Of a stretch of DNA of 64,000 bases, positions 1 to 64,000 are shown in pieces. The stretch is from an uncultured Sphingomonadaceae bacterium (GTDB lineage Bacteria; Pseudomonadota; Alphaproteobacteria; Sphingomonadales; Sphingomonadaceae): contig CALMVA010000018.1 of NCBI GenBank assembly GCA_937873035.1, positions 1 to 64,000 on the forward strand, in the 5' to 3' direction. The translations under genes and the position numbers were made by a program. Positions within the stretch are counted from its first letter, which is position 1. Each line of letters opens with the position of its first letter. The notes under the pieces are model-generated. The model was not told where the DNA came from, ran no database searches, and worked only from the letters and a program-made list of their open reading frames with translations.

Positions 1-18
1 GGACTTGCTTTATTTCTC

Positions 19-48
19 CGTCATGCCAGCGCAGGCTGGCATCTCGTG
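19..48. repeat. Palindromic intergenic repeat, family B, single unit
   Basis: An 8-base perfect inverted repeat with a 4-base centre (ATGCCAGC at 23-30, GCTGGCAT at 35-42) lies just after the 3' end of the minus-strand dehydrogenase gene. The same core recurs at about 18.1-18.3 kb and 60.1-60.3 kb, always between genes. It may act as a 3' mRNA stabiliser or processing site, but that is inference. Confidence 0.8.
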
Positions 49-89
49 TTCAAGGATCGAGAGGCCCCTGTTTGCCAGGAGTGGCGGGT

Positions 90-1442
90 TTACTTCGCCG
101 CCGCTGCACTCACGCGCCAGATGCGGTTGCCAGCATCGTCGGCGACGAGCAGCGCGCCCTTGGCGTCGACGATGACGCCCGCCGGGCGGCCCTGCGCTTC
201 GCCGACAGGGGTAAGGAAACCTGTCAGCACGTCCACGGGCTTGGCCTTTTTGTCAGGAAAACCGCGCTCGTTGAAGGGAATGTAGATCACCTTATAGCCC
301 GCCGCCGGAACGCGGTTCCACGATCCATGCTGGCCGATAAACGCGCCGTTGCTGAACGTGTCTCCCAGCTTGGCATTGCCCGCAAAGGCAAGGCCAATTG
401 AGGCTGTGTGCGCGCCGAGCGCATAATTGGGGCGCTTCACATATTGCTGAAGGTCGGGCCGCTGCGGCTGGACGCGCTGATCGGCAATGCGCCAGTAGAA
501 CCACGGCCATCCATAATGGCCGCCGAAATCAACCGTGGCGAGATAATCGGGCGGCGTATCCGGCCCCAGCTGGTCGCGCTCGTTGACGACGGTCCAGAGG
601 TAACCCGACTTTGGCTCATAGGCGAGGCCATTGGCGTTGCGCAGGCCTGCGGCAAAGATGCGGAAGGTCTTCTGCTTGGGAAACACCTCAAGCACATTGG
701 CGCGATATTCTTCGCTTTTGAGGCCGTTTTCGCCGATATTGCTGTTCGAGCCGACGGTCACATAAAGCGTCTTCTTGTCGGGCGAGGCGATCACGTTGCG
801 CGCCCAGTGATTATTGGGCACGCCGGAGGGCAGCGGCACGATCTTTTCGCCCTTGGCGGTGATTTTGGTGTCGCCCGTTTTGTAGGGGAAGGCCATCAGG
901 CTGTCGGTATTGGCGACGTAGAGCGTGTCGCCCACCAGTTCCATGCCGAAGGGAGAGTTGAGGCCGTTTTCCGCCGTCAGCAACGCCGAGCGGAGGTCCG
1001 CCTTGCCGTCACCATCGGTATCGCGCAGCAGCGTGATGCGGTTGGCGGGTTTGGTGGAGCCATTGGCAGAGGCCATGATCTTGCGGGCGATGCGATCGCC
1101 AATACCCTGCGGCGCGCGGTCGGGCTGGGTGGTTTCGGCAATCAGCACGTCGCCATTGGGCAGCACCTGCATCCAGCGGGGATGGTCGAGATCAGCCGCA
1201 AAGAGATTGACCGAAAGCCCCGGCGCGGCGACGGGCTTGGTGTCCCCCTGCCAGCCGATGATCTTGGCGATCTTGACCGAAGGGAAGCTTTCCTGCTGCA
1301 CCGCATCGAGCACAGGCTCTGGCCCATAAAGCCTGGCGCTATCGACTTCAGACGTGTTGGGCGTCGTGAGATACCAATAGCCACCGGCCAGGCCGATAAC
1401 GACCAGCCCTGAGATAATCTTCAAATGTGTGCGCCAGTGCAT
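90..1442 (-). CDS. PQQ-dependent sugar dehydrogenase (sorbosone dehydrogenase family)
   Basis: The 450-residue protein has an N-terminal membrane anchor or signal (about residues 8-26, hydrophobic IISGLVVIGLAGGYWYL) followed by a beta-propeller of the glucose/sorbosone dehydrogenase type. Visible family hallmarks are the propeller motif N-G-D-V-L-I-A-E-T, a D-T-D-G-D-G-K-A-D calcium-like loop, the P-N-N-H-W-A-R-N segment and the C-terminal D-D-A-G-N-R-I-W-R strand. It probably oxidises an aldose or similar compound in the periplasm with PQQ as cofactor; the substrate cannot be read from sequence. The reading frame is open further upstream, but I chose the ATG at 1440-1442 because AGGAGAG precedes it and the signal begins there. 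Confidence 0.88.
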   Translation of the reverse strand: MHWRTHLKIISGLVVIGLAGGYWYLTTPNTSEVDSARLYGPEPVLDAVQQESFPSVKIAKIIGWQGDTKPVAAPGLSVNLFAADLDHPRWMQVLPNGDVLIAETTQPDRAPQGIGDRIARKIMASANGSTKPANRITLLRDTDGDGKADLRSALLTAENGLNSPFGMELVGDTLYVANTDSLMAFPYKTGDTKITAKGEKIVPLPSGVPNNHWARNVIASPDKKTLYVTVGSNSNIGENGLKSEEYRANVLEVFPKQKTFRIFAAGLRNANGLAYEPKSGYLWTVVNERDQLGPDTPPDYLATVDFGGHYGWPWFYWRIADQRVQPQRPDLQQYVKRPNYALGAHTASIGLAFAGNAKLGDTFSNGAFIGQHGSWNRVPAAGYKVIYIPFNERGFPDKKAKPVDVLTGFLTPVGEAQGRPAGVIVDAKGALLVADDAGNRIWRVSAAAAK

Positions 1443-1486
1443 CCTGCTCTCCTCTTGGCGGGCAGGATATAACCAGCCTGCCCCAA

Positions 1487-2701
1487 TCAGCAACCTTTGC
1501 CCAGCACAGCCCCCATGAGGCTGGGCTTGCAGCGTTTCTGTTCCGGTGCGTTTCCTTCGCCCATTGCCGCCCCCATGCCGCCCATCGGCCCGCCGATCAT
1601 CCAGCTTGTGAAGGAGCGGTAGCGCACCCGCGCCGTCCAGTCGGGTGTCCAGCCGGGTGCCGCGTTGGCGGGCTTTGGCGGGTAGGCGAAATTGGCTTCC
1701 GGGCCATAAGCGTAGAGATTGCCCATCAGGAAGTCGGGCGCATATTGCTTGACCTCGGCGGGGATGGCGCAGCTCGTCTGCGAAGGCGGCATCACGATTT
1801 TCTGGCTGATGAGCCGCTGGACGACCGCCGGTGAGATCCAGTCCCACAGCCCGCCGCCAAATTCTCTGGAAGCGGACGAACTCCACCAGACAAAGTCGCG
1901 CGGTTCGCCGCCGCCCTGATCGACCTTCGCACCCATTGCCCAGGCGTGATAGCCGGTGGCGGCCGGCACGCTGTTCCAGCTGAGGATCGTCGCGCCGTTG
2001 ACGCTGGTCGATTTGCCGGTCAGCCCGGCCATATAATCCTGCTTCAGATCAAAGTTGATTTCGGGCGCATAGTTGGAGGCGATCCGGTGTGCGCCGAGCA
2101 GCGATGATCCGGCGGCGGGCGGCTTGCCCGATTTCTTGTTGGGCCAGTCTGCATAGGTGCGCGAATTGCCCGGCGTCGGCCCGCGATCAACGGGGACAGT
2201 GGCAGAAAACAGCCCCGGCGGCATCTGGCCTGCGGCGACCTTGGCAAAGTCTATGATGACCGGCTGGCCCTTGGCCGCGTGCGCGCCGCAGCCCCAGAAG
2301 AGGATGAGGCGGCCTTTGGGGCGCTGAAATTCGGCCGGGGTATCTTCGCGCGGCTGTTGTTCGGGAATGAGCAGCGGCACCGATTTGCCGAGCTTTGCAG
2401 GTGGCAGAAAATAATGGTCGGCATAGGGGCTGGCGGGCGTGCTCGCGGTGGAGCCGATGCGCAGCCGCAGTTCGCGCATCTCGCGATTGCCACCGCCGCC
2501 AAACATCATGCCCATTGCGCTGCCCATGCCGCCGGTCATCCTCGCCATGCCGGTGGTGGTGCCCACGTCCATCGCATAGCGCGCCTTGGTGCCGGGCGGT
2601 GGGCCAGCGTCCCTGGTCTTTTCGGCAACGGCAAATGAACTGGAAACCAGCGCAAGGGAAACGACAAGCGATGAAGCAGTGGATACAAATGAACGGCGCA
2701 C
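1487..2701 (-). CDS. Secreted Met/Gly-rich protein of unknown function
   Basis: I do not recognise this 404-residue protein. It begins with a clear signal peptide (basic R-R-S-F start, then a hydrophobic stretch ending near S-S-F-A-V-A), so it is exported. Two segments are rich in glycine and methionine: one at about residues 50-75 (G-G-M-G-S-A-M-G-M-M-F-G-G-G-G) and one near the C-terminus (G-G-P-M-G-G-M-G-A-A-M), which ends in a Cys-containing tail. The middle is Trp- and Pro-rich. I chose the GTG at 2699-2701 because GGGAGAGA precedes it and the signal peptide starts there; an upstream ATG at 2776 would bury the signal. It is co-directional with the downstream sugar dehydrogenase across a 44-base gap, so the two may be cotranscribed. 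Confidence 0.7.
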   Translation of the reverse strand: MRRSFVSTASSLVVSLALVSSSFAVAEKTRDAGPPPGTKARYAMDVGTTTGMARMTGGMGSAMGMMFGGGGNREMRELRLRIGSTASTPASPYADHYFLPPAKLGKSVPLLIPEQQPREDTPAEFQRPKGRLILFWGCGAHAAKGQPVIIDFAKVAAGQMPPGLFSATVPVDRGPTPGNSRTYADWPNKKSGKPPAAGSSLLGAHRIASNYAPEINFDLKQDYMAGLTGKSTSVNGATILSWNSVPAATGYHAWAMGAKVDQGGGEPRDFVWWSSSASREFGGGLWDWISPAVVQRLISQKIVMPPSQTSCAIPAEVKQYAPDFLMGNLYAYGPEANFAYPPKPANAAPGWTPDWTARVRYRSFTSWMIGGPMGGMGAAMGEGNAPEQKRCKPSLMGAVLGKGC

Positions 2702-2759
2702 AATCTCTCTCCCGACCCATGGGTGAAAAACGAGGGTGCGACCGATTCTGTTCTCCCCG

Positions 2760-2791
2760 CAGCGCAATGCTAGCACGGCCTTGCGCTGCGT
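2760..2791 (-). terminator. Hairpin after corC, weak terminator candidate
   Basis: GCAGCGCAA and TTGCGCTGC form a 9-bp stem with a loop of about 13 bases, immediately after the corC stop. No U-run follows on the minus strand, so it is a weak intrinsic-terminator candidate or a 3'-end protecting structure. Confidence 0.35.
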
Positions 2792-2797
2792 TAAGTG

Positions 2798-3682
2798 CTA
2801 TTTTGCGGGGAGCGTCTCCGGCAATGGGGCGTGGAGGCGCATCCGCGTGACACGGCGTTCGTCGCCTTCGGTAATTTCAAGCCGCCACCCGCTCTCATGC
2901 TCCAGCATCTCGCCGATCACGGGCACATGGCCCGCGAGCACAAAGGCCAGCCCGCCCAGCGTGTCGACATCTTCGTCAATCTCGCCAAGTCGTGGGTCGA
3001 TGAGCGCGGCCACGTCTTCCAGCTCGGCGCGGGCATCGGCATCCCAGATGCCATCTTCCACATTGACGAGCAGGTCGACCGGGGCGTCATCATGCTCATC
3101 CTCGATGTCACCGACGATTTCTTCGACAATGTCCTCGATGGTCACAAGGCCTTCGGTGCCCGAATATTCGTCGATGACGATCGCCAGATGCATCCGGCTG
3201 GCGCGCATATCGGCCAGCAGATCCAGCACGCCCCGCGCGGCCGGCACATAAAGCGGCTGGCGGATGAGCTTGGTGATCGTGACCGGCGGCTTGCGGTTGC
3301 GCGCGAGGATGGCGAACACATCCTTGATGTGCACCATGCCCGCCACATCATCCAGACTGTCACGATAGACAGGCAGGCGGCTGTGCCCGGCTTCGGCAAA
3401 GGCCTTTACCAGATCGGCAAAGCTGATCGATGCGGGCACGGCGATGATGTCGCTGCGGGGCACCGCCACGTCGCCCACGGTGCGCTCGCCAAAATGGAGC
3501 AGGTTGAGCAGCATTTCGCGCTCAACGGGGGAAAGATCGCCTGATCGTGGTGTGTGGCCATCTTCCCCGGCTTCTTCGATGGCATCTTCCAACTGGTCGC
3601 GCAGCGATGCTTCGCGGTGGCGGAAAACGATCGATCTCAGTGATTGGAACCAAGATCGGCTACTACTGGCATCCTCCGTCAT
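2798..3682 (-). CDS. corC: CorC/HlyC family CBS-domain protein
   Basis: This 294-residue protein has two CBS domains (about residues 65-190, containing M-V-H-I-K-D-V-F) and a C-terminal CorC_HlyC domain (about 205-285, E-D-G-I-W-D-A-D-A and L-G-G-L-A-F). The family is linked to Mg2+/Co2+ efflux, but this cytosolic form has no membrane segments, so a direct transport role is uncertain. It is the last gene of the plsC-miaB-phoH-ybeY-corC run, 11 bases after ybeY. In many alphaproteobacteria lnt follows; here it does not. The start has no strong Shine-Dalgarno sequence, consistent with translational coupling. Confidence 0.88.
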   Translation of the reverse strand: MTEDASSSRSWFQSLRSIVFRHREASLRDQLEDAIEEAGEDGHTPRSGDLSPVEREMLLNLLHFGERTVGDVAVPRSDIIAVPASISFADLVKAFAEAGHSRLPVYRDSLDDVAGMVHIKDVFAILARNRKPPVTITKLIRQPLYVPAARGVLDLLADMRASRMHLAIVIDEYSGTEGLVTIEDIVEEIVGDIEDEHDDAPVDLLVNVEDGIWDADARAELEDVAALIDPRLGEIDEDVDTLGGLAFVLAGHVPVIGEMLEHESGWRLEITEGDERRVTRMRLHAPLPETLPAK

Positions 3683-3693
3683 GGCGGTTTTTT

Positions 3694-4187
3694 TCAGTCT
3701 CCATACGGATCGTCATGGCCGAGGTCAGCCATGATGAGGCGCTCCAGCGCCTCCATTTCTTCCGCATCTTCATCCGATATATGGTCAAACCCCAAGAGAT
3801 GCAAAACGCCATGCACAATGAGATGCGTGGCGTGCGTCGCCATGGGGATGCCCTTGTCTGCCGCCTCGCGTTCGCACGTCTCGCGCGCCATGGCGATGTC
3901 GCCCAGCATGATTTCGGGAAGCCGCTCATCTTCCAGATCAAGCAGATCATCTGCATCATACATGGGGAAGGAGAGCACGTTGGTCGGCTTGTCCTTCTCG
4001 CGATACTGGCGGTTGAGCGACTGCACCTCGGCGTCGGTCGTCAGGCGAATGGCGATTTCAACGGGCGTGTCAGAACGCGCCAGCCCGGCATAGCGGGTGC
4101 GCTGCACGGCCCAGGCAACCGCCGTCTGGGCGAGCGCCTCCCAATCGGTCCCCGCGTCCCAGCCTTCGTCAAGAATGGCGGCTTCGA

Positions 4188-4191
<4 letters not shown>
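3694..4191 (-). CDS. ybeY: rRNA maturation endoribonuclease YbeY
   Basis: The 165-residue protein carries the zinc signature H-G-V-L-H-L-L-G-F-D-H (HxxxHxxGxDH) near residues 129-139, the defining motif of YbeY, together with the upstream N-V-L-S-F-P motif. YbeY processes the 3' end of 16S rRNA and takes part in ribosome quality control. Its start overlaps the phoH stop by 4 bases (ATGA at 4188-4191), indicating coupled translation. Confidence 0.93.
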
Positions 4192-5181
<990 letters not shown>

Positions 5182-5192
<11 letters not shown>

Positions 5193-6501
5193 TCAGTTCC
5201 TTGTTGGCCAGAGAACCCGCAAGGCTGTTTGGCCCCGCAGAAACCAGATCGACCTCAACCATATCACCGATATGTGCATCGGTCATGACATGAACCGACT
5301 GAAGCCAGGGTGATTTGCCGATTTTTTGTCCGGCGAGCTTCCCGTTGCGTTCGAGCAACACTTTGGTGCGCCTGCCAAGGCTCGCTTCATTAAAGGCCAG
5401 TTGTTGTTCGTTGAGCAAAGCCTGCAACCGCTGGAGCCGATCATCCATCACGTGCGCGGCAATCTGATCGTCCATCGTGGCGGCCGGGGTTCCGGGGCGC
5501 GGCGAATATTTGAAGCTGAACGCCAGCGCATAATTGGTCGCACGGATGAGGTTGAGCGTCTCTTCAAACTCGGCCTCGCTCTCGCCGGGGAAGCCGACGA
5601 TGAAATCGCCCGAAATCGCAATGTCAGGCCGCGCGGCGCGCACGCGCTCGATGATGGCAAGATAGGAGGCCGCCGTGTGCTTGCGGTTCATCGCCTTCAA
5701 AATGCGGTCGCTGCCCGATTGCACGGGCAAATGGAGGAAGGGCATCAGCTTTTCCACCTCGGCGTGCGCGCGGATAAGCCCTTCGGCCATGTCATTGGGG
5801 TGGCTGGTCGTGTAGCGGATGCGCTCAAGCCCTGAAATGGCATCGAGCGCGCGGATCAGATGATCGAGGCCCTTGCCCTCTTCATTCCACGCATTGACGT
5901 TCTGGCCGAGCAGCGTGATCTCACGCGCGCCGGCATCCACCAGCGATTTCGCTTCATCGACAATGGCGGAAAAGCCACGGCTGATCTCGCCGCCGCGCGT
6001 ATAGGGCACAACGCAATAGGTGCAGAACTTGTCGCAGCCTTCCTGCACGGTGAGAAAGGCCGAGGCCCCCGTCTTGCGGCGGGCGGGCAGCTTTCCAAAC
6101 TTGTCGAGGCCGGGCAGGTTGAGATCATGCACCCGCTCGCCCTGTGCCGCGCGCGCAATCATCTGCGGCAGATCATGATAGGCCTGCGGGCCGACGACGA
6201 TGTCAACATCGCGCGACCGGGCGGTGACTTCGGTGCCTTCAGCCTGCGCGACGCAGCCTGCAACCGCGATCATCGGGCGCGTGCCATCGTCGCGGCGCTG
6301 GCGACCAATGTCTGAATAGACCTTTTCAACGGCCTTTTCGCGGATGTGGCAGGTGTTGAGGATAACCAGCTCGGCATCGGCCTCGCTGCCTTGCGTCATG
6401 CCTTCGGCGCCCAGCAATTCTGCCATGCGCTCGCCATCATAGACGTTCATCTGGCAGCCAAAGGATTTGACGTGAAAGCTTTTGGGGGTGGGGCGACTCA
6501 T
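5182..6501 (-). CDS. miaB: tRNA-2-methylthio-N6-dimethylallyladenosine synthase MiaB
   Basis: The 439-residue radical-SAM methylthiotransferase begins with the MTTase domain (S-F-G-C-Q-M-N, Cys at residue 16, then N-T-C-H and A-G-C-V for the second cluster). It continues with the radical-SAM motif C-D-K-F-C-T-Y-C (about residues 155-162, CxxxCxxC) and ends with a TRAM domain. It adds a methylthio group at C2 of i6A37 in tRNAs reading UNN codons. It lies between plsC (10-base gap) and phoH (11-base overlap). Confidence 0.95.
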
Positions 6502-6511
6502 GCGCGCGGCC

Positions 6512-7267
6512 CTAGCTTACGCCCAGCGCCGCCGCAATCTCGGCGCGGCTATGGGCGGCGATTGCCTTTCTATCGGCAAAGTCGGCGTGCGAGAGCGGCG
6601 CGAGAAAATGGATCGTTACCGCAAAGCGCCCCGGCCTGCTCAAAACGCGCAGCGCGTTGATGCCCACCGGCTCATCGTCGGTCCACGCGATTTCGGGCGC
6701 GATGGCGCCATAATCAAGCGCAACGGGCTGGATGGAGACGGCATCGGGCGCTGGCGTAACTGCCGCGATCAGCGAGGTGCGGAAGGGCAGAAGCTGACAG
6801 CCATTGCCCGTCGTCCCTTCGGGGAAAAGCGCAACCGGCTGGCCGGAGAGAAGTGCAGTTTGCAGCGCATTGGCCTGATGATGCGCCGTCTGGCGCGCCT
6901 CGCGCTGGACATAGACCGAATTGTTGCTTGTCGCGAGCCAGCCGATCACGGGCCAGGGCGCCATATCCGCCTTGGCAACAAAGGCGCAGCCGGTGCTGCC
7001 TGAAAGAATGAGAATATCAAGCCAGCTCAAATGATTGGCGATGAAGAGCGTGTAGCGGCCATCGGGCAGGCCCTTTGTCACCACATCCGCGCCGGAGGCC
7101 CAGCCTGCAAAGCGCAAAAACCAGCGCGCCACGGGCGAATGTTTGTCAAAGACGCGCCACAGGATGTGCGGGCCGATAAGGAGGAGAAGCGCCAGCGCGA
7201 TCAGGCCGATACGGGCCCATGCGCGCGGGTGGACCGCGTCAGTTCTTGCGATCGAGTGCGACGCCAT
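6512..7267 (-). CDS. plsC: 1-acyl-sn-glycerol-3-phosphate acyltransferase (PlsC family)
   Basis: The 251-residue inner-membrane protein has an N-terminal hydrophobic helix (about residues 20-37), then the acyltransferase motif N-H-L-S-W-L-D (HX4D) and the substrate motif F-P-E-G-T-T. It acylates lysophosphatidic acid in phospholipid synthesis; a lysophospholipid or ornithine-lipid acceptor cannot be excluded. The annotated ATG overlaps the end of fur by 29 bases, so a later start inside the ORF is possible, although the basic N-terminus before the helix favours the longer form. Confidence 0.85.
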   Translation of the reverse strand: MASHSIARTDAVHPRAWARIGLIALALLLLIGPHILWRVFDKHSPVARWFLRFAGWASGADVVTKGLPDGRYTLFIANHLSWLDILILSGSTGCAFVAKADMAPWPVIGWLATSNNSVYVQREARQTAHHQANALQTALLSGQPVALFPEGTTGNGCQLLPFRTSLIAAVTPAPDAVSIQPVALDYGAIAPEIAWTDDEPVGINALRVLSRPGRFAVTIHFLAPLSHADFADRKAIAAHSRAEIAAALGVS

Positions 7268-7661
7268 AGAGTTCCATGCGATGATCGACGAGGCGGAAGC
7301 CGAGCCGCTCTGCGATCACCTTCTGCAAGGCTTCCAGTTCAGGATCGACAAATTCAATGACGCGGCCGGTTTCAACGTCGATGAGATGGTCATGATGCGC
7401 TTCGGCGGCGGCTTCATAGCGCGAGCGCCCGTCGCCAAAATCATGCCGCTCCAAAATGCCTGCCTCTTCAAACAGGCGCACGGTGCGATAGACGGTGGCG
7501 ATCGAAATGCCGGGGTCAATTGCCGATGCACGGGCGTGCACGGCCTCCACGTCGGGATGATCCGCCGCTTCGGACAACACTTTGGCGATCACGCGTCGCT
7601 GGTCGGTAATGCGCAGGCCTTTTTCATGGCAAAGCGCTTCCACGTCGATATAGCGATGCAT
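7239..7661 (-). CDS. fur: Fur family metal-responsive repressor
   Basis: The 140-residue protein has an N-terminal winged helix (R-I-T-D-Q-R-R-V-I, then S-I-A-T-V-Y-R-T-V-R-L-F) and the C-terminal metal site with H-H-D-H-L-I. The overall pattern fits Fur, or Mur-type Fur, of alphaproteobacteria; the metal (iron or manganese) cannot be told from sequence. The second His/Cys zinc site is absent, as in many alphaproteobacterial Fur proteins. The ATG at 7659-7661 is preceded in frame by a TTG, which I reject as the start. Confidence 0.88.
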   Translation of the reverse strand: MHRYIDVEALCHEKGLRITDQRRVIAKVLSEAADHPDVEAVHARASAIDPGISIATVYRTVRLFEEAGILERHDFGDGRSRYEAAAEAHHDHLIDVETGRVIEFVDPELEALQKVIAERLGFRLVDHRMELYGVALDRKN

Positions 7662-7736
7662 CAATAAAACTCAGGGCCAGAAAACAGGAACATATCCCGC
7701 CTTCTAGCCCCGTATTTTCAATCCCGCAAAGGGTGA

Positions 7737-8159
7737 TTACTTCTTGCGGCGACCGCCCGGCTTGCGACCCAGGCCGATCTTGACCGCAAGGCTGCGGCGC
7801 TGTTCGGCATAATTGGGCGCAACCATCGGATAGTCCTTGGGCAGGCCCCATTTGGCGCGATAGTCATCAGGCGTCATGCCATAATGCGTCATCAGGTGGC
7901 GCTTGAGCATCTTCAGCTTCTTGCCGTCTTCAAGGCACACAATATAGTCTGGCTTGATTGACGCGCGCACTGAAACGGCAGGCTCCTGCTTGGTTTCAAC
8001 AGGCGCAGGCGCGCCGCCAAGCGCCACAAGAGCGCCATGCACGTTGGAAATAAGATGTGGCAGATCGGAAACCGCAACCGAGTTGTTGCTGACATGAGCG
8101 GCCACGATGTCGGCCGTCAGCGTAATCAGGGTTTCCTTGAGATCGATAGTGTCGGTCAT
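7737..8159 (-). CDS. mucR: MucR/Ros family zinc-finger transcriptional regulator
   Basis: This 140-residue protein has the Ros/MucR zinc finger at about residues 78-100 ([18 protein letters not shown]), followed by the conserved [15 protein letters not shown] and a basic C-terminal tail rich in G, R and K. The N-terminal part forms the oligomerisation helix region. MucR proteins are H-NS-like silencers of AT-rich DNA and control envelope, motility and cell-cycle genes in alphaproteobacteria. The upstream region (8160-8284) is AT-rich, which suits autoregulation. Confidence 0.92.
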
Positions 8160-8284
8160 TTGAAAATCGCTTTCTTATTTTGCGTAGTTTGAAGTGACCC
8201 GACTATTGCCGGTATCTCCTCCATGCGGTGCGCACCATTATTATCGACAGGCGATTCCGCAGTTTGCCCGACATCTTTGCGGGT

Positions 8285-8752
8285 TCAGGATGCTATTTCA
8301 TGGCGCAGCGTCAATGCTGCAAAACACGCATCTTCAAGTCCTCGATAATAAGCTTCTCGTCGACCGACTTGTATAAATCCGACACTGAAATAAAGTTCAA
8401 GTGCTTTATTATCCTCTCTGACTTCAAGAAATACCAATTTGGAGGATTTTGACTTGGCCCATGCAATAACGGAGTCGAGCAATTTTCGGCCAACACCGCG
8501 GCGACGAAAATCGGGATGTGTCGCAATAAGCAACAGCTCTGCTTCTTCGAATACAGCACGTGCGAGTGCAAAGCCGACAACCTCGCCACCAAGCGTTGCA
8601 TAAAGTAAAATCGTATCAGGAAGTGTAAGGATTCCAGCGCATTGCGCCGAATTCCATGCTTCTCCAAACATCGGGTCGAACGCGGCCTGCATCACCGGCA
8701 TGATCGCTTCTACGGTGCGGATGTCGCCCGTGTGAACGATAACCTGGCTCAT
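8285..8752 (-). CDS. rimI: Ribosomal-protein-alanine N-acetyltransferase (GNAT, RimI-like)
   Basis: The 155-residue GNAT domain shows the acetyl-CoA loop R-R-R-G-V-G-R-K-L-L and the motif L-E-V-R-E-D-N-K-A-L-E-L-Y typical of RimI. It is coupled to tsaB by a 4-base ATGA overlap (8749-8752), the usual arrangement in proteobacteria. RimI acetylates the N-terminus of ribosomal protein S18 in E. coli; the substrate here is inferred. About 300 bases of its 3' part (8341-8640) have only about 46% GC by hand count, against about 65% in tsaB next to it, which suggests replacement by recombination. Confidence 0.87.
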   Translation of the reverse strand: MSQVIVHTGDIRTVEAIMPVMQAAFDPMFGEAWNSAQCAGILTLPDTILLYATLGGEVVGFALARAVFEEAELLLIATHPDFRRRGVGRKLLDSVIAWAKSKSSKLVFLEVREDNKALELYFSVGFIQVGRREAYYRGLEDACFAALTLRHEIAS

Positions 8753-9342
8753 GGATTGGGCTTGGCGTCCGGTGCGCGCCCATAGATGGGATGGGCGGGA
8801 AGCGAAGTGAAGTCTGCACCGAGCAGGCGGGCGTCGCGGGCATCTGGCCCGACGCTGAATATTTCGTGCGCGTTGACGCGGGTAGCGGCTGATCCGGCCG
8901 CCGCGTCCCATAATGGCACCGTTTCAGGGCGCATCGACGCCAGCGAATCGAGCGCGCGCAAGGGCGCTTGCGCATAAGGCTGGACAAAGACTTCGCCATG
9001 GCCGCCTTCAATGGCGATCAGCGCCGATTGAAGGTCTGGATGGTCGGCAAATAGCCGCGCGGCCAGAAGCGCGTGGGTTGAATACCCCGTTACCGGCACC
9101 CCCCAGGCCAGCCCCAGCGCGCGCGCCGCCGCCAGCCCGACGCGCAAGCCCGTAAAGCTGCCCGGACCGACATTGACGAGAATGGCGTCGGCCTGCCCGC
9201 CATCGGGCAGTTCTGCGATCATCGGCACGAGCCGCTCTGCATGGCCGCGCGCGACATCCTCATGGATGTGCGCGACAATGCGATCCCCGTCGATCAGGGC
9301 CACCGAGCACGCCGTGGTCGCCGTCTCGATGACGAGGATCAT
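8749..9342 (-). CDS. tsaB: tRNA t6A biosynthesis protein TsaB
   Basis: This 197-residue protein begins M-I-L-V-I-E-T-A-T, the ASKHA-fold start of TsaB, and contains the diagnostic V-N-V-G-P-G-S-F-T-G-L-R-V-G-L motif at about residues 58-72. TsaB is the scaffold partner of TsaD in making threonylcarbamoyladenosine at A37 of tRNAs reading ANN codons. The frame is open for 28 more codons upstream, but those overlap the 3' end of the nitroreductase gene and lack family similarity, so I chose the ATG at 9340-9342. Confidence 0.93.
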   Translation of the reverse strand: MILVIETATTACSVALIDGDRIVAHIHEDVARGHAERLVPMIAELPDGGQADAILVNVGPGSFTGLRVGLAAARALGLAWGVPVTGYSTHALLAARLFADHPDLQSALIAIEGGHGEVFVQPYAQAPLRALDSLASMRPETVPLWDAAAGSAATRVNAHEIFSVGPDARDARLLGADFTSLPAHPIYGRAPDAKPNP

Positions 9343-9349
9343 GCCGGGA

Positions 9350-9940
9350 TCAGGCGATCGTGTTGAAGCGGCCGAAGCCCGGACGCGGCGACCGCTCAAA
9401 GATCGACGCCGGATCGCCATAGCCAAGCGTCGAGATGAAGTTGGACTTCACCTTGGTGCCCGCAAAAAAGGCGGCATCCACCGCATCATTGGCAAAGCCC
9501 GACATCGGCCCCGTATCCAGCCCCAGCGCGCGCGCGGCGAGGATGAAATAGGCGCCCTGCAACGTCGAGTTGCGGAAGGCCGTTGCGTGGATGAGCGCAT
9601 CATTGCCGACAAACCAGCTGCGCGCATCAGCGTGCGGGAAGAGTTCGGGCAGGTTCTCGTAATATTCAAGGTCCATGCCGATGATGACGGTGGCGGGCGC
9701 GCTCATGATCTTTTCGGCATTGGCGGGCATCGACAACGCGGCAAGCTTTTCCTTCGCTTCCTGGCTGACGCACCAGACAAGGCGGGCGGGCAGGCAGTTG
9801 GCCGAGGTCGGGCCGTATTTCATCAATTCCCAGATCGCATCGAGCTGTTCGGTCGTCACCGGCTTGTCGAGATAGCCGTTATAGGTGCGCGCGGTGCGAA
9901 AAAGCTGGTCAAGCGCCGCATTGTCGAGCGGTTGGGTCAT
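9350..9940 (-). CDS. Nitroreductase family protein, malonic semialdehyde reductase type
   Basis: The 196-residue flavoprotein matches the RutE/HadB-like nitroreductase subgroup: [10 protein letters not shown] at the N-terminus, [12 protein letters not shown] near residue 45 (FMN site), and [10 protein letters not shown] near the second flavin loop. RutE reduces malonic semialdehyde to 3-hydroxypropionate in pyrimidine degradation, but no other rut gene is present here, so the substrate is uncertain. It ends 7 bases before the tsaB start. Confidence 0.85.
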
Positions 9941-9967
9941 GGTTTATTCTTTCTGTGGCGTGGGATG

Positions 9968-10540
9968 TCAGACGGAGAGGACTTCGGTCACTTCGGGCAC
10001 ATAATGCTTGAGAAGCTGCTCGATGCCGTTCTTGAGCGTGGCGGAGGAAGAGGGGCAGCCCGCACAGGCGCCCTGCATCTTCAGATAGACGCGGCCCTCG
10101 CGAAAACCGCGATAGACGATGTCGCCGCCATCATTGGCAACCGCCGGGCGAACGCGGGTTTCAAGCAGGTCTTTGATCTGCGCGACAATGTCGGCATCGG
10201 CCGGGTCGTCGTCAAAGCCTGCGTCTTCGGCCGGAACGGAGAAGCTGGCCGACGCCGGCTTGAAGAGCGGCATATTGGCCGTGAAATGATCGAGCAGGAT
10301 AGAGAGGATTTCGGGTTTTGCCTGCGCCCAGTCCGCGCCCGGCGCGACCGTGACCGACACGAAATCGCGCCCGAAGAACACGCCGACAACGTCGCCCAGC
10401 CCGAAAATCGCTTCGGCCAGCGGCGAGGCTTCGGCCTCTTCGGGCGAGGCAAAGTCACGGGTGCCTGCGTTCATGACGGCGCGGCCGGGCAGGAACTTGA
10501 GCGTCGCGGGGTTGGGCGTGGTTTCGGTTTCGATCAGCAT
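9968..10540 (-). CDS. NifU family Fe-S scaffold or carrier (Nfu)
   Basis: The 190-residue protein has an N-terminal Nfu_N domain starting M-L-I-E-T-E-T-T-P-N-P-A-T-L-K-F and a C-terminal NifU domain with C-A-G-C-P (CxxC, about residues 158-161), which binds a 4Fe-4S cluster as a dimer. It delivers clusters to apo-proteins and is separate from the suf operon at 47-53 kb. I chose the ATG at 10538-10540; the longer open frame upstream lacks family similarity. Confidence 0.93.
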   Translation of the reverse strand: MLIETETTPNPATLKFLPGRAVMNAGTRDFASPEEAEASPLAEAIFGLGDVVGVFFGRDFVSVTVAPGADWAQAKPEILSILLDHFTANMPLFKPASASFSVPAEDAGFDDDPADADIVAQIKDLLETRVRPAVANDGGDIVYRGFREGRVYLKMQGACAGCPSSSATLKNGIEQLLKHYVPEVTEVLSV

Positions 10541-10571
10541 GGGCTCTATCTGGGGTCTGGAGGGGAGGCGA

Positions 10572-11702
10572 TCAAGCGGCCTTGCGGACAAAAACGGTGC
10601 CCGCTGAATAGCCTGCGCCAAAGGAGCAGATGACGCCCGTCTCTCCGGGCTTGAAGTCGTCGCTATATTTATGGAACGCGATGATGGAGCCTGCCGACGA
10701 TGTGTTGGCATAAGTGTCCAGCACGGTCGGGCTTTCATCTGCCGTCGGTTCATGGCCAAGCACCTTGGTGGCGATCAGGCGGTTCATCCCCGCATTGGCC
10801 TGATGCAGCCACATCCGCCGCAGGTCTTGCGGGGCGAGTGCCAGCCGATCAAGCTGCTGGCCGATCATCTCTGCCACCATCGGCACCACTTCTTTGAAGA
10901 CCTTGCGGCCTTCCTGAATGAAGAGCTTGTCCTTTGTGTCGCGCGTATCGGGCGAGGTGCGGTTGAGAAAGCCGAAATTGTTGCGGATATTGTTGGAGAA
11001 TTGCGTCTTGAGCTTGGTGCCGAGAATGTCCCAGTGGCTGGCGGGCGCAATCGACTTTTCTTCAACGAGGATGGCTGTTGCGACGTCGCCGAAGATGAAG
11101 TGGCTGTCGCGGTCGCGCCAGTTGAGGTGGCCGGAGCAGATTTCCGGGTTCACGACCAGCACCGACCTTGCATTGCCCGCGCGGATGAAGTCCGCCGCCG
11201 TCTGGATGCCAAAGGTGGCGGAAGAGCAGGCGACGTTCATGTCGAAGCCAAAGCCCTCAATGCCCAGGGCGTCCTGAATTTCTACCGCAATTGCGGGGTA
11301 AGGGCGCTGAAGGTTGGAGCAGGCGCACAGCACCGCATCGACATCCTTTGCATCGCGGCCTGCGCGCTCCAGCGCCTGCCGGGCGGCGGCGACGCCCATT
11401 TCAGCAAGGATTGAGATCTCGTCATTGGCGCGTTCGGGCAGACGCGGCGCCATGATCGCGGGGTCTAGGATCGGCGCTTTGGAGACAACATGGCGCGCCT
11501 TGATGCCGCTCGCCTTTTCGATGAACTCGACCGAGCTGTGCGGCAGGGCTTCAACTGTGCCCGCGTCGATGGCGGCCGCGTGTTCGGCGTTGAATTGATC
11601 GGCATAGGCATTGAAGCTGGCGACCAGCTCTTCATTCGAAATGCTGTCGGGCGGGGTGTAGAGCCCGGTTGCCGAAATGACCGGCGTGAATGATGTGGTC
11701 AT
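10572..11702 (-). CDS. Beta-ketoacyl-ACP synthase III, long FabH-like form
   Basis: The 376-residue thiolase-fold enzyme has the FabH triad: Cys159 in N-V-A-C-S-S-A-T-F-G, His300 in L-H-Q-A-N and Asn333 in T-Y-A-N-T-S-S-A-G. It is about 50 residues longer than housekeeping FabH (about 320) and resembles the longer FabH2-type enzymes, such as P. aeruginosa PA3286, which accept medium-chain acyl-CoA; that substrate assignment is inference. The start ATG at 11700-11702 is preceded by GAGGGGGAT. It is divergent from rsh with 147 bases between the starts. Confidence 0.85.
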   Translation of the reverse strand: MTTSFTPVISATGLYTPPDSISNEELVASFNAYADQFNAEHAAAIDAGTVEALPHSSVEFIEKASGIKARHVVSKAPILDPAIMAPRLPERANDEISILAEMGVAAARQALERAGRDAKDVDAVLCACSNLQRPYPAIAVEIQDALGIEGFGFDMNVACSSATFGIQTAADFIRAGNARSVLVVNPEICSGHLNWRDRDSHFIFGDVATAILVEEKSIAPASHWDILGTKLKTQFSNNIRNNFGFLNRTSPDTRDTKDKLFIQEGRKVFKEVVPMVAEMIGQQLDRLALAPQDLRRMWLHQANAGMNRLIATKVLGHEPTADESPTVLDTYANTSSAGSIIAFHKYSDDFKPGETGVICSFGAGYSAGTVFVRKAA

Positions 11703-11849
11703 TTGATCCCCCTCGTGCGAGCCAGTTTCCATTTGCCCTAGCCGCCGCGATTTGCGTGCGCAATGCCGTGCGCGCGCGGCTGATTTTTTGCAGTCCGGCC
11801 AATGCCTTTCCCCTTGCGCACCTGCCAGTCCCTCCGCCACATAAAGGAA

Positions 11850-13937
11850 ATGTTGCGCCAATATGAGCTTGTCGAAAAGGTAAAGGGCTACGACCCGGAA
11901 GCGGATGAGGATCTGCTCAACAAGGCCTATGTCTTTTCGATGAAGGCGCATGGCACGCAATTGCGCGCCTCAGGCGACCCCTATTTCAGCCACCCGATTG
12001 AAGTGGCGGGCCTGCTGACCGACCTGAAGCTCGACGATGAGACGATTGCGACCGCAATCCTGCATGACACGATTGAAGATACGCTTGCCACGCCCGAACA
12101 GCTGGAAAAGCTGTTTGGCGCCAATGTTGCGCGGCTGGTGGATGGCGTCACCAAGCTCTCCAAGATCGAGGCGCTCACTGAGAACGAGCGCGCGGCAGAA
12201 AATCTGCGCAAATTCCTTCTGGCCATGTCGGGCGATATTCGCGTGTTGCTCGTCAAGCTGGCGGATCGGCTCCACAATATGCGCACGCTGCACTTCATCA
12301 AGAATGAGGAAAAGCGCCGCCGCATCGCGCGCGAGACGATGGACATCTATGCCCCGCTTGCCGAGCGCATCGGGATGTATGAGTTCATGAAGGAGATGCA
12401 GACGCTCGCCTTTCGGGAGCTTGAGCCGGAAGCCTTTGACTCCATCACCAAGCGGCTTGAGCAGTTGCAGGAAGGCGGTGGAGACAGGATCGCGCGGATC
12501 AGTTCCGGCATCAAGATGCTGCTCTCGCGTCAGGGCATCGAGGCCGAGGTTACGGGGCGCGAAAAGCACCCTTATTCCATCTGGCGCAAGATGGCCGAGC
12601 GGCACATCAGCTTCGAGCAATTGTCGGATGTGATGGCGTTTCGTGCGATCGTGCCCGATATCAGCAATTGCTATGATGCGCTGGGCATCATCCACCGGCG
12701 CTGGCCGATGGTGCCGGGGCGCTTCAAGGACTATATCTCGACCCCCAAGCGCAATGGCTATCGCTCGCTCCACACCTCTGTGATCCACAATGAGAAGGTG
12801 CGCATCGAAATCCAGATCCGCAGCCGCGAGATGCACGCGCAGGCTGAATATGGTTATGCCGCGCACTGGGCCTATAAGGCAGACATTGCCGAGCCTGTTG
12901 CGCAGACTGCGTGGATTCAGGACCTTGTTGAAATTCTCGACCATGCCGAAAGCCCTGAAGAGCTGCTCGAACATACGCGCATGGCGATGTATCAGGATCG
13001 CATCTTTGCCTTCACCCCCAAGGGTGAGTTGATCCAGCTTCCCAAGGGCGCAACGCCGGTGGACTTTGCCTATGCCATCCACACCACGCTGGGTGATACG
13101 GCGGTGGGCGCCAAGGTGAATGGCCGGGTGGTGCCGCTGCGCACGCCCATTGAAAATGGCGATCAGGTCGAAATTCTGAAATCCAAGGCGCAAGAGCCGC
13201 AGCCCGTGTGGCTGAGCTTTGCCGTCACCGGAAAAGCGCGCGCCGCCATCCGCCGCTTTGTGCGCAACAAGGAAGAAGATGAGCTGATTGCGCTTGGCCG
13301 CAATATCTATGAGGAAATCGCCGCGCGCCTGCCGAGCAAGCTGGGCAAGGCCGCACTCGCCGATGCGGTGAAGCGGTTGAAGCTGAAGGACGAGGATGCG
13401 CTGATGACGGCGATTGCGCGCCAGTCCATCACCGATGCGCAACTGATGGACGCGCTGATGCCCGGCAGCGCCACCAAGGCCAATGGCAATCTGCCCGGCC
13501 AGCGTCAGGCGGTGTCGATCCGCGGGCTCCGCCCCGGTGTTGCCTTTGATCTTGCCCAATGCTGCCGCCCCGTGCCCGGAGACAGGATCGTGGGGCTGCG
13601 TCGACCGGACGAGGCGATTGAAGTCCATACGATTGATTGTCCGCGTCTGGCCGATGGCGTGGATGCTGATTGGCTTGACCTTGCCTGGGGTGACGGATCG
13701 GACGGGGCAACGGCGCGGCTTTCGGTCATCGTGCGCAACGAGCCGGGCGCGCTTGCCGTTATGGCAGGCATTTTCGGGGCGAACGACGCCAATATTCTCA
13801 ACCTCAAGATGGAAAACCGCGACGCGACCTTCCATACCTTCATCGTCGATCTGGAGGTGCGCGATCTGGCGCATCTGACGCGCATCCTTGCGGCCTTGCG
13901 CGCGGCTGATGCCGTGTCACAGGCCGAGCGGATCTGA
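11850..13937 (+). CDS. rsh: Bifunctional (p)ppGpp synthetase/hydrolase Rsh
   Basis: The 695-residue RelA/SpoT homologue has an HD hydrolase domain (H48 in Y-F-S-H-P, H72-D73 in L-H-D-T-I-E-D), a synthetase domain (Y-S-I-W-R-K-M-A, about residues 240-330), a TGS domain (about 385-445, F-T-P-K-G-E-L-I-Q-L-P) and a C-terminal ACT domain. Since the HD motif is intact, it should both make and degrade the alarmone, as expected for the single Rsh of alphaproteobacteria. An ATG 48 bases upstream is in frame, but homologues start at M-L-R-Q-Y-E-L, so I chose 11850; its AAGGA is unusually close to the start. Confidence 0.93.
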   Translation: MLRQYELVEKVKGYDPEADEDLLNKAYVFSMKAHGTQLRASGDPYFSHPIEVAGLLTDLKLDDETIATAILHDTIEDTLATPEQLEKLFGANVARLVDGVTKLSKIEALTENERAAENLRKFLLAMSGDIRVLLVKLADRLHNMRTLHFIKNEEKRRRIARETMDIYAPLAERIGMYEFMKEMQTLAFRELEPEAFDSITKRLEQLQEGGGDRIARISSGIKMLLSRQGIEAEVTGREKHPYSIWRKMAERHISFEQLSDVMAFRAIVPDISNCYDALGIIHRRWPMVPGRFKDYISTPKRNGYRSLHTSVIHNEKVRIEIQIRSREMHAQAEYGYAAHWAYKADIAEPVAQTAWIQDLVEILDHAESPEELLEHTRMAMYQDRIFAFTPKGELIQLPKGATPVDFAYAIHTTLGDTAVGAKVNGRVVPLRTPIENGDQVEILKSKAQEPQPVWLSFAVTGKARAAIRRFVRNKEEDELIALGRNIYEEIAARLPSKLGKAALADAVKRLKLKDEDALMTAIARQSITDAQLMDALMPGSATKANGNLPGQRQAVSIRGLRPGVAFDLAQCCRPVPGDRIVGLRRPDEAIEVHTIDCPRLADGVDADWLDLAWGDGSDGATARLSVIVRNEPGALAVMAGIFGANDANILNLKMENRDATFHTFIVDLEVRDLAHLTRILAALRAADAVSQAERI

Positions 13938-13941
13938 CGCG

Positions 13942-15552
13942 ATGACGGCAGGCGCCGCGCCCCAGCCCGATTTTTCGCGCCAGTTGCGCAATCCCCGGCT
14001 GCTGGAAGCCGCTGTCGCGCTCAATGAAAACCGGCTGCATGATGCCGAGCCGCTGCTGCGCCAGCATCTGAAGGAAGACCCGTTTGACGTCGCGGCGATC
14101 CGTATGCTGGCCGAGCTGGCCGGGCGCATCGGCCGGATGCGCGATGCGGAAACGCTGCTGCGCCGTGCGGTGGAGCTCGCGCCCAATTTCATCGCCGCGC
14201 GCTCCAATCTGGCGATTGTCCTCTATCGTCAGAACCGCGCTGCCGAGGCGATTGCAGAGCTTGATGCGCTGGCCGCGCTCGACCCCGAAGACGTCGCGCA
14301 TGACAGCCTGAAGGCCGCCGCCAAGGGCCGCCTTGGCGATTATGACGAGGCGATTGACCTCTACGGATCGGTGCTGGAGCGTTTTCCCGGCCAGCCCAAA
14401 ATCTGGATGTCTTATGGGCACCTTCTCAAAACGGTTGGCCAGCAGGCGCAAAGCGTTGCCGCCTATCGCCGTGCGCTCGATATTTCGCCTGCGCTCGGCG
14501 AGGTCTGGTGGAGCCTGGCCAACCTCAAGACGGTGCGCTTTGAGGATGCAGACATTGCGCTGATGGAAGCAGGGCTGGCGCGCGATGATATTTCGAGCGA
14601 AGATCGCTTTCACCTGCACTTCGCGCTCGGCAAGGCGCTGGAAGACCGCAAGCAGGCAGAGGCGTCCTTCCGGCATTATGATGCGGGCAACCGGCTGCGC
14701 GTGGAAGAACTCGACAGCCATGAGCGCAATGTTTCGCGCCATGTGGAAGCCGCCAAGGCGCTCTTCACGCCGGAGTTTTTCGCCGAGCGTGCCGGGCAGG
14801 GCTGTCAGGCCGAAGACCCCGTTTTCATCCTCGGTTTGCCGCGTGCCGGATCGACGTTGCTTGAACAGATTTTGTCGAGCCACTCGCTGGTCGAGGGCAC
14901 GATGGAACTGCCCGATATTCCCCATATTGCCGGGCAATTGGGCAGCATCGATCATTGGCCGCGCAAACTCGCCGAAGCCTCGGCGGAGGACTTGCGCCGC
15001 ATGGGCGAGACATTCCTGGATCGCACGCGCATCCAGCGCAAGACGGGCAAGCCCTTCTTTATCGACAAGCTGCCCAATAACTGGATTCATGTCGGGCTGA
15101 TCCACCTGATCCTGCCCAATGCAAAGATCATCGATGCGCGCCGCCACCCGATGGCGTGCTGCTTTTCCAACTTCAAACAGCATTTTGCGCGGGGGCAGGG
15201 CTTTACCTACAGCCTCACCGATATTGGCCGCTATTATGCCGATTATGTCGACCTGATGGCGCATTTTGATGCGGTGCTGCCGGGCTGCGTCGTGCGGATG
15301 TTCCACGAGGATATGGTGGAGGACAGCGAACGCGAAATCCGCCGTCTGCTCGATGGCCTTGGCCTGCCCTTTGAGGAGGCGTGCCTGCGCTTCTGGGAAA
15401 CCGAGCGCGCGGTGCGCACCGCGAGTTCAGAACAGGTGCGCCGTCCCATCTTCCGGGAGGGGACCGAGCAATGGCTGATGTTCGAGCCCTGGCTGGATGA
15501 GCTGAAGCAGGCGCTCGGCCCGGTGCTGACGGCCTACCCGGCGGTGCCCTGA
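13942..15552 (+). CDS. TPR-repeat sulfotransferase family protein
   Basis: This 536-residue fusion has N-terminal tetratricopeptide repeats (about residues 20-230) and a C-terminal sulfotransferase domain. The PAPS 5'-phosphosulfate loop is visible at about residue 293 (F-I-L-G-L-P-R-A-G-S-T-L-L-E-Q), and the 3'-phosphate segment as D-A-R-R-H-P-M-A-C-C-F-S-N-F. It would transfer sulfate from PAPS to a protein or small-molecule acceptor not identifiable here. It starts 4 bases after the rsh stop, so it may share the rsh transcript. In sphingomonads and related bacteria such proteins are often next to TonB-dependent receptors, as here. Confidence 0.88.
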   Translation: MTAGAAPQPDFSRQLRNPRLLEAAVALNENRLHDAEPLLRQHLKEDPFDVAAIRMLAELAGRIGRMRDAETLLRRAVELAPNFIAARSNLAIVLYRQNRAAEAIAELDALAALDPEDVAHDSLKAAAKGRLGDYDEAIDLYGSVLERFPGQPKIWMSYGHLLKTVGQQAQSVAAYRRALDISPALGEVWWSLANLKTVRFEDADIALMEAGLARDDISSEDRFHLHFALGKALEDRKQAEASFRHYDAGNRLRVEELDSHERNVSRHVEAAKALFTPEFFAERAGQGCQAEDPVFILGLPRAGSTLLEQILSSHSLVEGTMELPDIPHIAGQLGSIDHWPRKLAEASAEDLRRMGETFLDRTRIQRKTGKPFFIDKLPNNWIHVGLIHLILPNAKIIDARRHPMACCFSNFKQHFARGQGFTYSLTDIGRYYADYVDLMAHFDAVLPGCVVRMFHEDMVEDSEREIRRLLDGLGLPFEEACLRFWETERAVRTASSEQVRRPIFREGTEQWLMFEPWLDELKQALGPVLTAYPAVP

Positions 15553-15560
15553 CCGCTCAA

Positions 15561-15580
15561 GTGTTGCATTTATGCAATAC
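15561..15580. promoter_or_regulatory. Inverted repeat upstream of TonB-dependent receptor
   Basis: GTGTTGCATTTATGCAATAC is a near-perfect 20-bp dyad (perfect core TTGCAT-TT-ATGCAA at 15564-15577) in the 135-base gap before the receptor gene. Its form suits a dimeric repressor or activator; the regulator is unknown. Confidence 0.5.
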
Positions 15581-15687
15581 ACTCTTGCGATTATCGCTCG
15601 ATCGGCCCTTTTATACACCTGTAAAGTTGACCAAGACTCTTCAGCGTAACACTCTTGGCGCACACATCAGAAATCCGGGGAGTTTTT

Positions 15688-18102
15688 ATGTCCTTCACCC
15701 GTTCGCGCCGCGCCACGATGGCCGCGCTTCTCGCCACATCGACGCTCATGCCTGTTGCCGCAATGGCGCAGGAAGCCGCCGGGGCATCCAGCGACGAAAT
15801 CATCGTGACCGCGCAGAAGCGCGAGGAATCGCTCCAGAGCGTGCCGATGTCGATCCAGGCGTTCGGCACCGAAAAGCTTGGTCAGCTTCAGGTCAAGGAA
15901 TTTCAGGACTATGTGAAGTTCCTGCCTTCGGTCACCATCCAGACGGGTGGCCCCGGCTTCAGCCAGGTTTATTTCCGCGCGGTTGCCTCTGGCGAAAACG
16001 CCAACCATTCGACCTCGCAGCCAACGGTCGGGATGTATCTGGATGAACAGCCGATCACGACCATTCAGGGCGCGCTCGACATCCATGTCTATGATATGCA
16101 GCGCGTTGAGGCGCTCGCCGGGCCGCAGGGCACGCTTTACGGCGCCAGCTCGATGGCCGGCACGATCAAGCTCGTCACCAACAAGCCCGACCCCAAGGGC
16201 TTTTATGGCGAGTTGAGCACCGAGCTGAACAGCGTGTCGCATGGCGGCATGGGCGGCACGGTGGAAGGCTTCATCAACGCGCCGCTGGCTGAAAATATCG
16301 CCGTGCGCGCGGTGGGCTGGTATCGCCGCGATGGCGGTTATATCGACAATATCCACGGCACGCGCACCTACCCGACATCGGGCATCGTTGCCGACAATGC
16401 CGCGTTCGTGAAGAACAACTATAACGACGCCGAAACCTATGGCGGCCGCATCGCCCTTGGCATCGAGCTGGATGACAGCTGGACGATCACGCCCTCGCTC
16501 ATGGGCCAGTATCAAAAGGCGGACGGCAGCTACGCGCAGGAGCGTGGCCTGAAATATCAGACCATCCAGTATAACCCCGAAGGTTCTGTCGATAAGTGGT
16601 GGAACGCCGGTCTCACCATTCAGGGCAAGCTGGGCAATTGGGATGTCACCTATGCCGGTGGCTATCTCAAGCGCAATGATCGCACCCAGTCCGACTATTC
16701 GGACTATAGCTATTTCTATGACGCAATCTCTGGCTATGGCGCCTTTTTCTACGACAATAACGGCAATTATGTCAGCCCGAACCAGTATATTCAGGGCAAA
16801 GACCGTTATAACAAGAAGTTCCAGGAATTCCGCATTGCCTCGCCATCGGACAAGCGCCTGCGCCTGATCGCAGGTCTGTTCTGGCAGCGCCAGTCGCACA
16901 ATATCGAGCAGAACTACATCATCGACGATATTGCGGATTCGATCACCGTGACGGGCACAGACAGCAACATCTGGCTCACCAAGCAGCAGCGCGTTGATCG
17001 CGATCAGGCGGCCTTTGGTGAACTCGCCTTTGACGTGACCGACAAGCTGACGGTGACGGGCGGTATGCGCGTCTATCACTATAAGAACTCGTTGCAGGGC
17101 TTCTTTGGCTATTCGGCGGGCTATTCGAGCCGCACCGGCGAGGCCGCGTGCCTCAACACCGATGGGACGACGCGTCGCGCCAACCCGACGGGCACGCCGG
17201 TGCCGATCCTCGTTCCCGGCAGCCCCTGCACCAATGTCGACAAGACGACATCGGACACGGGGTCGATCTACAAGTTGAACGCCACCTATAAATTTACCGA
17301 CAAGGCGCTGGTCTACGGCACCTTCTCGCGCGGTTTCCGCCCCGGCGGCATCAACCGTCGCGGCACGCTGCCGCCGTATCTGCCAGATCAGATCGACAAT
17401 TATGAACTGGGCTGGAAGACGAGCTTTGGTCGCTTCCGCTGGAACGGCGCGGTCTATCAGCTTGACTGGAACGACATCCAGCTCTCCTTCCTTGGCGCCA
17501 ACGGCCTGTCCGAAGTCCGCAATGCCGGCATCGCCCGCATCCGCGGCGTCGAAATGGACTTTGGCTATCGTCAGGGCGGGTTCTCGCTCAATGCGGGCAT
17601 GAGCTACAATGACGCAACGATCCGCCGCGACTTCTGCCGCATCGCAAACGCGTCGTTCGATTGCGCACTACCGGGGCCGCAGGGTCAGACCAACGCGCTC
17701 CTCGCGCCATCGGGCAGCCGTCTGCCGGTCACGCCCAAGTTCAAGGGCAACCTCGTCGCGCGTTATGAATTCCCGCTGATGGGCTGGAACGGCCACTTCC
17801 AGGTGGCAGGCAACCACACGAGCAACCGCCTGTCCGACCTGCGCACCGTTGAAAACGGCATCAAGGGCAACCTGAAGGGCTACTCCACGGTGGACATCAG
17901 TTTCGGCGCCAAGAATGATCTCTGGTCGGCCGATCTGTTCGCAACCAACCTGTTCAACTCTGGCGGGATTGTGAACACGGGCGTCTCGTGCGTCGAAAGC
18001 ATCTGCGGCGACGCTGGCGGCGTTACGACCTCAGGCGGGGTCTTCTACGACACCGTCATCCGTCCGCGCGTCATCGGCGTGAAGCTGGCCCGCAAGTTCT
18101 GA
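15688..18102 (+). CDS. TonB-dependent outer-membrane receptor
   Basis: The 804-residue precursor has a signal peptide (cleavage near A-M-A-Q-E), a TonB box (D-E-I-I-V-T-A-Q-K-R at about residues 35-44), a plug domain (L-P-S-V-T-I-Q, V-E-A-L-A-G-P-Q-G-T-L-Y-G-A-S) and a beta-barrel ending in an aromatic residue (L-A-R-K-F). Several Cys pairs (A-A-C...S-P-C, D-F-C...F-D-C, V-S-C...S-I-C) probably form disulfides in extracellular loops. It imports an unknown ligand using the proton motive force. The ATG at 15688 follows GGGGAG; an in-frame ATG 33 bases upstream lacks a signal-like start. Confidence 0.92.
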   Translation: MSFTRSRRATMAALLATSTLMPVAAMAQEAAGASSDEIIVTAQKREESLQSVPMSIQAFGTEKLGQLQVKEFQDYVKFLPSVTIQTGGPGFSQVYFRAVASGENANHSTSQPTVGMYLDEQPITTIQGALDIHVYDMQRVEALAGPQGTLYGASSMAGTIKLVTNKPDPKGFYGELSTELNSVSHGGMGGTVEGFINAPLAENIAVRAVGWYRRDGGYIDNIHGTRTYPTSGIVADNAAFVKNNYNDAETYGGRIALGIELDDSWTITPSLMGQYQKADGSYAQERGLKYQTIQYNPEGSVDKWWNAGLTIQGKLGNWDVTYAGGYLKRNDRTQSDYSDYSYFYDAISGYGAFFYDNNGNYVSPNQYIQGKDRYNKKFQEFRIASPSDKRLRLIAGLFWQRQSHNIEQNYIIDDIADSITVTGTDSNIWLTKQQRVDRDQAAFGELAFDVTDKLTVTGGMRVYHYKNSLQGFFGYSAGYSSRTGEAACLNTDGTTRRANPTGTPVPILVPGSPCTNVDKTTSDTGSIYKLNATYKFTDKALVYGTFSRGFRPGGINRRGTLPPYLPDQIDNYELGWKTSFGRFRWNGAVYQLDWNDIQLSFLGANGLSEVRNAGIARIRGVEMDFGYRQGGFSLNAGMSYNDATIRRDFCRIANASFDCALPGPQGQTNALLAPSGSRLPVTPKFKGNLVARYEFPLMGWNGHFQVAGNHTSNRLSDLRTVENGIKGNLKGYSTVDISFGAKNDLWSADLFATNLFNSGGIVNTGVSCVESICGDAGGVTTSGGVFYDTVIRPRVIGVKLARKF

Positions 18103-18114
18103 TGATCCTGTAGC

Positions 18115-18295
18115 CTGCGTCACCCCGGCCAACGCTGGGGTGACGTCGGGTGGGATGTGGGAGATGCCAGCCTGCGCTGGCATGACGGGTTGACGGGGTT
18201 GGGTTCGTCTGTGCGAGCACGTCACCCCAGCGCAGGCTGGGGTCTTCCCGGTTCGTGTGCACGAGATGCCCGTCTTCGCTGGCATGACGGGTTGA
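18115..18295. repeat. Cluster of family B palindromic repeats
   Basis: Three units lie between the receptor and permease genes: 18118-18146 (CACCCC...GGGGTG dyad), 18161-18189 (GATGCCAGC...GCTGGCATGAC) and a compound unit at 18220-18291. They match the repeats at 19-48 and 60134-60293. Strong hairpins are possible on either strand, so they could end or stabilise the receptor transcript. I see no gene in 18103-18385. Confidence 0.85.
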
Positions 18296-18385
18296 AGCTG
18301 CGGTGTCTGCTCACGGCACCCCATCACCCCGGCGGGCCATTTCTCCTGCTTGCGGGAGGGAGCTTCATCGGGCAGTCTCGCGCTG

Positions 18386-19690
18386 ATGACAGTGATTGCA
18401 TCCACCGCCGCGGCCCCGCCGTCCCGCACACAGGGCCGCAAACTTGGTCTGTGGATGACGGTTGCCCTGGTGATGGGCAACATGATCGGCTCCGGTGTGT
18501 TCCTGCTGCCCGCGGGGCTTGCGCCTTATGGCTGGAACGCGGTATCCGGCTGGATCATCACCATCGCGGGCGCTCTGTGCCTTGCCCATGTGCTGGCGCG
18601 GCTCACGGCGGCCGCCAATGGCCCCATTGGCCCCGCTGAGCTTGTCGAGCGCAGCTTTGGGCCACTTGCGGGTTTTCTCATCGGTTTCAGCTTCTGGGTG
18701 TCGGTCTGGGCGGGCACGGCCACGATTGCGATTGGTGCAGTTTCTTACGCTGCAAGTTTCCTGCCCGTGCTGGGTGAACATCCTGCACTGGGCGCCGCAG
18801 GCGTCATCTGGGCGGTAACGATCATCAACCTTATGGGCACGCGCTCGGCAGGCGGTTTTCAGCTTGTGACGACGCTGCTCAAGCTCACGCCGCTGGTGGT
18901 GGTGGCCGCGCTCATCTTCATCGTGCTGGGCCGGAATGGCATGGCCGCGATCACGCCCTTTCCCGCGCAAGGGCTGTCGCTTGGCCAGACCAATGCGGCC
19001 GCCGCGCTCACGCTATGGGCGATGGTGGGTTTTGAGGCGGCCTGCGCGGCCTCCGGCAAAGTCGCCGATCCAGAGCGCAACGTGCCCCGTGCGACATTTT
19101 TGGGCGCACTGCTTTCGGGCATATTCTACTTCATCGTCTGTTCGGGCATCGCGCTCATGCTCCCGTCTGACAAGGTTGCGGGGTCCAACGCGCCGTTCGA
19201 GTTGTTCGTGGCCACCTTCTGGTCGCCCGGTCCGGCCGCCTTTGTTGCGCTGTTTGCGGCGATCAGCGCGGTCGGCGCGGTCAATGGCTGGGTGCTGGTG
19301 CAAGGCGAAGTCCCCTGCGAAATGGCCGAACGCCGCCTGATGCCGCGCTGGTTTGGCACCATGGCGCCAAATGGCGTGCCGGTGCGCGCCATTCTGGTGT
19401 CGAGCATCCTTTCAAGCCTGCTCGTGCTGGCCAATTCCAGCCGCTCCATGGGCGGGCTCTTCACCTTCATGGCGCTGCTGACGACCTCGGTTACGCTCTG
19501 GCTCTATCTTGCGTGCGCCGCTGTTGCCATCAAGCGCCGCATTGCCGTGCCCGCTGCCATTGCGGGGCTGCTCTTCGGCGTCTGGTCGCTCTGGGGTGCC
19601 GGGCTGGAGCCAAGCGGCCTCAGCTTCCTTCTCATGATCGCGGGGCTGCCGCTTTACTGGTGGACGCGGCGTCAGCGGCGCGCGGATTAA
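18386..19690 (+). CDS. APC-superfamily amino-acid permease (AdiC-like)
   Basis: This 434-residue protein has about 12 membrane segments and the conserved APC first-helix motif G-N-M-I-G-S-G-V-F-L-L-P at about residues 31-42. The sequence is closest in pattern to the basic-amino-acid/polyamine antiporters (AdiC, CadB, PotE), which exchange arginine for agmatine or a similar pair. No decarboxylase gene is next to it, so the substrate is open. I chose the ATG at 18386; an in-frame TTG at 18350 is less likely. Confidence 0.85.
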   Translation: MTVIASTAAAPPSRTQGRKLGLWMTVALVMGNMIGSGVFLLPAGLAPYGWNAVSGWIITIAGALCLAHVLARLTAAANGPIGPAELVERSFGPLAGFLIGFSFWVSVWAGTATIAIGAVSYAASFLPVLGEHPALGAAGVIWAVTIINLMGTRSAGGFQLVTTLLKLTPLVVVAALIFIVLGRNGMAAITPFPAQGLSLGQTNAAAALTLWAMVGFEAACAASGKVADPERNVPRATFLGALLSGIFYFIVCSGIALMLPSDKVAGSNAPFELFVATFWSPGPAAFVALFAAISAVGAVNGWVLVQGEVPCEMAERRLMPRWFGTMAPNGVPVRAILVSSILSSLLVLANSSRSMGGLFTFMALLTTSVTLWLYLACAAVAIKRRIAVPAAIAGLLFGVWSLWGAGLEPSGLSFLLMIAGLPLYWWTRRQRRAD

Positions 19691-19759
19691 ATTTCCGTCA
19701 AGGCTTTCCCCTGCACAAGCGGGGCTGATAAGGGCGGCGCAACCGATCAAGAGGGTTTT

Positions 19760-20626
19760 ATGCGTAAGGTCAGAAAAGCAGTATTTCCGGTTGCGGGTCT
19801 GGGCACGCGATTTTTGCCCGCCACCAAGGCGATGCCCAAGGAAATGCTGCCCATCGTGGACCGCCCATTGATCCAATATGCGGTGGATGAAGCGCGCGAG
19901 GCGGGCATTGAACAGATGATCTTCGTCACCGGACGCGGCAAGAGCGCCATTGAAGACCATTTCGACATTGCCTTCGAGCTGGAACGCACGATGAGCGATC
20001 GCGGCAAGGACTTGTCGGTGCTGGAGCCGACGCGCCTTGGCCCCGGCAATTGCGCCTATGTGCGCCAGCAGGAGCCGCTGGGCCTCGGTCACGCCATCTG
20101 GTGTGCGCGCGACATTGTGGGTGATGAGCCCTTCGCCATCTTCCTGCCCGATGAGTTCATGGTCGGCGCGCCCGGCTGCATGAAGCAGATGATGGAAGCC
20201 TATGAGCAAGTCGGCGGCAACATCATTTCGGTGCTTGAAGTGCCGCATGAAAAGGTGTCGAGCTATGGCGTCATCTCGCCGGGTGAAACGCGCGGCAAGA
20301 TCACCGAGGTCAAGGGCCTCGTCGAAAAGCCCAGGGTGGAAGATGCGCCGTCCAACCTCATCATTTCAGGCCGCTACATCCTCCAGCCAGAAGTGATGCG
20401 CATATTGGAAGCGCAGGAAAAGGGCGCGGGCGGTGAGATCCAGTTGACCGATGCCATGGCGCAGATGATCGGAAAACAGCCGTTTCACGCCGTCACTTTT
20501 GACGGCAAGCGTTATGATTGCGGCGACAAGGCGGGCTTTATCACCGCCAATATCGCGCTTGCGCTGGAGCGGCCCGACATTGCCCCGGCGGTCAAGGCCT
20601 GGATGAAGGGCATCGATCTGGATTGA
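19760..20626 (+). CDS. galU: UTP-glucose-1-phosphate uridylyltransferase GalU
   Basis: The 288-residue nucleotidyltransferase begins with the signature A-V-F-P-V-A-G-L-G-T-R-F-L-P-A-T-K-A-M-P and carries V-D-R-P-L-I-Q-Y-A-V-D-E-A, both typical of bacterial GalU. It makes UDP-glucose for exopolysaccharide, lipopolysaccharide and glycan synthesis. The start follows an AGAGGG ribosome binding site. Its length matches the family. Confidence 0.95.
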   Translation: MRKVRKAVFPVAGLGTRFLPATKAMPKEMLPIVDRPLIQYAVDEAREAGIEQMIFVTGRGKSAIEDHFDIAFELERTMSDRGKDLSVLEPTRLGPGNCAYVRQQEPLGLGHAIWCARDIVGDEPFAIFLPDEFMVGAPGCMKQMMEAYEQVGGNIISVLEVPHEKVSSYGVISPGETRGKITEVKGLVEKPRVEDAPSNLIISGRYILQPEVMRILEAQEKGAGGEIQLTDAMAQMIGKQPFHAVTFDGKRYDCGDKAGFITANIALALERPDIAPAVKAWMKGIDLD

Positions 20627-20737
20627 ATTGCCTCCGAATAGGACAAGGAAATCCCGGTATCCCACCAGAATGGCAAAGAAATTTTAAGCCAATCTGGCCA
20701 AATTGGTGGCGTGCCAAAGTCCGCCGCCCGACCTGAG

Positions 20738-22894
20738 ATGATTAACCCGACGCGCAGGCGTTTGGCGCGTCTTGTCTTGCCGGTTTTGCTGCTGTTCTTC
20801 GTAACGATCGGCATCGCGCTTTACCAAACGGTGTCACAGGTCAATGCGCTGGATGCGCAGCGCGCGCGCGCGGCGATGGCCGTCGCGCTTGACGGGCTGA
20901 TGGCCAGCCTTGCCGATTATGCGCATGATAATGCGGCATGGGACGATGCGGCGCGCGCCGTTTATGCGCCTGCGCCAGACACGCGCTTCATCGCAACGAC
21001 ATGGGGAGAGGCCACCGGCGAGCACGTTTATGCCGACGCCTTCATGATTGTTGACGCAAGCGGCGCGGTGCGGTCTGCCTATCGCGACGGTCTTGCCACG
21101 GCGCCCGCTCTCTCGCCTGAGTTGCGCCGGACGCTCCATGTGCTGCGCACCAGGGCGCTGCACAGCGGGCAGGGGGCGGCCGCGCTGGTGCGCCGGGATG
21201 GCTGGATCACACTGGTTGGCGTTGCGCCGGTGCGGCCCACCAGCCGCGCGCTTGACGGGCTTGTTCCGGCAGCAGGGCCGAGCATCATCGCCTTTCAACG
21301 GGATTTGACGGCGCGGGATGCGGCGCGCATCGGCACGTCATTGCAACTCCCCGGCGTCAGCTTCGCGGCCCGACCGCACGGGGCGACCTCCGCGCCCGTC
21401 CGCGATGTGGAGGGACGTGTGATCGCGGGCGTCACCTGGGCACCAACCTATACCGGCAGCATCGCACTGGGCCGCGCATTGCCCGTCATTCTCATTGCGG
21501 GGGTGCTTTACCTTATCGCCGCCGGATTTGCCTTCAACCGGGGTTATGCCTCGTTGCGCCAGCTTGGCTGGCAAGCGATGGCGGACAGTCTTTCCAAGCT
21601 GCCCAACCGCCGCGCCTTGCGGTGGGAGATGGTGCGCCGGGCCGACATGAAGGCGGACATCGGCCTCGCCATTGTCGATCTTGATGGCTTCAAGCGTGTC
21701 AATGACAGCTTTGGGCATGAGACGGGAGATCAGTTGATCCGCGCGGTGGCGCTTATCCTCAAACAGGCGGCGGGAAATGAGGCAATGGCCGTGCGCCTTT
21801 CTGGCGACGAATTTGCGCTGCTTGCCCATGGGCCGGATGCGCACGACACCATCGAGCGCGTGTCGCAGCGGTTGCTTGCCATCCTCACCCAGCCCGTCAT
21901 GGCCTTCAAGCGCCCGGTGCAGGTCGGCGCGAGCATTGGCATCGTCGCTGCGCGGCTAGGCGAGATTTCTCCCTCAGAAGCCATGCGCCGCGCCGATACG
22001 GCCATGTATGAGGCCAAAAAATCGGGCAAGATGCGGATCGTCTGGTATTGCCCGGAGCTTGAGCGCGATCAGACCGAAGTCGCCAGACTCACCGCTGAAT
22101 TGCGCAACGCCATCGAGCATCGCGAACTGGTCGCCATGTATCAGCCGATGATTGACAGCCGCACCGGCGAGGTGCGCGCGGTGGAAGCACTGCTGCGCTG
22201 GCCGAGCATCGAGCATGGCGAAATTTCGACGCGTGAATTCATTTCGGTCGCGGATCAGGCGGGGCTGACGGTGTCGATTGGCGCGCTTGTGCTGTCACAG
22301 GCCGCCATTGATGCGGCCAAATGGCCCGATGTGCGCCTGTCGATCAACCTCTCGCGCGGGCAGTTGCGTTCACCCGGCTTTGTCGAGGTTGTCGCGCGGC
22401 AGATGGCCGAGGCGGGCGTTGATCCATCGCGCATCGACTTTGAGCTGCGCGAAACGCTATTCGTTGAAAATCCCGATTTTGCAGAAGAGGTGGCGCGCGA
22501 GCTGCGCTTGCTGGGCGTGGGGCTGGTGCTCGACAATTTCGGCGCGGGCCACGCCTCGTTCGCGACGCTTGATCTGGCGCAATTCTCCAAGGTGAAAATT
22601 GATTCCACCCTTGTGGCGCGCGCGCCCAGCGATGAACGTGCTCTGGTGCTGCTGCAAAGCTGCGTTTCCTATGCCCATGTCCATGGCGCGCGAGTCGTGG
22701 CGCAGGGTGTGGAAACCTTTGCGCAGGCAGAATTGATGCGCGTGGCGGGGTGTGACGAAATTCAGGGCTGGACCTATGGCCGCCCCATTCAAGCCGATGA
22801 TGTTACAGCACTTTTGAGCGCGACCAAGCGGCCGGGAGTGCAGGATATTTCTTGCCATAACGGGGCGGAAACCAAAGAAAAAATGCCAGTTTGA
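20738..22894 (+). CDS. Membrane CHASE4-GGDEF-EAL protein with degenerate EAL site
   Basis: The 718-residue protein has a transmembrane helix near the N-terminus (V-L-L-L-F-F-V-T-I-G-I-A-L), a periplasmic CHASE4-like sensor (N-A-A-W-D-D-A-A), a second helix near residue 260, then GGDEF (S-G-D-E-F at about residue 355) and EAL domains. EAL itself is present (E-A-L-L-R-W), but the catalytic D-D-F-G-T-G-Y-S-S motif reads D-N-F-G-A-G-H-A-S and E-L-T-E reads E-L-R-E. The phosphodiesterase is therefore probably inactive, while the cyclase site looks intact. A GTG start at 20711 is possible. Confidence 0.85.
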   Translation: MINPTRRRLARLVLPVLLLFFVTIGIALYQTVSQVNALDAQRARAAMAVALDGLMASLADYAHDNAAWDDAARAVYAPAPDTRFIATTWGEATGEHVYADAFMIVDASGAVRSAYRDGLATAPALSPELRRTLHVLRTRALHSGQGAAALVRRDGWITLVGVAPVRPTSRALDGLVPAAGPSIIAFQRDLTARDAARIGTSLQLPGVSFAARPHGATSAPVRDVEGRVIAGVTWAPTYTGSIALGRALPVILIAGVLYLIAAGFAFNRGYASLRQLGWQAMADSLSKLPNRRALRWEMVRRADMKADIGLAIVDLDGFKRVNDSFGHETGDQLIRAVALILKQAAGNEAMAVRLSGDEFALLAHGPDAHDTIERVSQRLLAILTQPVMAFKRPVQVGASIGIVAARLGEISPSEAMRRADTAMYEAKKSGKMRIVWYCPELERDQTEVARLTAELRNAIEHRELVAMYQPMIDSRTGEVRAVEALLRWPSIEHGEISTREFISVADQAGLTVSIGALVLSQAAIDAAKWPDVRLSINLSRGQLRSPGFVEVVARQMAEAGVDPSRIDFELRETLFVENPDFAEEVARELRLLGVGLVLDNFGAGHASFATLDLAQFSKVKIDSTLVARAPSDERALVLLQSCVSYAHVHGARVVAQGVETFAQAELMRVAGCDEIQGWTYGRPIQADDVTALLSATKRPGVQDISCHNGAETKEKMPV

Positions 22895-22957
22895 GGCTTT
22901 AAGATTTTGTTAACTATTTGAGGGCTGAGGAGCGGGTTCGGTTATTCAGGACCCCTT

Positions 22958-25078
22958 ATGTTCAAGCGCAGCCCGATTGATGCCAAGCAGCGGATCATCC
23001 GCCTGATCGCGGTTCTGACCGTGATTGCCACAGTGACGATTGGCATCGGCTTTCGCCTGTCGTTGCTGACGTCCGAGCGCGTGGGCGATATGCGCACCCG
23101 GCAGTTGATGCGCTTTGCCATCAGCTATGAAATGCGCTCGCTTGAGCGCCTCGTGCTGGAAAATGCACAAAGGCCCGAAGTCCGCACCGATGCCTATCTG
23201 CGCCGGGAGGCGGCTCATTTGCCGATCGAGTTTCGCGCCCTTACCCGCGCCGGGGGGCATTATCAGATCGCGGCCTTGCTCGATGCCAGTGGCCGGCAGG
23301 TCCGCGCCGTGCGCGATGGCGCCCCGGCATCGGCATCGGCTGAAGCCAATTTCAACCGCGCGGCAAAGCCGCTGCTGGCAAAGCTCCGGCGCGGCAAGGG
23401 CTGCACCTCGTCACTGGTTGCGGCCAATGGAGACATCTTCATCGTTGCGGCGGCCAATATCTGGCCGCTTGGAGACAAGGGCGATGCGCTGGCGCCCGGT
23501 GTGCGCCCGCTTGTGCTTGTTCAGGCCAAGCGTCTCACCTCCTCCGTGGCGACGCATATGGGCAACGATCTTGGTCTGCGCGATGTTCGCTTTGGCGATG
23601 CAAGTGCGACGCGCCCGTCGCTGCGTCTCACCAACAAGGCGGGGCAGACCATCGGTGTCCTTTCATGGGCGTCAAGCGAGCTGGAGGGCCCGGCGCTTAA
23701 AGGGCTCATCTGGATTACGGCGCTCGTCGCGGGCGGGCTGTTGCTGGCGATTGGCTATGTGGTGCACCAGGGCATTGGCATTACCCGCACGCTCTACCAC
23801 CAGGCGCGCACCGACACACTCTCCAAGCTGCCCAACCGCCGCGCCTTCCGGCTTGATGCTGCACGGGCGATTGCGGCGGGCGAGCCTTTGGCCGCCGCCA
23901 TTCTCGATCTCGATGGCTTCAAGCGCGTCAATGACTTTCATGGCCATCATGTGGGCGATCAACTCATCATCGCGATTGCAGACATGGGGCGCACGCTATT
24001 GGAAAACCGGGGGATGTTCGCCCGGCTGGGGGGTGATGAATTTGCCATTCTGCTCACCGGCAAGGATGCCCGGCGCGATCTGGAGCTGGTTGCGCGCCAC
24101 CTTTTGAAGATGCTGTCGACGCCCTTTGAAGTTGCGGGGGTTGAGGTGGCGATTGGGGTGAGCATCGGGCTGGTGGGCGATGCCCTCGACATCAGCGATC
24201 CCAGCGAATTGCTGCGCCGCGCCGATATTGCGATGTATGGGGCCAAGGCGGCGGGCAAGAACCGCTATCAATGGTATGATGCCCGTATGGATGAGCGCCG
24301 CGCCCGCGCCTTCATGCTGGAGGCGGCGTTGCAGGATGCCCTGTCCACCGATGAGTTTTCGGTCGCCTATCAGCCGATATGTGATGCCAAGGGACAAAGG
24401 ATTGTGGCGGTGGAGGCGCTGGTGCGCTGGAAGAGCGCCTCTTTTGGCGCAATCAGCCCCGATGTGTTCATTCCCGTGGCGGAACAATCGACCATCATTG
24501 ATCGCATCGGCAATACCGTGTTGCGCCGTGCGTGCCGCGATGCCCTGGACTGGAAGGATGTGATGCTTGCGATCAATGTGTCGGGCGCGCAGCTGCGCAA
24601 CCGCTTTTTTGCAGCGCAAGTCCGGCAGATCCTTGCCGAAACAGGCTTCCCCGCGCACCGCCTTGAACTTGAGGTGACGGAAACCTTCCTTATCGAAGAT
24701 GTGGTGACGACGCAGATGGTGCTTCAGGAATTGGCGGGCATGGGCATTACGCTGGTGCTCGATGATTTCGGCACGGGCTATTCGTCGATCTCGATGGCGG
24801 CGAACCTGCCTTTCAGCCACGTCAAGATTGACCGCACATTGGTGGCGCGCGCGGTAGATTCGGCGGCTTACAAGACGCTGGTGGAAGCCATCATCACCGG
24901 CGTTCATGCGCTGGGCGCGGTTGTGACGGCCGAAGGCGTGGAAGGCCCGGTTCACGCGCACCTGATGCAATTGGCCTCATGTGATCGCTTGCAGGGCTGG
25001 CACTTCGGCAAGCCGGTGCGCGCGCACGAGTTGGCGCAGCTTGTGGGCATCACCAATACAGATCTTGCCGCAGCTTAG
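22958..25078 (+). CDS. Membrane GGDEF-EAL cyclic-di-GMP protein with intact sites
   Basis: This 706-residue protein has two membrane helices (about residues 15-38 and 250-268) flanking a periplasmic sensor of no clear family. A GGDEF domain (G-G-D-E-F at about residue 358) and an EAL domain follow (V-E-A-L-V-R-W near 485, E-V-T-E and D-D-F-G-T-G-Y-S-S near 602). All catalytic motifs are present, so it could both make and hydrolyse cyclic di-GMP. It follows the related gene by 63 bases, and the two probably arose by duplication. An AGGA site lies 8 bases before the ATG. Confidence 0.9.
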   Translation: MFKRSPIDAKQRIIRLIAVLTVIATVTIGIGFRLSLLTSERVGDMRTRQLMRFAISYEMRSLERLVLENAQRPEVRTDAYLRREAAHLPIEFRALTRAGGHYQIAALLDASGRQVRAVRDGAPASASAEANFNRAAKPLLAKLRRGKGCTSSLVAANGDIFIVAAANIWPLGDKGDALAPGVRPLVLVQAKRLTSSVATHMGNDLGLRDVRFGDASATRPSLRLTNKAGQTIGVLSWASSELEGPALKGLIWITALVAGGLLLAIGYVVHQGIGITRTLYHQARTDTLSKLPNRRAFRLDAARAIAAGEPLAAAILDLDGFKRVNDFHGHHVGDQLIIAIADMGRTLLENRGMFARLGGDEFAILLTGKDARRDLELVARHLLKMLSTPFEVAGVEVAIGVSIGLVGDALDISDPSELLRRADIAMYGAKAAGKNRYQWYDARMDERRARAFMLEAALQDALSTDEFSVAYQPICDAKGQRIVAVEALVRWKSASFGAISPDVFIPVAEQSTIIDRIGNTVLRRACRDALDWKDVMLAINVSGAQLRNRFFAAQVRQILAETGFPAHRLELEVTETFLIEDVVTTQMVLQELAGMGITLVLDDFGTGYSSISMAANLPFSHVKIDRTLVARAVDSAAYKTLVEAIITGVHALGAVVTAEGVEGPVHAHLMQLASCDRLQGWHFGKPVRAHELAQLVGITNTDLAAA

Positions 25079-25133
25079 GGAGACTTGGGGCGCGGTGGAA
25101 ACACCGAACGGCTCTGCAATCACCCTGTTCAGG

Positions 25134-25154
25134 AAAACCGGGGTGCAGGTTTTT
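25134..25154. terminator. Bidirectional terminator candidate between convergent genes
   Basis: AAAACC and GGTTTT form a 6-bp stem with an 8-base loop, flanked by an A-run on one side and a T-run on the other. It lies between the 3' ends of the GGDEF-EAL gene and nusB, where a terminator for both strands is expected. Confidence 0.45.
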
Positions 25155-25165
25155 CCGCTGACCGC

Positions 25166-25603
25166 TTATCCGCGTGCCGCTTTTGCAATGGCGTCGAGCA
25201 CGCCATTGACGAAGCTCTTTTCCTTGCGGTCGTAAAAAGCGTGGGCGACATCCAGATATTCGCTGATGACGCTGCCTGTCGGAATGTCCGCGCGTGCAAG
25301 AAGCTCATAGCTGCCCGCGCGCAAAATCTGGCGCAGCGGGCGGTCAAGCCGGTCGAGCGTCCAGCCTTCGGCCAGGTTGGTGCCGATCAGCGCGTCGATC
25401 TCGTCGCGCCGCGCATCGACGCCTTTGACGACATCGTTGAAGAAGTCGACCTCGGCCTCGGCATAAGTCTCATCCTCAATGGTCTGGCCAAGGCGATGAT
25501 GGTGAAATTCGTGCAGCAGAACGGGCAATGCTGTGCCTTCCATTTCCTGCTGGTAGAGCGCCTGAACGGCGGCAAGGCGGGCGGCAGAACGGGCGCGGCT
25601 CAT
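25166..25603 (-). CDS. nusB: Transcription antitermination factor NusB
   Basis: The 145-residue all-helical protein begins [19 protein letters not shown], typical of alphaproteobacterial NusB, and ends with V-I-S-E-Y-L-D-V-A-H-A-F-Y-D...F-V-N-G-V-L-D. With NusE it binds boxA RNA for rRNA antitermination. It is translationally coupled to hisD by a 4-base overlap. Confidence 0.94.
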   Translation of the reverse strand: MSRARSAARLAAVQALYQQEMEGTALPVLLHEFHHHRLGQTIEDETYAEAEVDFFNDVVKGVDARRDEIDALIGTNLAEGWTLDRLDRPLRQILRAGSYELLARADIPTGSVISEYLDVAHAFYDRKEKSFVNGVLDAIAKAARG

Positions 25604-26877
25604 TTCAGTCTTTCCTCAACGGAGCGGGCATGGGCGGGAAGCCCCTCGGCCCTTGCAAGCGCCACGGCGGCGGGGCCGATGGCGCGAATGGCATCTGGCG
25701 AACAGCCCAGAAAGCTCGTTCGCTTCATGAAATCTAGCACCGAAAGCCCCGATGAAAAGCGGGCGCGGCGTCCGGTCGGCAAAACGTGGTTCGGCCCGCC
25801 GACATAATCGCCCACGGCTTCGGGCGTGTGGCGGCCGAGGAAGATCGAGCCTGCATGGCGCACGGTCGCAAAAAGCGGTTCCGGGTTTTCTACTGCAAGT
25901 TCAAGATGTTCGGGGGCGAGCGCATCAACCAGCGGAGCGGCTTCGGCCAGATCGCCCACAAGGATGATCGCGCCGTTCGCGTCCCAGCTTGTCCGCGCGG
26001 TGGCGCCGGTTGAAAGCGCGCCAATTTGGGCATCTACGGCCACCGCCACCCTGTCGGCAAAACCGGCATCATCGGTGATGAGGATCGACTGGCTCGTCGG
26101 ATCATGCTCGGCCTGGCTCAAAAGGTCCGCGGCAATCCAGTCGGGATTATTCTGCCCGTCCGCGACGACGAGAATTTCAGAAGGCCCTGCCACCATGTCG
26201 ATGCCGACCACGCCGTAAAGCTGGCGCTTGGCTTCTGCCACCCACGCATTGCCCGGCCCGGTCACGACATCGACCTTGCCGATGGAGGGGGTGCCGTAAG
26301 CGAGCGCCGCCACCGCCTGCGCGCCACCGATGCGCCACACTTCATCGACGCCCGCAATATGCGCGGCTGCCAGCACGAGCGGATTGATCTCGCCCTTGGG
26401 CGTCGGCGTCACCATCACGAGCCGTTCGACACCCGCGACCTTGGCCGGAATGGCGTTCATCAGCACCGAAGACGGGTAGGCCGCACGTCCGCCGGGCACA
26501 TAGACACCGGCCGCATCCACCGCCCGCCAGCGCGCACCAACGCGCACGCCTGCTGCATCCACGCTGTCGCTGTCAGCCGGCTTCTGCCTGGCGTGATAGG
26601 TGCGGATGCGCTCTGCTGCGAGATCGAGCGCGGCGCGCAGATCATCCTCAAGCGCGGCATAAGCGGCGCGGCAATCTTCCAGCGGAATGCGCCAGTCAAG
26701 ATCATGCCCGTCAAAAGTGCGGGTCAGCTCGGCAATGGCGGCATCGCCTTGGGACTTTACGCGCGCAATGATCGCCGCCACGTCGCGCGACACATCGGCA
26801 TCCGCCTCACGCCGCGCATTGACGAGGGCATCGAAGCGCGCGGCGAAATCAGGTGCGCGGCTGTCGAGCCTAACCAT
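25600..26877 (-). CDS. hisD: Histidinol dehydrogenase HisD
   Basis: This 425-residue enzyme of the last two steps of histidine synthesis shows the family segments [16 protein letters not shown], the zinc and catalytic segments L-S-Q-A-E-H-D-P and A-P-E-H-L-E-L, and G-P-N-H-V-L-P-T. It uses NAD+ and Zn2+. It overlaps hisG by 8 bases and nusB by 4, forming a hisG-hisD-nusB operon. Confidence 0.96.
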
Positions 26878-27520
26878 TCATTGCCTTTCGGAAGGCTTCC
26901 ACCAGTTCGCCGACAGCGGCGTTGGTCTTGAAGGCGGCGCGGTTGACGATGAGGCGGGCAGACACGTCAGCGATGACTTCCACCTCGACCAGCCCGTTTT
27001 CGAGCAGCGTCTTGCCGGAGGAAACAAGATCGACAATGCGGCTCGACAGGCCCAGCGCGGGCGCGATTTCCATCGCGCCGTTGAGCTTGACGCACTCGGC
27101 CTGCACGCCGCGCGCGGCAAAGTGTTTGCGCGTGAGGTTGGGATATTTGGTCGCCACGCGCACATGGCTCCACGAGCGTGGATCGTCGGTCGCCGCCATT
27201 TCGGCAGGCTCGGCCACCGAGATGCGGCAATGGCCGATGTCGAGATCAACCGGCGCGTAAAGCTCTGAATAATCAAACTCGTCGATCACGTCCGAGCCGA
27301 CAATGCCGATCTGGGCTGCGCCATGCGCAACAAAGGTCGCCACGTCGAAAGCGCGCACGCGGATGAGGCTCACATCCTCACGATTGGTCGAGAATTTGAG
27401 CGCGCGGCTCTTGCTGTCGTTGAATGCGGCTTCGGGCACGATTCCCGCGCGCGCGAGCATCGGCAAGGCTTCCTCAAGGATGCGCCCCTTGGGCACGGCG
27501 AAGATGATCGGCTGCGACAT
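26870..27520 (-). CDS. hisG: ATP phosphoribosyltransferase HisG, short form
   Basis: The 216-residue catalytic subunit begins [14 protein letters not shown] and carries [10 protein letters not shown]. It catalyses the first committed step of histidine synthesis. The C-terminal regulatory domain of long HisG (about 290 residues) is absent, and short forms normally need HisZ for activity and feedback control. No hisZ is visible in this window, so it must be elsewhere or missing. Confidence 0.94.
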
Positions 27521-27568
27521 GACCCGCGGCCTTTACTTGTGCGCCCGCTTAAGGGCAAGCTGCGTGGC

Positions 27569-28609
27569 ATGAGCGAAAGCATCCGAACCGCCTTCCGCCA
27601 GCAGGCGGCTTTCTGCCGGGCCTCCGGCTCCGCTTTAACGGGTGCGGTGCTGGAGGCGCTGGCCGACACGCTGGATGTATCCACGCGCACGGGGCGGCGC
27701 ATCCTTGAATGGCCGGGCGACCCGATGGTCGATGCGCTCAAGCTCAGGATCGCAGGCGGGCTTAACGCACTGGCGCGCTCTGGCCGGGAGCCGGAGCTGA
27801 CAAAGCTTTATGATGCGCGCACGGGCGAATTTCATGCGGTTTTGAAGCGCGTGTTCGAAAAATGGGATGACTGGCTTTATCCTTGGCTCGATGGGCCGCC
27901 ACAGACCAACGAGGTTGCACGCGCAGCTGTGCTCTGGCCGGGGATGCTGGAGATCGCGCGACGCTTTGGTCCGAAGATGGAATGGATCGAAATCGGCTCC
28001 AGCGGCGGGCTGAACCTCAATATGGATCGCTTCGGCTATCAATTGGGGGCAACGCGTTCGGGCGATCCCATCTCGGCGCTGCAACTTTCGCCCGGCTGGG
28101 AAGGCGCATCCCCACGCGATACCCCCATTGAGGTGGTGGACCGCGTGGGCATTGATATGCAGCCGCTCGATATGTCAGACCCGGTCATCGCAGAGCGTAT
28201 GCTCGCCTATATCTGGCCTGACCAGACCGAGCGCGTGGCGCGCGCCCAAACGGCCATCATCATCGCGCGGGCCTGGCCGCCGCCTATCGTAAAGGGCGAT
28301 GCGGCAGAATTTCTGGTGCCGCTGCTGGCCGAGCCGCAGGACGGGTGTCGGACGCGTGTCGTCTTCCATTCGATCGTGCTGCAATATCTTCCGCCCGAAG
28401 CGCGTGCGCGGGTGCGCCAGACAATCGAGGCGGCAGGCGCGCGGGCCACCGCAGAGCGCCCGCTCGCATGGCTCAGCATGGAATTTCAGGACAAGGTGCC
28501 AACGGCGGAACTGCGCTTGCGCTGCTGGCCGGGGCCGGCGGCGGAAGAAACGCTGGCGCACGTGCATCCGCACGGCGCGCAGCTTATCTGGGTGGCGGAA
28601 AACGGCTGA
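27569..28609 (+). CDS. DUF2332 family protein
   Basis: The 346-residue protein matches the DUF2332 family: an N-terminal F-R-Q-Q-A-A-F-C, the segment W-I-E-I-G-S-S-G-G-L-N-L-N near residue 148, and a C-terminal W-L-S-M-E-F-Q. The glycine-rich segment resembles an S-adenosylmethionine-type Rossmann loop, but the function is unknown. It is divergent from hisG (48 bases) and its last 26 bases overlap the end of the convergent ltrA gene. Confidence 0.85.
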   Translation: MSESIRTAFRQQAAFCRASGSALTGAVLEALADTLDVSTRTGRRILEWPGDPMVDALKLRIAGGLNALARSGREPELTKLYDARTGEFHAVLKRVFEKWDDWLYPWLDGPPQTNEVARAAVLWPGMLEIARRFGPKMEWIEIGSSGGLNLNMDRFGYQLGATRSGDPISALQLSPGWEGASPRDTPIEVVDRVGIDMQPLDMSDPVIAERMLAYIWPDQTERVARAQTAIIIARAWPPPIVKGDAAEFLVPLLAEPQDGCRTRVVFHSIVLQYLPPEARARVRQTIEAAGARATAERPLAWLSMEFQDKVPTAELRLRCWPGPAAEETLAHVHPHGAQLIWVAENG

Positions 28610-29807
28610 AAATAACGCCGCTCCATGGCGCCCAGCGTTGCCAGCCACCGTTGAGGGACAGCCATTCCCAGATCGCGGTGGCGATCAGCACGCTGGTTGC
28701 TGCACGCCCCGTCTCCAGCGTGGTCCAGCTGCCGTGCCATGCATGATAGCCGATAATGGCCAGCGCGATGACGCCAAAGCCGTGAGAGGCGGGTGGGAAA
28801 CGCTGGCCGGAGGTTGACCATTTGAAGCCGATGCATCCGGCAAGAAACAGCCACGGCCCGCCGCACACGGCCAGGACTTCCGCCAGCGTCACCGCCATAT
28901 CGCTGGCGTCGAGCATCAGCGCATCGCCCACGGCGGTTACAACCAGCCCCGCAACAATGGGCAGGTGCAGATAGGTATAGGCATTGCGCGCGACCAGCCC
29001 GGCTTGCGTTGCCTGTTCTATCATCTTGCGGCCACGCTTGGCGCCAATGTCAAAATAGATCCACCACATGGCGGCGCTGCCGACAAAGCTGGTGACGAGC
29101 GCCGCGGTCGGCGCGCGATCCGCCGGGATGCCGACATAGCTTGTGCCCGTCACAAGCACCGCTTCGCCCAGCGCGATGATGATGAAGAGCGCGCAGCGTT
29201 CCGCCATGTGGTGGCCGGAAACATCCCAATCCGCCAATGTGGATGTGCCGAGAAACGGTGTCGCAAAGCGCAGGAAGGGGCCTGCATATTCAATGGCGAT
29301 GGCCGCTGCCCATGCTGCCAGCCGTGCTTCCGGCGTGGCGGTGGCCCCCCAGATCCACAAGGGTGTGGCGAGCAGAAACCAGAAGGTGAGCCGCATCGCA
29401 TTGCGTGTCCGCGCGGCATCCACCACGCTGGCGGCGAAGATGAGAAAGATCGAGCGGCCAATTTGCAGCCCGCAATAGGCAAGCGCGAACCGGAGGCCGC
29501 CTGCGCCAAAGGCATCGGGAATAGCGGAAGAAAGCGCCAGCCCGCCCAGCATCATGGCGAGCAGCATCAGCCGCACCATCGCCCGGTCGCAATCAAGCCA
29601 GTTGGTGACCCAGCAGGTGTAAATCCACACCCACCAGACCGCGAGCAGCATCACCAGACCTTCCAGCGCGCTGGCAAGCCCTGGATGATGGCTCAGAAAG
29701 TGCGACAATTGGGTGATCGCAAAGACGAAGACGAGATCGAAGAACAGCTCGATATAGCTGACTTCGCCATCATGCTGCTTGCGGAACAGCGGGGGCGCGC
29801 GCCTCAT
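28584..29807 (-). CDS. Low-temperature-requirement protein A (LtrA) family membrane protein
   Basis: This 407-residue polytopic protein has about 10-11 membrane segments and the LtrA signature V-S-Y-I-E-L-F-F-D-L-V-F-V-F-A-I-T-Q-L near the N-terminus, plus the H-x-x-E-R-x-x-L-F-I-I-I-A-L-G-E motif. The biochemical function is unknown. It overlaps the upstream hydrolase by 4 bases (ATGA at 29804-29807). Two in-frame upstream start codons lie inside the hydrolase gene and are rejected. Confidence 0.88.
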   Translation of the reverse strand: MRRAPPLFRKQHDGEVSYIELFFDLVFVFAITQLSHFLSHHPGLASALEGLVMLLAVWWVWIYTCWVTNWLDCDRAMVRLMLLAMMLGGLALSSAIPDAFGAGGLRFALAYCGLQIGRSIFLIFAASVVDAARTRNAMRLTFWFLLATPLWIWGATATPEARLAAWAAAIAIEYAGPFLRFATPFLGTSTLADWDVSGHHMAERCALFIIIALGEAVLVTGTSYVGIPADRAPTAALVTSFVGSAAMWWIYFDIGAKRGRKMIEQATQAGLVARNAYTYLHLPIVAGLVVTAVGDALMLDASDMAVTLAEVLAVCGGPWLFLAGCIGFKWSTSGQRFPPASHGFGVIALAIIGYHAWHGSWTTLETGRAATSVLIATAIWEWLSLNGGWQRWAPWSGVIFSRFPPPR

Positions 29808-30691
29808 GCCAGCCAGTCCCGCATGGCGGCGGACACGGCTGCCGGGCGCTCCCACGGAATGAAGTGCCCCGCATCGGCCACACGCACCACCGTCAGCGTG
29901 TCAATATGCGTCTCAAGGCCATCAAGCTGGCAGGGGAGCAGGGCCTCATCCTTCATGCCCCAAATGACGAGCACGGGCATGGTGAGCTTGGGGAAGGGGG
30001 CTGCGAGGAAGGGCGTCATTTCAGCGGGCGCATCCATGGCGGGCACTTGCATGGGTGAGGCGCGATACCAGTTGAGCATCGCCGAAAGCGCGCCAGGCTG
30101 CGACCACTCGTCCAGATAATCCGCTTTGTCCTGCGCTGAGATGCAGCCATCCGAAAGCTTGGCAAAATGGTCTTCAAAAAACCATTCAATGCCCTTTTGG
30201 CCAACTTCGCCTTCAATGTCGCGCTCGCGGAACGCCTTCATATATTGCGAGGCGCGGCGCTGGTCGGTGTTGAACATCAGCGTGTGCTGGAAGATATAAG
30301 GGTGCGCGGCATTGCAAAGGATGAGGCGTTCCACGCGGGCCTGATTCTTGATGGCAACGGCCCATGCGATCGCGCCGCCCCAATCATGCCCGACAAGCGT
30401 GAAGCGGTCCGCCCCAAAGGCGTCAGCCAGCGCAAAGACATCGGCCACCAGATTGTTGATGCGATAATCCTTCACCTCAGGCAGCTTTTGCGAGCGGGCA
30501 TAGCCGCGCTGGTCGGCCGCGATGCAGAAGAAGCGGTCTGACAAGGCCGCCATCTGGTGCCGCCATGTGCGGTGCGATTCAGGAAAGCCGTGGAGGAAGA
30601 TGATCGGCGGATTGGTGGCGTCACCCGCGGTCCATACGTCCAGTTCAACGCCGGTCGTCAGCGCAATGCGCTGCTGCTTTGCCTCTGCCAT
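29804..30691 (-). CDS. Alpha/beta hydrolase, epoxide-hydrolase-like
   Basis: The 295-residue enzyme has the oxyanion motif H-G-F-P-E-S near residue 40 and the nucleophile elbow G-H-D-W-G-G-A, where the aspartate marks epoxide hydrolases or haloalkane dehalogenases rather than serine esterases. The catalytic histidine is likely in D-A-G-H-F-I-P-W-E. The substrate cannot be named. I chose the ATG at 30689-30691 since GAGGAGAG precedes it. Confidence 0.87.
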   Translation of the reverse strand: MAEAKQQRIALTTGVELDVWTAGDATNPPIIFLHGFPESHRTWRHQMAALSDRFFCIAADQRGYARSQKLPEVKDYRINNLVADVFALADAFGADRFTLVGHDWGGAIAWAVAIKNQARVERLILCNAAHPYIFQHTLMFNTDQRRASQYMKAFRERDIEGEVGQKGIEWFFEDHFAKLSDGCISAQDKADYLDEWSQPGALSAMLNWYRASPMQVPAMDAPAEMTPFLAAPFPKLTMPVLVIWGMKDEALLPCQLDGLETHIDTLTVVRVADAGHFIPWERPAAVSAAMRDWLA

Positions 30692-30762
30692 GCTCTCCTC
30701 GCGGGTCTTTTGGTGTTCGTGCACCATGCCATGCTTTGGCGAGGGTGCAATGCCCGTAGCGG

Positions 30763-31659
30763 TCAGATGGGGTCGCTATTGGTGAGCGGTGTCTCTGGCA
30801 GCGGAATATGTTCCGGGTCGTGCGCGATCACGGGGAAGCGCCCTTCGGCCCAGTCGGCGGCGGCCTGATCGATGCGCTCCTGCCGGGAGGAGACGAAATT
30901 CCACCAGACACGCCGTGGCGTCTGGAAGTCTTCACCGCCCATCAGCATCACGCGGCCACCCGCGCTGGAGCGCAGTGTGGCGGGCGCGCCGGGGCGCATC
31001 ACATAGAGTGTGTAAAGCTCCATCTCCTCGCCCGATATATCGGCTTGGCCACCCACCAGCATCAGCGCGCGCTCATCGGCTTCAGCCTCGATGGGGATGG
31101 AGCCGCCCGCATCAAGCATGATGTCGGCATAAATTGTCGGCGCATGGCAGGTCGTCGCTGCGGTCTGCCCCCAAAGCGTGCCCATGATGACGCGCGCTGA
31201 AACGCCCTTGTCCGAGAGGATGGGCAATTGGCCTGGCTTTACCTGCTCGAAGGCCGGGTCCATCTCTTCCTTGGCATCGGGCAGCGCGAGCCATGTCTGC
31301 ATCCCATACATGGCCGCGCCTGAAGCGCGCTCATCCTGCGGGGAGCGTTCGGAATGGACGATGCCCTTGCCCGCCGTCATCAAATTCACTTCACCGGGGC
31401 GGATGGTGGCGAATGAGCCAAGCGAGTCGCGGTGATCGATCGCGCCGTCGAAGATGTAGGTGACGGTCGAAAGCCCGATATGCGGGTGCGGGCGCACGTC
31501 CATTCCCATGCCGACGGGCAGCACGCCGGGGCCGAACTGATCGACAAAGCAGAACGGACCTACCATCGTCAGCCCACGCGCCGGCAGGGCGCGCCGCACC
31601 TGAAACTGGCCGAGATCATGGGTGACGGGCAGCAACGTGCCCTCAATCGCTTCGGTCAT
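30763..31659 (-). CDS. Pirin family protein
   Basis: This 298-residue bicupin shows the pirin metal motif V-R-P-H-P-H-I-G-L-S-T-V-T-Y and the second segment G-I-V-H-S-E-R, which supply the metal ligands. Bacterial pirins include quercetin 2,3-dioxygenases and redox-linked regulators, and the role here is unknown. It follows the NUDIX gene by 8 bases and GGAG precedes its start, giving a bolA-NUDIX-pirin operon. Confidence 0.93.
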   Translation of the reverse strand: MTEAIEGTLLPVTHDLGQFQVRRALPARGLTMVGPFCFVDQFGPGVLPVGMGMDVRPHPHIGLSTVTYIFDGAIDHRDSLGSFATIRPGEVNLMTAGKGIVHSERSPQDERASGAAMYGMQTWLALPDAKEEMDPAFEQVKPGQLPILSDKGVSARVIMGTLWGQTAATTCHAPTIYADIMLDAGGSIPIEAEADERALMLVGGQADISGEEMELYTLYVMRPGAPATLRSSAGGRVMLMGGEDFQTPRRVWWNFVSSRQERIDQAAADWAEGRFPVIAHDPEHIPLPETPLTNSDPI

Positions 31660-31667
31660 GTCCGCTC

Positions 31668-32114
31668 CTACAGTGCGGCCCTCACAAGGTCCGCTATGTC
31701 TTCAGGGTAGATTACTTCATCACCGCCAAGCAACTCCGCGCGCGCGAACCAGCGATGGCTTGTCATCACTTCGCGCTCAATGGGTTCGTGGCCCGATATG
31801 TCGATCTCGGCGGAGATGGCCTGAATGAGAAAATACTGTTCCTCGGCAATCACCTCTTCACCCCAAAAGGCGTGATAGCGGTTCATGCGGATGTGCACCG
31901 GCGTGCCGGGATCAGCGATGATGCCCGTTTCTTCAAACAGCTCGCGTCGCGCCGCTGCTGGAAAATCCTCGCCGGGGTCCACAGCGCCGCCGGGCGTCGC
32001 CCAAAAGGGATCGCGGCCGGGCGGTGTGAAGCGAAACAGAAGAACGCGGCCCGCAGGATCAAGAACGATCAGTCGTGCCGTATCGCGGCGGACAGGGGCG
32101 GGCGCGGCAGTCAT
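31668..32114 (-). CDS. NUDIX hydrolase
   Basis: The 148-residue protein has the Nudix box G-G-A-V-D-P-G-E-D-F-P-A-A-A-R-R-E-L (continuing F-E-E-T-G-I) at about residues 41-64. It hydrolyses a nucleoside diphosphate-linked compound, substrate unknown. The ATG at 32112-32114 lies 10 bases after the bolA stop. Confidence 0.9.
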   Translation of the reverse strand: MTAAPAPVRRDTARLIVLDPAGRVLLFRFTPPGRDPFWATPGGAVDPGEDFPAAARRELFEETGIIADPGTPVHIRMNRYHAFWGEEVIAEEQYFLIQAISAEIDISGHEPIEREVMTSHRWFARAELLGGDEVIYPEDIADLVRAAL

Positions 32115-32124
32115 TCGCGCGCCT

Positions 32125-32400
32125 TCATTCACCGGGCGCGCGCGCCTTGATGGCAAGGGCATGGACCCGCTGGCCGGGCAGATCGCCCAATGCACGGTTG
32201 ACCATGCGCTGGCGCTCCAGCCGGCTGACGCCTGCAAAGGCCGCCGCCACAATCTCAACCGAAAAATGGCTTTCGCCCGATCCGTCATCGCCGGAATGAC
32301 CGCGATGGCGGCCGCTGTCATTGGAGACGATGAGGCTCTCTGGCGCGAAGGCTTCATTAAGGCGCGTGGTGATTTCGGATTCGATGGACTGGTTATTCAT
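32125..32400 (-). CDS. bolA: BolA family protein
   Basis: This 91-residue protein shows the BolA fold pattern: an N-terminal helix, then S-G-x-S-H-F-S-V-E-I-V and a conserved R-Q-R-M-V-N-R-A-L. The conserved histidine (S-H-F) can bind a 2Fe-2S cluster shared with a monothiol glutaredoxin. It is divergent from the unknown gene at 32439 with 38 bases between the starts. Confidence 0.92.
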   Translation of the reverse strand: MNNQSIESEITTRLNEAFAPESLIVSNDSGRHRGHSGDDGSGESHFSVEIVAAAFAGVSRLERQRMVNRALGDLPGQRVHALAIKARAPGE

Positions 32401-32438
32401 GACTTTCCTTCTAGCAAGCTTCCCGTCATGGGGAAGCG

Positions 32439-32945
32439 ATGCGTGTCACAATCGTCAAAGGCATCGGTGATGACCGGATCGACATCGCCCGCCCGGACGG
32501 GACGACGGCGCACACGCGCTTTCCCAAGAAAGGCCCGGTCCCGCACGATGCCGTCCATTATATCGTTGAAGGGGCATTGGGGCTGAAGCGCGGTTTTTGG
32601 GGCATGATCGCAGGCGGACTGCACCCGGAAGATGTGCAGGAGATTGCAAAGGCGGCAGGCCATGCCAGCGCCAGGCGCGCGAACATTCCCGATGCATCAA
32701 TCGTTGAATTGTTACAGGCTGAACGGCTGGTGGAGTGTTTTGAAGCGACGCTTTGGTCCGGCGACTGTGATGCGTCGTCGCTGCGCGAGGTGGCGCGCGC
32801 CGGATGCACCGCCTCGCACGTGCCGCTGCCGGAAATGAGCGATGCCATGATTTTGGGCATTGCTGCCCGCGTGTCTGCCTTGCGCGATGCGTGGGGGCCT
32901 GCGCCGGTCGATCATTGCTGGTCGTTTGAGTGGCGTGCGGCATGA
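32439..32945 (+). CDS. Protein of unknown function, coupled to a J-domain protein
   Basis: I do not recognise this 168-residue soluble protein. It begins M-R-V-T-I-V-K-G-I-G-D-D-R-I-D and contains the segments P-H-D-A-V-H-Y and a C-terminal W-S-F-E-W. There is no signal peptide or membrane helix. Its stop overlaps the start of the J-domain gene (ATGA at 32942-32945), so the two are cotranslated and may act together, for example as client or adaptor of the co-chaperone. Composition matches its neighbours. Confidence 0.75.
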   Translation: MRVTIVKGIGDDRIDIARPDGTTAHTRFPKKGPVPHDAVHYIVEGALGLKRGFWGMIAGGLHPEDVQEIAKAAGHASARRANIPDASIVELLQAERLVECFEATLWSGDCDASSLREVARAGCTASHVPLPEMSDAMILGIAARVSALRDAWGPAPVDHCWSFEWRAA

Positions 32946-33550
32946 GCAGCGCCCGCCCGCATGATCGTTTTCATGGGCGCGTCACAGGCAGGCAGCGCGC
33001 CTGCGCCGTGCCGGGCTGCCCTGAGCCAGGGGAGTTTCGTGCACCCGTCATGGGCGGCGGCACGTCTGGCGCAGATGGCCCCGGCGAATGGCAATGGCTG
33101 TGCCTCGATCACGTCCGTGCGTTCAACGCAGGCTATAATTATTTTGAGGGCATGAGCCGCGAGGAGATTGAACTGGCGCAGATGCCCCATGCCGGGTGGG
33201 ACAGCGAGGCCCGCGCCTTCCGGCCGACCGCAGGCGTCGATACGCCGCCGCGCTGGGCCGATTTTCATGATCCGCTCGACGCCATTTCAGCGCGCTTCCG
33301 CCAACGGACTGAAGAGGCGATGCCCAAGGCGCGGGCGGATGGCAAACCGCTCAGCCCGGAAGACCGCAAGGCGCTCAAGACGCTGGGCCTTGATGCTGAC
33401 GCAGGCCGCAAACAGCTGCGGACCCGCTATTCGGAGCTTGTCCGCAAGTTTCACCCCGACCGTAATGGCGGCGACCGCAGCTTTGAAAAGAAGCTGCAAG
33501 GCGTGGTGGAGGCGTATCAACATTTACGGACATCGCCCGCTTTTTCCTGA
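32942..33550 (+). CDS. J-domain co-chaperone with N-terminal zinc-binding-like motif
   Basis: The 202-residue protein has a C-terminal J domain with H-P-D in K-F-H-P-D-R-N-G-G (about residues 173-175) and an N-terminal cysteine pattern, C-A-V-P-G-C near residue 20 and L-C-L-D-H near 53, which looks like a small zinc site. The C-terminal position of the J domain differs from classical DnaJ. Homologues of this type lie near bolA and cobS in many alphaproteobacteria. It would stimulate an Hsp70 ATPase. Confidence 0.87.
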   Translation: MSSARPHDRFHGRVTGRQRACAVPGCPEPGEFRAPVMGGGTSGADGPGEWQWLCLDHVRAFNAGYNYFEGMSREEIELAQMPHAGWDSEARAFRPTAGVDTPPRWADFHDPLDAISARFRQRTEEAMPKARADGKPLSPEDRKALKTLGLDADAGRKQLRTRYSELVRKFHPDRNGGDRSFEKKLQGVVEAYQHLRTSPAFS

Positions 33551-33587
33551 CGAAGCGCGATTCCGCTTCAATCAGACCATCCCAGCG

Positions 33588-33959
33588 TCACCTCTCCATC
33601 GTAACCACAGGCGTGAAGCCGCCATAAATCATGCGTTTGCCATCAAACGGAACGGGGTTTTTTGCCGGGTCCATGCGTGGGTCGGCATTGTCCGGGTTCA
33701 TGATGGTCGCCATTGCCTTGTCGCGGGTTTCCTTGTCGGGCCATTCGATCCAGCTGAAGACCACCGCTTCATCGGGCGTGGCCTGCACGGCCCTGCGAAA
33801 GTCGGTCAGCTTGCCGTCGGGCACATCGTCTTCCCAACATTCGATGATGCGGGTGGCGCCCAGTTCCATAAACATGGTGTCGCCCGTGTTGGCGTGTGTG
33901 GTAAACTTTTCGCGGTTTGATTTCGGCACCGCGATCACGAAGCCGTCGATATAGGCCAT
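33588..33959 (-). CDS. DUF1428 family protein
   Basis: This 123-residue protein begins M-A-Y-I-D-G-F-V-I-A-V-P and has C-W-E-D-D-V-P-D-G-K-x-T-D-F, the pattern of DUF1428 (dimeric alpha-beta barrel fold, function unknown). I chose the ATG at 33957-33959; GAGGAGAAGGA lies directly upstream. It is divergent from cobS. Confidence 0.88.
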   Translation of the reverse strand: MAYIDGFVIAVPKSNREKFTTHANTGDTMFMELGATRIIECWEDDVPDGKLTDFRRAVQATPDEAVVFSWIEWPDKETRDKAMATIMNPDNADPRMDPAKNPVPFDGKRMIYGGFTPVVTMER

Positions 33960-34135
33960 CGTCCTTCTCCTCGTCGCTTCTTGTCGAATTATGTTCGCTA
34001 TTGCCGGTGCTGTGCCGGAGAGACGAGCATATCGCGTCGGCGTGCGGCTGCAAGCGCACTGCGGCGGGCAGGGCAGGTGCAACGCCGGGATGCCATTGGC
34101 CTTGCATTACGCGGCGCGCGCGTCCTATGGGCAAG

Positions 34136-34147
34136 GTTCACGTGAAC
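34136..34147. promoter_or_regulatory. Perfect 12-bp palindrome upstream of cobS
   Basis: GTTCACGTGAAC is fully self-complementary and ends 22 bases before the cobS start, in the divergent region with DUF1428. It may be a regulator site; which protein binds is not known. Confidence 0.4.
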
Positions 34148-34169
34148 GTAAGAGAAGACGCGTCGATCC

Positions 34170-35156
34170 ATGACCGATTTGCCCAACGTCCAGCCCGGCT
34201 CCACCACCATCCTGCCCGCACCCGACATCAAGGTGAACGTGCGCGACGTGTTCGGCATTGATGTCGACATGGAATGTCCGGCCTTTTCCGTGGCCGATGA
34301 GCGGGTGCCCGATCTTGATCCGAGCTATGTGTTCGACCCTGATACCACGCTGGCGATCCTTGCGGGCTTTGCCTTCAACCGCCGCGTGATGGTGCAGGGC
34401 TATCACGGCACGGGCAAATCGACGCATATCGAGCAGGTGGCCGCACGCCTCAAATGGCCGTGCATCCGCATCAACCTCGATGCGCATATCAGCCGTATCG
34501 ACCTTATCGGTCGTGATGCGATCGTGCTGAAGGATGGCCAGCAGGTCACCGAATTCCGCGAAGGTCTGCTGCCCTGGGCGCTCCAGACGCCGACCGCGCT
34601 CGTGTTTGACGAATATGACGCCGGTCGCCCGGACGTGATGTTCGTCATCCAGCGCGTGCTGGAAACCGAAGGCAAGCTGACGCTGCTCGACCAGAACCGC
34701 GTCATCCGCCCCAGCCCCTGGTTCCGTATGTTTGCAACGGCCAACACGGTGGGTCTTGGCGATACGAGCGGGCTTTATCACGGCACGCAGCAGATCAACC
34801 AGGGCCAGATGGACCGCTGGAACATCGTTGTTGGCCTCAATTATCTGCCCGCCGATGTGGAAACCGATATTGTTTCGGCCAAGTCGACCGGCACCGATCC
34901 GGCACTGATCGCCAATATGGTGAAGGTGGCGGACCTCAGCCGTCAGGGCTTCATCAACGGCGACATCTCGACCGTCATGAGCCCGCGCACTGTCATCACC
35001 TGGGCGCAGAATACCGCGATCTTCAAGGATCCGGGTTTTGCCTTCCGTCTTTCCTTCCTCAACAAGTGCGACGAGGCGGAACGTGCACTTGTGGCGGAAT
35101 ATTACCAGCGCGTCTTCGGCAAGGATTTGCCGGAAAGCGTCGTGGGCAAGGCGTAG
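34170..35156 (+). CDS. cobS: CobS-like AAA+ ATPase (cobaltochelatase small subunit type)
   Basis: The 328-residue MoxR-type AAA+ protein has Walker [10 protein letters not shown] at about residues 76-84, Walker B A-L-V-F-D-E-Y-D, and the family segment M-D-R-W-N-I-V-V near the C-terminal lid. CobS works with CobT (a VWA protein) and CobN to insert cobalt in aerobic cobalamin synthesis. The gene normally downstream, cobT, is not here, so the partner must be elsewhere, or the protein may serve another VWA partner. Confidence 0.9.
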
Positions 35157-35165
35157 GGGCACATC

Positions 35166-36599
35166 ATGTCAAAGGGTCCGCGCACGCTTTACGAAAAAAT
35201 CTGGGACGCGCATATCGTCGATCGGCGCGAGGATGGCACTTGCCTCATCTTCATCGACCGGCACCTTGTGCATGAGGTCACAAGCCCGCAGGCGTTTGAA
35301 GGTCTGCGCGCGGCGGGCCGCAAGGTGCGCCGCCCGGACCTGACGCTGGCTGTGCCTGACCATAATCTGCCCACCACCGCGCGCCTTGATGCAGCGGGCA
35401 AGCACATTCCGATTGACGATCCTGAGAGCGCGGCACAGCTTGCCGCGCTTGAAGCAAATGCACCTGCCTTTGGCATCCGCTATATCGGCGCGACCGACCG
35501 CGAGCAGGGCATTGTCCATGTCGTCGGGCCAGAGCAGGGCTTTTCGCTGCCCGGTACAACCATCGTCTGCGGGGACAGCCACACCGCCTGCCATGGCGGG
35601 CTTGGCGCACTCGCCTTTGGCATCGGCACGAGCGAGGTTGAGCACGTGCTTGCCACGCAGACGCTGTTGCTCAAACAGTCAAAGACGATGGAAGTTCGTG
35701 TTGAGGGCGAAGTCGGCCCCGGCGTGACCGCCAAGGACATCGTGCTTGAAATCGTGCGCCGCACGGGCGCTGCGGGCGGCACGGGCCATGTCATCGAATA
35801 TACTGGTTCGGCGATCCGCAATCTTTCGATCGAAGGCCGACTGACGATTTCGAACATGGCGATTGAAGGCGGCGCGCGCGCCGGGCTTATCGCGCCTGAT
35901 GAGGTGACGTTCGCCTATCTGAAGGATCGCCCGATGGCTCCCAAAGGGGCCGATTGGGACAAGGCGGTTGCCTATTGGAAGAGCCTCGCCACCGATGCGG
36001 GGGCGACCTATGACAAGACCGTCATCATCGACGCATCCGAAATCTCGCCCAATGTGACCTGGGGCACCAGCCCTGAGGATGTCGTGGCGATCACCGGCGT
36101 GGTGCCGGACCCGATGAGCTTTGCCGATCCGTCCAAGCAGACCGCGGCGCAAAAGTCGCTCGATTATATGGGCCTCGTGCCCGGCCAGCGGATGCAGGAT
36201 GTGGAGGTGCAGAACATCTTCATCGGAAGCTGCACCAACAGCCGCATTGAAGATCTGCGCGCTGCTGCGGCCGTCCTCAAGGGACGCAAAAAGGCCGATA
36301 ACGTCAAATGGGCCATCGTCGTGCCGGGGTCGGGTCTGGTCAAGCAACAGGCTGAGGCCGAAGGGCTGGACCGCATCTTCATCGAGGCAGGCCTTGAATG
36401 GCGTGAGCCGGGCTGCTCGGCCTGCCTTGGCATGAACCCGGACAAGGTGCCCGCGGGCGAACGCTGCGCCTCGACCAGCAACCGCAATTTCGTCGGTCGT
36501 CAGGGGCCGGGTGCGCGCACGCACCTTGTTTCACCGGCGATGGCGGCGGCGGCGGCGGTGACGGGCAAGCTCACCGATGTGCGTGAACTGACCCGCTAG
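35166..36599 (+). CDS. leuC: 3-isopropylmalate dehydratase large subunit LeuC
   Basis: The 477-residue aconitase-family protein shows [17 protein letters not shown] and the Fe-S ligands in I-G-S-C-T-N-S-R and [11 protein letters not shown] (three cysteines). With LeuD it isomerises 2-isopropylmalate to 3-isopropylmalate in leucine synthesis. leuD, often adjacent, is not present within this window. Only 9 bases separate it from cobS, with AGGGGC as ribosome binding site, so it probably shares the cobS transcript. Its stop overlaps the convergent next gene by 4 bases. Confidence 0.95.
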
Positions 36600-37063
36600 G
36601 GCGTTTCGTCTTCCGTTTCTTCGGCAGGCTCTTCATCCAAGGGCACAGTAGCAGGCGTTGTTTCTGCGTGGGGCGCGCTTGCATTGGCCTGCACCTCCTC
36701 AGGATCACGCACGGGCGTCAGGTCTTCCGGGGCGGCACCCGCCTTGCGGCCCAATATCCAGCCCTGGCGATCAACCGGCACCTCGGCGCCCTGTGCTGGA
36801 ACAAGTCCATCGAACACCCCTTCGCGCCACAAGAGCACGCCCAGTGTTACCGTAAATGTGAGGAGCGCCAGCAGAAAAATGGTCACGGGCCGTGTGAGGG
36901 CGGGGTCATCCTCAGGGTCGGTCATGGGGCGGCCGAAAGTGGTCGGGCCAATGTCGCGCGCCAACTCTTCCCGGTAGCTGTGCTGCCGATCCTCGGTGGA
37001 GCCGGGCGCTTCGGAGCGCTCCGCCGCTGCCCGCACCCTGTTTACGAGACGGTTTCCGGCCAT
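36596..37063 (-). CDS. Single-pass membrane protein of unknown function
   Basis: I do not recognise this 155-residue protein. A charged N-terminal segment of about 60 residues precedes one transmembrane helix ([21 protein letters not shown]). A periplasmic or cytosolic tail follows that is rich in Pro, Ala and Glu at the end. A shorter form starting at the ATG at 36923-36925 is possible; neither start has a good Shine-Dalgarno sequence. Confidence 0.6.
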
Positions 37064-37110
37064 GATGGTGTGACCATGGCCGGAAACCCGTCAAATAAGA
37101 GTTAAGCGCG

Positions 37111-38379
37111 TCAGCCGCCCATGAAGCCGAACATATGGCCGGCAACCTTGCGCATCTGGATCTGTTCCGATCCTTCGGTAATGCGGTAGCGGCGGTGGTG
37201 GCGGTAGATGTGTTCAAACGGTTTGTGGCGTGAATAGCCGATGCCGCCATGCACCTGCATCGCAAAGTCCGCCGCTTCGCAGCACAGCCGGTTCGCGCGA
37301 TAGTTGCACATCGACACCTTGTCCGAGAGGCGGATGGCGACTTCGGGCTTGGTCATCGTGTCCATTTGCGCCGCCGTTTTCCAGATCAGCAGGCGGAGCA
37401 TTTCGGCTTCGGTCTGGAGTTCAACGAGCGGGAACTGGATGCCCTGATTGACCGCCAGCGCCTTGCCGAAGGGCTTGCGTTCCTGCGCATATTTGATCGA
37501 TTCATCGATGCAATATTGCGCAGCACCCAGCGATGACGCCGCCTGCCGGATGCGATTTTCATGGACGAAATGCTGCGCGACGGCGAGGCCTTCATCCAGC
37601 TTGCCGAGCAGTGCACTCTCAGGAACCCACACATTGTCATATGAGCATTTGGGGTGGTCGGTGGGCATATTGAACGTCCACAGATATTCACCCACCTTGA
37701 AGCCCGGCGCATCGATTGGCACGACGAAGCAGGAAATGCCGCGCGCCTTGCCATCTTCGCCATTGGTGCGTGCAAAGGTCATGACGTGCGTCGCGACGTG
37801 CAGGCCCGTGGTCCACATCTTGTTGCCATCGATGCGATAGCCCGCCACGCCATCGCGCACTTCGGGCACGGCGCGCGTGTCCATGTGCGTCGCGTCGGAA
37901 CCGTGATGCTCTTCGGTCAGGCCGAACGCCCAGCGCATATTGCCCGCGAGCATTTCAGGAATGAAGTCGCGGCGCTGTTGCTCGGTGCCAAAATCGCGCA
38001 GCATCAGCACCTGCACGAGATTGCCGACGACCGAGCTTTCATTCTGAAGATCATTGTGAAGGCCAAGGCCCTTGGCGGCGAGATGGTGGCGGATCACCGC
38101 CATGGCGAGGTTGGAGCCATCCTTGCCGCCAAATTCCTTGGGAGTGGCAAAGCGGTAATGCCCGGCGGCATCGGCGCGGCGGCGCATTTCGGTCAGCAGC
38201 TCTTCCCAGTCATGGCGGGGAAGGCCGTCATTATCCCAATCGGTGCGCGCCCATTCACGGCGATGGTCGAAGAAGCGTTCATTATCGTCCTGCGCCTGAA
38301 GCGGCTTGATCTCGCGGTCGATAAAGGCATCGAGTTCAGCGAGATAGTCGGTAATGTCCTGGGGAATGTCGAACAGCAT
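37111..38379 (-). CDS. Acyl-CoA dehydrogenase family protein
   Basis: This 422-residue flavoprotein has the FAD/substrate segment W-A-F-G-L-T-E-E-H-H-G-S-D, the motif R-K-P-F-G-K-A-L-A-V-N-Q-G-I-Q and a C-terminal Q-V-H-G-G-I-G-Y-S-R-H-K-P-F-E, all of the acyl-CoA dehydrogenase superfamily. It removes two hydrogens from an acyl-CoA of unknown type. GAGAGGATC precedes the start. The phosphotransferase gene upstream (84-base gap) is a frequent partner of such dehydrogenases (ACAD10/11-like context). Confidence 0.92.
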   Translation of the reverse strand: MLFDIPQDITDYLAELDAFIDREIKPLQAQDDNERFFDHRREWARTDWDNDGLPRHDWEELLTEMRRRADAAGHYRFATPKEFGGKDGSNLAMAVIRHHLAAKGLGLHNDLQNESSVVGNLVQVLMLRDFGTEQQRRDFIPEMLAGNMRWAFGLTEEHHGSDATHMDTRAVPEVRDGVAGYRIDGNKMWTTGLHVATHVMTFARTNGEDGKARGISCFVVPIDAPGFKVGEYLWTFNMPTDHPKCSYDNVWVPESALLGKLDEGLAVAQHFVHENRIRQAASSLGAAQYCIDESIKYAQERKPFGKALAVNQGIQFPLVELQTEAEMLRLLIWKTAAQMDTMTKPEVAIRLSDKVSMCNYRANRLCCEAADFAMQVHGGIGYSRHKPFEHIYRHHRRYRITEGSEQIQMRKVAGHMFGFMGG

Positions 38380-38423
38380 TTCGGGGGATCCTCTCTTTCC
38401 TGTATTCCTGTTGTTAAGGCCTT

Positions 38424-38446
38424 GCCGGATGCAGGGGGCATCCGGC
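38424..38446. promoter_or_regulatory. Stable hairpin between phosphotransferase and acyl-CoA dehydrogenase genes
   Basis: GCCGGATGC and GCATCCGGC form a perfect 9-bp stem with a 5-base loop in the 84-base gap. There is no minus-strand U-run, so it is more likely an mRNA processing or stabilising structure than a terminator. Confidence 0.4.
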
Positions 38447-38463
38447 TTTGTTCTGGGTCAAAA

Positions 38464-39801
38464 TTACGCGGCCCCCGTCCATTTCTGGCGGGCCGCGCCA
38501 AGGGCGGCGTATTTGGGCACGTCGTTGGACAATTTGGCGAGCGCCGCCTTGCGCAGACGCGCGAGAAGGCCGGGCGTGGCGAGTGTTGCGTGCCCGGCGA
38601 GAATATCGTCCGCCAGTGCCTTGTCATGCACGTCCATCGGGTTTTCCTGCTCACGGATGAGCATCCCCAGCGCATTCATGGCAACGGCCGCCATAAACTT
38701 GTCGCGCCCCTCCGCCTTGGACTTGATGTCATTATCAACCCACTCGCGGACGGCTTCCAGCAGCTCAACCGGAGAAGGTTCACCTTTGCGCCGCACGGGC
38801 GGTGGTGCATCAAGCGTCACAGGGCCGCGCTCGGCTTCGGGTGCGTCGTCTTCCAGCAGCAGCAGCAGGTCCAGCTCATTCTCGCTGGTGCGACGACCGA
38901 TGACCGCCCGCTCAAGGCTGCGATCCATGCCGCTGCGCCAGAAGTCGATCATCTGGATGCAGCCCAGCGCCCACCAGAGCGTGCGATAGACGAGCCAGAA
39001 GCGGAAGCGCGCGCGATCAACCGGGCCGCCGCCTGCGGCTTCATAGGCGGTGAAATAGCTTTCCAGATCGGCACAGCCAAAGGCGGGCTTGTCGATATGG
39101 CCGAAGCGCCACACCGTCATGCAGCCATAGGCCAGGTCTTCATGCGCATCGCCCCAATGTGCCAGCTCCCAATCGAGCACCACGGCAAGTCCATCGGGCG
39201 CGACCATCACATTGCCCATGCGCAAATCGCCATGAACAAGGCGCGGCGGCGTTGTGGCGGGAAGATTGTCTTCGCACCATTTGAGCGCGAGCGCGATGAT
39301 CGGCCGGTCGCCGCCATAAGCGATGAACCGCTTGCGCAGTTCGGCAAGCGCCTCGGCTGTATCAACAAAGGGCAAGGCCAGATCATCGCGCGGGGTGATG
39401 GCGTGGATGCGCGCCATTTCCCGCGCCAGATCGGCGATCAGGCTCGGCGGTGGATCGGCAAGGATTTTGACCGGATTAACTTCGGCAACGACGCGCTTCA
39501 TGACATAGCCGGTGCCCAGATCATCATCGGCATGAAGCTCACCCACCACTTCCGGCGCGCGGACGCCACCTGCGCAGGCGGCGCGGACAAGGGCCGCCTC
39601 CACCGCGTGGCTGATCGGGCGGCCTTCCATCATTTCGGCAGAAGGCGCGCGGCGCAGCACATAGCCAGCACCGCCCCAGTCGAACGACCAGCTTTCCATA
39701 TTGGCGCCACCAGACAGGCGGGCGAGGTTGGAAAGCGGCAATGTCGCGCCACCGGCCATGCGGGCCAGCGCCCTGGCCAGCATTTCAGGATCGAGACTCA
39801 C
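38464..39801 (-). CDS. Phosphotransferase family protein (APH/ACAD10-like kinase)
   Basis: The 445-residue protein has an aminoglycoside-phosphotransferase fold: L-S-G-G-A-N-M-E-S-W-S-F near the N-terminus, the catalytic loop L-V-H-G-D-L-R-M-G-N-V-M-V (about residues 190-202) and the metal motif V-L-D-W-E-L-A. By similarity to ACAD10/ACAD11 kinases it may phosphorylate 4-hydroxyacyl-CoAs; this is supported only by the downstream dehydrogenase. The GTG start at 39799-39801 follows GGAGGATAT and overlaps the upstream stop (GTGA). Confidence 0.85.
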   Translation of the reverse strand: MSLDPEMLARALARMAGGATLPLSNLARLSGGANMESWSFDWGGAGYVLRRAPSAEMMEGRPISHAVEAALVRAACAGGVRAPEVVGELHADDDLGTGYVMKRVVAEVNPVKILADPPPSLIADLAREMARIHAITPRDDLALPFVDTAEALAELRKRFIAYGGDRPIIALALKWCEDNLPATTPPRLVHGDLRMGNVMVAPDGLAVVLDWELAHWGDAHEDLAYGCMTVWRFGHIDKPAFGCADLESYFTAYEAAGGGPVDRARFRFWLVYRTLWWALGCIQMIDFWRSGMDRSLERAVIGRRTSENELDLLLLLEDDAPEAERGPVTLDAPPPVRRKGEPSPVELLEAVREWVDNDIKSKAEGRDKFMAAVAMNALGMLIREQENPMDVHDKALADDILAGHATLATPGLLARLRKAALAKLSNDVPKYAALGAARQKWTGAA

Positions 39802-40220
39802 ATATCCTCCTTGGGGTTCGATGCAGGCGTGTGCGCCTGCCAATAGCTGAATGTGGCGCTCTGGATGCGGCTCAGAAAGGCGCGGGCCTCGCTGCCGGTC
39901 CATTGCCCCTGATAGTCGCGGCGGCCCGTCCACCAGCCCTGGCCGGGCAGGCGATCACTCTCGCGCACCACAAGGGCTGCAAGTTCGGGCTGGCCCGCAG
40001 CGGCGGCCCGCCGGTCTACCTCGTCAAGCGTGCGGCACAGCGCGCGCATCTTTGGCCGGGTGAAGCGAAAGCCGAGCGAAAGGAGCATTTCGGAATAGCT
40101 CACGTCGCGGCCCTGTGCGGCGATGACCTGCAACATCCGTTCAATGCGCGCGACATCGGCAAGCGCGCCTGCCGCATCCGGCCCATCATCCAGAAATTCG
40201 TCGATCATGCGCGCCATCAT
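39798..40220 (-). CDS. Protein of unknown function
   Basis: I do not recognise this protein of up to 140 residues. It is soluble and mostly helical; the region M-L-Q-V-I-A-A-Q-G-R-D-V-S-Y-S-E-M-L-L-S-L-G resembles a helix-turn-helix or winged-helix start, and R-L-P-G-Q-G-W-W is a distinct Trp-rich segment. The start is ambiguous among ATGs at 40220, 40217 and 40208; none has a clear Shine-Dalgarno sequence. It is coupled by a 4-base overlap to the phosphotransferase gene. Confidence 0.65.
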   Translation of the reverse strand: MMARMIDEFLDDGPDAAGALADVARIERMLQVIAAQGRDVSYSEMLLSLGFRFTRPKMRALCRTLDEVDRRAAAAGQPELAALVVRESDRLPGQGWWTGRRDYQGQWTGSEARAFLSRIQSATFSYWQAHTPASNPKEDM

Positions 40221-40255
40221 GCCTGAAGCACGCGACGGCTCAAGCGTCGAGGCGC

Positions 40256-41035
40256 TCAGAGGAGCAATTTGCCGCCCACGATGAGAAGCACACAGGCCAT
40301 TAGCGGGCGCAACACCTTGTCTGATGCGCCGCTGCCAAAATAGCTGCCAAGGATCACGCCGGGGATCGACCCTGCCAACAGACTGACCAGCAACACCGTA
40401 TCGACATTGCCGAGGAACCAGTGGCCCGCGCCCGCAACCAGCGTCAGCGGCACCGCGTGCGCAATGTCCGATCCAACGATGCGCGCCGTGGGCAGCAGCG
40501 GGTAGAGCACAAGCAGCACCGTGACGCCCACGGCACCCGCCCCGACCGAGGAGATGGAGACCAGAAAGCCCAGCACCGCGCCCAGCAAGACCGTGGGCCA
40601 GATGCGGCCTGTCATGTGATGCGCATCGGTCCAGGGCCGCGCGCGTGACACCAGCTTTTCGCGGAACAGCACCGCGACGGCGGTGATGATGAGCATCGAG
40701 CCGAGGATCGGGAGAATGAGCTTGCTTGTCGCGTCCGATGGCGTGCCGATGAGGTGCAGGCCGATCAGCGTTGCCGCAGCCGTCGGCACGCTGCCGCTTG
40801 CCAGTCGGCGCACGATCTTCCAGTCCACCGTTTCGCGCCAGCCATGCACCGCCGAGCCGACCGACTTGGTGATCGCCGCATAGAGCAGATCGGTGCCCAC
40901 CGCCGTTGCCGGATGAAAGCCGAAAAGAAGCACCAGCAGCGGCGTCATCAGCGAGCCGCCGCCGACCCCGGTCATGCCGACCAATATTCCGACCAGCAGG
41001 CCCGCAAAGGACTGTAGCGGATTGAAATGCTCCAT
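40256..41035 (-). CDS. TauE/SafE family sulfite exporter-like membrane protein
   Basis: This 259-residue protein has about eight membrane helices and two TauE/SafE repeats, each with the glycine-rich helix pattern (G-M-T-G-V-G-G-G-S-L-M-T-P near residue 25; S-I-S-S-V-G-A-G-A-V-G near 160). The family moves sulfite, sulfoacetate or other organic anions. The ATG at 41033-41035 gives an N-terminus right before the first helix; an ATG 33 bases upstream is possible. Confidence 0.9.
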   Translation of the reverse strand: MEHFNPLQSFAGLLVGILVGMTGVGGGSLMTPLLVLLFGFHPATAVGTDLLYAAITKSVGSAVHGWRETVDWKIVRRLASGSVPTAAATLIGLHLIGTPSDATSKLILPILGSMLIITAVAVLFREKLVSRARPWTDAHHMTGRIWPTVLLGAVLGFLVSISSVGAGAVGVTVLLVLYPLLPTARIVGSDIAHAVPLTLVAGAGHWFLGNVDTVLLVSLLAGSIPGVILGSYFGSGASDKVLRPLMACVLLIVGGKLLL

Positions 41036-41143
41036 AGATTCCTGCCCCCGTGACGCGACGCGACTCATCCCGTGCGCCGCGGACCATAGTCAAGCCCGCG
41101 AACGGCAACAGCAACATTGTCGATTTGCCGGGCAAGTCCAGCT

Positions 41144-42118
41144 TTAGGAGATCATGCCCGCAAGGCGGCGACGGATGATGTCCTCCGCCTGCGCCATGAT
41201 CCGGTCGATCAGCTCCTGGCAGGTCGGGATGTCGTGGATCAGCCCGGCAACCATGCCGCAGCTCCACGCGCCTGCATCCATCTCGCCATCCTGAAGGATG
41301 CGCGGATAGACACCCGCGACTTCGGGGGCGATGTCTTCAAACTTGATGCTGGCGCCAAGCTCGCGTTCCTTTTGCAGCAGCCGCTCGACCCCGGCATTGG
41401 TCAGCACCCGCTCGGTGTTGCGCAGCGGGCGCATGACAAGGCGGGTGTCAAGCTCACTCGCGGCGAGCAGCGCCTGCTTCACATTCTCGTGCACCGGCGC
41501 TTCCTTGGTCGCGATGAAGCGCGTGCCCATGTTCATGCCTTCAGCGCCCAGCGAAAGTGCGGCCACAAGGCTGCGGCCATCGGCCATGCCGCCTGAGGCG
41601 ACAAAGGGAATTTCCAGCTCTTCAGCGGCGCGCGGCAGCAGGATGAAGTTGGGAACATCATCCTCACCCGGATGACCACCGCACTCGAACCCATCGACGG
41701 AAATCGCGTCGCAACCAATCGCCTGCGCCTTGAGCGAATGGCGCACCGAGGTGCATTTGTGGATGACCTTGATGCCCGCATCCTTGAGGTAAGGCAGCAC
41801 GCTTTGCGGGTTGTTGCCCGCGGTTTCGACCACTTTCACGCCGCCCTCGATGATCGCCTTCACCATGCCCGCATAATCGGGCTGGTTGACGACGGGCAGG
41901 AAGGTGAGGTTCACGCCGAAGGGCTTGTCGGTCAAATCCTTGCACTTGGCGATTTCATTCGCGAGGTCGGCTGCCGACTTCTGCGTCAGCCCGGTGATGA
42001 TGCCAAGGCCGCCCGCGTTCGACACGGCGGCTGCCATTTCTGCAAAGCCCACATAATGCATCCCGCCCTGAATAATGGGGTGCTGGATGCCGAACAATTC
42101 GGTGATGCGGGTCTTCAT
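41144..42118 (-). CDS. Nitronate monooxygenase / 2-nitropropane dioxygenase family
   Basis: The 324-residue TIM-barrel flavoprotein begins I-T-E-L-F-G-I-Q-H-P-I-I-Q-G-G-M and has G-F-E-C-G-G-H-P-G-E-D-D and A-S-G-G-M-A-D-G-R, the FMN-binding pattern of this family. It may detoxify alkyl nitronates; related enzymes act as enoyl reductases. GAGAGGATT precedes the ATG at 42116-42118. Two palindromes lie upstream (42139-42158 and 42168-42183). Confidence 0.88.
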   Translation of the reverse strand: MKTRITELFGIQHPIIQGGMHYVGFAEMAAAVSNAGGLGIITGLTQKSAADLANEIAKCKDLTDKPFGVNLTFLPVVNQPDYAGMVKAIIEGGVKVVETAGNNPQSVLPYLKDAGIKVIHKCTSVRHSLKAQAIGCDAISVDGFECGGHPGEDDVPNFILLPRAAEELEIPFVASGGMADGRSLVAALSLGAEGMNMGTRFIATKEAPVHENVKQALLAASELDTRLVMRPLRNTERVLTNAGVERLLQKERELGASIKFEDIAPEVAGVYPRILQDGEMDAGAWSCGMVAGLIHDIPTCQELIDRIMAQAEDIIRRRLAGMIS

Positions 42119-42138
42119 GGCAGCGAATCCTCTCTTTT

Positions 42139-42158
42139 GTGTCGTTTGCAAGCGACAC
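42139..42158. promoter_or_regulatory. 20-bp dyad upstream of nitronate monooxygenase
   Basis: GTGTCGTTTGCAAGCGACAC pairs at nine of ten positions around its centre. It sits 21 bases before the start codon on the minus strand, where a repressor would block transcription. Confidence 0.4.
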
Positions 42159-42167
42159 TGTGCAACG

Positions 42168-42183
42168 TTGACGTAAACGTCAA
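42168..42183. promoter_or_regulatory. TTGACGT-AA-ACGTCAA palindrome
   Basis: A perfect 7+2+7 inverted repeat lies between the P450 3' end and the nitronate monooxygenase start. Its form resembles the sites of MerR-type LiuR regulators of branched-chain and fatty acid catabolism in proteobacteria; that assignment is inference. Confidence 0.45.
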
Positions 42184-42226
42184 GCTGTCAGAGGCATCAG
42201 TTTCAGCAACGCAACTGACCGGCGCG

Positions 42227-43465
42227 TCAGCCGGTGGTGACGCGCACCGGCACCGAGAGGATCTGGTTCACGAAAGGATGCGCCTCGCGCACAACCTTGT
42301 CTGCCAGCTCGACGCGCATATTGCGCTTCGCCATTTCCTCGATCAGCGTCGCGATCTGGAGTTCGGCCAGCCGCGCGCCGACGCAGCGATGGACGCCATA
42401 ACCGAAAGAGAGATGACGCCGCGCATTTTCGCGGTCGGCAATGAAGCGATCGCCATCGGTGAAAAACTCCTCATCGCGGTTGGCCGCGAGATACCACATC
42501 CCGATCTTGTCGCCCGCCTTGAACTGATGGCCGCGAAATTCGTGATCCTCGGTCACGGTGCGCCGCATATGCGCGACGGGCGATTGCCAGCGGATGACTT
42601 CGCTTGCCGCATTGCCCGCCAGCGTCGGGTTGGCGAGAACCTTTTCCCATTCCTCCGGCCAGCGATTGATGGCATCCACCAGCCCCGACATCGAGTTGCG
42701 CGTCGTGTCATTTCCGCCGACGATCAGCAGCGCCATATTGCCGATGAACTCCACCTGATCCATCTTCGACAGCGCGTTGGAGTGGATCATCATCGACAGC
42801 AGATCGGGCGTCGGCTCGGCCGCGAGCCGTTCCTGCCAGAGCGCGAAGAACTTCATCGCCATTTCGAACATCATGACCTGACGTTCCTGCGGATGGTTCT
42901 TTATCATGTCGAGCGAGGTGATCGCATCGGACCAGACGGGCAGCTTGTGGCGCTCCTCCCACGGAAAGTCGAAGAGGATGGCGAGCATATCGGTGGTGAG
43001 GTCAATCGACACCGTTTTCACCCAATCGAACACTTCGCCCCTGGGGAGCGAGTCGAGCCGCTTTGCGGTGCGTTCACGGATGCTGCCCGCAAGGCGCGTC
43101 ATTTCAGACGGGGTGAAGGCAGGCGCGACGACGCGGCGCTTTTCGGTGTGGCGCGGCGGGTCCATCGCGATGAACATTTCCATGCGATTGGCCTCGACCG
43201 TGCTCGGCTCGACAAAGTCGGAATCGACGAGCGAAATCCCGCCGCGTTCCATTTCCGAGGAATAGCGCAACGGCAGCGCCTCCACCTCCACAATGTCCTT
43301 GTAGCGGGTGAGCGACCAATAGGCGCCAAATTCGCTGTCGGCGGTGTAGTGGATGGGCGCTTCATGCCGCAGGCGACGCATGACCTCATGCACCGAGCCA
43401 TCGGCAAAGCGTGCGGGCGATGCCGGGTGGATGGTCGCCAGATCGTCGGCAGAAACACTCGTCAT
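42227..43465 (-). CDS. Cytochrome P450
   Basis: This 412-residue soluble bacterial P450 has the heme-thiolate loop F-G-Y-G-V-H-R-C-V-G with Cys361, the I-helix oxygen-activation motif G-G-N-D-T-T-R-N-S and the E-x-x-R segment V-I-R-W nearby. Its pattern is close to the CYP108/CYP153-like groups of proteobacteria, but family placement needs alignment. No ferredoxin or reductase gene is adjacent. It overlaps the upstream marR gene by 4 bases (43462-43465), so the regulator and enzyme are coexpressed. Confidence 0.92.
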   Translation of the reverse strand: MTSVSADDLATIHPASPARFADGSVHEVMRRLRHEAPIHYTADSEFGAYWSLTRYKDIVEVEALPLRYSSEMERGGISLVDSDFVEPSTVEANRMEMFIAMDPPRHTEKRRVVAPAFTPSEMTRLAGSIRERTAKRLDSLPRGEVFDWVKTVSIDLTTDMLAILFDFPWEERHKLPVWSDAITSLDMIKNHPQERQVMMFEMAMKFFALWQERLAAEPTPDLLSMMIHSNALSKMDQVEFIGNMALLIVGGNDTTRNSMSGLVDAINRWPEEWEKVLANPTLAGNAASEVIRWQSPVAHMRRTVTEDHEFRGHQFKAGDKIGMWYLAANRDEEFFTDGDRFIADRENARRHLSFGYGVHRCVGARLAELQIATLIEEMAKRNMRVELADKVVREAHPFVNQILSVPVRVTTG

Positions 43466-43944
43466 GTCAGGCTCTCCTCATATTGTCTTGTAGCGGGGGC
43501 TGTTTCTTCGCCCAGATTGGCGACCAGACGCTCCAGAAGCGCACCAAGGGTCGCGATGTCGTGTGGCGCAAGGCCATTGAATGTGCGCGCGAGCATATCG
43601 TCGATAATCTCGCGCAGGCCGGGCAACAGCTCATGCGCGCGCAACGTGGCGGCAATCTTCCAGACACGCCGGTCATCCGGGTCGGGCTTGCGGATCACGA
43701 GCTGCTTGCGCTCCATGATGTCGACGGTGTTGCCAACGCTGGCGCGCTCCAGCTCCAGCACGCGCGCCAGTTCGCTCTGGGTGATGCCTTCATAGCGCAT
43801 CACATAGGCCAGCAGCCGCCATTGCGTGCGGCTCAGCCCATATTCCGCCAGCGCCTCGTCAATCCGGCGGCTCATGAGGCGCACGATTTCATCGAAGCGA
43901 AAGCTGAGTGCTTCAAGATTATTGGGGAAGGCGGCCAGCGTCAT
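43462..43944 (-). CDS. MarR family transcriptional regulator
   Basis: The 160-residue winged-helix protein has L-S-R-T-Q-W-R-L-L-A-Y-V near residue 38, the recognition region T-Q-S-E-L-A-R-V-L-E-L-E-R-A-S-V-G and the wing D-P-D-D-R-R-V-W-K. It probably controls its own transcription and the coupled P450 in response to a small aromatic or lipid ligand. Confidence 0.92.
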   Translation of the reverse strand: MTLAAFPNNLEALSFRFDEIVRLMSRRIDEALAEYGLSRTQWRLLAYVMRYEGITQSELARVLELERASVGNTVDIMERKQLVIRKPDPDDRRVWKIAATLRAHELLPGLREIIDDMLARTFNGLAPHDIATLGALLERLVANLGEETAPATRQYEESLT

Positions 43945-43999
43945 ACCCGCAAGCTGCGCTGCAATGGGTGATTCGTCAACTACCTTACATTATGTGCCT

Positions 44000-44848
44000 T
44001 TACGAAATCGCTCGTTCCAGCACCGTCTTGGCAAATAGGGCACCACCATCTGCTGCGAAGGAGAGGAAGAGCGAAGGCTCGATGACTTCCAGTTCCATCA
44101 GGCGAAAGCCGCCATCGGCATCGTCGCGGACCATATCGACGCGCGCATAAAGCGGGGCGAGGGGCGCGGCGGCAAGCGCTGCCTGTGCGAGTGCAAGCGC
44201 CAAGGCGGGCGGTTCGACGCGCACTTCATGCCCGCCAAATTGCTCCTGCACGCGAAAATCACCCGCAGCGGGCTTTTTCAGGATCGCATGGCTGAACGCG
44301 CCATCGAAATAGAAGAGCGAATATTCGCCTTCGGTCGCGACCGAGGCCATCATCGGCTGGATGAGCATCTCGCGCTCCAGCACGTCAAAGGGAATGGGGT
44401 CGTGTGCCGCCAGCCGGTAGGTGCCGTCCGCCCCGCCTGAAATGGCGGGCTTGATGACAAGCGTCTCGCTGCCGAACTGCGCGCGCGCTGCTGCCAGATC
44501 ATCCGTGCATAGCGCGCCGGACTCGATGGTCGGCACGGTCGCCACGCCCTTTTCGGCAAGGTCGAGCAGATAGTCTTTATCCGTGTTCCAGCGCAGCAGC
44601 GGGAGGGCGTTGGCAAAGCGGATGCCCGCCGCCTCCCACGCATCGAGCGCGCAATACCAGTCCGCCGCGCGGCGCTGATACCCCCAGACCAGCAGCGGCA
44701 GCACAAGCGCGTGAGCAGAAAGATCACCCGCATCGGTCCAGGGGCGAAAATCGAGATCGTCACCAAAGAGTGCACGAAAAGCCTCGGCAGATGGCCGCCA
44801 ATTCTCTTCATAATCGGGATGCGGCGTCAGGATGCACAAGCGGGTCAT
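44000..44848 (-). CDS. ATP-grasp domain protein, function unknown
   Basis: The 282-residue protein has an ATP-grasp pattern: N-T-D-K-D-Y-L-L-D-L-A-E-K-G (about residue 92), V-I-K-P-A-I-S-G-G-A-D-G-T-Y (nucleotide loop) and a C-terminal L-Y-A-R-V-D-M-V and L-M-E-L-E-V-I-E-P-S-L-F metal-binding strand. The family ligates carboxylates to amines or thiols; related proteins make peptides or glutathione-like products. The substrate is unknown. An ATG 15 bases upstream (44863) is less likely. It is divergent from the GST gene (69-base gap). Confidence 0.82.
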   Translation of the reverse strand: MTRLCILTPHPDYEENWRPSAEAFRALFGDDLDFRPWTDAGDLSAHALVLPLLVWGYQRRAADWYCALDAWEAAGIRFANALPLLRWNTDKDYLLDLAEKGVATVPTIESGALCTDDLAAARAQFGSETLVIKPAISGGADGTYRLAAHDPIPFDVLEREMLIQPMMASVATEGEYSLFYFDGAFSHAILKKPAAGDFRVQEQFGGHEVRVEPPALALALAQAALAAAPLAPLYARVDMVRDDADGGFRLMELEVIEPSLFLSFAADGGALFAKTVLERAIS

Positions 44849-44917
44849 GCCGCCGTCTTGCAACGCAGGGCGCGCACTGGCAAGTTTCGGTGCAACTCAC
44901 AAAATCAGGAGTTCGGG

Positions 44918-45559
44918 ATGATCCTTTACGGCAGTTCGTTTTCGCCCTTCGTGCGCAAGGTGATGGTCGTCGCCGCTGAAAAGGGTCTCGACATGGCCGT
45001 GCGCAATATCCGTTTGGGTGATGCCGATCCCGATTTTCGCCGCGCAAGCCCGTTCGGCAAGATGCCGGGCTTTGCCGACGGTGATTTCGCGATCTCGGAT
45101 TCAACCGCCATCGTCACCTATCTTGAAACCAAAAACCCTGAACCGGCGCTTCTCCCCGCCGATGCCGAAGGCCGCGCGCGGGCCGTGTGGTTTGAGGAAT
45201 TTGCCGACACGATCATGTCGGGCGTCGTCTTCAAATGCTTCTTCAACCGCATCGTCGCGCCAATCTTTCTCCAGCAGCAGGGCGATGAGGCGCTGGCGGT
45301 GGAAGGCGAAACGAAAGACTTGCCGCTGCTGCTCGATTATCTCGAAAGCGTCGCGCCCGATGCTGACGGCTTTCTGGTGGGAGACCGCATCACAATCGCC
45401 GATATTTCGGTCGCGTCGATGTTTGTGAATTATGACCACGCCCGCTGCGCCATCGACAAATGCAAATGGCCGCGCACCTATGCGTGGGTGGAGGCGATTC
45501 ACGCCCGCCCCAGCTTCGCGCCGATCATCGCGACGGAAAGGAAGATGCTGGGGCGTTAG
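44918..45559 (+). CDS. Glutathione S-transferase family protein
   Basis: This 213-residue protein begins M-I-L-Y-G-S-S-F-S-P-F-V-R-K-V with the thioredoxin-like GST fold (Ser in S-P-F-V as likely catalytic residue), D-S-T-A-I-V-T-Y-L for gamma-glutamyl binding, and V-G-D-R-I-T-I-A-D-I-S in the helical domain. AGGAG lies 8 bases before the ATG at 44918; upstream in-frame starts fall within the divergent gene. Confidence 0.92.
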   Translation: MILYGSSFSPFVRKVMVVAAEKGLDMAVRNIRLGDADPDFRRASPFGKMPGFADGDFAISDSTAIVTYLETKNPEPALLPADAEGRARAVWFEEFADTIMSGVVFKCFFNRIVAPIFLQQQGDEALAVEGETKDLPLLLDYLESVAPDADGFLVGDRITIADISVASMFVNYDHARCAIDKCKWPRTYAWVEAIHARPSFAPIIATERKMLGR

Positions 45560-45581
45560 AATATCGAGCGACACATCTGCA

Positions 45582-45693
45582 CCGTTCGCCCTGAGCTTGT
45601 CGAGGCCGAAGGCGACTGAAAGTCAACGGCTGCTCATTCTTTAGGCTGCGGCACCCAGAAGGGCGGTGCTTCGACAAGCTCAGCACAAACGGG
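45582..45693. repeat. Family A palindromic repeat pair
   Basis: CCCTGAGCTTGTCGA at 45589-45603 and TTCGACAAGCTCAG at 45669-45682 face each other across about 65 bases, together filling the gap between the GST and MBL genes. Copies are at 50804-50894 (inside sufC), 60342-60433 and 62946-63033. Confidence 0.85.
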
Positions 45694-45735
45694 GTCGTGA
45701 CCCATATTTATGGCGTGCCACTTTCTCCCGATGTC

Positions 45736-46395
45736 CTAAGACAGCAGATAGTCCGACACATAGCCGTTGGTCTTGCGCTCATGGCCGAAGGTGGACATCG
45801 GGCCGTGGCCGGGGACGAAGGCGGTTTCTGACCCCAGCGGCCAGAGCTTCTGCGTGATCGAGTCGATCAGTTGCTGGTGGTTGCCCTTGGGGAAGTCGGT
45901 GCGGCCGATGGAGCCCTGAAACAGCACGTCGCCTACCACCGCAAAGTGCGAGGGGCCGTGGTAGAACACGACATGGCCGGGCGTGTGGCCGGGGCAGTGG
46001 ATGACATCGAGCACGAGATTGCCGATGGTCACGGTGTCGCCATCTTTGAGCCAGCGGTCGGGCTCGAAGGTCTTGGCGTCCATGCCCCAACGCTTGCCGT
46101 CATCGTCGAGTTGCGAAATCCAGAAGCGGTCGTCCTCATGCGGGCCTTCAATCGGCACGCCCAGCTCTTGGGCTAACATCCCCGTCTGCCCGCAATGGTC
46201 GAGATGCCCGTGCGTCACGAGCAGCTTTTCAATCGTCACGCCCTGCTTGGCGGCAGCGGCCTTCAGGAGCGGTAAATCTCCACCCGGATCGGTAAAGGCG
46301 CCTTTCATGGTTTCGGTGCACCAGATGAGGCAGCAATTCTGCTGCAAGGGCGTAACGGGGATGATGGCGGCCTGAAGCGGGGGTTTTGCAGTCAT
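45736..46395 (-). CDS. MBL-fold hydrolase, glyoxalase II-like
   Basis: The 219-residue metallo-beta-lactamase-fold enzyme has the metal motif T-H-G-H-L-D-H-C-G near residue 60, C-P-G-H-T-P-G-H-V and V-P-G-H-G-P-M-S. It looks like the YcbL/type II glyoxalase subgroup rather than gloB (separately present at 60.9 kb). It lies 28 bases after the suf-linked MBL gene and may be the last gene of that transcript. Confidence 0.87.
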   Translation of the reverse strand: MTAKPPLQAAIIPVTPLQQNCCLIWCTETMKGAFTDPGGDLPLLKAAAAKQGVTIEKLLVTHGHLDHCGQTGMLAQELGVPIEGPHEDDRFWISQLDDDGKRWGMDAKTFEPDRWLKDGDTVTIGNLVLDVIHCPGHTPGHVVFYHGPSHFAVVGDVLFQGSIGRTDFPKGNHQQLIDSITQKLWPLGSETAFVPGHGPMSTFGHERKTNGYVSDYLLS

Positions 46396-46423
46396 GGCGT
46401 TGCTCTGCCGTATTGGTGCGGCG

Positions 46424-47488
46424 CTAGTCCAGCAGATTCCGGTAGTGCGGCTCACCCTTGCCGGTGATGCTCAGCAAGTCGCCATCGCGCATTGTGCGGA
46501 TGGGCCCGGCATAATGTGCCTCGGCTCCTTTGGTGACGAGCGGCATCAGCGGACGCGGCAGCGAAGGGACGATGTGCGTGAAGGCCAGCATCTTCGCGCC
46601 CGATGTCGTGGCCGCATCCCCCGCCACTTCGGGCGAGGAGTGATAATCCTGAATGTCGCGGAAAATCTTGGCGCGGTTCTTCTGGCCATGGCGTTCGGCG
46701 GCCTTTGCCATTTCTTCCACAAGGCGCGGGTTGAGCACTTCATGGACGAGAATGTCAGAGCCGCGCGCGGCGCTGATGAGCGTCTGCGACTTTGCGGTAT
46801 CGCCGCTGATCGTCACGCTCTTGCCCTGCCAGTCGAGCCGATAGCCATAGGCCGGGCCGACAACGCCATGGTTGACGGGAAAGGCGGTGATCTTCACGCC
46901 ATCACGATCATAGATCAGACCGGGATTGATGACGGTGGCGGCAAAGCCGAAGCCCGAAGGCGGCACGACGACCGGGCCGTGATGCGCCATGCGGAACTTG
47001 CTGTCCGGTCCGTAAGCGATGTTGAGGCCTTCGGCGATCTTGTCGGTGCCGTTGGGGCCGATGAGCGGCAGCGCGGTTTGTGCGCTGGCACCCGCCCAAC
47101 GCTGGAGCGCAAGCGGGCCAAGGCCTTCGAAATGGTCGGAATGGAGATGCGTCAGGAAGACGCCTTCGATCTTGCCAAGCGGAAGCCCCATCATCGAGAG
47201 CGTTTCGCCAGCACCCTCGCCCGCATCGAACACGAAGAGCTTGCCACCTGCGACGACCACAGTGCAGGCAGACGCACGGTCCCGGCTGGGAAGCGGCGAT
47301 CCGGTGCCACAAAAGCCGACATGGAGCACCTTTGGATCAAGCTCCGCCATGACATTGCGGGCCATCGCCTTGTCGACCGCTTTTTCATAGGCGCGCATCA
47401 TGATGACATCGCGCCTGGCGTAAGCGAGCCCGGCTCCACCAAGGAGAAGGCCGGAAAGAATGAGGATGATCCGGCCTTTTTTCGTCAT
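46424..47488 (-). CDS. MBL-fold hydrolase with N-terminal membrane anchor, coupled to suf operon
   Basis: This 354-residue protein begins with a hydrophobic anchor (I-I-L-I-L-S-G-L-L-L-G-G-A-G-L-A-Y) and then an RNase Z-like MBL fold: T-H-L-H-S-D-H-F-E-G near residue 113 and a distal V-H-E-V plus A-F-T-H-I-V. The signal or anchor indicates an envelope location, so a tRNase Z role is unlikely; lactonase or arylsulfatase-like activity is possible. Its start overlaps the A-type carrier stop (ATGA at 47485-47488), which makes it translationally part of the suf operon. Confidence 0.84.
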   Translation of the reverse strand: MTKKGRIILILSGLLLGGAGLAYARRDVIMMRAYEKAVDKAMARNVMAELDPKVLHVGFCGTGSPLPSRDRASACTVVVAGGKLFVFDAGEGAGETLSMMGLPLGKIEGVFLTHLHSDHFEGLGPLALQRWAGASAQTALPLIGPNGTDKIAEGLNIAYGPDSKFRMAHHGPVVVPPSGFGFAATVINPGLIYDRDGVKITAFPVNHGVVGPAYGYRLDWQGKSVTISGDTAKSQTLISAARGSDILVHEVLNPRLVEEMAKAAERHGQKNRAKIFRDIQDYHSSPEVAGDAATTSGAKMLAFTHIVPSLPRPLMPLVTKGAEAHYAGPIRTMRDGDLLSITGKGEPHYRNLLD

Positions 47489-47844
47489 ATCGTAAAGCTC
47501 TCCCCGCATCCGCAGGTGCCTTTGGCATTCGGGTTGTTGAACACGAACCCTGCGGTGAAGTCGTCTTCCTGCCAGTCCATCGTCGAGCCGACAAGGTACA
47601 GAACCGACGCGCCATCGATGAAGAAGAGGCCGCCCGGCGTCTCGATCTTCTCGTCAAAGCCGTTGGCCTCGGCCACATAGTCGACCGAATAGGCAAGGCC
47701 GGAGCAGCCGCGCCGCGGCGTGGAGAGCTTGACGCCAATCGTGCCTTCGGGGGCGTTCTGCATCAACTGGGCTATGCGCGCTTCAGCTGCGGGCGTCAGG
47801 ATGACGGCGGCAGGGCGTGTGCGGGCGGTTGTGGTCGTGCTCAT
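47485..47844 (-). CDS. sufA: A-type Fe-S carrier protein (SufA/ErpA/HesB family)
   Basis: The 119-residue protein has the three conserved cysteines of the family: R-G-C-S-G-L-A-Y near residue 47 and the C-terminal G-T-C-G-C-G-E-S-F. It accepts clusters from SufBCD and passes them to targets. It is coupled on both sides by 4-base overlaps (with sufT and with the MBL gene). Whether it is SufA or ErpA cannot be settled from sequence alone; the operon argues for SufA. Confidence 0.9.
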   Translation of the reverse strand: MSTTTTARTRPAAVILTPAAEARIAQLMQNAPEGTIGVKLSTPRRGCSGLAYSVDYVAEANGFDEKIETPGGLFFIDGASVLYLVGSTMDWQEDDFTAGFVFNNPNAKGTCGCGESFTI

Positions 47845-48305
47845 AGCATTCCAAGCTCCAGACGGGCCTCGTCCGTCATGGACGCGGGCGACCATGGCGG
47901 ATCCCAGACGAGATGGACTTCACAATCGCCCACGCCCGGCACCGCGCCCACGCGCAGCTCGACTTCGCCGGGCATCGATTCCGCCACGGGGCAATGCGGG
48001 GTGGTAAGCGTCATCGTGACGTGCACGTGCCCGCCATTCACCTCGACATTGTAGATCAGGCCAAGGTCATAGATGTTGACCGGAATTTCGGGATCGAAAA
48101 TTTCCTTCAGCGCACCAACCACGGCGTCATGAAGGTCGCCGCCCGGCTCGCCCGTCGGTTGCGCGGCAGGTTGCTGCGCCAGAAAGCCTTCGAGATAGTC
48201 CTTCTTGCGTTCCAGCTTTTCGGCCGGAAGCTCGGCATCTTCCACGCGCGCCTTGGGCGGCGGCGGAACACCATCAACTTCTTCGACCCGGATTTCATCG
48301 CTCAT
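47841..48305 (-). CDS. sufT: SufT-type Fe-S assembly protein (DUF59/MIP18 family)
   Basis: This 154-residue protein has a variable N-terminal region of about 55 residues and a DUF59 domain with F-D-P-E-I-P-V-N-I-Y-D-L-G-L-I-Y and the conserved cysteine segment T-T-P-H-C-P-V-A. SufT proteins help mature Fe-S enzymes. It overlaps sufS and the A-type carrier gene by 4 bases each. Confidence 0.92.
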   Translation of the reverse strand: MSDEIRVEEVDGVPPPPKARVEDAELPAEKLERKKDYLEGFLAQQPAAQPTGEPGGDLHDAVVGALKEIFDPEIPVNIYDLGLIYNVEVNGGHVHVTMTLTTPHCPVAESMPGEVELRVGAVPGVGDCEVHLVWDPPWSPASMTDEARLELGML

Positions 48306-49531
48306 CCGAAAATCCTCTTCACGCGCTCAAGACCGCGAACCAGCGCGGCAACATCGGTTTCGTCATTGTAGATCCCAAAGCTCGCCCGCGCGGTCGCGGG
48401 GGCACCCAGATGGTCCATCAGCGGCTGCGCGCAATGATGCCCGGCGCGGATCGCCACGCCCTCCTCGTCCAATATGGTGCCGACATCGTGCGGATGCACC
48501 CCCTCCACCGCAAAGGAGACGATGCCTGCCGCATCTTCGGGGCCAAAGAGCGTGACGCTGTTCATCCGGCGCAACGCCTCGCGCGTCTGGCGGACCAGCT
48601 TTGCCTCATGCTCATGGATTGCCGAGCGTCCGATGCCGTCGACATAATCCATGGCGGCAGCAAGGCCGATGGCTTCGATGATGGCGGGCGTGCCCGCCTC
48701 AAAGCGCGTCGGCGCAGGCGCATAGGTCGTCTTTTCAAACGTCACGCGATCAATCATCGAGCCGCCGCCCTGCCACGGGGCCATGGCGTCGAGAATCTCG
48801 CCGCGCGCCCACAGCGCACCGATGCCGGTGGGGCCATAAAGCTTGTGGCCCGAAAAAACGTAGAAATCGCAGTCGAGCGCCTGCACATCCACGGGCAAGC
48901 GCGGCACCGCCTGGCAGCCGTCGAGCAGCAGCTTTGCGCCAACCTTGTGCGCAAGGGTGGCCGCGCGTTTGGCATCGAGCACCGAGCCAAGCACGTTCGA
49001 CACATGGGCAAGGGCGACAAGGCTATGCGCGGGCGTGAGCATCGCCTCCGCCGCATCAAGGTCAATCCGGCCATCGGCGGTCAGCGGGCAGACGTCGATC
49101 TCATAGCCCGCCAACTGCCACGGCACGATGTTGGAATGATGCTCCAGCTGCGAAAGCAGGATGCGCCCCGTCTTGGGGAAGCTGTTGGCAACGAGGTTGA
49201 TCGCCTCGGTCGCGCCGCGCACGAACACGATCTCCTGATCGGACGCAGCCCCGATGAACGCCGCCACGCGCCGCCGTGCGGCCTCATAGGCGAGCGTCAT
49301 GTTTGCCGAGCGCGCATAGACACCGCGATGGACTGTCGCATAATCGACGCCGCCTGCGCGCATCATCGCATCGAGCACGACCTGCGGCTTTTGGGCAGTC
49401 GCCCCCGTATCGAGATAATGCCAGTTGCCGATACCGGGAAAGTCGGCGCGGATCGACGGGCAGAGCAGCGCGCCGCCTTCATTCTCCCAACGGCCAATGG
49501 CGTTTGCGCTTGGGTCGGGCGTGTCGGTCAC
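48302..49531 (-). CDS. sufS: Cysteine desulfurase SufS
   Basis: The 409-residue PLP enzyme has Y-L-D-T-G-A-T-A-Q-K-P near the N-terminus, the PLP lysine motif F-S-G-H-K-L-Y-G-P-T-G and the catalytic cysteine in R-A-G-H-H-C-A-Q-P near residue 365 (type II group). It mobilises sulfur from cysteine for SufBCD. No sufE or sufU is adjacent. The start is GTG (49529-49531) overlapping the sufD stop; further upstream codons lie within sufD. Confidence 0.94.
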   Translation of the reverse strand: MTDTPDPSANAIGRWENEGGALLCPSIRADFPGIGNWHYLDTGATAQKPQVVLDAMMRAGGVDYATVHRGVYARSANMTLAYEAARRRVAAFIGAASDQEIVFVRGATEAINLVANSFPKTGRILLSQLEHHSNIVPWQLAGYEIDVCPLTADGRIDLDAAEAMLTPAHSLVALAHVSNVLGSVLDAKRAATLAHKVGAKLLLDGCQAVPRLPVDVQALDCDFYVFSGHKLYGPTGIGALWARGEILDAMAPWQGGGSMIDRVTFEKTTYAPAPTRFEAGTPAIIEAIGLAAAMDYVDGIGRSAIHEHEAKLVRQTREALRRMNSVTLFGPEDAAGIVSFAVEGVHPHDVGTILDEEGVAIRAGHHCAQPLMDHLGAPATARASFGIYNDETDVAALVRGLERVKRIFG

Positions 49532-50256
49532 ACCAGTTCTCCCAGTTTTTGAAGGGCGGCGTCCTGCAATGCTTCTTCCTCGTCCGCGCCTTCGAACACG
49601 CTTGCGACAAAGGCCTGCAAGAGCAGCGTCTTGGCGGCAGGCGGCGTCAGCCCGCGCGACTGGAGGTAGAAGAGCGACATCGGGTCCAGCTCGCCAATCG
49701 CGCAGCCATGCGCGCACTTCACGTCATCGGCAAAGATTTCCAGCTCAGGCTTGGCGTTGGCGGTTGCCGTCCGGTCGAGCAGCATGGCCTTCACTGATTG
49801 TTCGCTGTCCGTCTGCTGCGCGCCGCGTGCCACGGCGACCTTGCCGAGATAGGTGCCGGTGGCGTGCCCCCCCAGCACCGAACGCACGACCTGACGGCTC
49901 GTCGCGCCCGGCTCAGCGTGCGTGACGTTGGTGATGATCTCAAGCGTCTGTGCGTCGCTGCCGATCTGCGCTGCCCCCAGCGTGAAGTCCGCGCCTTCGT
50001 TGAGCGTCACATTCAGCTCGATGCGGCCATAATCGCCGCCGATGTTGAGGATGTGGAGGGCGGCACGCGCGCCCTTGCCAAGGTGCATCTCGATCTGGTG
50101 GACACCGCCTGCATCCTGCACGATGGCGCGCGAAAAGCTGCCGCCTGCGGGCACGGTGATGCTTTCGGGCGCAGCGAGCGGCCAGAGCCGCGCGACCGCG
50201 TCCAGATCGGCATAGCGCCACGCTTCATCGCGCCGGGTGGGAAGAGGCAGGCTCAA
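49528..50256 (-). CDS. sufD: Fe-S cluster scaffold protein SufD
   Basis: This 242-residue protein begins with R-R-D-E-A-W-R-Y-A-D-L, the SufBD start motif, and has K-C-A-H-G-C-A-I-G-E-L-D near the C-terminus with the conserved histidine. It is shorter than E. coli SufD (about 420 residues) because the N-terminal helical part is reduced, as in other alphaproteobacteria. It forms the SufBC2D complex and overlaps sufC by 4 bases. Confidence 0.92.
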   Translation of the reverse strand: MSLPLPTRRDEAWRYADLDAVARLWPLAAPESITVPAGGSFSRAIVQDAGGVHQIEMHLGKGARAALHILNIGGDYGRIELNVTLNEGADFTLGAAQIGSDAQTLEIITNVTHAEPGATSRQVVRSVLGGHATGTYLGKVAVARGAQQTDSEQSVKAMLLDRTATANAKPELEIFADDVKCAHGCAIGELDPMSLFYLQSRGLTPPAAKTLLLQAFVASVFEGADEEEALQDAALQKLGELV

Positions 50257-51089
50257 GCCGCAATCTCCGCATAACCTTCGCGCTCAAGCTCAAGCGCAAG
50301 CTCTGGCCCGCCCGATTTCACGATCCGCCCGCCAGCGAGCACATGGACGAAATCGGGCTGCACATAGTCCAGCAGGCGCTGATAATGGGTGATGAGCAGC
50401 ACGGCCTTGTCGGGCTTGCGCATGATGCGGTTGATGCCTTCACCCACCACACGCAGCGCATCAATGTCGAGCCCGCTATCGGTTTCATCAAGAATGGCGA
50501 GCTTGGGGTCGAGAATTCCCATCTGCACCATTTCGTTACGCTTTTTCTCGCCGCCCGAAAAACCGACATTCACGGGGCGCTTGAGCATCTCCATGTCCAT
50601 GCCCATCGCATCGGCCTGCGCGCGCGCGATTTTCAGGAATTCGCCGCCAGACAGCGGGGCTTCGCCGCGCAGCTTGCGCTGGGCGTTCAGGCATTCGCGC
50701 AGAAACTGGACATTTGACACGCCGGGGATTTCAACGGGATATTGAAAGCCGAGGAAGAGGCCTGCAGCCGCGCGCTCATGCGGTGCGAGGCTCAACAAAT
50801 CCACCGCTTGCCCTGAGCTTGTCGAAGGGCTGTTCTTGCTGTCCTCTGATGTTGTCGAAAAGGACGGTCCTTCGACAGGCTCAGGACGAACGGAGTTTGG
50901 CGTGAACCATACTTCCCCATCCGTCACTTCATAGCCCGGACGGCCCGACAACGTGTAGCCCAGCGTCGATTTGCCAGCGCCATTCGGGCCCATGATCGCG
51001 TGGATTTCACCCGCATTGATCGTGAGCGACAGGCCCTTCAGGATCGGCTTGTCGGCAACATTTGCGTGAAGATTATTTATTGAGAGCAT
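50253..51089 (-). CDS. sufC: Fe-S cluster assembly ATPase SufC with repeat-derived insertion
   Basis: The 278-residue ABC ATPase has Walker A G-P-N-G-A-G-K-S-T (34-42), Q-loop G-F-Q-Y-P (about 114-118), signature F-S-G-G-E-K-K-R and Walker B A-I-L-D-E-T-D-S-G. SufC is normally about 248 residues; here about residues 63-97 (R-P-E-P-V-E-G...S-P-S-T-S-S-G-Q-A) are extra. The DNA for this part, 50804-50894, is a copy of the palindromic family A repeat found between genes elsewhere in the window. The frame stays open and all ATPase motifs are intact, so the protein is probably functional with a surface insertion. Confidence 0.93.
   Translation of the reverse strand: MLSINNLHANVADKPILKGLSLTINAGEIHAIMGPNGAGKSTLGYTLSGRPGYEVTDGEVWFTPNSVRPEPVEGPSFSTTSEDSKNSPSTSSGQAVDLLSLAPHERAAAGLFLGFQYPVEIPGVSNVQFLRECLNAQRKLRGEAPLSGGEFLKIARAQADAMGMDMEMLKRPVNVGFSGGEKKRNEMVQMGILDPKLAILDETDSGLDIDALRVVGEGINRIMRKPDKAVLLITHYQRLLDYVQPDFVHVLAGGRIVKSGGPELALELEREGYAEIAA
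50804..50894. repeat. Family A palindromic repeat inside sufC
   Basis: The inverted halves GCCCTGAGCTTGTCGAAGG (about 50810-50828) and CCTTCGACAGGCTCAGG (50869-50885) flank a 40-base centre. The element is the same as the intergenic copies at 45.6, 60.4 and 63.0 kb but is translated here as part of SufC. Confidence 0.9.
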
Positions 51090-51470
51090 TTACGGATCCT
51101 TGCGCGCAGCTTGTCAGATAATGCTGGCGGAGAAAGTCGAGGGCTTCGCGATATACGGCGTCCACCGCGCGGCGGTCATTCAGGGCCTGTTGCCGGTCAT
51201 CGAGTTCAAGCGCGGAGGCGGTGATGGCGTCGGCGGTGTCGTTGCCATTGGTCGCCGTGCGCAGCTTGCGGCGGCGCTCGGCGATGGCAAGGCGGCCTGA
51301 GGCGATGTCCTGCTGTTCCTTGACTGAGTCCACGAGGAAGCCGGCGCGGCGCTGCGGCTCTTCGGCAAACACCTTGGACACAGCCGCGCGCTCGCACTTG
51401 GCGACATTGCCGCGCAGCACATCAAGATCAGGCAGCGCCATGGCGGCTGCCAGGAAGGAGAGGGCGATCA

Positions 51471-51474
<4 letters not shown>
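51073..51474 (-). CDS. Unknown protein encoded between sufB and sufC
   Basis: I do not recognise this 133-residue protein. A short hydrophobic N-terminus ([15 protein letters not shown]) looks like a signal peptide, so it may be exported. The rest is mostly helical and charged, with two cysteines (about residues 27 and 124) that could form a disulfide. It overlaps sufB by 4 bases and sufC by 17, so it is translated with them. An exported protein within a cytosolic Fe-S assembly operon is odd. Confidence 0.7.
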
Positions 51475-52945
<1,471 letters not shown>

Positions 52946-52949
<4 letters not shown>

Positions 52950-53356
52950 GCCCGCATCTCCACAAGCTGCGTCAGTGGCACGCCCGCAAGCGCGCCGCGC
53001 ACCGCCTGATTAACGATGGGCCAATGCGCCTGAACATTGCAGGCGCCTTCCAGCCCGCAATCATGGCGGCCCTTTTCCACGCACGCTGTCATCGCGATCG
53101 GGCCTTCAATCGCCTCGACGATTTCAGCCAGGCTGATGGCGGCGGCCGGGCGCGCAAGCTTGAAGCCGCCGCCAGCCCCGCGCGCGGAGCGCAGCAGGCC
53201 TGCGGCAGAAAGCCGGCTCACCAGCTTTTGCACGGTGGGCAGGGGGATGCCGGTTTCTTCGGCAAGCTGGCCGGCATTGGTCCGCGTGCCGCCGCAATGG
53301 CGGGCACAGGCGGACATCATGACGACCGCATAATCGGCGAGACTCGAAAGGCGCAT
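52946..53356 (-). CDS. Rrf2 family Fe-S-sensing regulator of the suf operon
   Basis: This 136-residue winged-helix regulator begins [11 protein letters not shown] and has the three Fe-S cysteines in [17 protein letters not shown] (spacing as in IscR). It is the first gene of the suf operon and probably represses it when its cluster is present. It could be called an IscR or a SUF-specific regulator. There is no Shine-Dalgarno sequence in front of the ATG (CCGCCC), and a promoter-like sequence ends only 7 bases before it. Confidence 0.92.
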
Positions 53357-53392
53357 GGGCGGCTAATTGGACCGCATTAGTCCGAATTTCAA
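53357..53392 (-). promoter_or_regulatory. Promoter and operator of the suf operon, leaderless arrangement
   Basis: On the minus strand TTGAAA (53392-53387), 17 bases, then CAATTA (53369-53364) form a sigma70-like promoter. An inverted repeat CTAAT-8-ATTAG (53363-53380) covers the -10 and spacer, a position suited to repression by the Rrf2 protein just downstream. The start point would fall next to the ATG, giving a leaderless or nearly leaderless mRNA. Confidence 0.5.
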
Positions 53393-54216
53393 CCCCGATC
53401 TTCCAGCTCGCGGAAATTGGCGGGATGGAGCGACGCGCGCATGATGAGATTGCCCATCGTCCTGAGTTGCCGGGGCGTCTGCCCGGTCACGCGGCGTACC
53501 TCGCGAATGAGGTGTGACTGATCGGCATAATGTGCAATCGCGTCGGCATTTGGTGTGCCGCCATGTTCGACCAGCCAGGATGCGGTGCGGAGTGCTGCAT
53601 ATTTGCGGGCAAGCGCCTTGGGCGGCGCACCCCAATAGCGGTTGGCGATCCGCGTGATCTGCCGTTCTGAAAGAGCCAGGCTTGCATAAAGCGTCGCAAG
53701 ATCGGGCGCGAGTGAGGAGGCAAGCCAGTCGCGGATCGCTTCAACCACGCGGCCATGACCGGCAGGCAGCGGCATGAGGCGACGGATGAAAAACGCGTCA
53801 GCCAGCGCTTTTAGCTGGGCGATGTCGTCACATTCGCGCATCCGCATATAAACATTCTCAACAGGTGCCCCGATAAGGGCTGCGGCATCGCAGGCATCGT
53901 CGCTCAGGTCATTGGCCGCCGCCGGAAAAATCCCGCCCCAGGCGGCCGGCAACAGGCTGACACCAAAGAAGCGAAGCGGCCCCGACACCGAATAGCTGTG
54001 GCATTGGCTTGTTGGCCCGATAAGCGCGGCTGGCGGGGCGTGAACGCGCTTGCCGGAGGCGAAATCCTGATAGCCGGAGCCTTTGAAGAACATCCGAAAA
54101 TGGCCGGAATCGGCGCGCTGAATATCATCAATGGCAGAGCGTTCAGACGTGGCCAGATAATAGGTGCCGATATGGCGGGTGAGTTCTGGCGCCGGGGCTG
54201 CAAAACTCCACTGCAT
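53389..54216 (-). CDS. AraC family transcriptional regulator, second of tandem pair
   Basis: The 275-residue protein has an N-terminal DUF6597-like sensing domain (about residues 1-140, with I-G-P-T-S-Q-C-H-S-Y) and a C-terminal AraC DNA-binding domain (L-S-E-R-Q-I-T-R-I-A-N-R-Y-W-G-A-P-P-K and D-Q-S-H-L-I-R-E-V). It shares G-A-P-P-K-x-L-A-R-K-Y-x-A-L-R-T-A with the upstream paralogue. The two genes overlap by one base (TGATG). The target and ligand are unknown. Confidence 0.87.
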   Translation of the reverse strand: MQWSFAAPAPELTRHIGTYYLATSERSAIDDIQRADSGHFRMFFKGSGYQDFASGKRVHAPPAALIGPTSQCHSYSVSGPLRFFGVSLLPAAWGGIFPAAANDLSDDACDAAALIGAPVENVYMRMRECDDIAQLKALADAFFIRRLMPLPAGHGRVVEAIRDWLASSLAPDLATLYASLALSERQITRIANRYWGAPPKALARKYAALRTASWLVEHGGTPNADAIAHYADQSHLIREVRRVTGQTPRQLRTMGNLIMRASLHPANFRELEDRG

Positions 54217-55055
54217 CAGATTTCAGATGTCAGCTTTGAGATACGCCCCTTTAACTTGCGCCGCTCGAAGGTCGCCTTGGTGAGCCGCGGCGTGCGCTTG
54301 ATCGCGGCCGGGGTGACGCCTGCAAATGCCTTGATCTCGCGGATGCAGTGCGACTGGTCATAATAGGCCTCGCCGATATAATCCTGCCAGTCGCCTTCGC
54401 CATTGGCGATGCGCACCGCAGTCCGCAGCGCGCGATATTTGCGGGCGAGCAGCTTGGGCGGCGCGCCGTAGATGGCCTTGAGCTGACGCTGTGCCTGTGC
54501 GTTTGAGAGACCAGTTTTTTCGAGCAACACAGAAACATCGGGCGCAAGGCTTGTTTCCAGCCATTCATCAACGGCGTGGATAAGCCACAAGGGCGGCTTT
54601 TCGGCTAAGGCGATGGCGGCCAGCATATAGGCTTCTGCCGCCGCTACCATCTCTTCAAAACTGGCGGCGGCTTCAATCGCGCGATGGGCCGCTTCGATGG
54701 GGCCGCAAATTGGGCCAAAGCCATCGACCATCTGGTCCGCAAGCTGATGGGCCGGTGTGCTTGTCACGGCAAGCCATCCCGCAGGCAGAAGCCCCAGCCC
54801 GAACAGCCGGGCGGGGCCGCGCGCGACAATCCGCGATGCCTTGTTGCGCGGGCCGATCAGCGAGAGGGGGCAGAAGCTGTCGCGTCTGCCGGGTCCAAAG
54901 ACAAGCTCGCCCTGGCCTGCAAGCATGAAGCGCAATTGGGCGACGTCGGCGCGCTCGATCTCTTCGAAGGCCGCCTCATCGCTTTCAAACAAGTAGAAGG
55001 CCGAAATATACTCGGCCAGCATCGGGCTGGGGGCTGCATATTTCAAATCAAACAT
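54216..55055 (-). CDS. AraC family transcriptional regulator, first of tandem pair
   Basis: This 279-residue paralogue has the same layout: N-terminal sensing domain (I-G-P-R-N-K-A-S-R) and C-terminal AraC domain (L-S-N-A-Q-A-Q-R-Q-L-K-A-I-Y-G-A-P-P-K, D-Q-S-H-C-I-R-E-I). The pair arose by duplication and is transcribed towards the suf operon. Readthrough into suf is possible but not required, given the separate promoter. Confidence 0.87.
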   Translation of the reverse strand: MFDLKYAAPSPMLAEYISAFYLFESDEAAFEEIERADVAQLRFMLAGQGELVFGPGRRDSFCPLSLIGPRNKASRIVARGPARLFGLGLLPAGWLAVTSTPAHQLADQMVDGFGPICGPIEAAHRAIEAAASFEEMVAAAEAYMLAAIALAEKPPLWLIHAVDEWLETSLAPDVSVLLEKTGLSNAQAQRQLKAIYGAPPKLLARKYRALRTAVRIANGEGDWQDYIGEAYYDQSHCIREIKAFAGVTPAAIKRTPRLTKATFERRKLKGRISKLTSEI

Positions 55056-55125
55056 GAAGGATGCGACCCTGTATCATTGCCCCTGAGCTTCACTTAACTG
55101 CTAAGCCCATACTCCTTTAACGGCT

Positions 55126-55157
55126 AAAAAAAAGGCCGACGCGTCTAAGCGTCGGCC
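55126..55157 (-). terminator. Strong intrinsic terminator on the minus strand
   Basis: GGCCGACGC (55134-55142) and GCGTCGGCC (55149-55157) form a perfect 9-bp stem with a 6-base loop, followed on the minus strand by eight T. No minus-strand gene lies upstream of it, so it must end a short transcript that starts within 55160-55520. Confidence 0.85.
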
Positions 55158-55240
55158 GTGGAGTTTTGTAAAGGATCCTAAAAGAAGGAGTCCTTCGGGT
55201 CGCAAAGTCTTCCTAGCCCGACGATTTGCCGTCGAATTGG
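55126..55240 (-). ncRNA. Candidate small regulatory RNA
   Basis: On the minus strand the terminator is preceded by about 80 bases with no ORF. They contain a possible hairpin (CGACG-6-CGTCG at about 55218-55234), a short GAAGG/CCTTC fold (55185-55195), the self-complementary AAGGATCCTT near 55170 and several exposed C-rich CTCC stretches of the kind seen in alphaproteobacterial sRNAs that pair with Shine-Dalgarno sequences. The 5' end is not fixed; I set it near 55240. The strand and extent are inferred from the terminator. Confidence 0.5.
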
Positions 55241-55243
55241 AGG

Positions 55244-55271
55244 AAATCGACAAAATAGAACAAAATCGACA
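55244..55271. promoter_or_regulatory. Direct repeat AAATCGACA x2 upstream of candidate sRNA
   Basis: AAATCGACA occurs at 55244-55252 and 55263-55271, a 19-base period, directly upstream of the candidate sRNA on the minus strand. Such spacing (about two helical turns) suits a regulator dimer pair or a response-regulator site. Confidence 0.4.
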
Positions 55272-55522
55272 TTGATAACCGTGATTCGTTGGATTTCCGG
55301 CTAATAATGCAGCCTGCCACTTACCTATGATGGTCGAAAATTACGCAAAATATAATCATTTCGGCATGATTCTAAGGCGCGTGTCGGCCGCCGACTCGGC
55401 GCGCGTGCCAGCCGGGCAGGTGGCACCGGCGCTGATTCAGGCGCGCCGCCTTTTTCTTTCGCCGAGTCGTTCAGATGCTGGGGTATTTCCCCCTTATGCG
55501 AAATCACTCTAAGGCGAGTCGC
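55272..55522. other. Intergenic region before pyrD
   Basis: This stretch is AT-rich to about 55375 and GC-rich after. It should hold the pyrD promoter and possibly that of the sRNA, though I see no clear consensus. A hairpin with T-run (55427-55460) is listed separately. A 61-codon ORF in the + frame (55327-55512) lacks a ribosome binding site and recognisable features. Confidence 0.5.
55427..55460 (+). terminator. Attenuator-like hairpin in the pyrD leader
   Basis: CGGCGC (55427-55432) and GCGCCG (55443-55448) form a GC-rich 6-bp stem with a 10-base loop, followed by CC and TTTTTCTTTC on the + strand, about 60 bases before the pyrD start. It could be a leader attenuator or the end of a short upstream transcript. 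Confidence 0.4.
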
Positions 55523-56557
55523 ATGAGCATCTACCCCCTGGTCCGCCCCCTCATCTTCCTTCTTGATGGCGAGCGCGCCCATAAGTTGAGCCTTGCGGGC
55601 ATGAAGCTGGCGTTGTCGGCGTCTCCCCCAAAAGCTGATCCGCTGCTTGCCACGCGCGTTGCCAGGCTGGACTTCCCGAACCCCGTCGGGCTCGCAGCGG
55701 GCTATGACAAGGATGCCGAGGTTCCGGTTGAAATGCTGGGCATGGGGTTCGGCTTTGTCGAGGTGGGCACGCTCACGCCCTTGCCGCAAGAGGGCAATCC
55801 CAAGCCGCGCTTGTTCCGTCTGGTCGAAGACCGTGCCGTCATCAACCGCATGGGTTTCAACAATGGCGGGCAGCAGGCGGCGCTTCCGCGCCTCAGGGCG
55901 GTGCGGGGCAAAGGGCTGATCGGCGTCAATATCGGCGCGAACAAGGACGCGGTGGACCGCATCGCCGATTACGCAACGGGGGTGCGTCAGATGGCTCCGG
56001 TTGCATCCTACCTTACGGTCAATATCAGTTCGCCCAACACGCCGGGCCTGCGGCTGTTGCAGGATGAGGCGGCGCTGTCGGAGTTGCTGGCGGCGGTGAA
56101 GGGCGCGTTGCCCGCAGGTGGCCCGCCGGTCTTTCTGAAGGTCGCACCTGACCTTGAACCCGCCGACATCGAGGCGATCGCGCGGCTCTCGGTTGGCATG
56201 GTCGATGCGCTCATTGTCTCCAACACCACGATCTCGCGGCCTGCGCTCGGCTCGCCCCATGCAGGTGAGACGGGCGGATTGTCGGGCGCGCCGCTCAAAA
56301 GCCTCGCCCAGCAGCGCATGATCGACTTTGCCAAAGCGACCGGCGGCGCGCTGCCGCTGATCGGCGCGGGCGGGATTGCAAGCGCACAAGATGCCTATGC
56401 CCGCATCCGTGGCGGTGCCTCGCTCGTCCAGCTTTATTCGGCGCTGGTCTATGAAGGGCCGGGGCTTGCCCGCCGCATCAACGCCGGGCTGGCCGCGCTG
56501 TTGCGGCGTGATGGCTTTGCCAATGTGGCGGATGCTGTCGGGGTCGATGTCCGTTAG
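55523..56557 (+). CDS. pyrD: Dihydroorotate dehydrogenase (quinone), class 2
   Basis: The 344-residue flavoenzyme has the class 2 membrane-associating N-terminal helix region, N-P-V-G-L-A-A-G-Y-D-K, N-R-M-G-F-N-N-G-G and V-N-I-S-S-P-N-T-P-G-L-R, where the serine is the class 2 catalytic base. It oxidises dihydroorotate with quinone as acceptor in pyrimidine synthesis. I chose the ATG at 55523, preceded by AAGGCGAG; an upstream in-frame start at 55475 is unlikely. Confidence 0.95.
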   Translation: MSIYPLVRPLIFLLDGERAHKLSLAGMKLALSASPPKADPLLATRVARLDFPNPVGLAAGYDKDAEVPVEMLGMGFGFVEVGTLTPLPQEGNPKPRLFRLVEDRAVINRMGFNNGGQQAALPRLRAVRGKGLIGVNIGANKDAVDRIADYATGVRQMAPVASYLTVNISSPNTPGLRLLQDEAALSELLAAVKGALPAGGPPVFLKVAPDLEPADIEAIARLSVGMVDALIVSNTTISRPALGSPHAGETGGLSGAPLKSLAQQRMIDFAKATGGALPLIGAGGIASAQDAYARIRGGASLVQLYSALVYEGPGLARRINAGLAALLRRDGFANVADAVGVDVR

Positions 56558-56596
56558 AGGGCTTGCCCCGGCATCAAAGCTGGCTAGTTTGCCGGG

Positions 56597-58270
56597 ATGA
56601 AAAAGATCATCCTTTCGCTTCTCGTCGTTATTTTCCTGCCCAGTGCCGCCATCGCCCAGAAGGGTGCCGTTTCTGCCGCTGATCCGCGAGCGGCTGCTGC
56701 CGGGCAGGAGATGCTGCGCGCAGGCGGCAGTGCGGCGGATGCAGCACTTGCCATGATGCTCGCGCTCTCGGTCGTCGAGCCGCAATCCTCCGGCATCGGC
56801 GGCGGTGGCTTCTTCGTTTATGGCGATGCGAAGACGGGCCTCCCCGCGACCATCGACGGGCGCGAAAAGGCGCCTGCCGCCACGCGCGAAGACCGCTTCA
56901 TGATGGCAAACGGCCAGCCCATGGCTTTCCGCGAGGCGTTTCATGGCGGACATTCGGTGGGCGTGCCGGGCAATATCGCGCTTGCCGCCAAGGCGCACCG
57001 CAAATGGGGCAAGCTCAAATGGGCGCAGATTTTCCAGCCCGCCATTCGCCTTGCGGATGAGGGCTATGAGGTGACGCCACGCCTTGCGGGTGTCATCAAG
57101 CAGATGTCGCCTTTGTGGGACGGGTTTGACACGACCAAGGCGATCTATTGGCAGGACGGGCGGCCCAAACAGGCGGGCGATATTGTGCGCAACCCGCAAA
57201 TGGCAAAGCTGCTGCGCGCGATTGCGGCCAAGGGACCGCGCGCTTTTTACGCTGGCGAAAATGCACGCGCAATTGCGTCTGCCGTTAGCAACGCACCCAA
57301 GAATCCCGCACCGATGACGCTGAAAGACATTGCCGCTTATGAGGCGAAGGGCCGCGCCGCCGTCTGCACCAGCTACCGCATCTACAAGCTGTGCGGCATG
57401 GGGCCGCCTTCGTCCGGCGCGACGACGGTGTTTCAGATATTGGGGATGCTCGAACGCTTCGACATGAAGGCGCTCGGCAAGGACAATCCGGCAAGCTGGC
57501 ACCTGATTGCCGAAGCCATGCAGCTCGCTTATGCCGACCGCGAGAAATATCTGGGTGATCCCGATTTCGTGTCGGTTCCCGTCGCGGGGCTGCTCGACAA
57601 GACCTATGTCGCCAGCCGCTCGGCGCTGATCTCCGAAACCGGCTCGCTGCCAAAATATGAGGCGGGCACGCCGCCGGGGGCTGAACCGCGCACCGCTGCG
57701 ATTTCGGGCGAGGTGATGGGGACGACGCACTTTGTGGCGGCAGACCGGTTCGGCAATGTCGCCAGCATGACCTCTACCGTGGAAGGGCCGTTCGGCAGCC
57801 AGCTTGTTGCCAATGGCATGATCCTCAACAATGAGCTGACCGACTTCACCTTCGCGCCGATGAAGGATGGTGCGCCGGTTGCCAACCGTCCGCAGCCGGG
57901 CAAGCGCCCGCTCTCCTCCATGTCGCCGACCATCGTTTACGGGCCGGATGGCAAGCCTGTTTTCATCGTCGGGGCCGCGGGCGGCAAGACGATCATCATG
58001 CAGGTCGCCAAGACGCTGATCGCGCATCTTGATTGGGGGCTGCCCGTCCAGCAGGCGATTGCTGCGCCGAACATCTATTTCGGCGGGGAGGCGGTTGTCG
58101 TCGAAGCGAACACGCCGCTTGCCGACATGGCGACTGATCTGGCGCGCTTTGGCCGCACCGTTGTGACCAATGGCCGCCTTCCGTCCAAGGCCAATGCCGC
58201 TGAGCGCGGCGAAAATGGCTGGATTGCAGCAGGCGACCCGCGCAGCGACGGCGTGGGGTTGAGCGAATGA
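56597..58270 (+). CDS. ggt: Gamma-glutamyltransferase
   Basis: This 557-residue precursor has a signal peptide (K-K-I-I-L-S-L-L-V-V-I-F-L, cleavage near A-I-A-Q) and the Ntn-hydrolase self-cleavage site G-T-T-H-F near residue 376, where the second threonine becomes the nucleophile of the small subunit. Also visible are S-G-I-G-G-G-G-F-F and M-T-S-T-V-E-G-P-F-G-S. It hydrolyses glutathione and other gamma-glutamyl compounds in the periplasm. It follows pyrD by 39 bases. Confidence 0.93.
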   Translation: MKKIILSLLVVIFLPSAAIAQKGAVSAADPRAAAAGQEMLRAGGSAADAALAMMLALSVVEPQSSGIGGGGFFVYGDAKTGLPATIDGREKAPAATREDRFMMANGQPMAFREAFHGGHSVGVPGNIALAAKAHRKWGKLKWAQIFQPAIRLADEGYEVTPRLAGVIKQMSPLWDGFDTTKAIYWQDGRPKQAGDIVRNPQMAKLLRAIAAKGPRAFYAGENARAIASAVSNAPKNPAPMTLKDIAAYEAKGRAAVCTSYRIYKLCGMGPPSSGATTVFQILGMLERFDMKALGKDNPASWHLIAEAMQLAYADREKYLGDPDFVSVPVAGLLDKTYVASRSALISETGSLPKYEAGTPPGAEPRTAAISGEVMGTTHFVAADRFGNVASMTSTVEGPFGSQLVANGMILNNELTDFTFAPMKDGAPVANRPQPGKRPLSSMSPTIVYGPDGKPVFIVGAAGGKTIIMQVAKTLIAHLDWGLPVQQAIAAPNIYFGGEAVVVEANTPLADMATDLARFGRTVVTNGRLPSKANAAERGENGWIAAGDPRSDGVGLSE

Positions 58271-58336
58271 TCCGAAGCGTCCATTATCCGGCATAACAAT
58301 AAGAAACTGGTCGGGAGACGGCAGGAGATGGGGCGC

Positions 58337-60127
58337 ATGAGGGAATTTGAACATTTCCCGAATCTGGTGACGATGTTCTTCACGCGGGCACGCGAGCAGG
58401 GCGAAGCGCCCTTCCTCTGGGCCAAGCGCGGCGGAGGTTGGACGCCGATAAGCTGGGCGCAGGCTGCACAACAGGTCGCGTCGCTTGCGGCTTCGCTCAA
58501 AGGACTGGGGTTGGAACCCGGAGACCGGGTGATGCTCGTTTCCGAAAACCGGCCCGAATGGTGCCTGGCAGATCTGGGCATCATGGCGGCGGGCTGCGTG
58601 ACCGTGCCGACCTATACGACCAACACCGAGCGCGATCATCAGCACATCATCGAGGATTCGGGCGCGAGCGCGATCATCGTTTCCACACCCAAGCTGGCGC
58701 AGACGGTGATGCCCGCGGCGATCCGCGCGACGCGCACGCACCATCTGATCGGCATTGAGGAACTGCGCGTCGGGCAGGCGACGGGCGTTGCGATCCACAG
58801 CTGGGATGCGCTCGTGTCAGCGCCGGCAGATGTGGCGGCGTGTGAGGCGCAGGCCGAAGGCTTCCGCCGCGAAGACCTTGCCTGCCTGATCTACACGAGC
58901 GGCACGGGCGGCGCGCCGCGCGGTGTGCGCCAGCATCACGGCGCGATCCTGTGTAATGTCGAAGGCTGTGTTGACATTATCGCCGAGGATTTCGGCTGGG
59001 AGAATGAGGTGTTCCTCTCCTTCCTGCCGCTCTCGCACGCCTATGAACATACCGGCGGGCAGTTCCTCCCCATCGGGCTTGGCGGGCAGATTTACTATGC
59101 CGAAGGGCTGGAAAAGCTCGCCGCGAATATCGAGGAGACGCGCCCCACGATCATGGTCGTCGTGCCGCGCCTGTTCGAGGTGCTGCGCGCGCGCATCCTC
59201 AAGCAGATCGAAAAACAGGGCAAGGTGCCCCAAGCCTTGCTGCGCCGCGCGCTCGCGCTGGGCGCCAAGGATCTGGCGGGCGGTGTTCCGGTCTGGGATT
59301 TGCCGATGAACGCGCTCATCAACCACACGCTGCGCCCCAAAATCCAGCAACGCTTTGGCGGGCGGCTGAAGGCCATGGTATCGGGCGGCGCGCCGCTCAA
59401 TCCCGATATTGGCGTCTTCTTCCACGCCATGGGTCTCACCATGTTGCAGGGCTATGGGCAGACCGAGTCTGCGCCCGTCATCTCGTGCAATCGGCCCAAG
59501 ACGGGGCTGAAGATGGATACGGTTGGCCCTCCGATGAAGGGCGTCGAAGTGCGCATTGCCGATGATGGCGAAATTCTCGTGCGTGGCGAACTGGTGATGC
59601 ACGGCTATTGGCGCAACGAGGCGGAAACCGCGCGCGCCATTCAGGATGGCTGGCTGCACACGGGTGATATTGGTGAGATCGACCCGCAGGGCCGCATCCG
59701 CATCACCGACCGCAAGAAGGACATCATCGTCAACGACAAGGGCGAGAATGTCAGCCCGCAGAAGATTGAGGGGATGCTCACGCTTGAGCCTGAAATCTTT
59801 CAGGCGATGGTGTCGGGCGACAAGCGCCCGCATCTCGTGGGGCTGATCGTGCCTGACCCTGAATGGGCGATTGAATGGGCGCAGGCCAATGACGAGCATT
59901 ACGACATGAAGGCGCTATGCGATCTTCCCGTCTTCCGCTCGGCCATCATGGCGGCGGTGGACCGCGTCAACGCGCACGTCGCGACGACCGAAAAGGTCCG
60001 CAAGATCACGCTCACGCCTGATGGCTTCACCATCGACAATGAGATGCTGACGCCCAGCCTGAAAATCCGCCGCCACGTCATCCGTGCACATTATGGCGCC
60101 CGGCTCGACGCGCTGTACGGCGGGTAA
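58337..60127 (+). CDS. Long-chain acyl-CoA ligase (AMP-forming)
   Basis: The 596-residue ANL enzyme has an atypical P-loop Y-T-S-G-T-G-G-A-P-R-G-V, in which the usual lysine is arginine. The A5 motif G-Y-G-Q-T-E-S and the hinge region H-T-G-D-I-G-E-I-D-P-Q-G-R-I-R-I-T-D-R-K-K-D are standard. It activates a fatty acid to acyl-CoA. AGGAG lies 9 bases before the ATG at 58337 but abuts the ATG at 58328, so I chose the later start. Confidence 0.92.
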   Translation: MREFEHFPNLVTMFFTRAREQGEAPFLWAKRGGGWTPISWAQAAQQVASLAASLKGLGLEPGDRVMLVSENRPEWCLADLGIMAAGCVTVPTYTTNTERDHQHIIEDSGASAIIVSTPKLAQTVMPAAIRATRTHHLIGIEELRVGQATGVAIHSWDALVSAPADVAACEAQAEGFRREDLACLIYTSGTGGAPRGVRQHHGAILCNVEGCVDIIAEDFGWENEVFLSFLPLSHAYEHTGGQFLPIGLGGQIYYAEGLEKLAANIEETRPTIMVVVPRLFEVLRARILKQIEKQGKVPQALLRRALALGAKDLAGGVPVWDLPMNALINHTLRPKIQQRFGGRLKAMVSGGAPLNPDIGVFFHAMGLTMLQGYGQTESAPVISCNRPKTGLKMDTVGPPMKGVEVRIADDGEILVRGELVMHGYWRNEAETARAIQDGWLHTGDIGEIDPQGRIRITDRKKDIIVNDKGENVSPQKIEGMLTLEPEIFQAMVSGDKRPHLVGLIVPDPEWAIEWAQANDEHYDMKALCDLPVFRSAIMAAVDRVNAHVATTEKVRKITLTPDGFTIDNEMLTPSLKIRRHVIRAHYGARLDALYGG

Positions 60128-60133
60128 TCCTTG

Positions 60134-60293
60134 CGCACGAGATGCCAGCCTTCGCTGGCATGACGGGTGGGGGAACAAGAGAGCGGCCCTGCCGTGGGCC
60201 GAGTTTTGTTCACCTCTCTTGATCGTCACCCCAGCGCAGGCTGGGGTCTCCCCGTTGCGGCGCACAAGATGCCCGCCTGCGCTGGCATAACGG
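60134..60293. repeat. Family B palindromic repeats, two clusters
   Basis: Units at 60134-60167 (GATGCCAGCCTTCGCTGGCATGAC) and 60223-60293 (CACCCCAGCGCAGGCTGGGG plus GATGCCCGCCTGCGCTGGCAT) match those at 18.1-18.3 kb. They follow the acyl-CoA ligase gene. The stretch 60128-60477 holds only repeats and no gene. Confidence 0.85.
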
Positions 60294-60341
60294 TGGAGAT
60301 GGGGCAGCGGAAAATGGCAACTCCCGTGGCGCCACCATGAA

Positions 60342-60433
60342 CCGTTTGCCCTGAGCCTGTCGAAGGGCGGTTCTTCTTTTGTGGCCGAGCGAAAAAGCGA
60401 AGGGCAGCACTTCGACAGGCTCAGCGCAAACGG
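60342..60433. repeat. Family A palindromic repeat
   Basis: The element runs from CCGTTTGCCCTGAGCCTGTC to the inverted TTCGACAGGCTCAGCGCAAA about 70 bases later. It is about 92 bases long, like the 91-base copy inside sufC. Confidence 0.88.
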
Positions 60434-60477
60434 GGATTAGGATGTGCGCCGCAAATCCAGTGCAGCAGCTGCCCCGA

Positions 60478-60885
60478 TCACTTCCGGTAAGGCACAAATT
60501 CCCCGAAGGAGCACGCGCCGGACTGGAAGCCGGTGGTCAGGTCTGCGGTGCGGGCGATGTCGCCCTTGCACAGGCGGCTGCCCCATTGGCGGGTGATGAG
60601 CGCTTCGCCGCGGCCGATGCCGCTGCACGAACCGCTGGTGTCGGTGCGGTAGATGAGCTTGCTGCCGGTGCGGAAGAGCAGGGTGGTGTCGCCATAGCTT
60701 TCCGGGCTGCGCAGATCGCGGTTCTCCACGCAATCAACGGCCTTGCCGGGGGTAAAGCCTGCCAGTGCTTCATCCAGCTTGGCGGCCTCGCGCGCCTGCG
60801 CCTTCAACTGCGCGTCGGTCCTGGGGGTGCTGGCGCAGCCGGTGGCGAGCGCCAGTAGCGGAAGAGCAAATAGGATGGTCCGCAT
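60478..60885 (-). CDS. Small putative lipoprotein
   Basis: This 135-residue protein has a lipoprotein signal (hydrophobic L-F-A-L-P-L-L-A-L-A-T-G-C, lipobox cysteine near residue 17). The mature part has five more cysteines (V-D-C, S-G-S-C-S-G, L-C-K-G, G-A-C-S), probably forming disulfides. It is not a family I recognise. GGGAG lies 7 bases before the ATG at 60883-60885, better than for the ATG six bases upstream. Confidence 0.78.
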   Translation of the reverse strand: MRTILFALPLLALATGCASTPRTDAQLKAQAREAAKLDEALAGFTPGKAVDCVENRDLRSPESYGDTTLLFRTGSKLIYRTDTSGSCSGIGRGEALITRQWGSRLCKGDIARTADLTTGFQSGACSFGEFVPYRK

Positions 60886-60930
60886 GGTCATACTCCCGTT
60901 GATATTGGTATCGGCGCAGTCTGCGCGTGC

Positions 60931-61659
60931 TTATCTGAACGCATCCTTAGCCGCGCGGCGCTCGGCGAGTTCGGCGGCCGATTGCGCGCGCATGAAGGGG
61001 TTGGTCGCGCGTTCAAGCGCGATGCTGGTCGGCACGGTCGGCTCGCCCTTTTCACGTGCGGCTTCCACTTGCGTCATCCGCGCGGCGAGTTCTGCATTGT
61101 CGGGCTCGGCCACCACGGCATAGCGCCCGTTGGAGAGCGTATATTCATGCGCACAATAGACCTGCGTCTCGCCCGGAAGTGCTGCCAACGCCTGCATATT
61201 GGCGAACATCTGGTCTGCCGTGCCCTCAAACAGCCGCCCGCAGCCCATGGCGAACAGCGTATCGCCGACGAACACTGCCTGCTCGCCCGCCAGATGGAAG
61301 GCAATGTGCCCGGCCGTGTGCGCAGGCACGTCCATGACGCGCGCTTCGATGTCACCAAGCCGCGCGACATCGCCACCCTTCACCAGCACGTCGAGCGTCG
61401 GGATGCGCTCGGCTTCGTCCGCCGGGCCGGTGATGGTGCAGCCGGTTGCGGCCTTGATCTCGACATTGCCGCCGGTGTGATCGGGGTGCCAGTGCGTGTT
61501 CCAGATTTGCGTGATGGTCCAGCCGCGTTCGGCGGCGGCGGCGAGCACCGGCTCGGCGACAGCTGGATCAACGGCAACGGTTTCATCCGACGCGGCATCA
61601 TGCGCGAGCCAGACATAATTGTCGGAGAGGACGGGGATGCGGGCGATCTCGATGGTCAT
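60931..61659 (-). CDS. gloB: Hydroxyacylglutathione hydrolase (glyoxalase II)
   Basis: The 242-residue MBL-fold enzyme has N-T-H-W-H-P-D-H-T-G-G-N near residue 53, T-A-G-H-I-A-F and F-V-G-D-T-L-F-A-M-G-C-G-R, with the C-terminal N-P-F-M-R of GloB. It hydrolyses S-lactoylglutathione to lactate and glutathione. It lies 10 bases downstream of the lactoylglutathione lyase gene, completing a glyoxalase operon. Confidence 0.95.
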   Translation of the reverse strand: MTIEIARIPVLSDNYVWLAHDAASDETVAVDPAVAEPVLAAAAERGWTITQIWNTHWHPDHTGGNVEIKAATGCTITGPADEAERIPTLDVLVKGGDVARLGDIEARVMDVPAHTAGHIAFHLAGEQAVFVGDTLFAMGCGRLFEGTADQMFANMQALAALPGETQVYCAHEYTLSNGRYAVVAEPDNAELAARMTQVEAAREKGEPTVPTSIALERATNPFMRAQSAAELAERRAAKDAFR

Positions 61660-61669
61660 GCGCGCGCCC

Positions 61670-62089
61670 TCACCACGTGCCGATATTGGGCATGGAGGCC
61701 CAGGGCTCGGCGGGTGGCAGCGCGTCACCATGCTGGAGCAGTTCGACCGAGATATTGTCGGGCGTGCGCACGAACGCCATCTTGCCATCGCGCGGCGGGC
61801 GGTTGATTGTCACGCCGCCCTCCATCAGGCGCTGGCAGGCTTCGTAAATGTTGGACACGGCATAAGCGACATGGCCGAAATTGCGGCCTTCGCCATAGCC
61901 CGCCTCGCCCCAATTGTGCGTGAGTTCAATCTGGGCGTCCTCGTCTCCGGGCGCGGCAAGGAAGATGAGCGAGAATTTGCCCGCCTCATTGTCGAAGCGG
62001 CGCAGCTCCTTCAGCCCCAGAAGTTCAAAAAACCGGATCGTCGCATCGGGATCGGACACGCGGATCATGGTGTGGAGATATTTTATCAC
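61670..62089 (-). CDS. gloA: Lactoylglutathione lyase (glyoxalase I)
   Basis: This 139-residue VOC-fold protein has H-T-M-I-R-V-S-D-P-D near the N-terminus, F-G-H-V-A-Y-A-V and S-V-E-L-L-Q with the conserved metal ligands His and Glu. It converts the methylglyoxal-glutathione hemithioacetal to S-lactoylglutathione for GloB. Confidence 0.94.
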   Translation of the reverse strand: MIKYLHTMIRVSDPDATIRFFELLGLKELRRFDNEAGKFSLIFLAAPGDEDAQIELTHNWGEAGYGEGRNFGHVAYAVSNIYEACQRLMEGGVTINRPPRDGKMAFVRTPDNISVELLQHGDALPPAEPWASMPNIGTW

Positions 62090-62187
62090 GTAAAGCTCCG
62101 TCTCTTCTGCACAGCCCGCACTTTCATTCAGCGTTCATCGGGGGGCAGGCACAAACTAGGCTGACCTTAAAGCCGGGGAAAGCACTT

Positions 62188-62913
62188 ATGTCGGATATTG
62201 AACCCACCCGTGAAATTCTGCGCCGCCCCGTCGTGATCGGTGCGGGGGTATTGGCGCTCGGCATGGTGCTGGGCGGCTATCTGCTGGGAGACGGGCTGAA
62301 GCGCGCCAAGGATGCCGACCGTTCTGTTACGGTGCGCGGGCTGGCTGAAAAGAATGTGACGGCGGACCTTGCGGTGTGGACCATCGCCTATTCTGCGCAG
62401 GCACCGACGCTGGCGGCAGCGCAGGCCGATATTGATGGCGATACCGCCGCTATCCGGGATTTCTTTCGCAAGCAGGGCTTCGCCGAGGCTGACCTCAAGC
62501 AAAGCGGCGTCGGCGTGAGCCAGAATAATTTCAACGGCAATGAAAGCGTCACGATCCGCCAGCGGCTCCAGTTGCGCACGGGCGATATTGCCAAGGCCAA
62601 GGCAGCCGTTGCCCGGCAATTTGATCTCGTGCGCAGCGGCGTGCAGCTTGATGAAGGGTCTGGCATCGCCTTCAGCTTCACCAAATTGAACGACATCAAG
62701 CCCGCGATGGTGGCAGAGGCGACGCGCGATGCGCGCAAGTCTGCCGAGCAATTCGCCAATGACAGCGGCACGGGCGTGGGCGGCATCAAGTCCGCCAGCC
62801 AGGGATATTTTTCCATCGAAGCGCGCGATGGCGAGCAGGCGGGCTATGGCGTTGCCGATACGCCCTACAAGAAGGTGCGTGTCGTCACGACGATTGATTT
62901 CTACCTGAAATAG
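62188..62913 (+). CDS. SIMPL domain (DUF541) protein
   Basis: The 241-residue protein has one N-terminal membrane helix (V-V-I-G-A-G-V-L-A-L-G-M-V-L-G-G-Y) followed by a SIMPL domain (S-V-T-V-R-G-L-A-E-K-N-V-T-A-D, A-R-D-A-R-K-S-A-E-Q-F). It is an inner-membrane or periplasmic protein; family members are linked to oxidative stress and signalling, without a firm function. Confidence 0.88.
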   Translation: MSDIEPTREILRRPVVIGAGVLALGMVLGGYLLGDGLKRAKDADRSVTVRGLAEKNVTADLAVWTIAYSAQAPTLAAAQADIDGDTAAIRDFFRKQGFAEADLKQSGVGVSQNNFNGNESVTIRQRLQLRTGDIAKAKAAVARQFDLVRSGVQLDEGSGIAFSFTKLNDIKPAMVAEATRDARKSAEQFANDSGTGVGGIKSASQGYFSIEARDGEQAGYGVADTPYKKVRVVTTIDFYLK

Positions 62914-62945
62914 GCGGGGTTAACGCTGCTCATGTTGGAAATGCA

Positions 62946-63033
62946 CCGTTTGCCCTGAGCTTGTCGAAGGGCTGTCCTTCAGCTGTTCTCCAAAGCAAAA
63001 AGGACAGGACTTCGACAAGCTCAGTCCAAACGG
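62946..63033. repeat. Family A palindromic repeat
   Basis: TGCCCTGAGCTTGTCGAAGG at 62951-62970 is answered by the inverted TTCGACAAGCTCAG at 63011-63024. An inner stem (CTGTCCTT/AAGGACAG) is also present. It lies between the convergent SIMPL and TPR genes. Confidence 0.88.
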
Positions 63034-63055
63034 AGTGGGTATGTATTGCGTCGCT

Positions 63056-63862
63056 TTAGTGTTGCTGAGGCTGGGGCGTCTTCGCCTCTGGTGCGGGTGA
63101 GGCAGGTGGTGTTTCAAACTGTTCGAGTGCCTTTGCGGCGGCCTTGCCTTGCGGGCTTTCAGGCGCGATGCGGGCGGCGGCTTCCCATGCCGTCTTGGCC
63201 GCCGCGTCATAGCCCAGCAGCGCCGAGATATTGCCTGCCTCCAGCGCAACCGAGGCATCGTCGGGCGCGCGTTTGACGGCTTCGCCGATGTCCTTGTGCG
63301 CGCGCTCCAGATCACCCATGCGGCGCGCGAGTGTGGCTGAGAGGAGCCATGCCAGCGGATCTCCGGGCACGAGCTTCAGCGCCATATCAAGGTCAGCACG
63401 CGCGCCAGTGGGATCATTGGTGGCAACAAGCGCACGGGCGCGGTCGAGATGCGCTTCGCCCGCATCCTCATTCTTCAACGTGCCGAGGATGAGTGCGGCA
63501 TCGAGATAGCTGCGCGCCTTCACATGGTCCCCCGCTGCCAGTGCTGCATTGGCGGCCTGCACCCACAAATTGGCGGTGCGCCCGTCCTTGGTCGTTTCGG
63601 AAGCCTCGGCGGCCTGCTGAAATGCCGCCATGGCGGATGCCCAGCGTGCCTGGGCTGCATAAGCCATGCCCTGGCATTGGCGCGCGAGCACGCCGCCACC
63701 CGCCAGCCGCCACTGGCCCGCCGTGTCGAGCGCGGCCTGCGGATCGCCATCAATCTGTGCGACACAGGCCGTAAAGCGTTCTTCCTCCGGTGATGCCTTG
63801 GGGGGCGGCGCGGCGGGCGATGCGGCAGCGCTGGCCGCTGCGAGGGCAAGGATCAGGCTCAC
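63056..63862 (-). CDS. TPR-containing secreted or periplasmic protein
   Basis: This 268-residue protein has an N-terminal hydrophobic, alanine-rich segment (L-I-L-A-L-A-A-A-S-A-A-A) likely to be a signal, then several TPR helices from about residue 65 and a Pro-rich C-terminus. Partners are unknown. It starts with GTG (63860-63862), which overlaps the stop of the upstream hydrolase gene. Confidence 0.8.
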   Translation of the reverse strand: MSLILALAAASAAASPAAPPPKASPEEERFTACVAQIDGDPQAALDTAGQWRLAGGGVLARQCQGMAYAAQARWASAMAAFQQAAEASETTKDGRTANLWVQAANAALAAGDHVKARSYLDAALILGTLKNEDAGEAHLDRARALVATNDPTGARADLDMALKLVPGDPLAWLLSATLARRMGDLERAHKDIGEAVKRAPDDASVALEAGNISALLGYDAAAKTAWEAAARIAPESPQGKAAAKALEQFETPPASPAPEAKTPQPQQH

Positions 63863-64000
63863 AATGTCTCCATCAGGCGCGCAACAGTTGAGATCAGCAA
63901 GGCGATGTCTGCCTCGCGCGAAAGGCGATGGTCGCCATCCTTAAGCAGCGTCACCTGCACATCGGCTGAACGCAGGCGCTGGGCGATGTCGAGCGCGACT
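63859..64000 (-). CDS. C-terminal part of an alpha/beta hydrolase (truncated by window)
   Basis: Only the last 46 codons are in the window. The translated end, with L-L-K-D-G-D-H-R-L-S-R-E-A-D-I followed by a final helix, fits the C-terminal histidine region of alpha/beta hydrolases (catalytic histidine in G-D-H-R). The stop overlaps the GTG of the TPR gene. Confidence 0.7.
   Translation of the reverse strand, partial: VALDIAQRLRSADVQVTLLKDGDHRLSREADIALLISTVARLMETL

Follow-up and report, generated by a model that had tools for sequence, protein, structure and literature searches.

The minus strand of the 64,000-nucleotide stretch of Sphingomonadaceae DNA analysed here (the window) very probably carries the gene of a small RNA (sRNA) of about 78 nt, at 55203-55126. 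As judged by sequence comparison, this sRNA is a new family of a known kind, the trans-encoded bacterial sRNA. The element combines a promoter region of its own (known from conservation only), a conserved RNA structure and an intrinsic terminator, and it is independent of any fixed downstream gene: an AraC, DUF885 or Rrf2 gene may follow, or none; copies occur at other loci; and in one case the sRNA faces a convergent gene. Our overall explanation, to which we assign a probability of roughly 0.6, is that of a trans-acting, probably Hfq-dependent sRNA that would lower translation through a seed at its 5′ end, with the mRNA of an AraC-type regulator among the targets.

To our knowledge, few sphingomonad sRNAs have been characterised. 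About half of the species sampled in the family have the present one, which can be recognised by its promoter block, keeps a constant tip and is linked to a regulator. It thus offers a ready entry to post-transcriptional control in sphingomonads, which are used to degrade pollutants, and a clean example of an sRNA tied to a transcription factor, with possible regulation in both directions.

Results

A terminator without a gene of its own

The original prediction described a perfect 9-bp stem with an eight-T tail ending at 55126 on the minus strand, and a stem search with shuffled controls bears this out. The minus strand reads GGCCGACGC-TTAGAC-GCGTCGGCC at 55157-55134, giving nine perfect pairs, followed by TTTTTTTT at 55133-55126. 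On both strands of the window this is the one perfect 9-bp stem followed by at least seven T, none was found in 60 dinucleotide shuffles, and the site is the top terminator-like site within the surrounding 10 kb. The terminator was also rightly said to have no owner, since its 5′ side holds only pyrD, on the plus strand, and thus no gene ends there. An antisense ORF of 1157 aa across pyrD and its neighbour was rejected as a candidate owner and is read as a GC-rich artefact. Left unweighed in the prediction was a co-directional AraC-type gene that begins 70 nt past the T-run (Table 1). Between terminator and AraC gene, a six-codon ORF (ATGGGCTTAGCAGTTAAGTGA) lies directly behind AAAGGAGT at 55110-55090 (minus strand), and a second AraC-type gene (DUF6597 + HTH_18) directly follows the first at 53389-54216, also on the minus strand.

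Table 1. Features of the sRNA locus in the window
Feature	Position	Strand	Basis or remark
Small RNA gene, ~78 nt (putative)	55203 to 55126	-	conservation, covariance model, covariation, fold
Invariant 5′ heptamer GCGACCC, proposed seed	55197..55203	-	invariant in 54-sequence alignment
Hairpin 1 (GAAGGA-C-UCCU / AGGA-UCCUUU)	55170..55196	-	folds in single sequences; covariation
Single-stranded linker ACAAAACUCCAC	55158..55169	-	alignment and fold; linker CTCC lost in relatives
Intrinsic terminator	55126..55157	-	9-bp stem, 6-nt loop, eight T
-10-like TAGGAA	55210..55215	-	TA 20 nt past CAAT, as in relatives; position inferred
Conserved promoter block TGTCGATTTCCTCCAAT, about -50 to -34	55236..55252	-	conservation in relatives
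Direct repeat TGTCGATTT	55271-55263 and 55252-55244 (within 55244..55271)	-	sequence
GGGTCGC, complement of the sRNA tip	55063..55069	-	14 nt before the AraC ATG
AraC-type regulator gene (DUF6597 + HTH_18), linked gene	54216..55055	-	Pfam, linkage

A conserved and covarying RNA

The sRNA opens at its 5′ end with an invariant tip, GCGACCCGAAGG; a covarying hairpin and a linker come next, and the GC-rich terminator closes it. The invariance of the tip extends past GCGACCC to the whole of GCGACCCGAAGG in the 54-sequence alignment, and the tip is unpaired in most folds; the linker and the hairpin loop are variable among relatives. The 5′ end was placed by conservation, and the true start may lie 1-3 nt further upstream.

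Changes on both sides of a pair, as expected of compensation, are seen in 23 of the 27 pairs across 84 distinct matches (11 of 15 in the hairpin 1 helix and all 12 in the terminator helix). The covariation score of 0.452 exceeds those of shuffles (0.156) and of slid partners (0.06-0.12), in an alignment that was fitted to the covariance model and hence leans towards its structure. This model was made from 25 sequences, with the window's copy excluded and the structure set by hand; it recovers the sRNA of the window at 55127-55203 with 31.3 bits and gives 31.6 bits to one other site of that genome. Because the E-values of the model are rough, the membership of the window's sRNA rests on the tip, the promoter block and the gene order together with the score.

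An unannotated minus-strand small RNA was the core of the original prediction, and the comparison with relatives that it proposed agrees with it: the sequence and structure of the sRNA are kept across Sphingomonadaceae with strong covariation, as are its promoter region and gene order. The CTCC repeats that it pointed out are present, in the hairpin arm, the linker and the upstream promoter block, but they are altered in relatives. Their suggested role of masking ribosome-binding sites finds no support; what stays constant is GCGACCC at the 5′ tip, and the data point to that heptamer as the seed.

These observations also bear on the alternative of a lone terminator-like hairpin without any functional RNA. 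The conserved upstream promoter block, the invariant tip and the covarying second hairpin make it exceedingly improbable.

The promoter region

The promoter block has the family form TGTCGnnTnCATmCAAT and stands mostly 32-33 nt from GCGACCCGAAGG. The direct repeat TGTCGATTT is found only in the window's genus, where it is kept at L010, L013, L015 and L017, and could possibly be a tandem activator site.

The motif TGTCGnnTnCATnCAAT of this promoter is found before other genes as well (L178, L180, L187 and L193), namely those of two secreted proteins, an AraC-type gene and a LysM protein, whose leaders carry GGTCGC. In genome G027, the promoter block also stands before the AraC gene itself. Its presence there and before a few genes with GGTCGC leaders suggests a shared activator; that this activator is the AraC-type protein is a guess, and we hold it as a doubtful one. 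Motif matches in two contigs of genome G000 (C78 and C83) have no -10 element, look like chance and were dismissed.

Stand-alone RNA or leader of the AraC gene

The AraC gene is the most frequent neighbour of the sRNA. Homology searches in 84 cases identified AraC as the closest recognised gene in the same direction in 52, DUF885 in 16, Rrf2 in 12 and none in four. AraC is present at 39 of 53 pyrD loci with the sRNA versus none of 27 without it (Fisher p = 2.5e-11, uncorrected for relatedness). We also considered pyrD as the functional partner and rejected it: at nine loci DUF885 lies on that side of the sRNA, and AraC is still downstream.

The linkage raises the question of whether the RNA is a cis-acting leader, in which termination or read-through would set AraC expression (attenuation) and, on read-through, the tip would base-pair with the GGGUCGC located at the start of AraC. 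The strength of the linkage speaks for such a leader, as does the position of AraC as the next co-directional gene, often less than 100 nt away, and the predicted fold of the window's read-through transcript does join GCGACCC to GGGUCGC in cis. Terminator-attenuated leader RNAs resemble the element in being structured RNAs with a terminator before a co-directional gene, as found here in most genomes. They differ from it in three respects. First, the gene that follows the sRNA on its strand is not the same in every case, and the 28 cases with DUF885 or Rrf2 downstream have the same tip and architecture. Second, some copies have no such gene: the neighbour of the sRNA in G131 is a convergent transporter-like gene, nothing co-directional follows, and copies elsewhere again keep tip and architecture. 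Third, no mutually exclusive antiterminator fold is evident. Moreover, L034 and G027 have DUF885 between the sRNA and AraC, yet AraC keeps GGGTCGC. We therefore consider a pure leader unlikely. Since downstream genes differ and copies occur elsewhere, the sRNA is best read, on these comparative grounds, as a stand-alone, trans-acting RNA.

The 5′ tip as a proposed seed and its candidate targets

In 42 AraC leaders no 7-mer is more frequent than GGGTCGC, the exact complement of GCGACCC, with 12 occurrences (one of which falls inside the sRNA's own terminator) versus a permutation mean of 0.9. It is rare in the 100-110 nt before the other neighbours, being found in 1 of 80 pyrD, 0 of 21 DUF885 and 1 of 37 Rrf2 cases. 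Another AraC-like gene of G027, a distant one, carries it too. The exact heptamer is absent before AraC in the nearest relatives of the window.

Enrichment at start sites was scanned in 2.4 Mb of one genome, G027, with home-made gene starts. At -60 to 0 of the predicted starts, 35 GGGTCGC were seen versus 13-15 expected, a 2.1- to 2.5-fold enrichment that ranks first to third of 105 permutations, and no other heptamer along the sRNA ranks as high as the 5′-terminal one when composition is matched. Judged by a third-order Markov model, the enrichment in G027 is moderate (z 3.2, rank 161 of 14173), and in a stricter scan, requiring the heptamer and then GGAG or AGGA plus ATG, GGGTCGC ranks 6 of 105 and is not singled out.

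NAD kinase was entertained as a target and rejected, as GGGTCGC in the nadK leaders comes after a conserved -10-like element, CATAG, and belongs to a promoter. A conserved block GCGTTGCCAAATGGCAC, followed about 20 nt on by CATAG, precedes NAD kinase genes family-wide (L314-L336), and its sequence suggests a separate type of promoter.

Alternatively, the sRNA may be real and its tip kept for promoter clearance, protein binding or RNA stability, with pairing via the linker or the hairpin loop. The tip does sit at the transcription start, where it is also under DNA constraints, and part of the GGGTCGC enrichment is promoter-linked. However, linker and loop vary, no linker heptamer is prominent in the seed scan against composition-matched 7-mers, and, of the neighbouring genes, AraC is the one whose leaders specifically carry the complement of the tip; we regard this alternative as improbable. 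We thus favour GCGACCC as the seed, which the sequence data make likely, and grade its pairing no higher because the nadK sites are promoter-linked, the stricter scan was negative and the nearest relatives lack the heptamer. For the neighbouring AraC mRNA as a target, the sequence evidence puts the chances at about even.

Relation to known sRNA systems

The family is absent from Rfam 15, where only sub-threshold SuhB/MmgR matches (RF00519) and weaker ones were obtained. The window's sRNA could be taken for a divergent member or paralogue of SuhB/MmgR: it is matched over the full length of RF00519 with 31.4 bits, L014 and L022 score 34.5 and 26.2 bits, and size and layout are similar, including an ACUU-like linker before the terminator. 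Membership was nevertheless rejected. The score of 31.4 bits is below the gathering score of 41 bits, and the true SuhB of the genome is at a different locus (G000:C9:41718-41797, 52.4 bits). In addition, six other members scanned (e.g. L034, L037 and L078) have no RF00519 match, and neither the RF00519 consensus nor L001 contains the invariant tip GCGACCCGAAGG. A distant kinship with SuhB/MmgR is thus very unlikely. What the two share is a general plan, that of alphaproteobacterial trans-encoded sRNAs of 60-80 nt in which a hairpin is joined by a linker to a GC-rich terminator; they differ in locus and 5′ end, besides the score under the family cut-off. The SuhB of Sphingopyxis granuli TFA is a 61-nt, Hfq-dependent repressor of thnR (PMC6563040).

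We found no description of the present sRNA in the open-access literature; subscription papers may hold an earlier account. RybB-type enterobacterial sRNAs are about 80 nt long, with a conserved unpaired seed at the 5′ terminus and a terminator with a long U-tail. The sRNA resembles them in layout, with similar size, unpaired 5′ tip, long U-tail and proposed action near start codons. It differs in the GC-rich composition of its predicted seed and in having an AraC-type regulator as a linked gene, and we assign it to neither the RybB type nor SuhB/MmgR.

Distribution in sphingomonads

PyrD relatives place the window's genus, a member of the Sphingomonadales, close to Chakrabartia. Of 13 genomes of this genus, 6 show the element by DNA similarity alone. 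A fuzzy search for TTGCGACCCGAAGGACTCC finds the unit at most Sphingomonadales pyrD loci, on the opposite strand to pyrD. With the covariance model, members are found at 53 of 80 sphingomonad pyrD loci. The pattern CAAT-N26..36-GCGACCCGAAGG occurs in 143 of 299 family genomes and 57 of 96 genera, compared with about 6 genomes for the reversed pattern, and has four matches among 285 genomes of the class outside the family. Out-of-family matches (L157-L160, L163) were rejected as sRNAs because they have neither promoter block nor hairpin-terminator, and no convincing member was seen among the inspected matches in those 285 genomes.

In one genome of the window's genus (G003), two tandem copies, each with a TGTCG promoter block and terminator, are found at L119:1501-1753. 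In two genera (L108 and L148), a copy lies near a nearly identical SSB-like gene; both have the same tip and a similar promoter block, and these second copies are possibly carried by a mobile element.

Discussion

We propose that the unpaired 5′ heptamer GCGACCC would pair with GGGUCGC near the ribosome-binding sites of several mRNAs, and that the mRNA of the neighbouring AraC/DUF6597 regulator may be one of them. By analogy with 5′-seed sRNAs such as RybB, pairing would lower the translation of the target mRNAs. Hfq is encoded in the window's genome. With less weight, we suggest that the AraC-type protein might activate the sRNA from the TGTCG-N4-CATmCAAT block; activation by AraC of an sRNA that represses AraC would close a negative feedback loop.

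A bolder and rather speculative extension is a sphingomonad-wide hub, in which the GCGACCC-seed sRNA would be switched on by the adjacent DUF6597 AraC-type protein and would repress AraC both in trans and, through the read-through leader, in cis, along with a set of genes that carry GGGUCGC close to their start codons; the second copies in the possible mobile element would use the same seed.

Two further observations concern other sequences. In a single 195-aa frame of the window's genome (L344/L345, G000:C48:15638-16066), two successive Hfq domains are found, i.e. a tandem Hfq. Elsewhere in the window, a long, nearly perfect hairpin at 50795-50900 (-58.3 kcal/mol, z -6.9) draws chance Rfam matches on both strands (mir-515 and AaHKsRNA41) and resembles a REP-type inverted repeat between genes.
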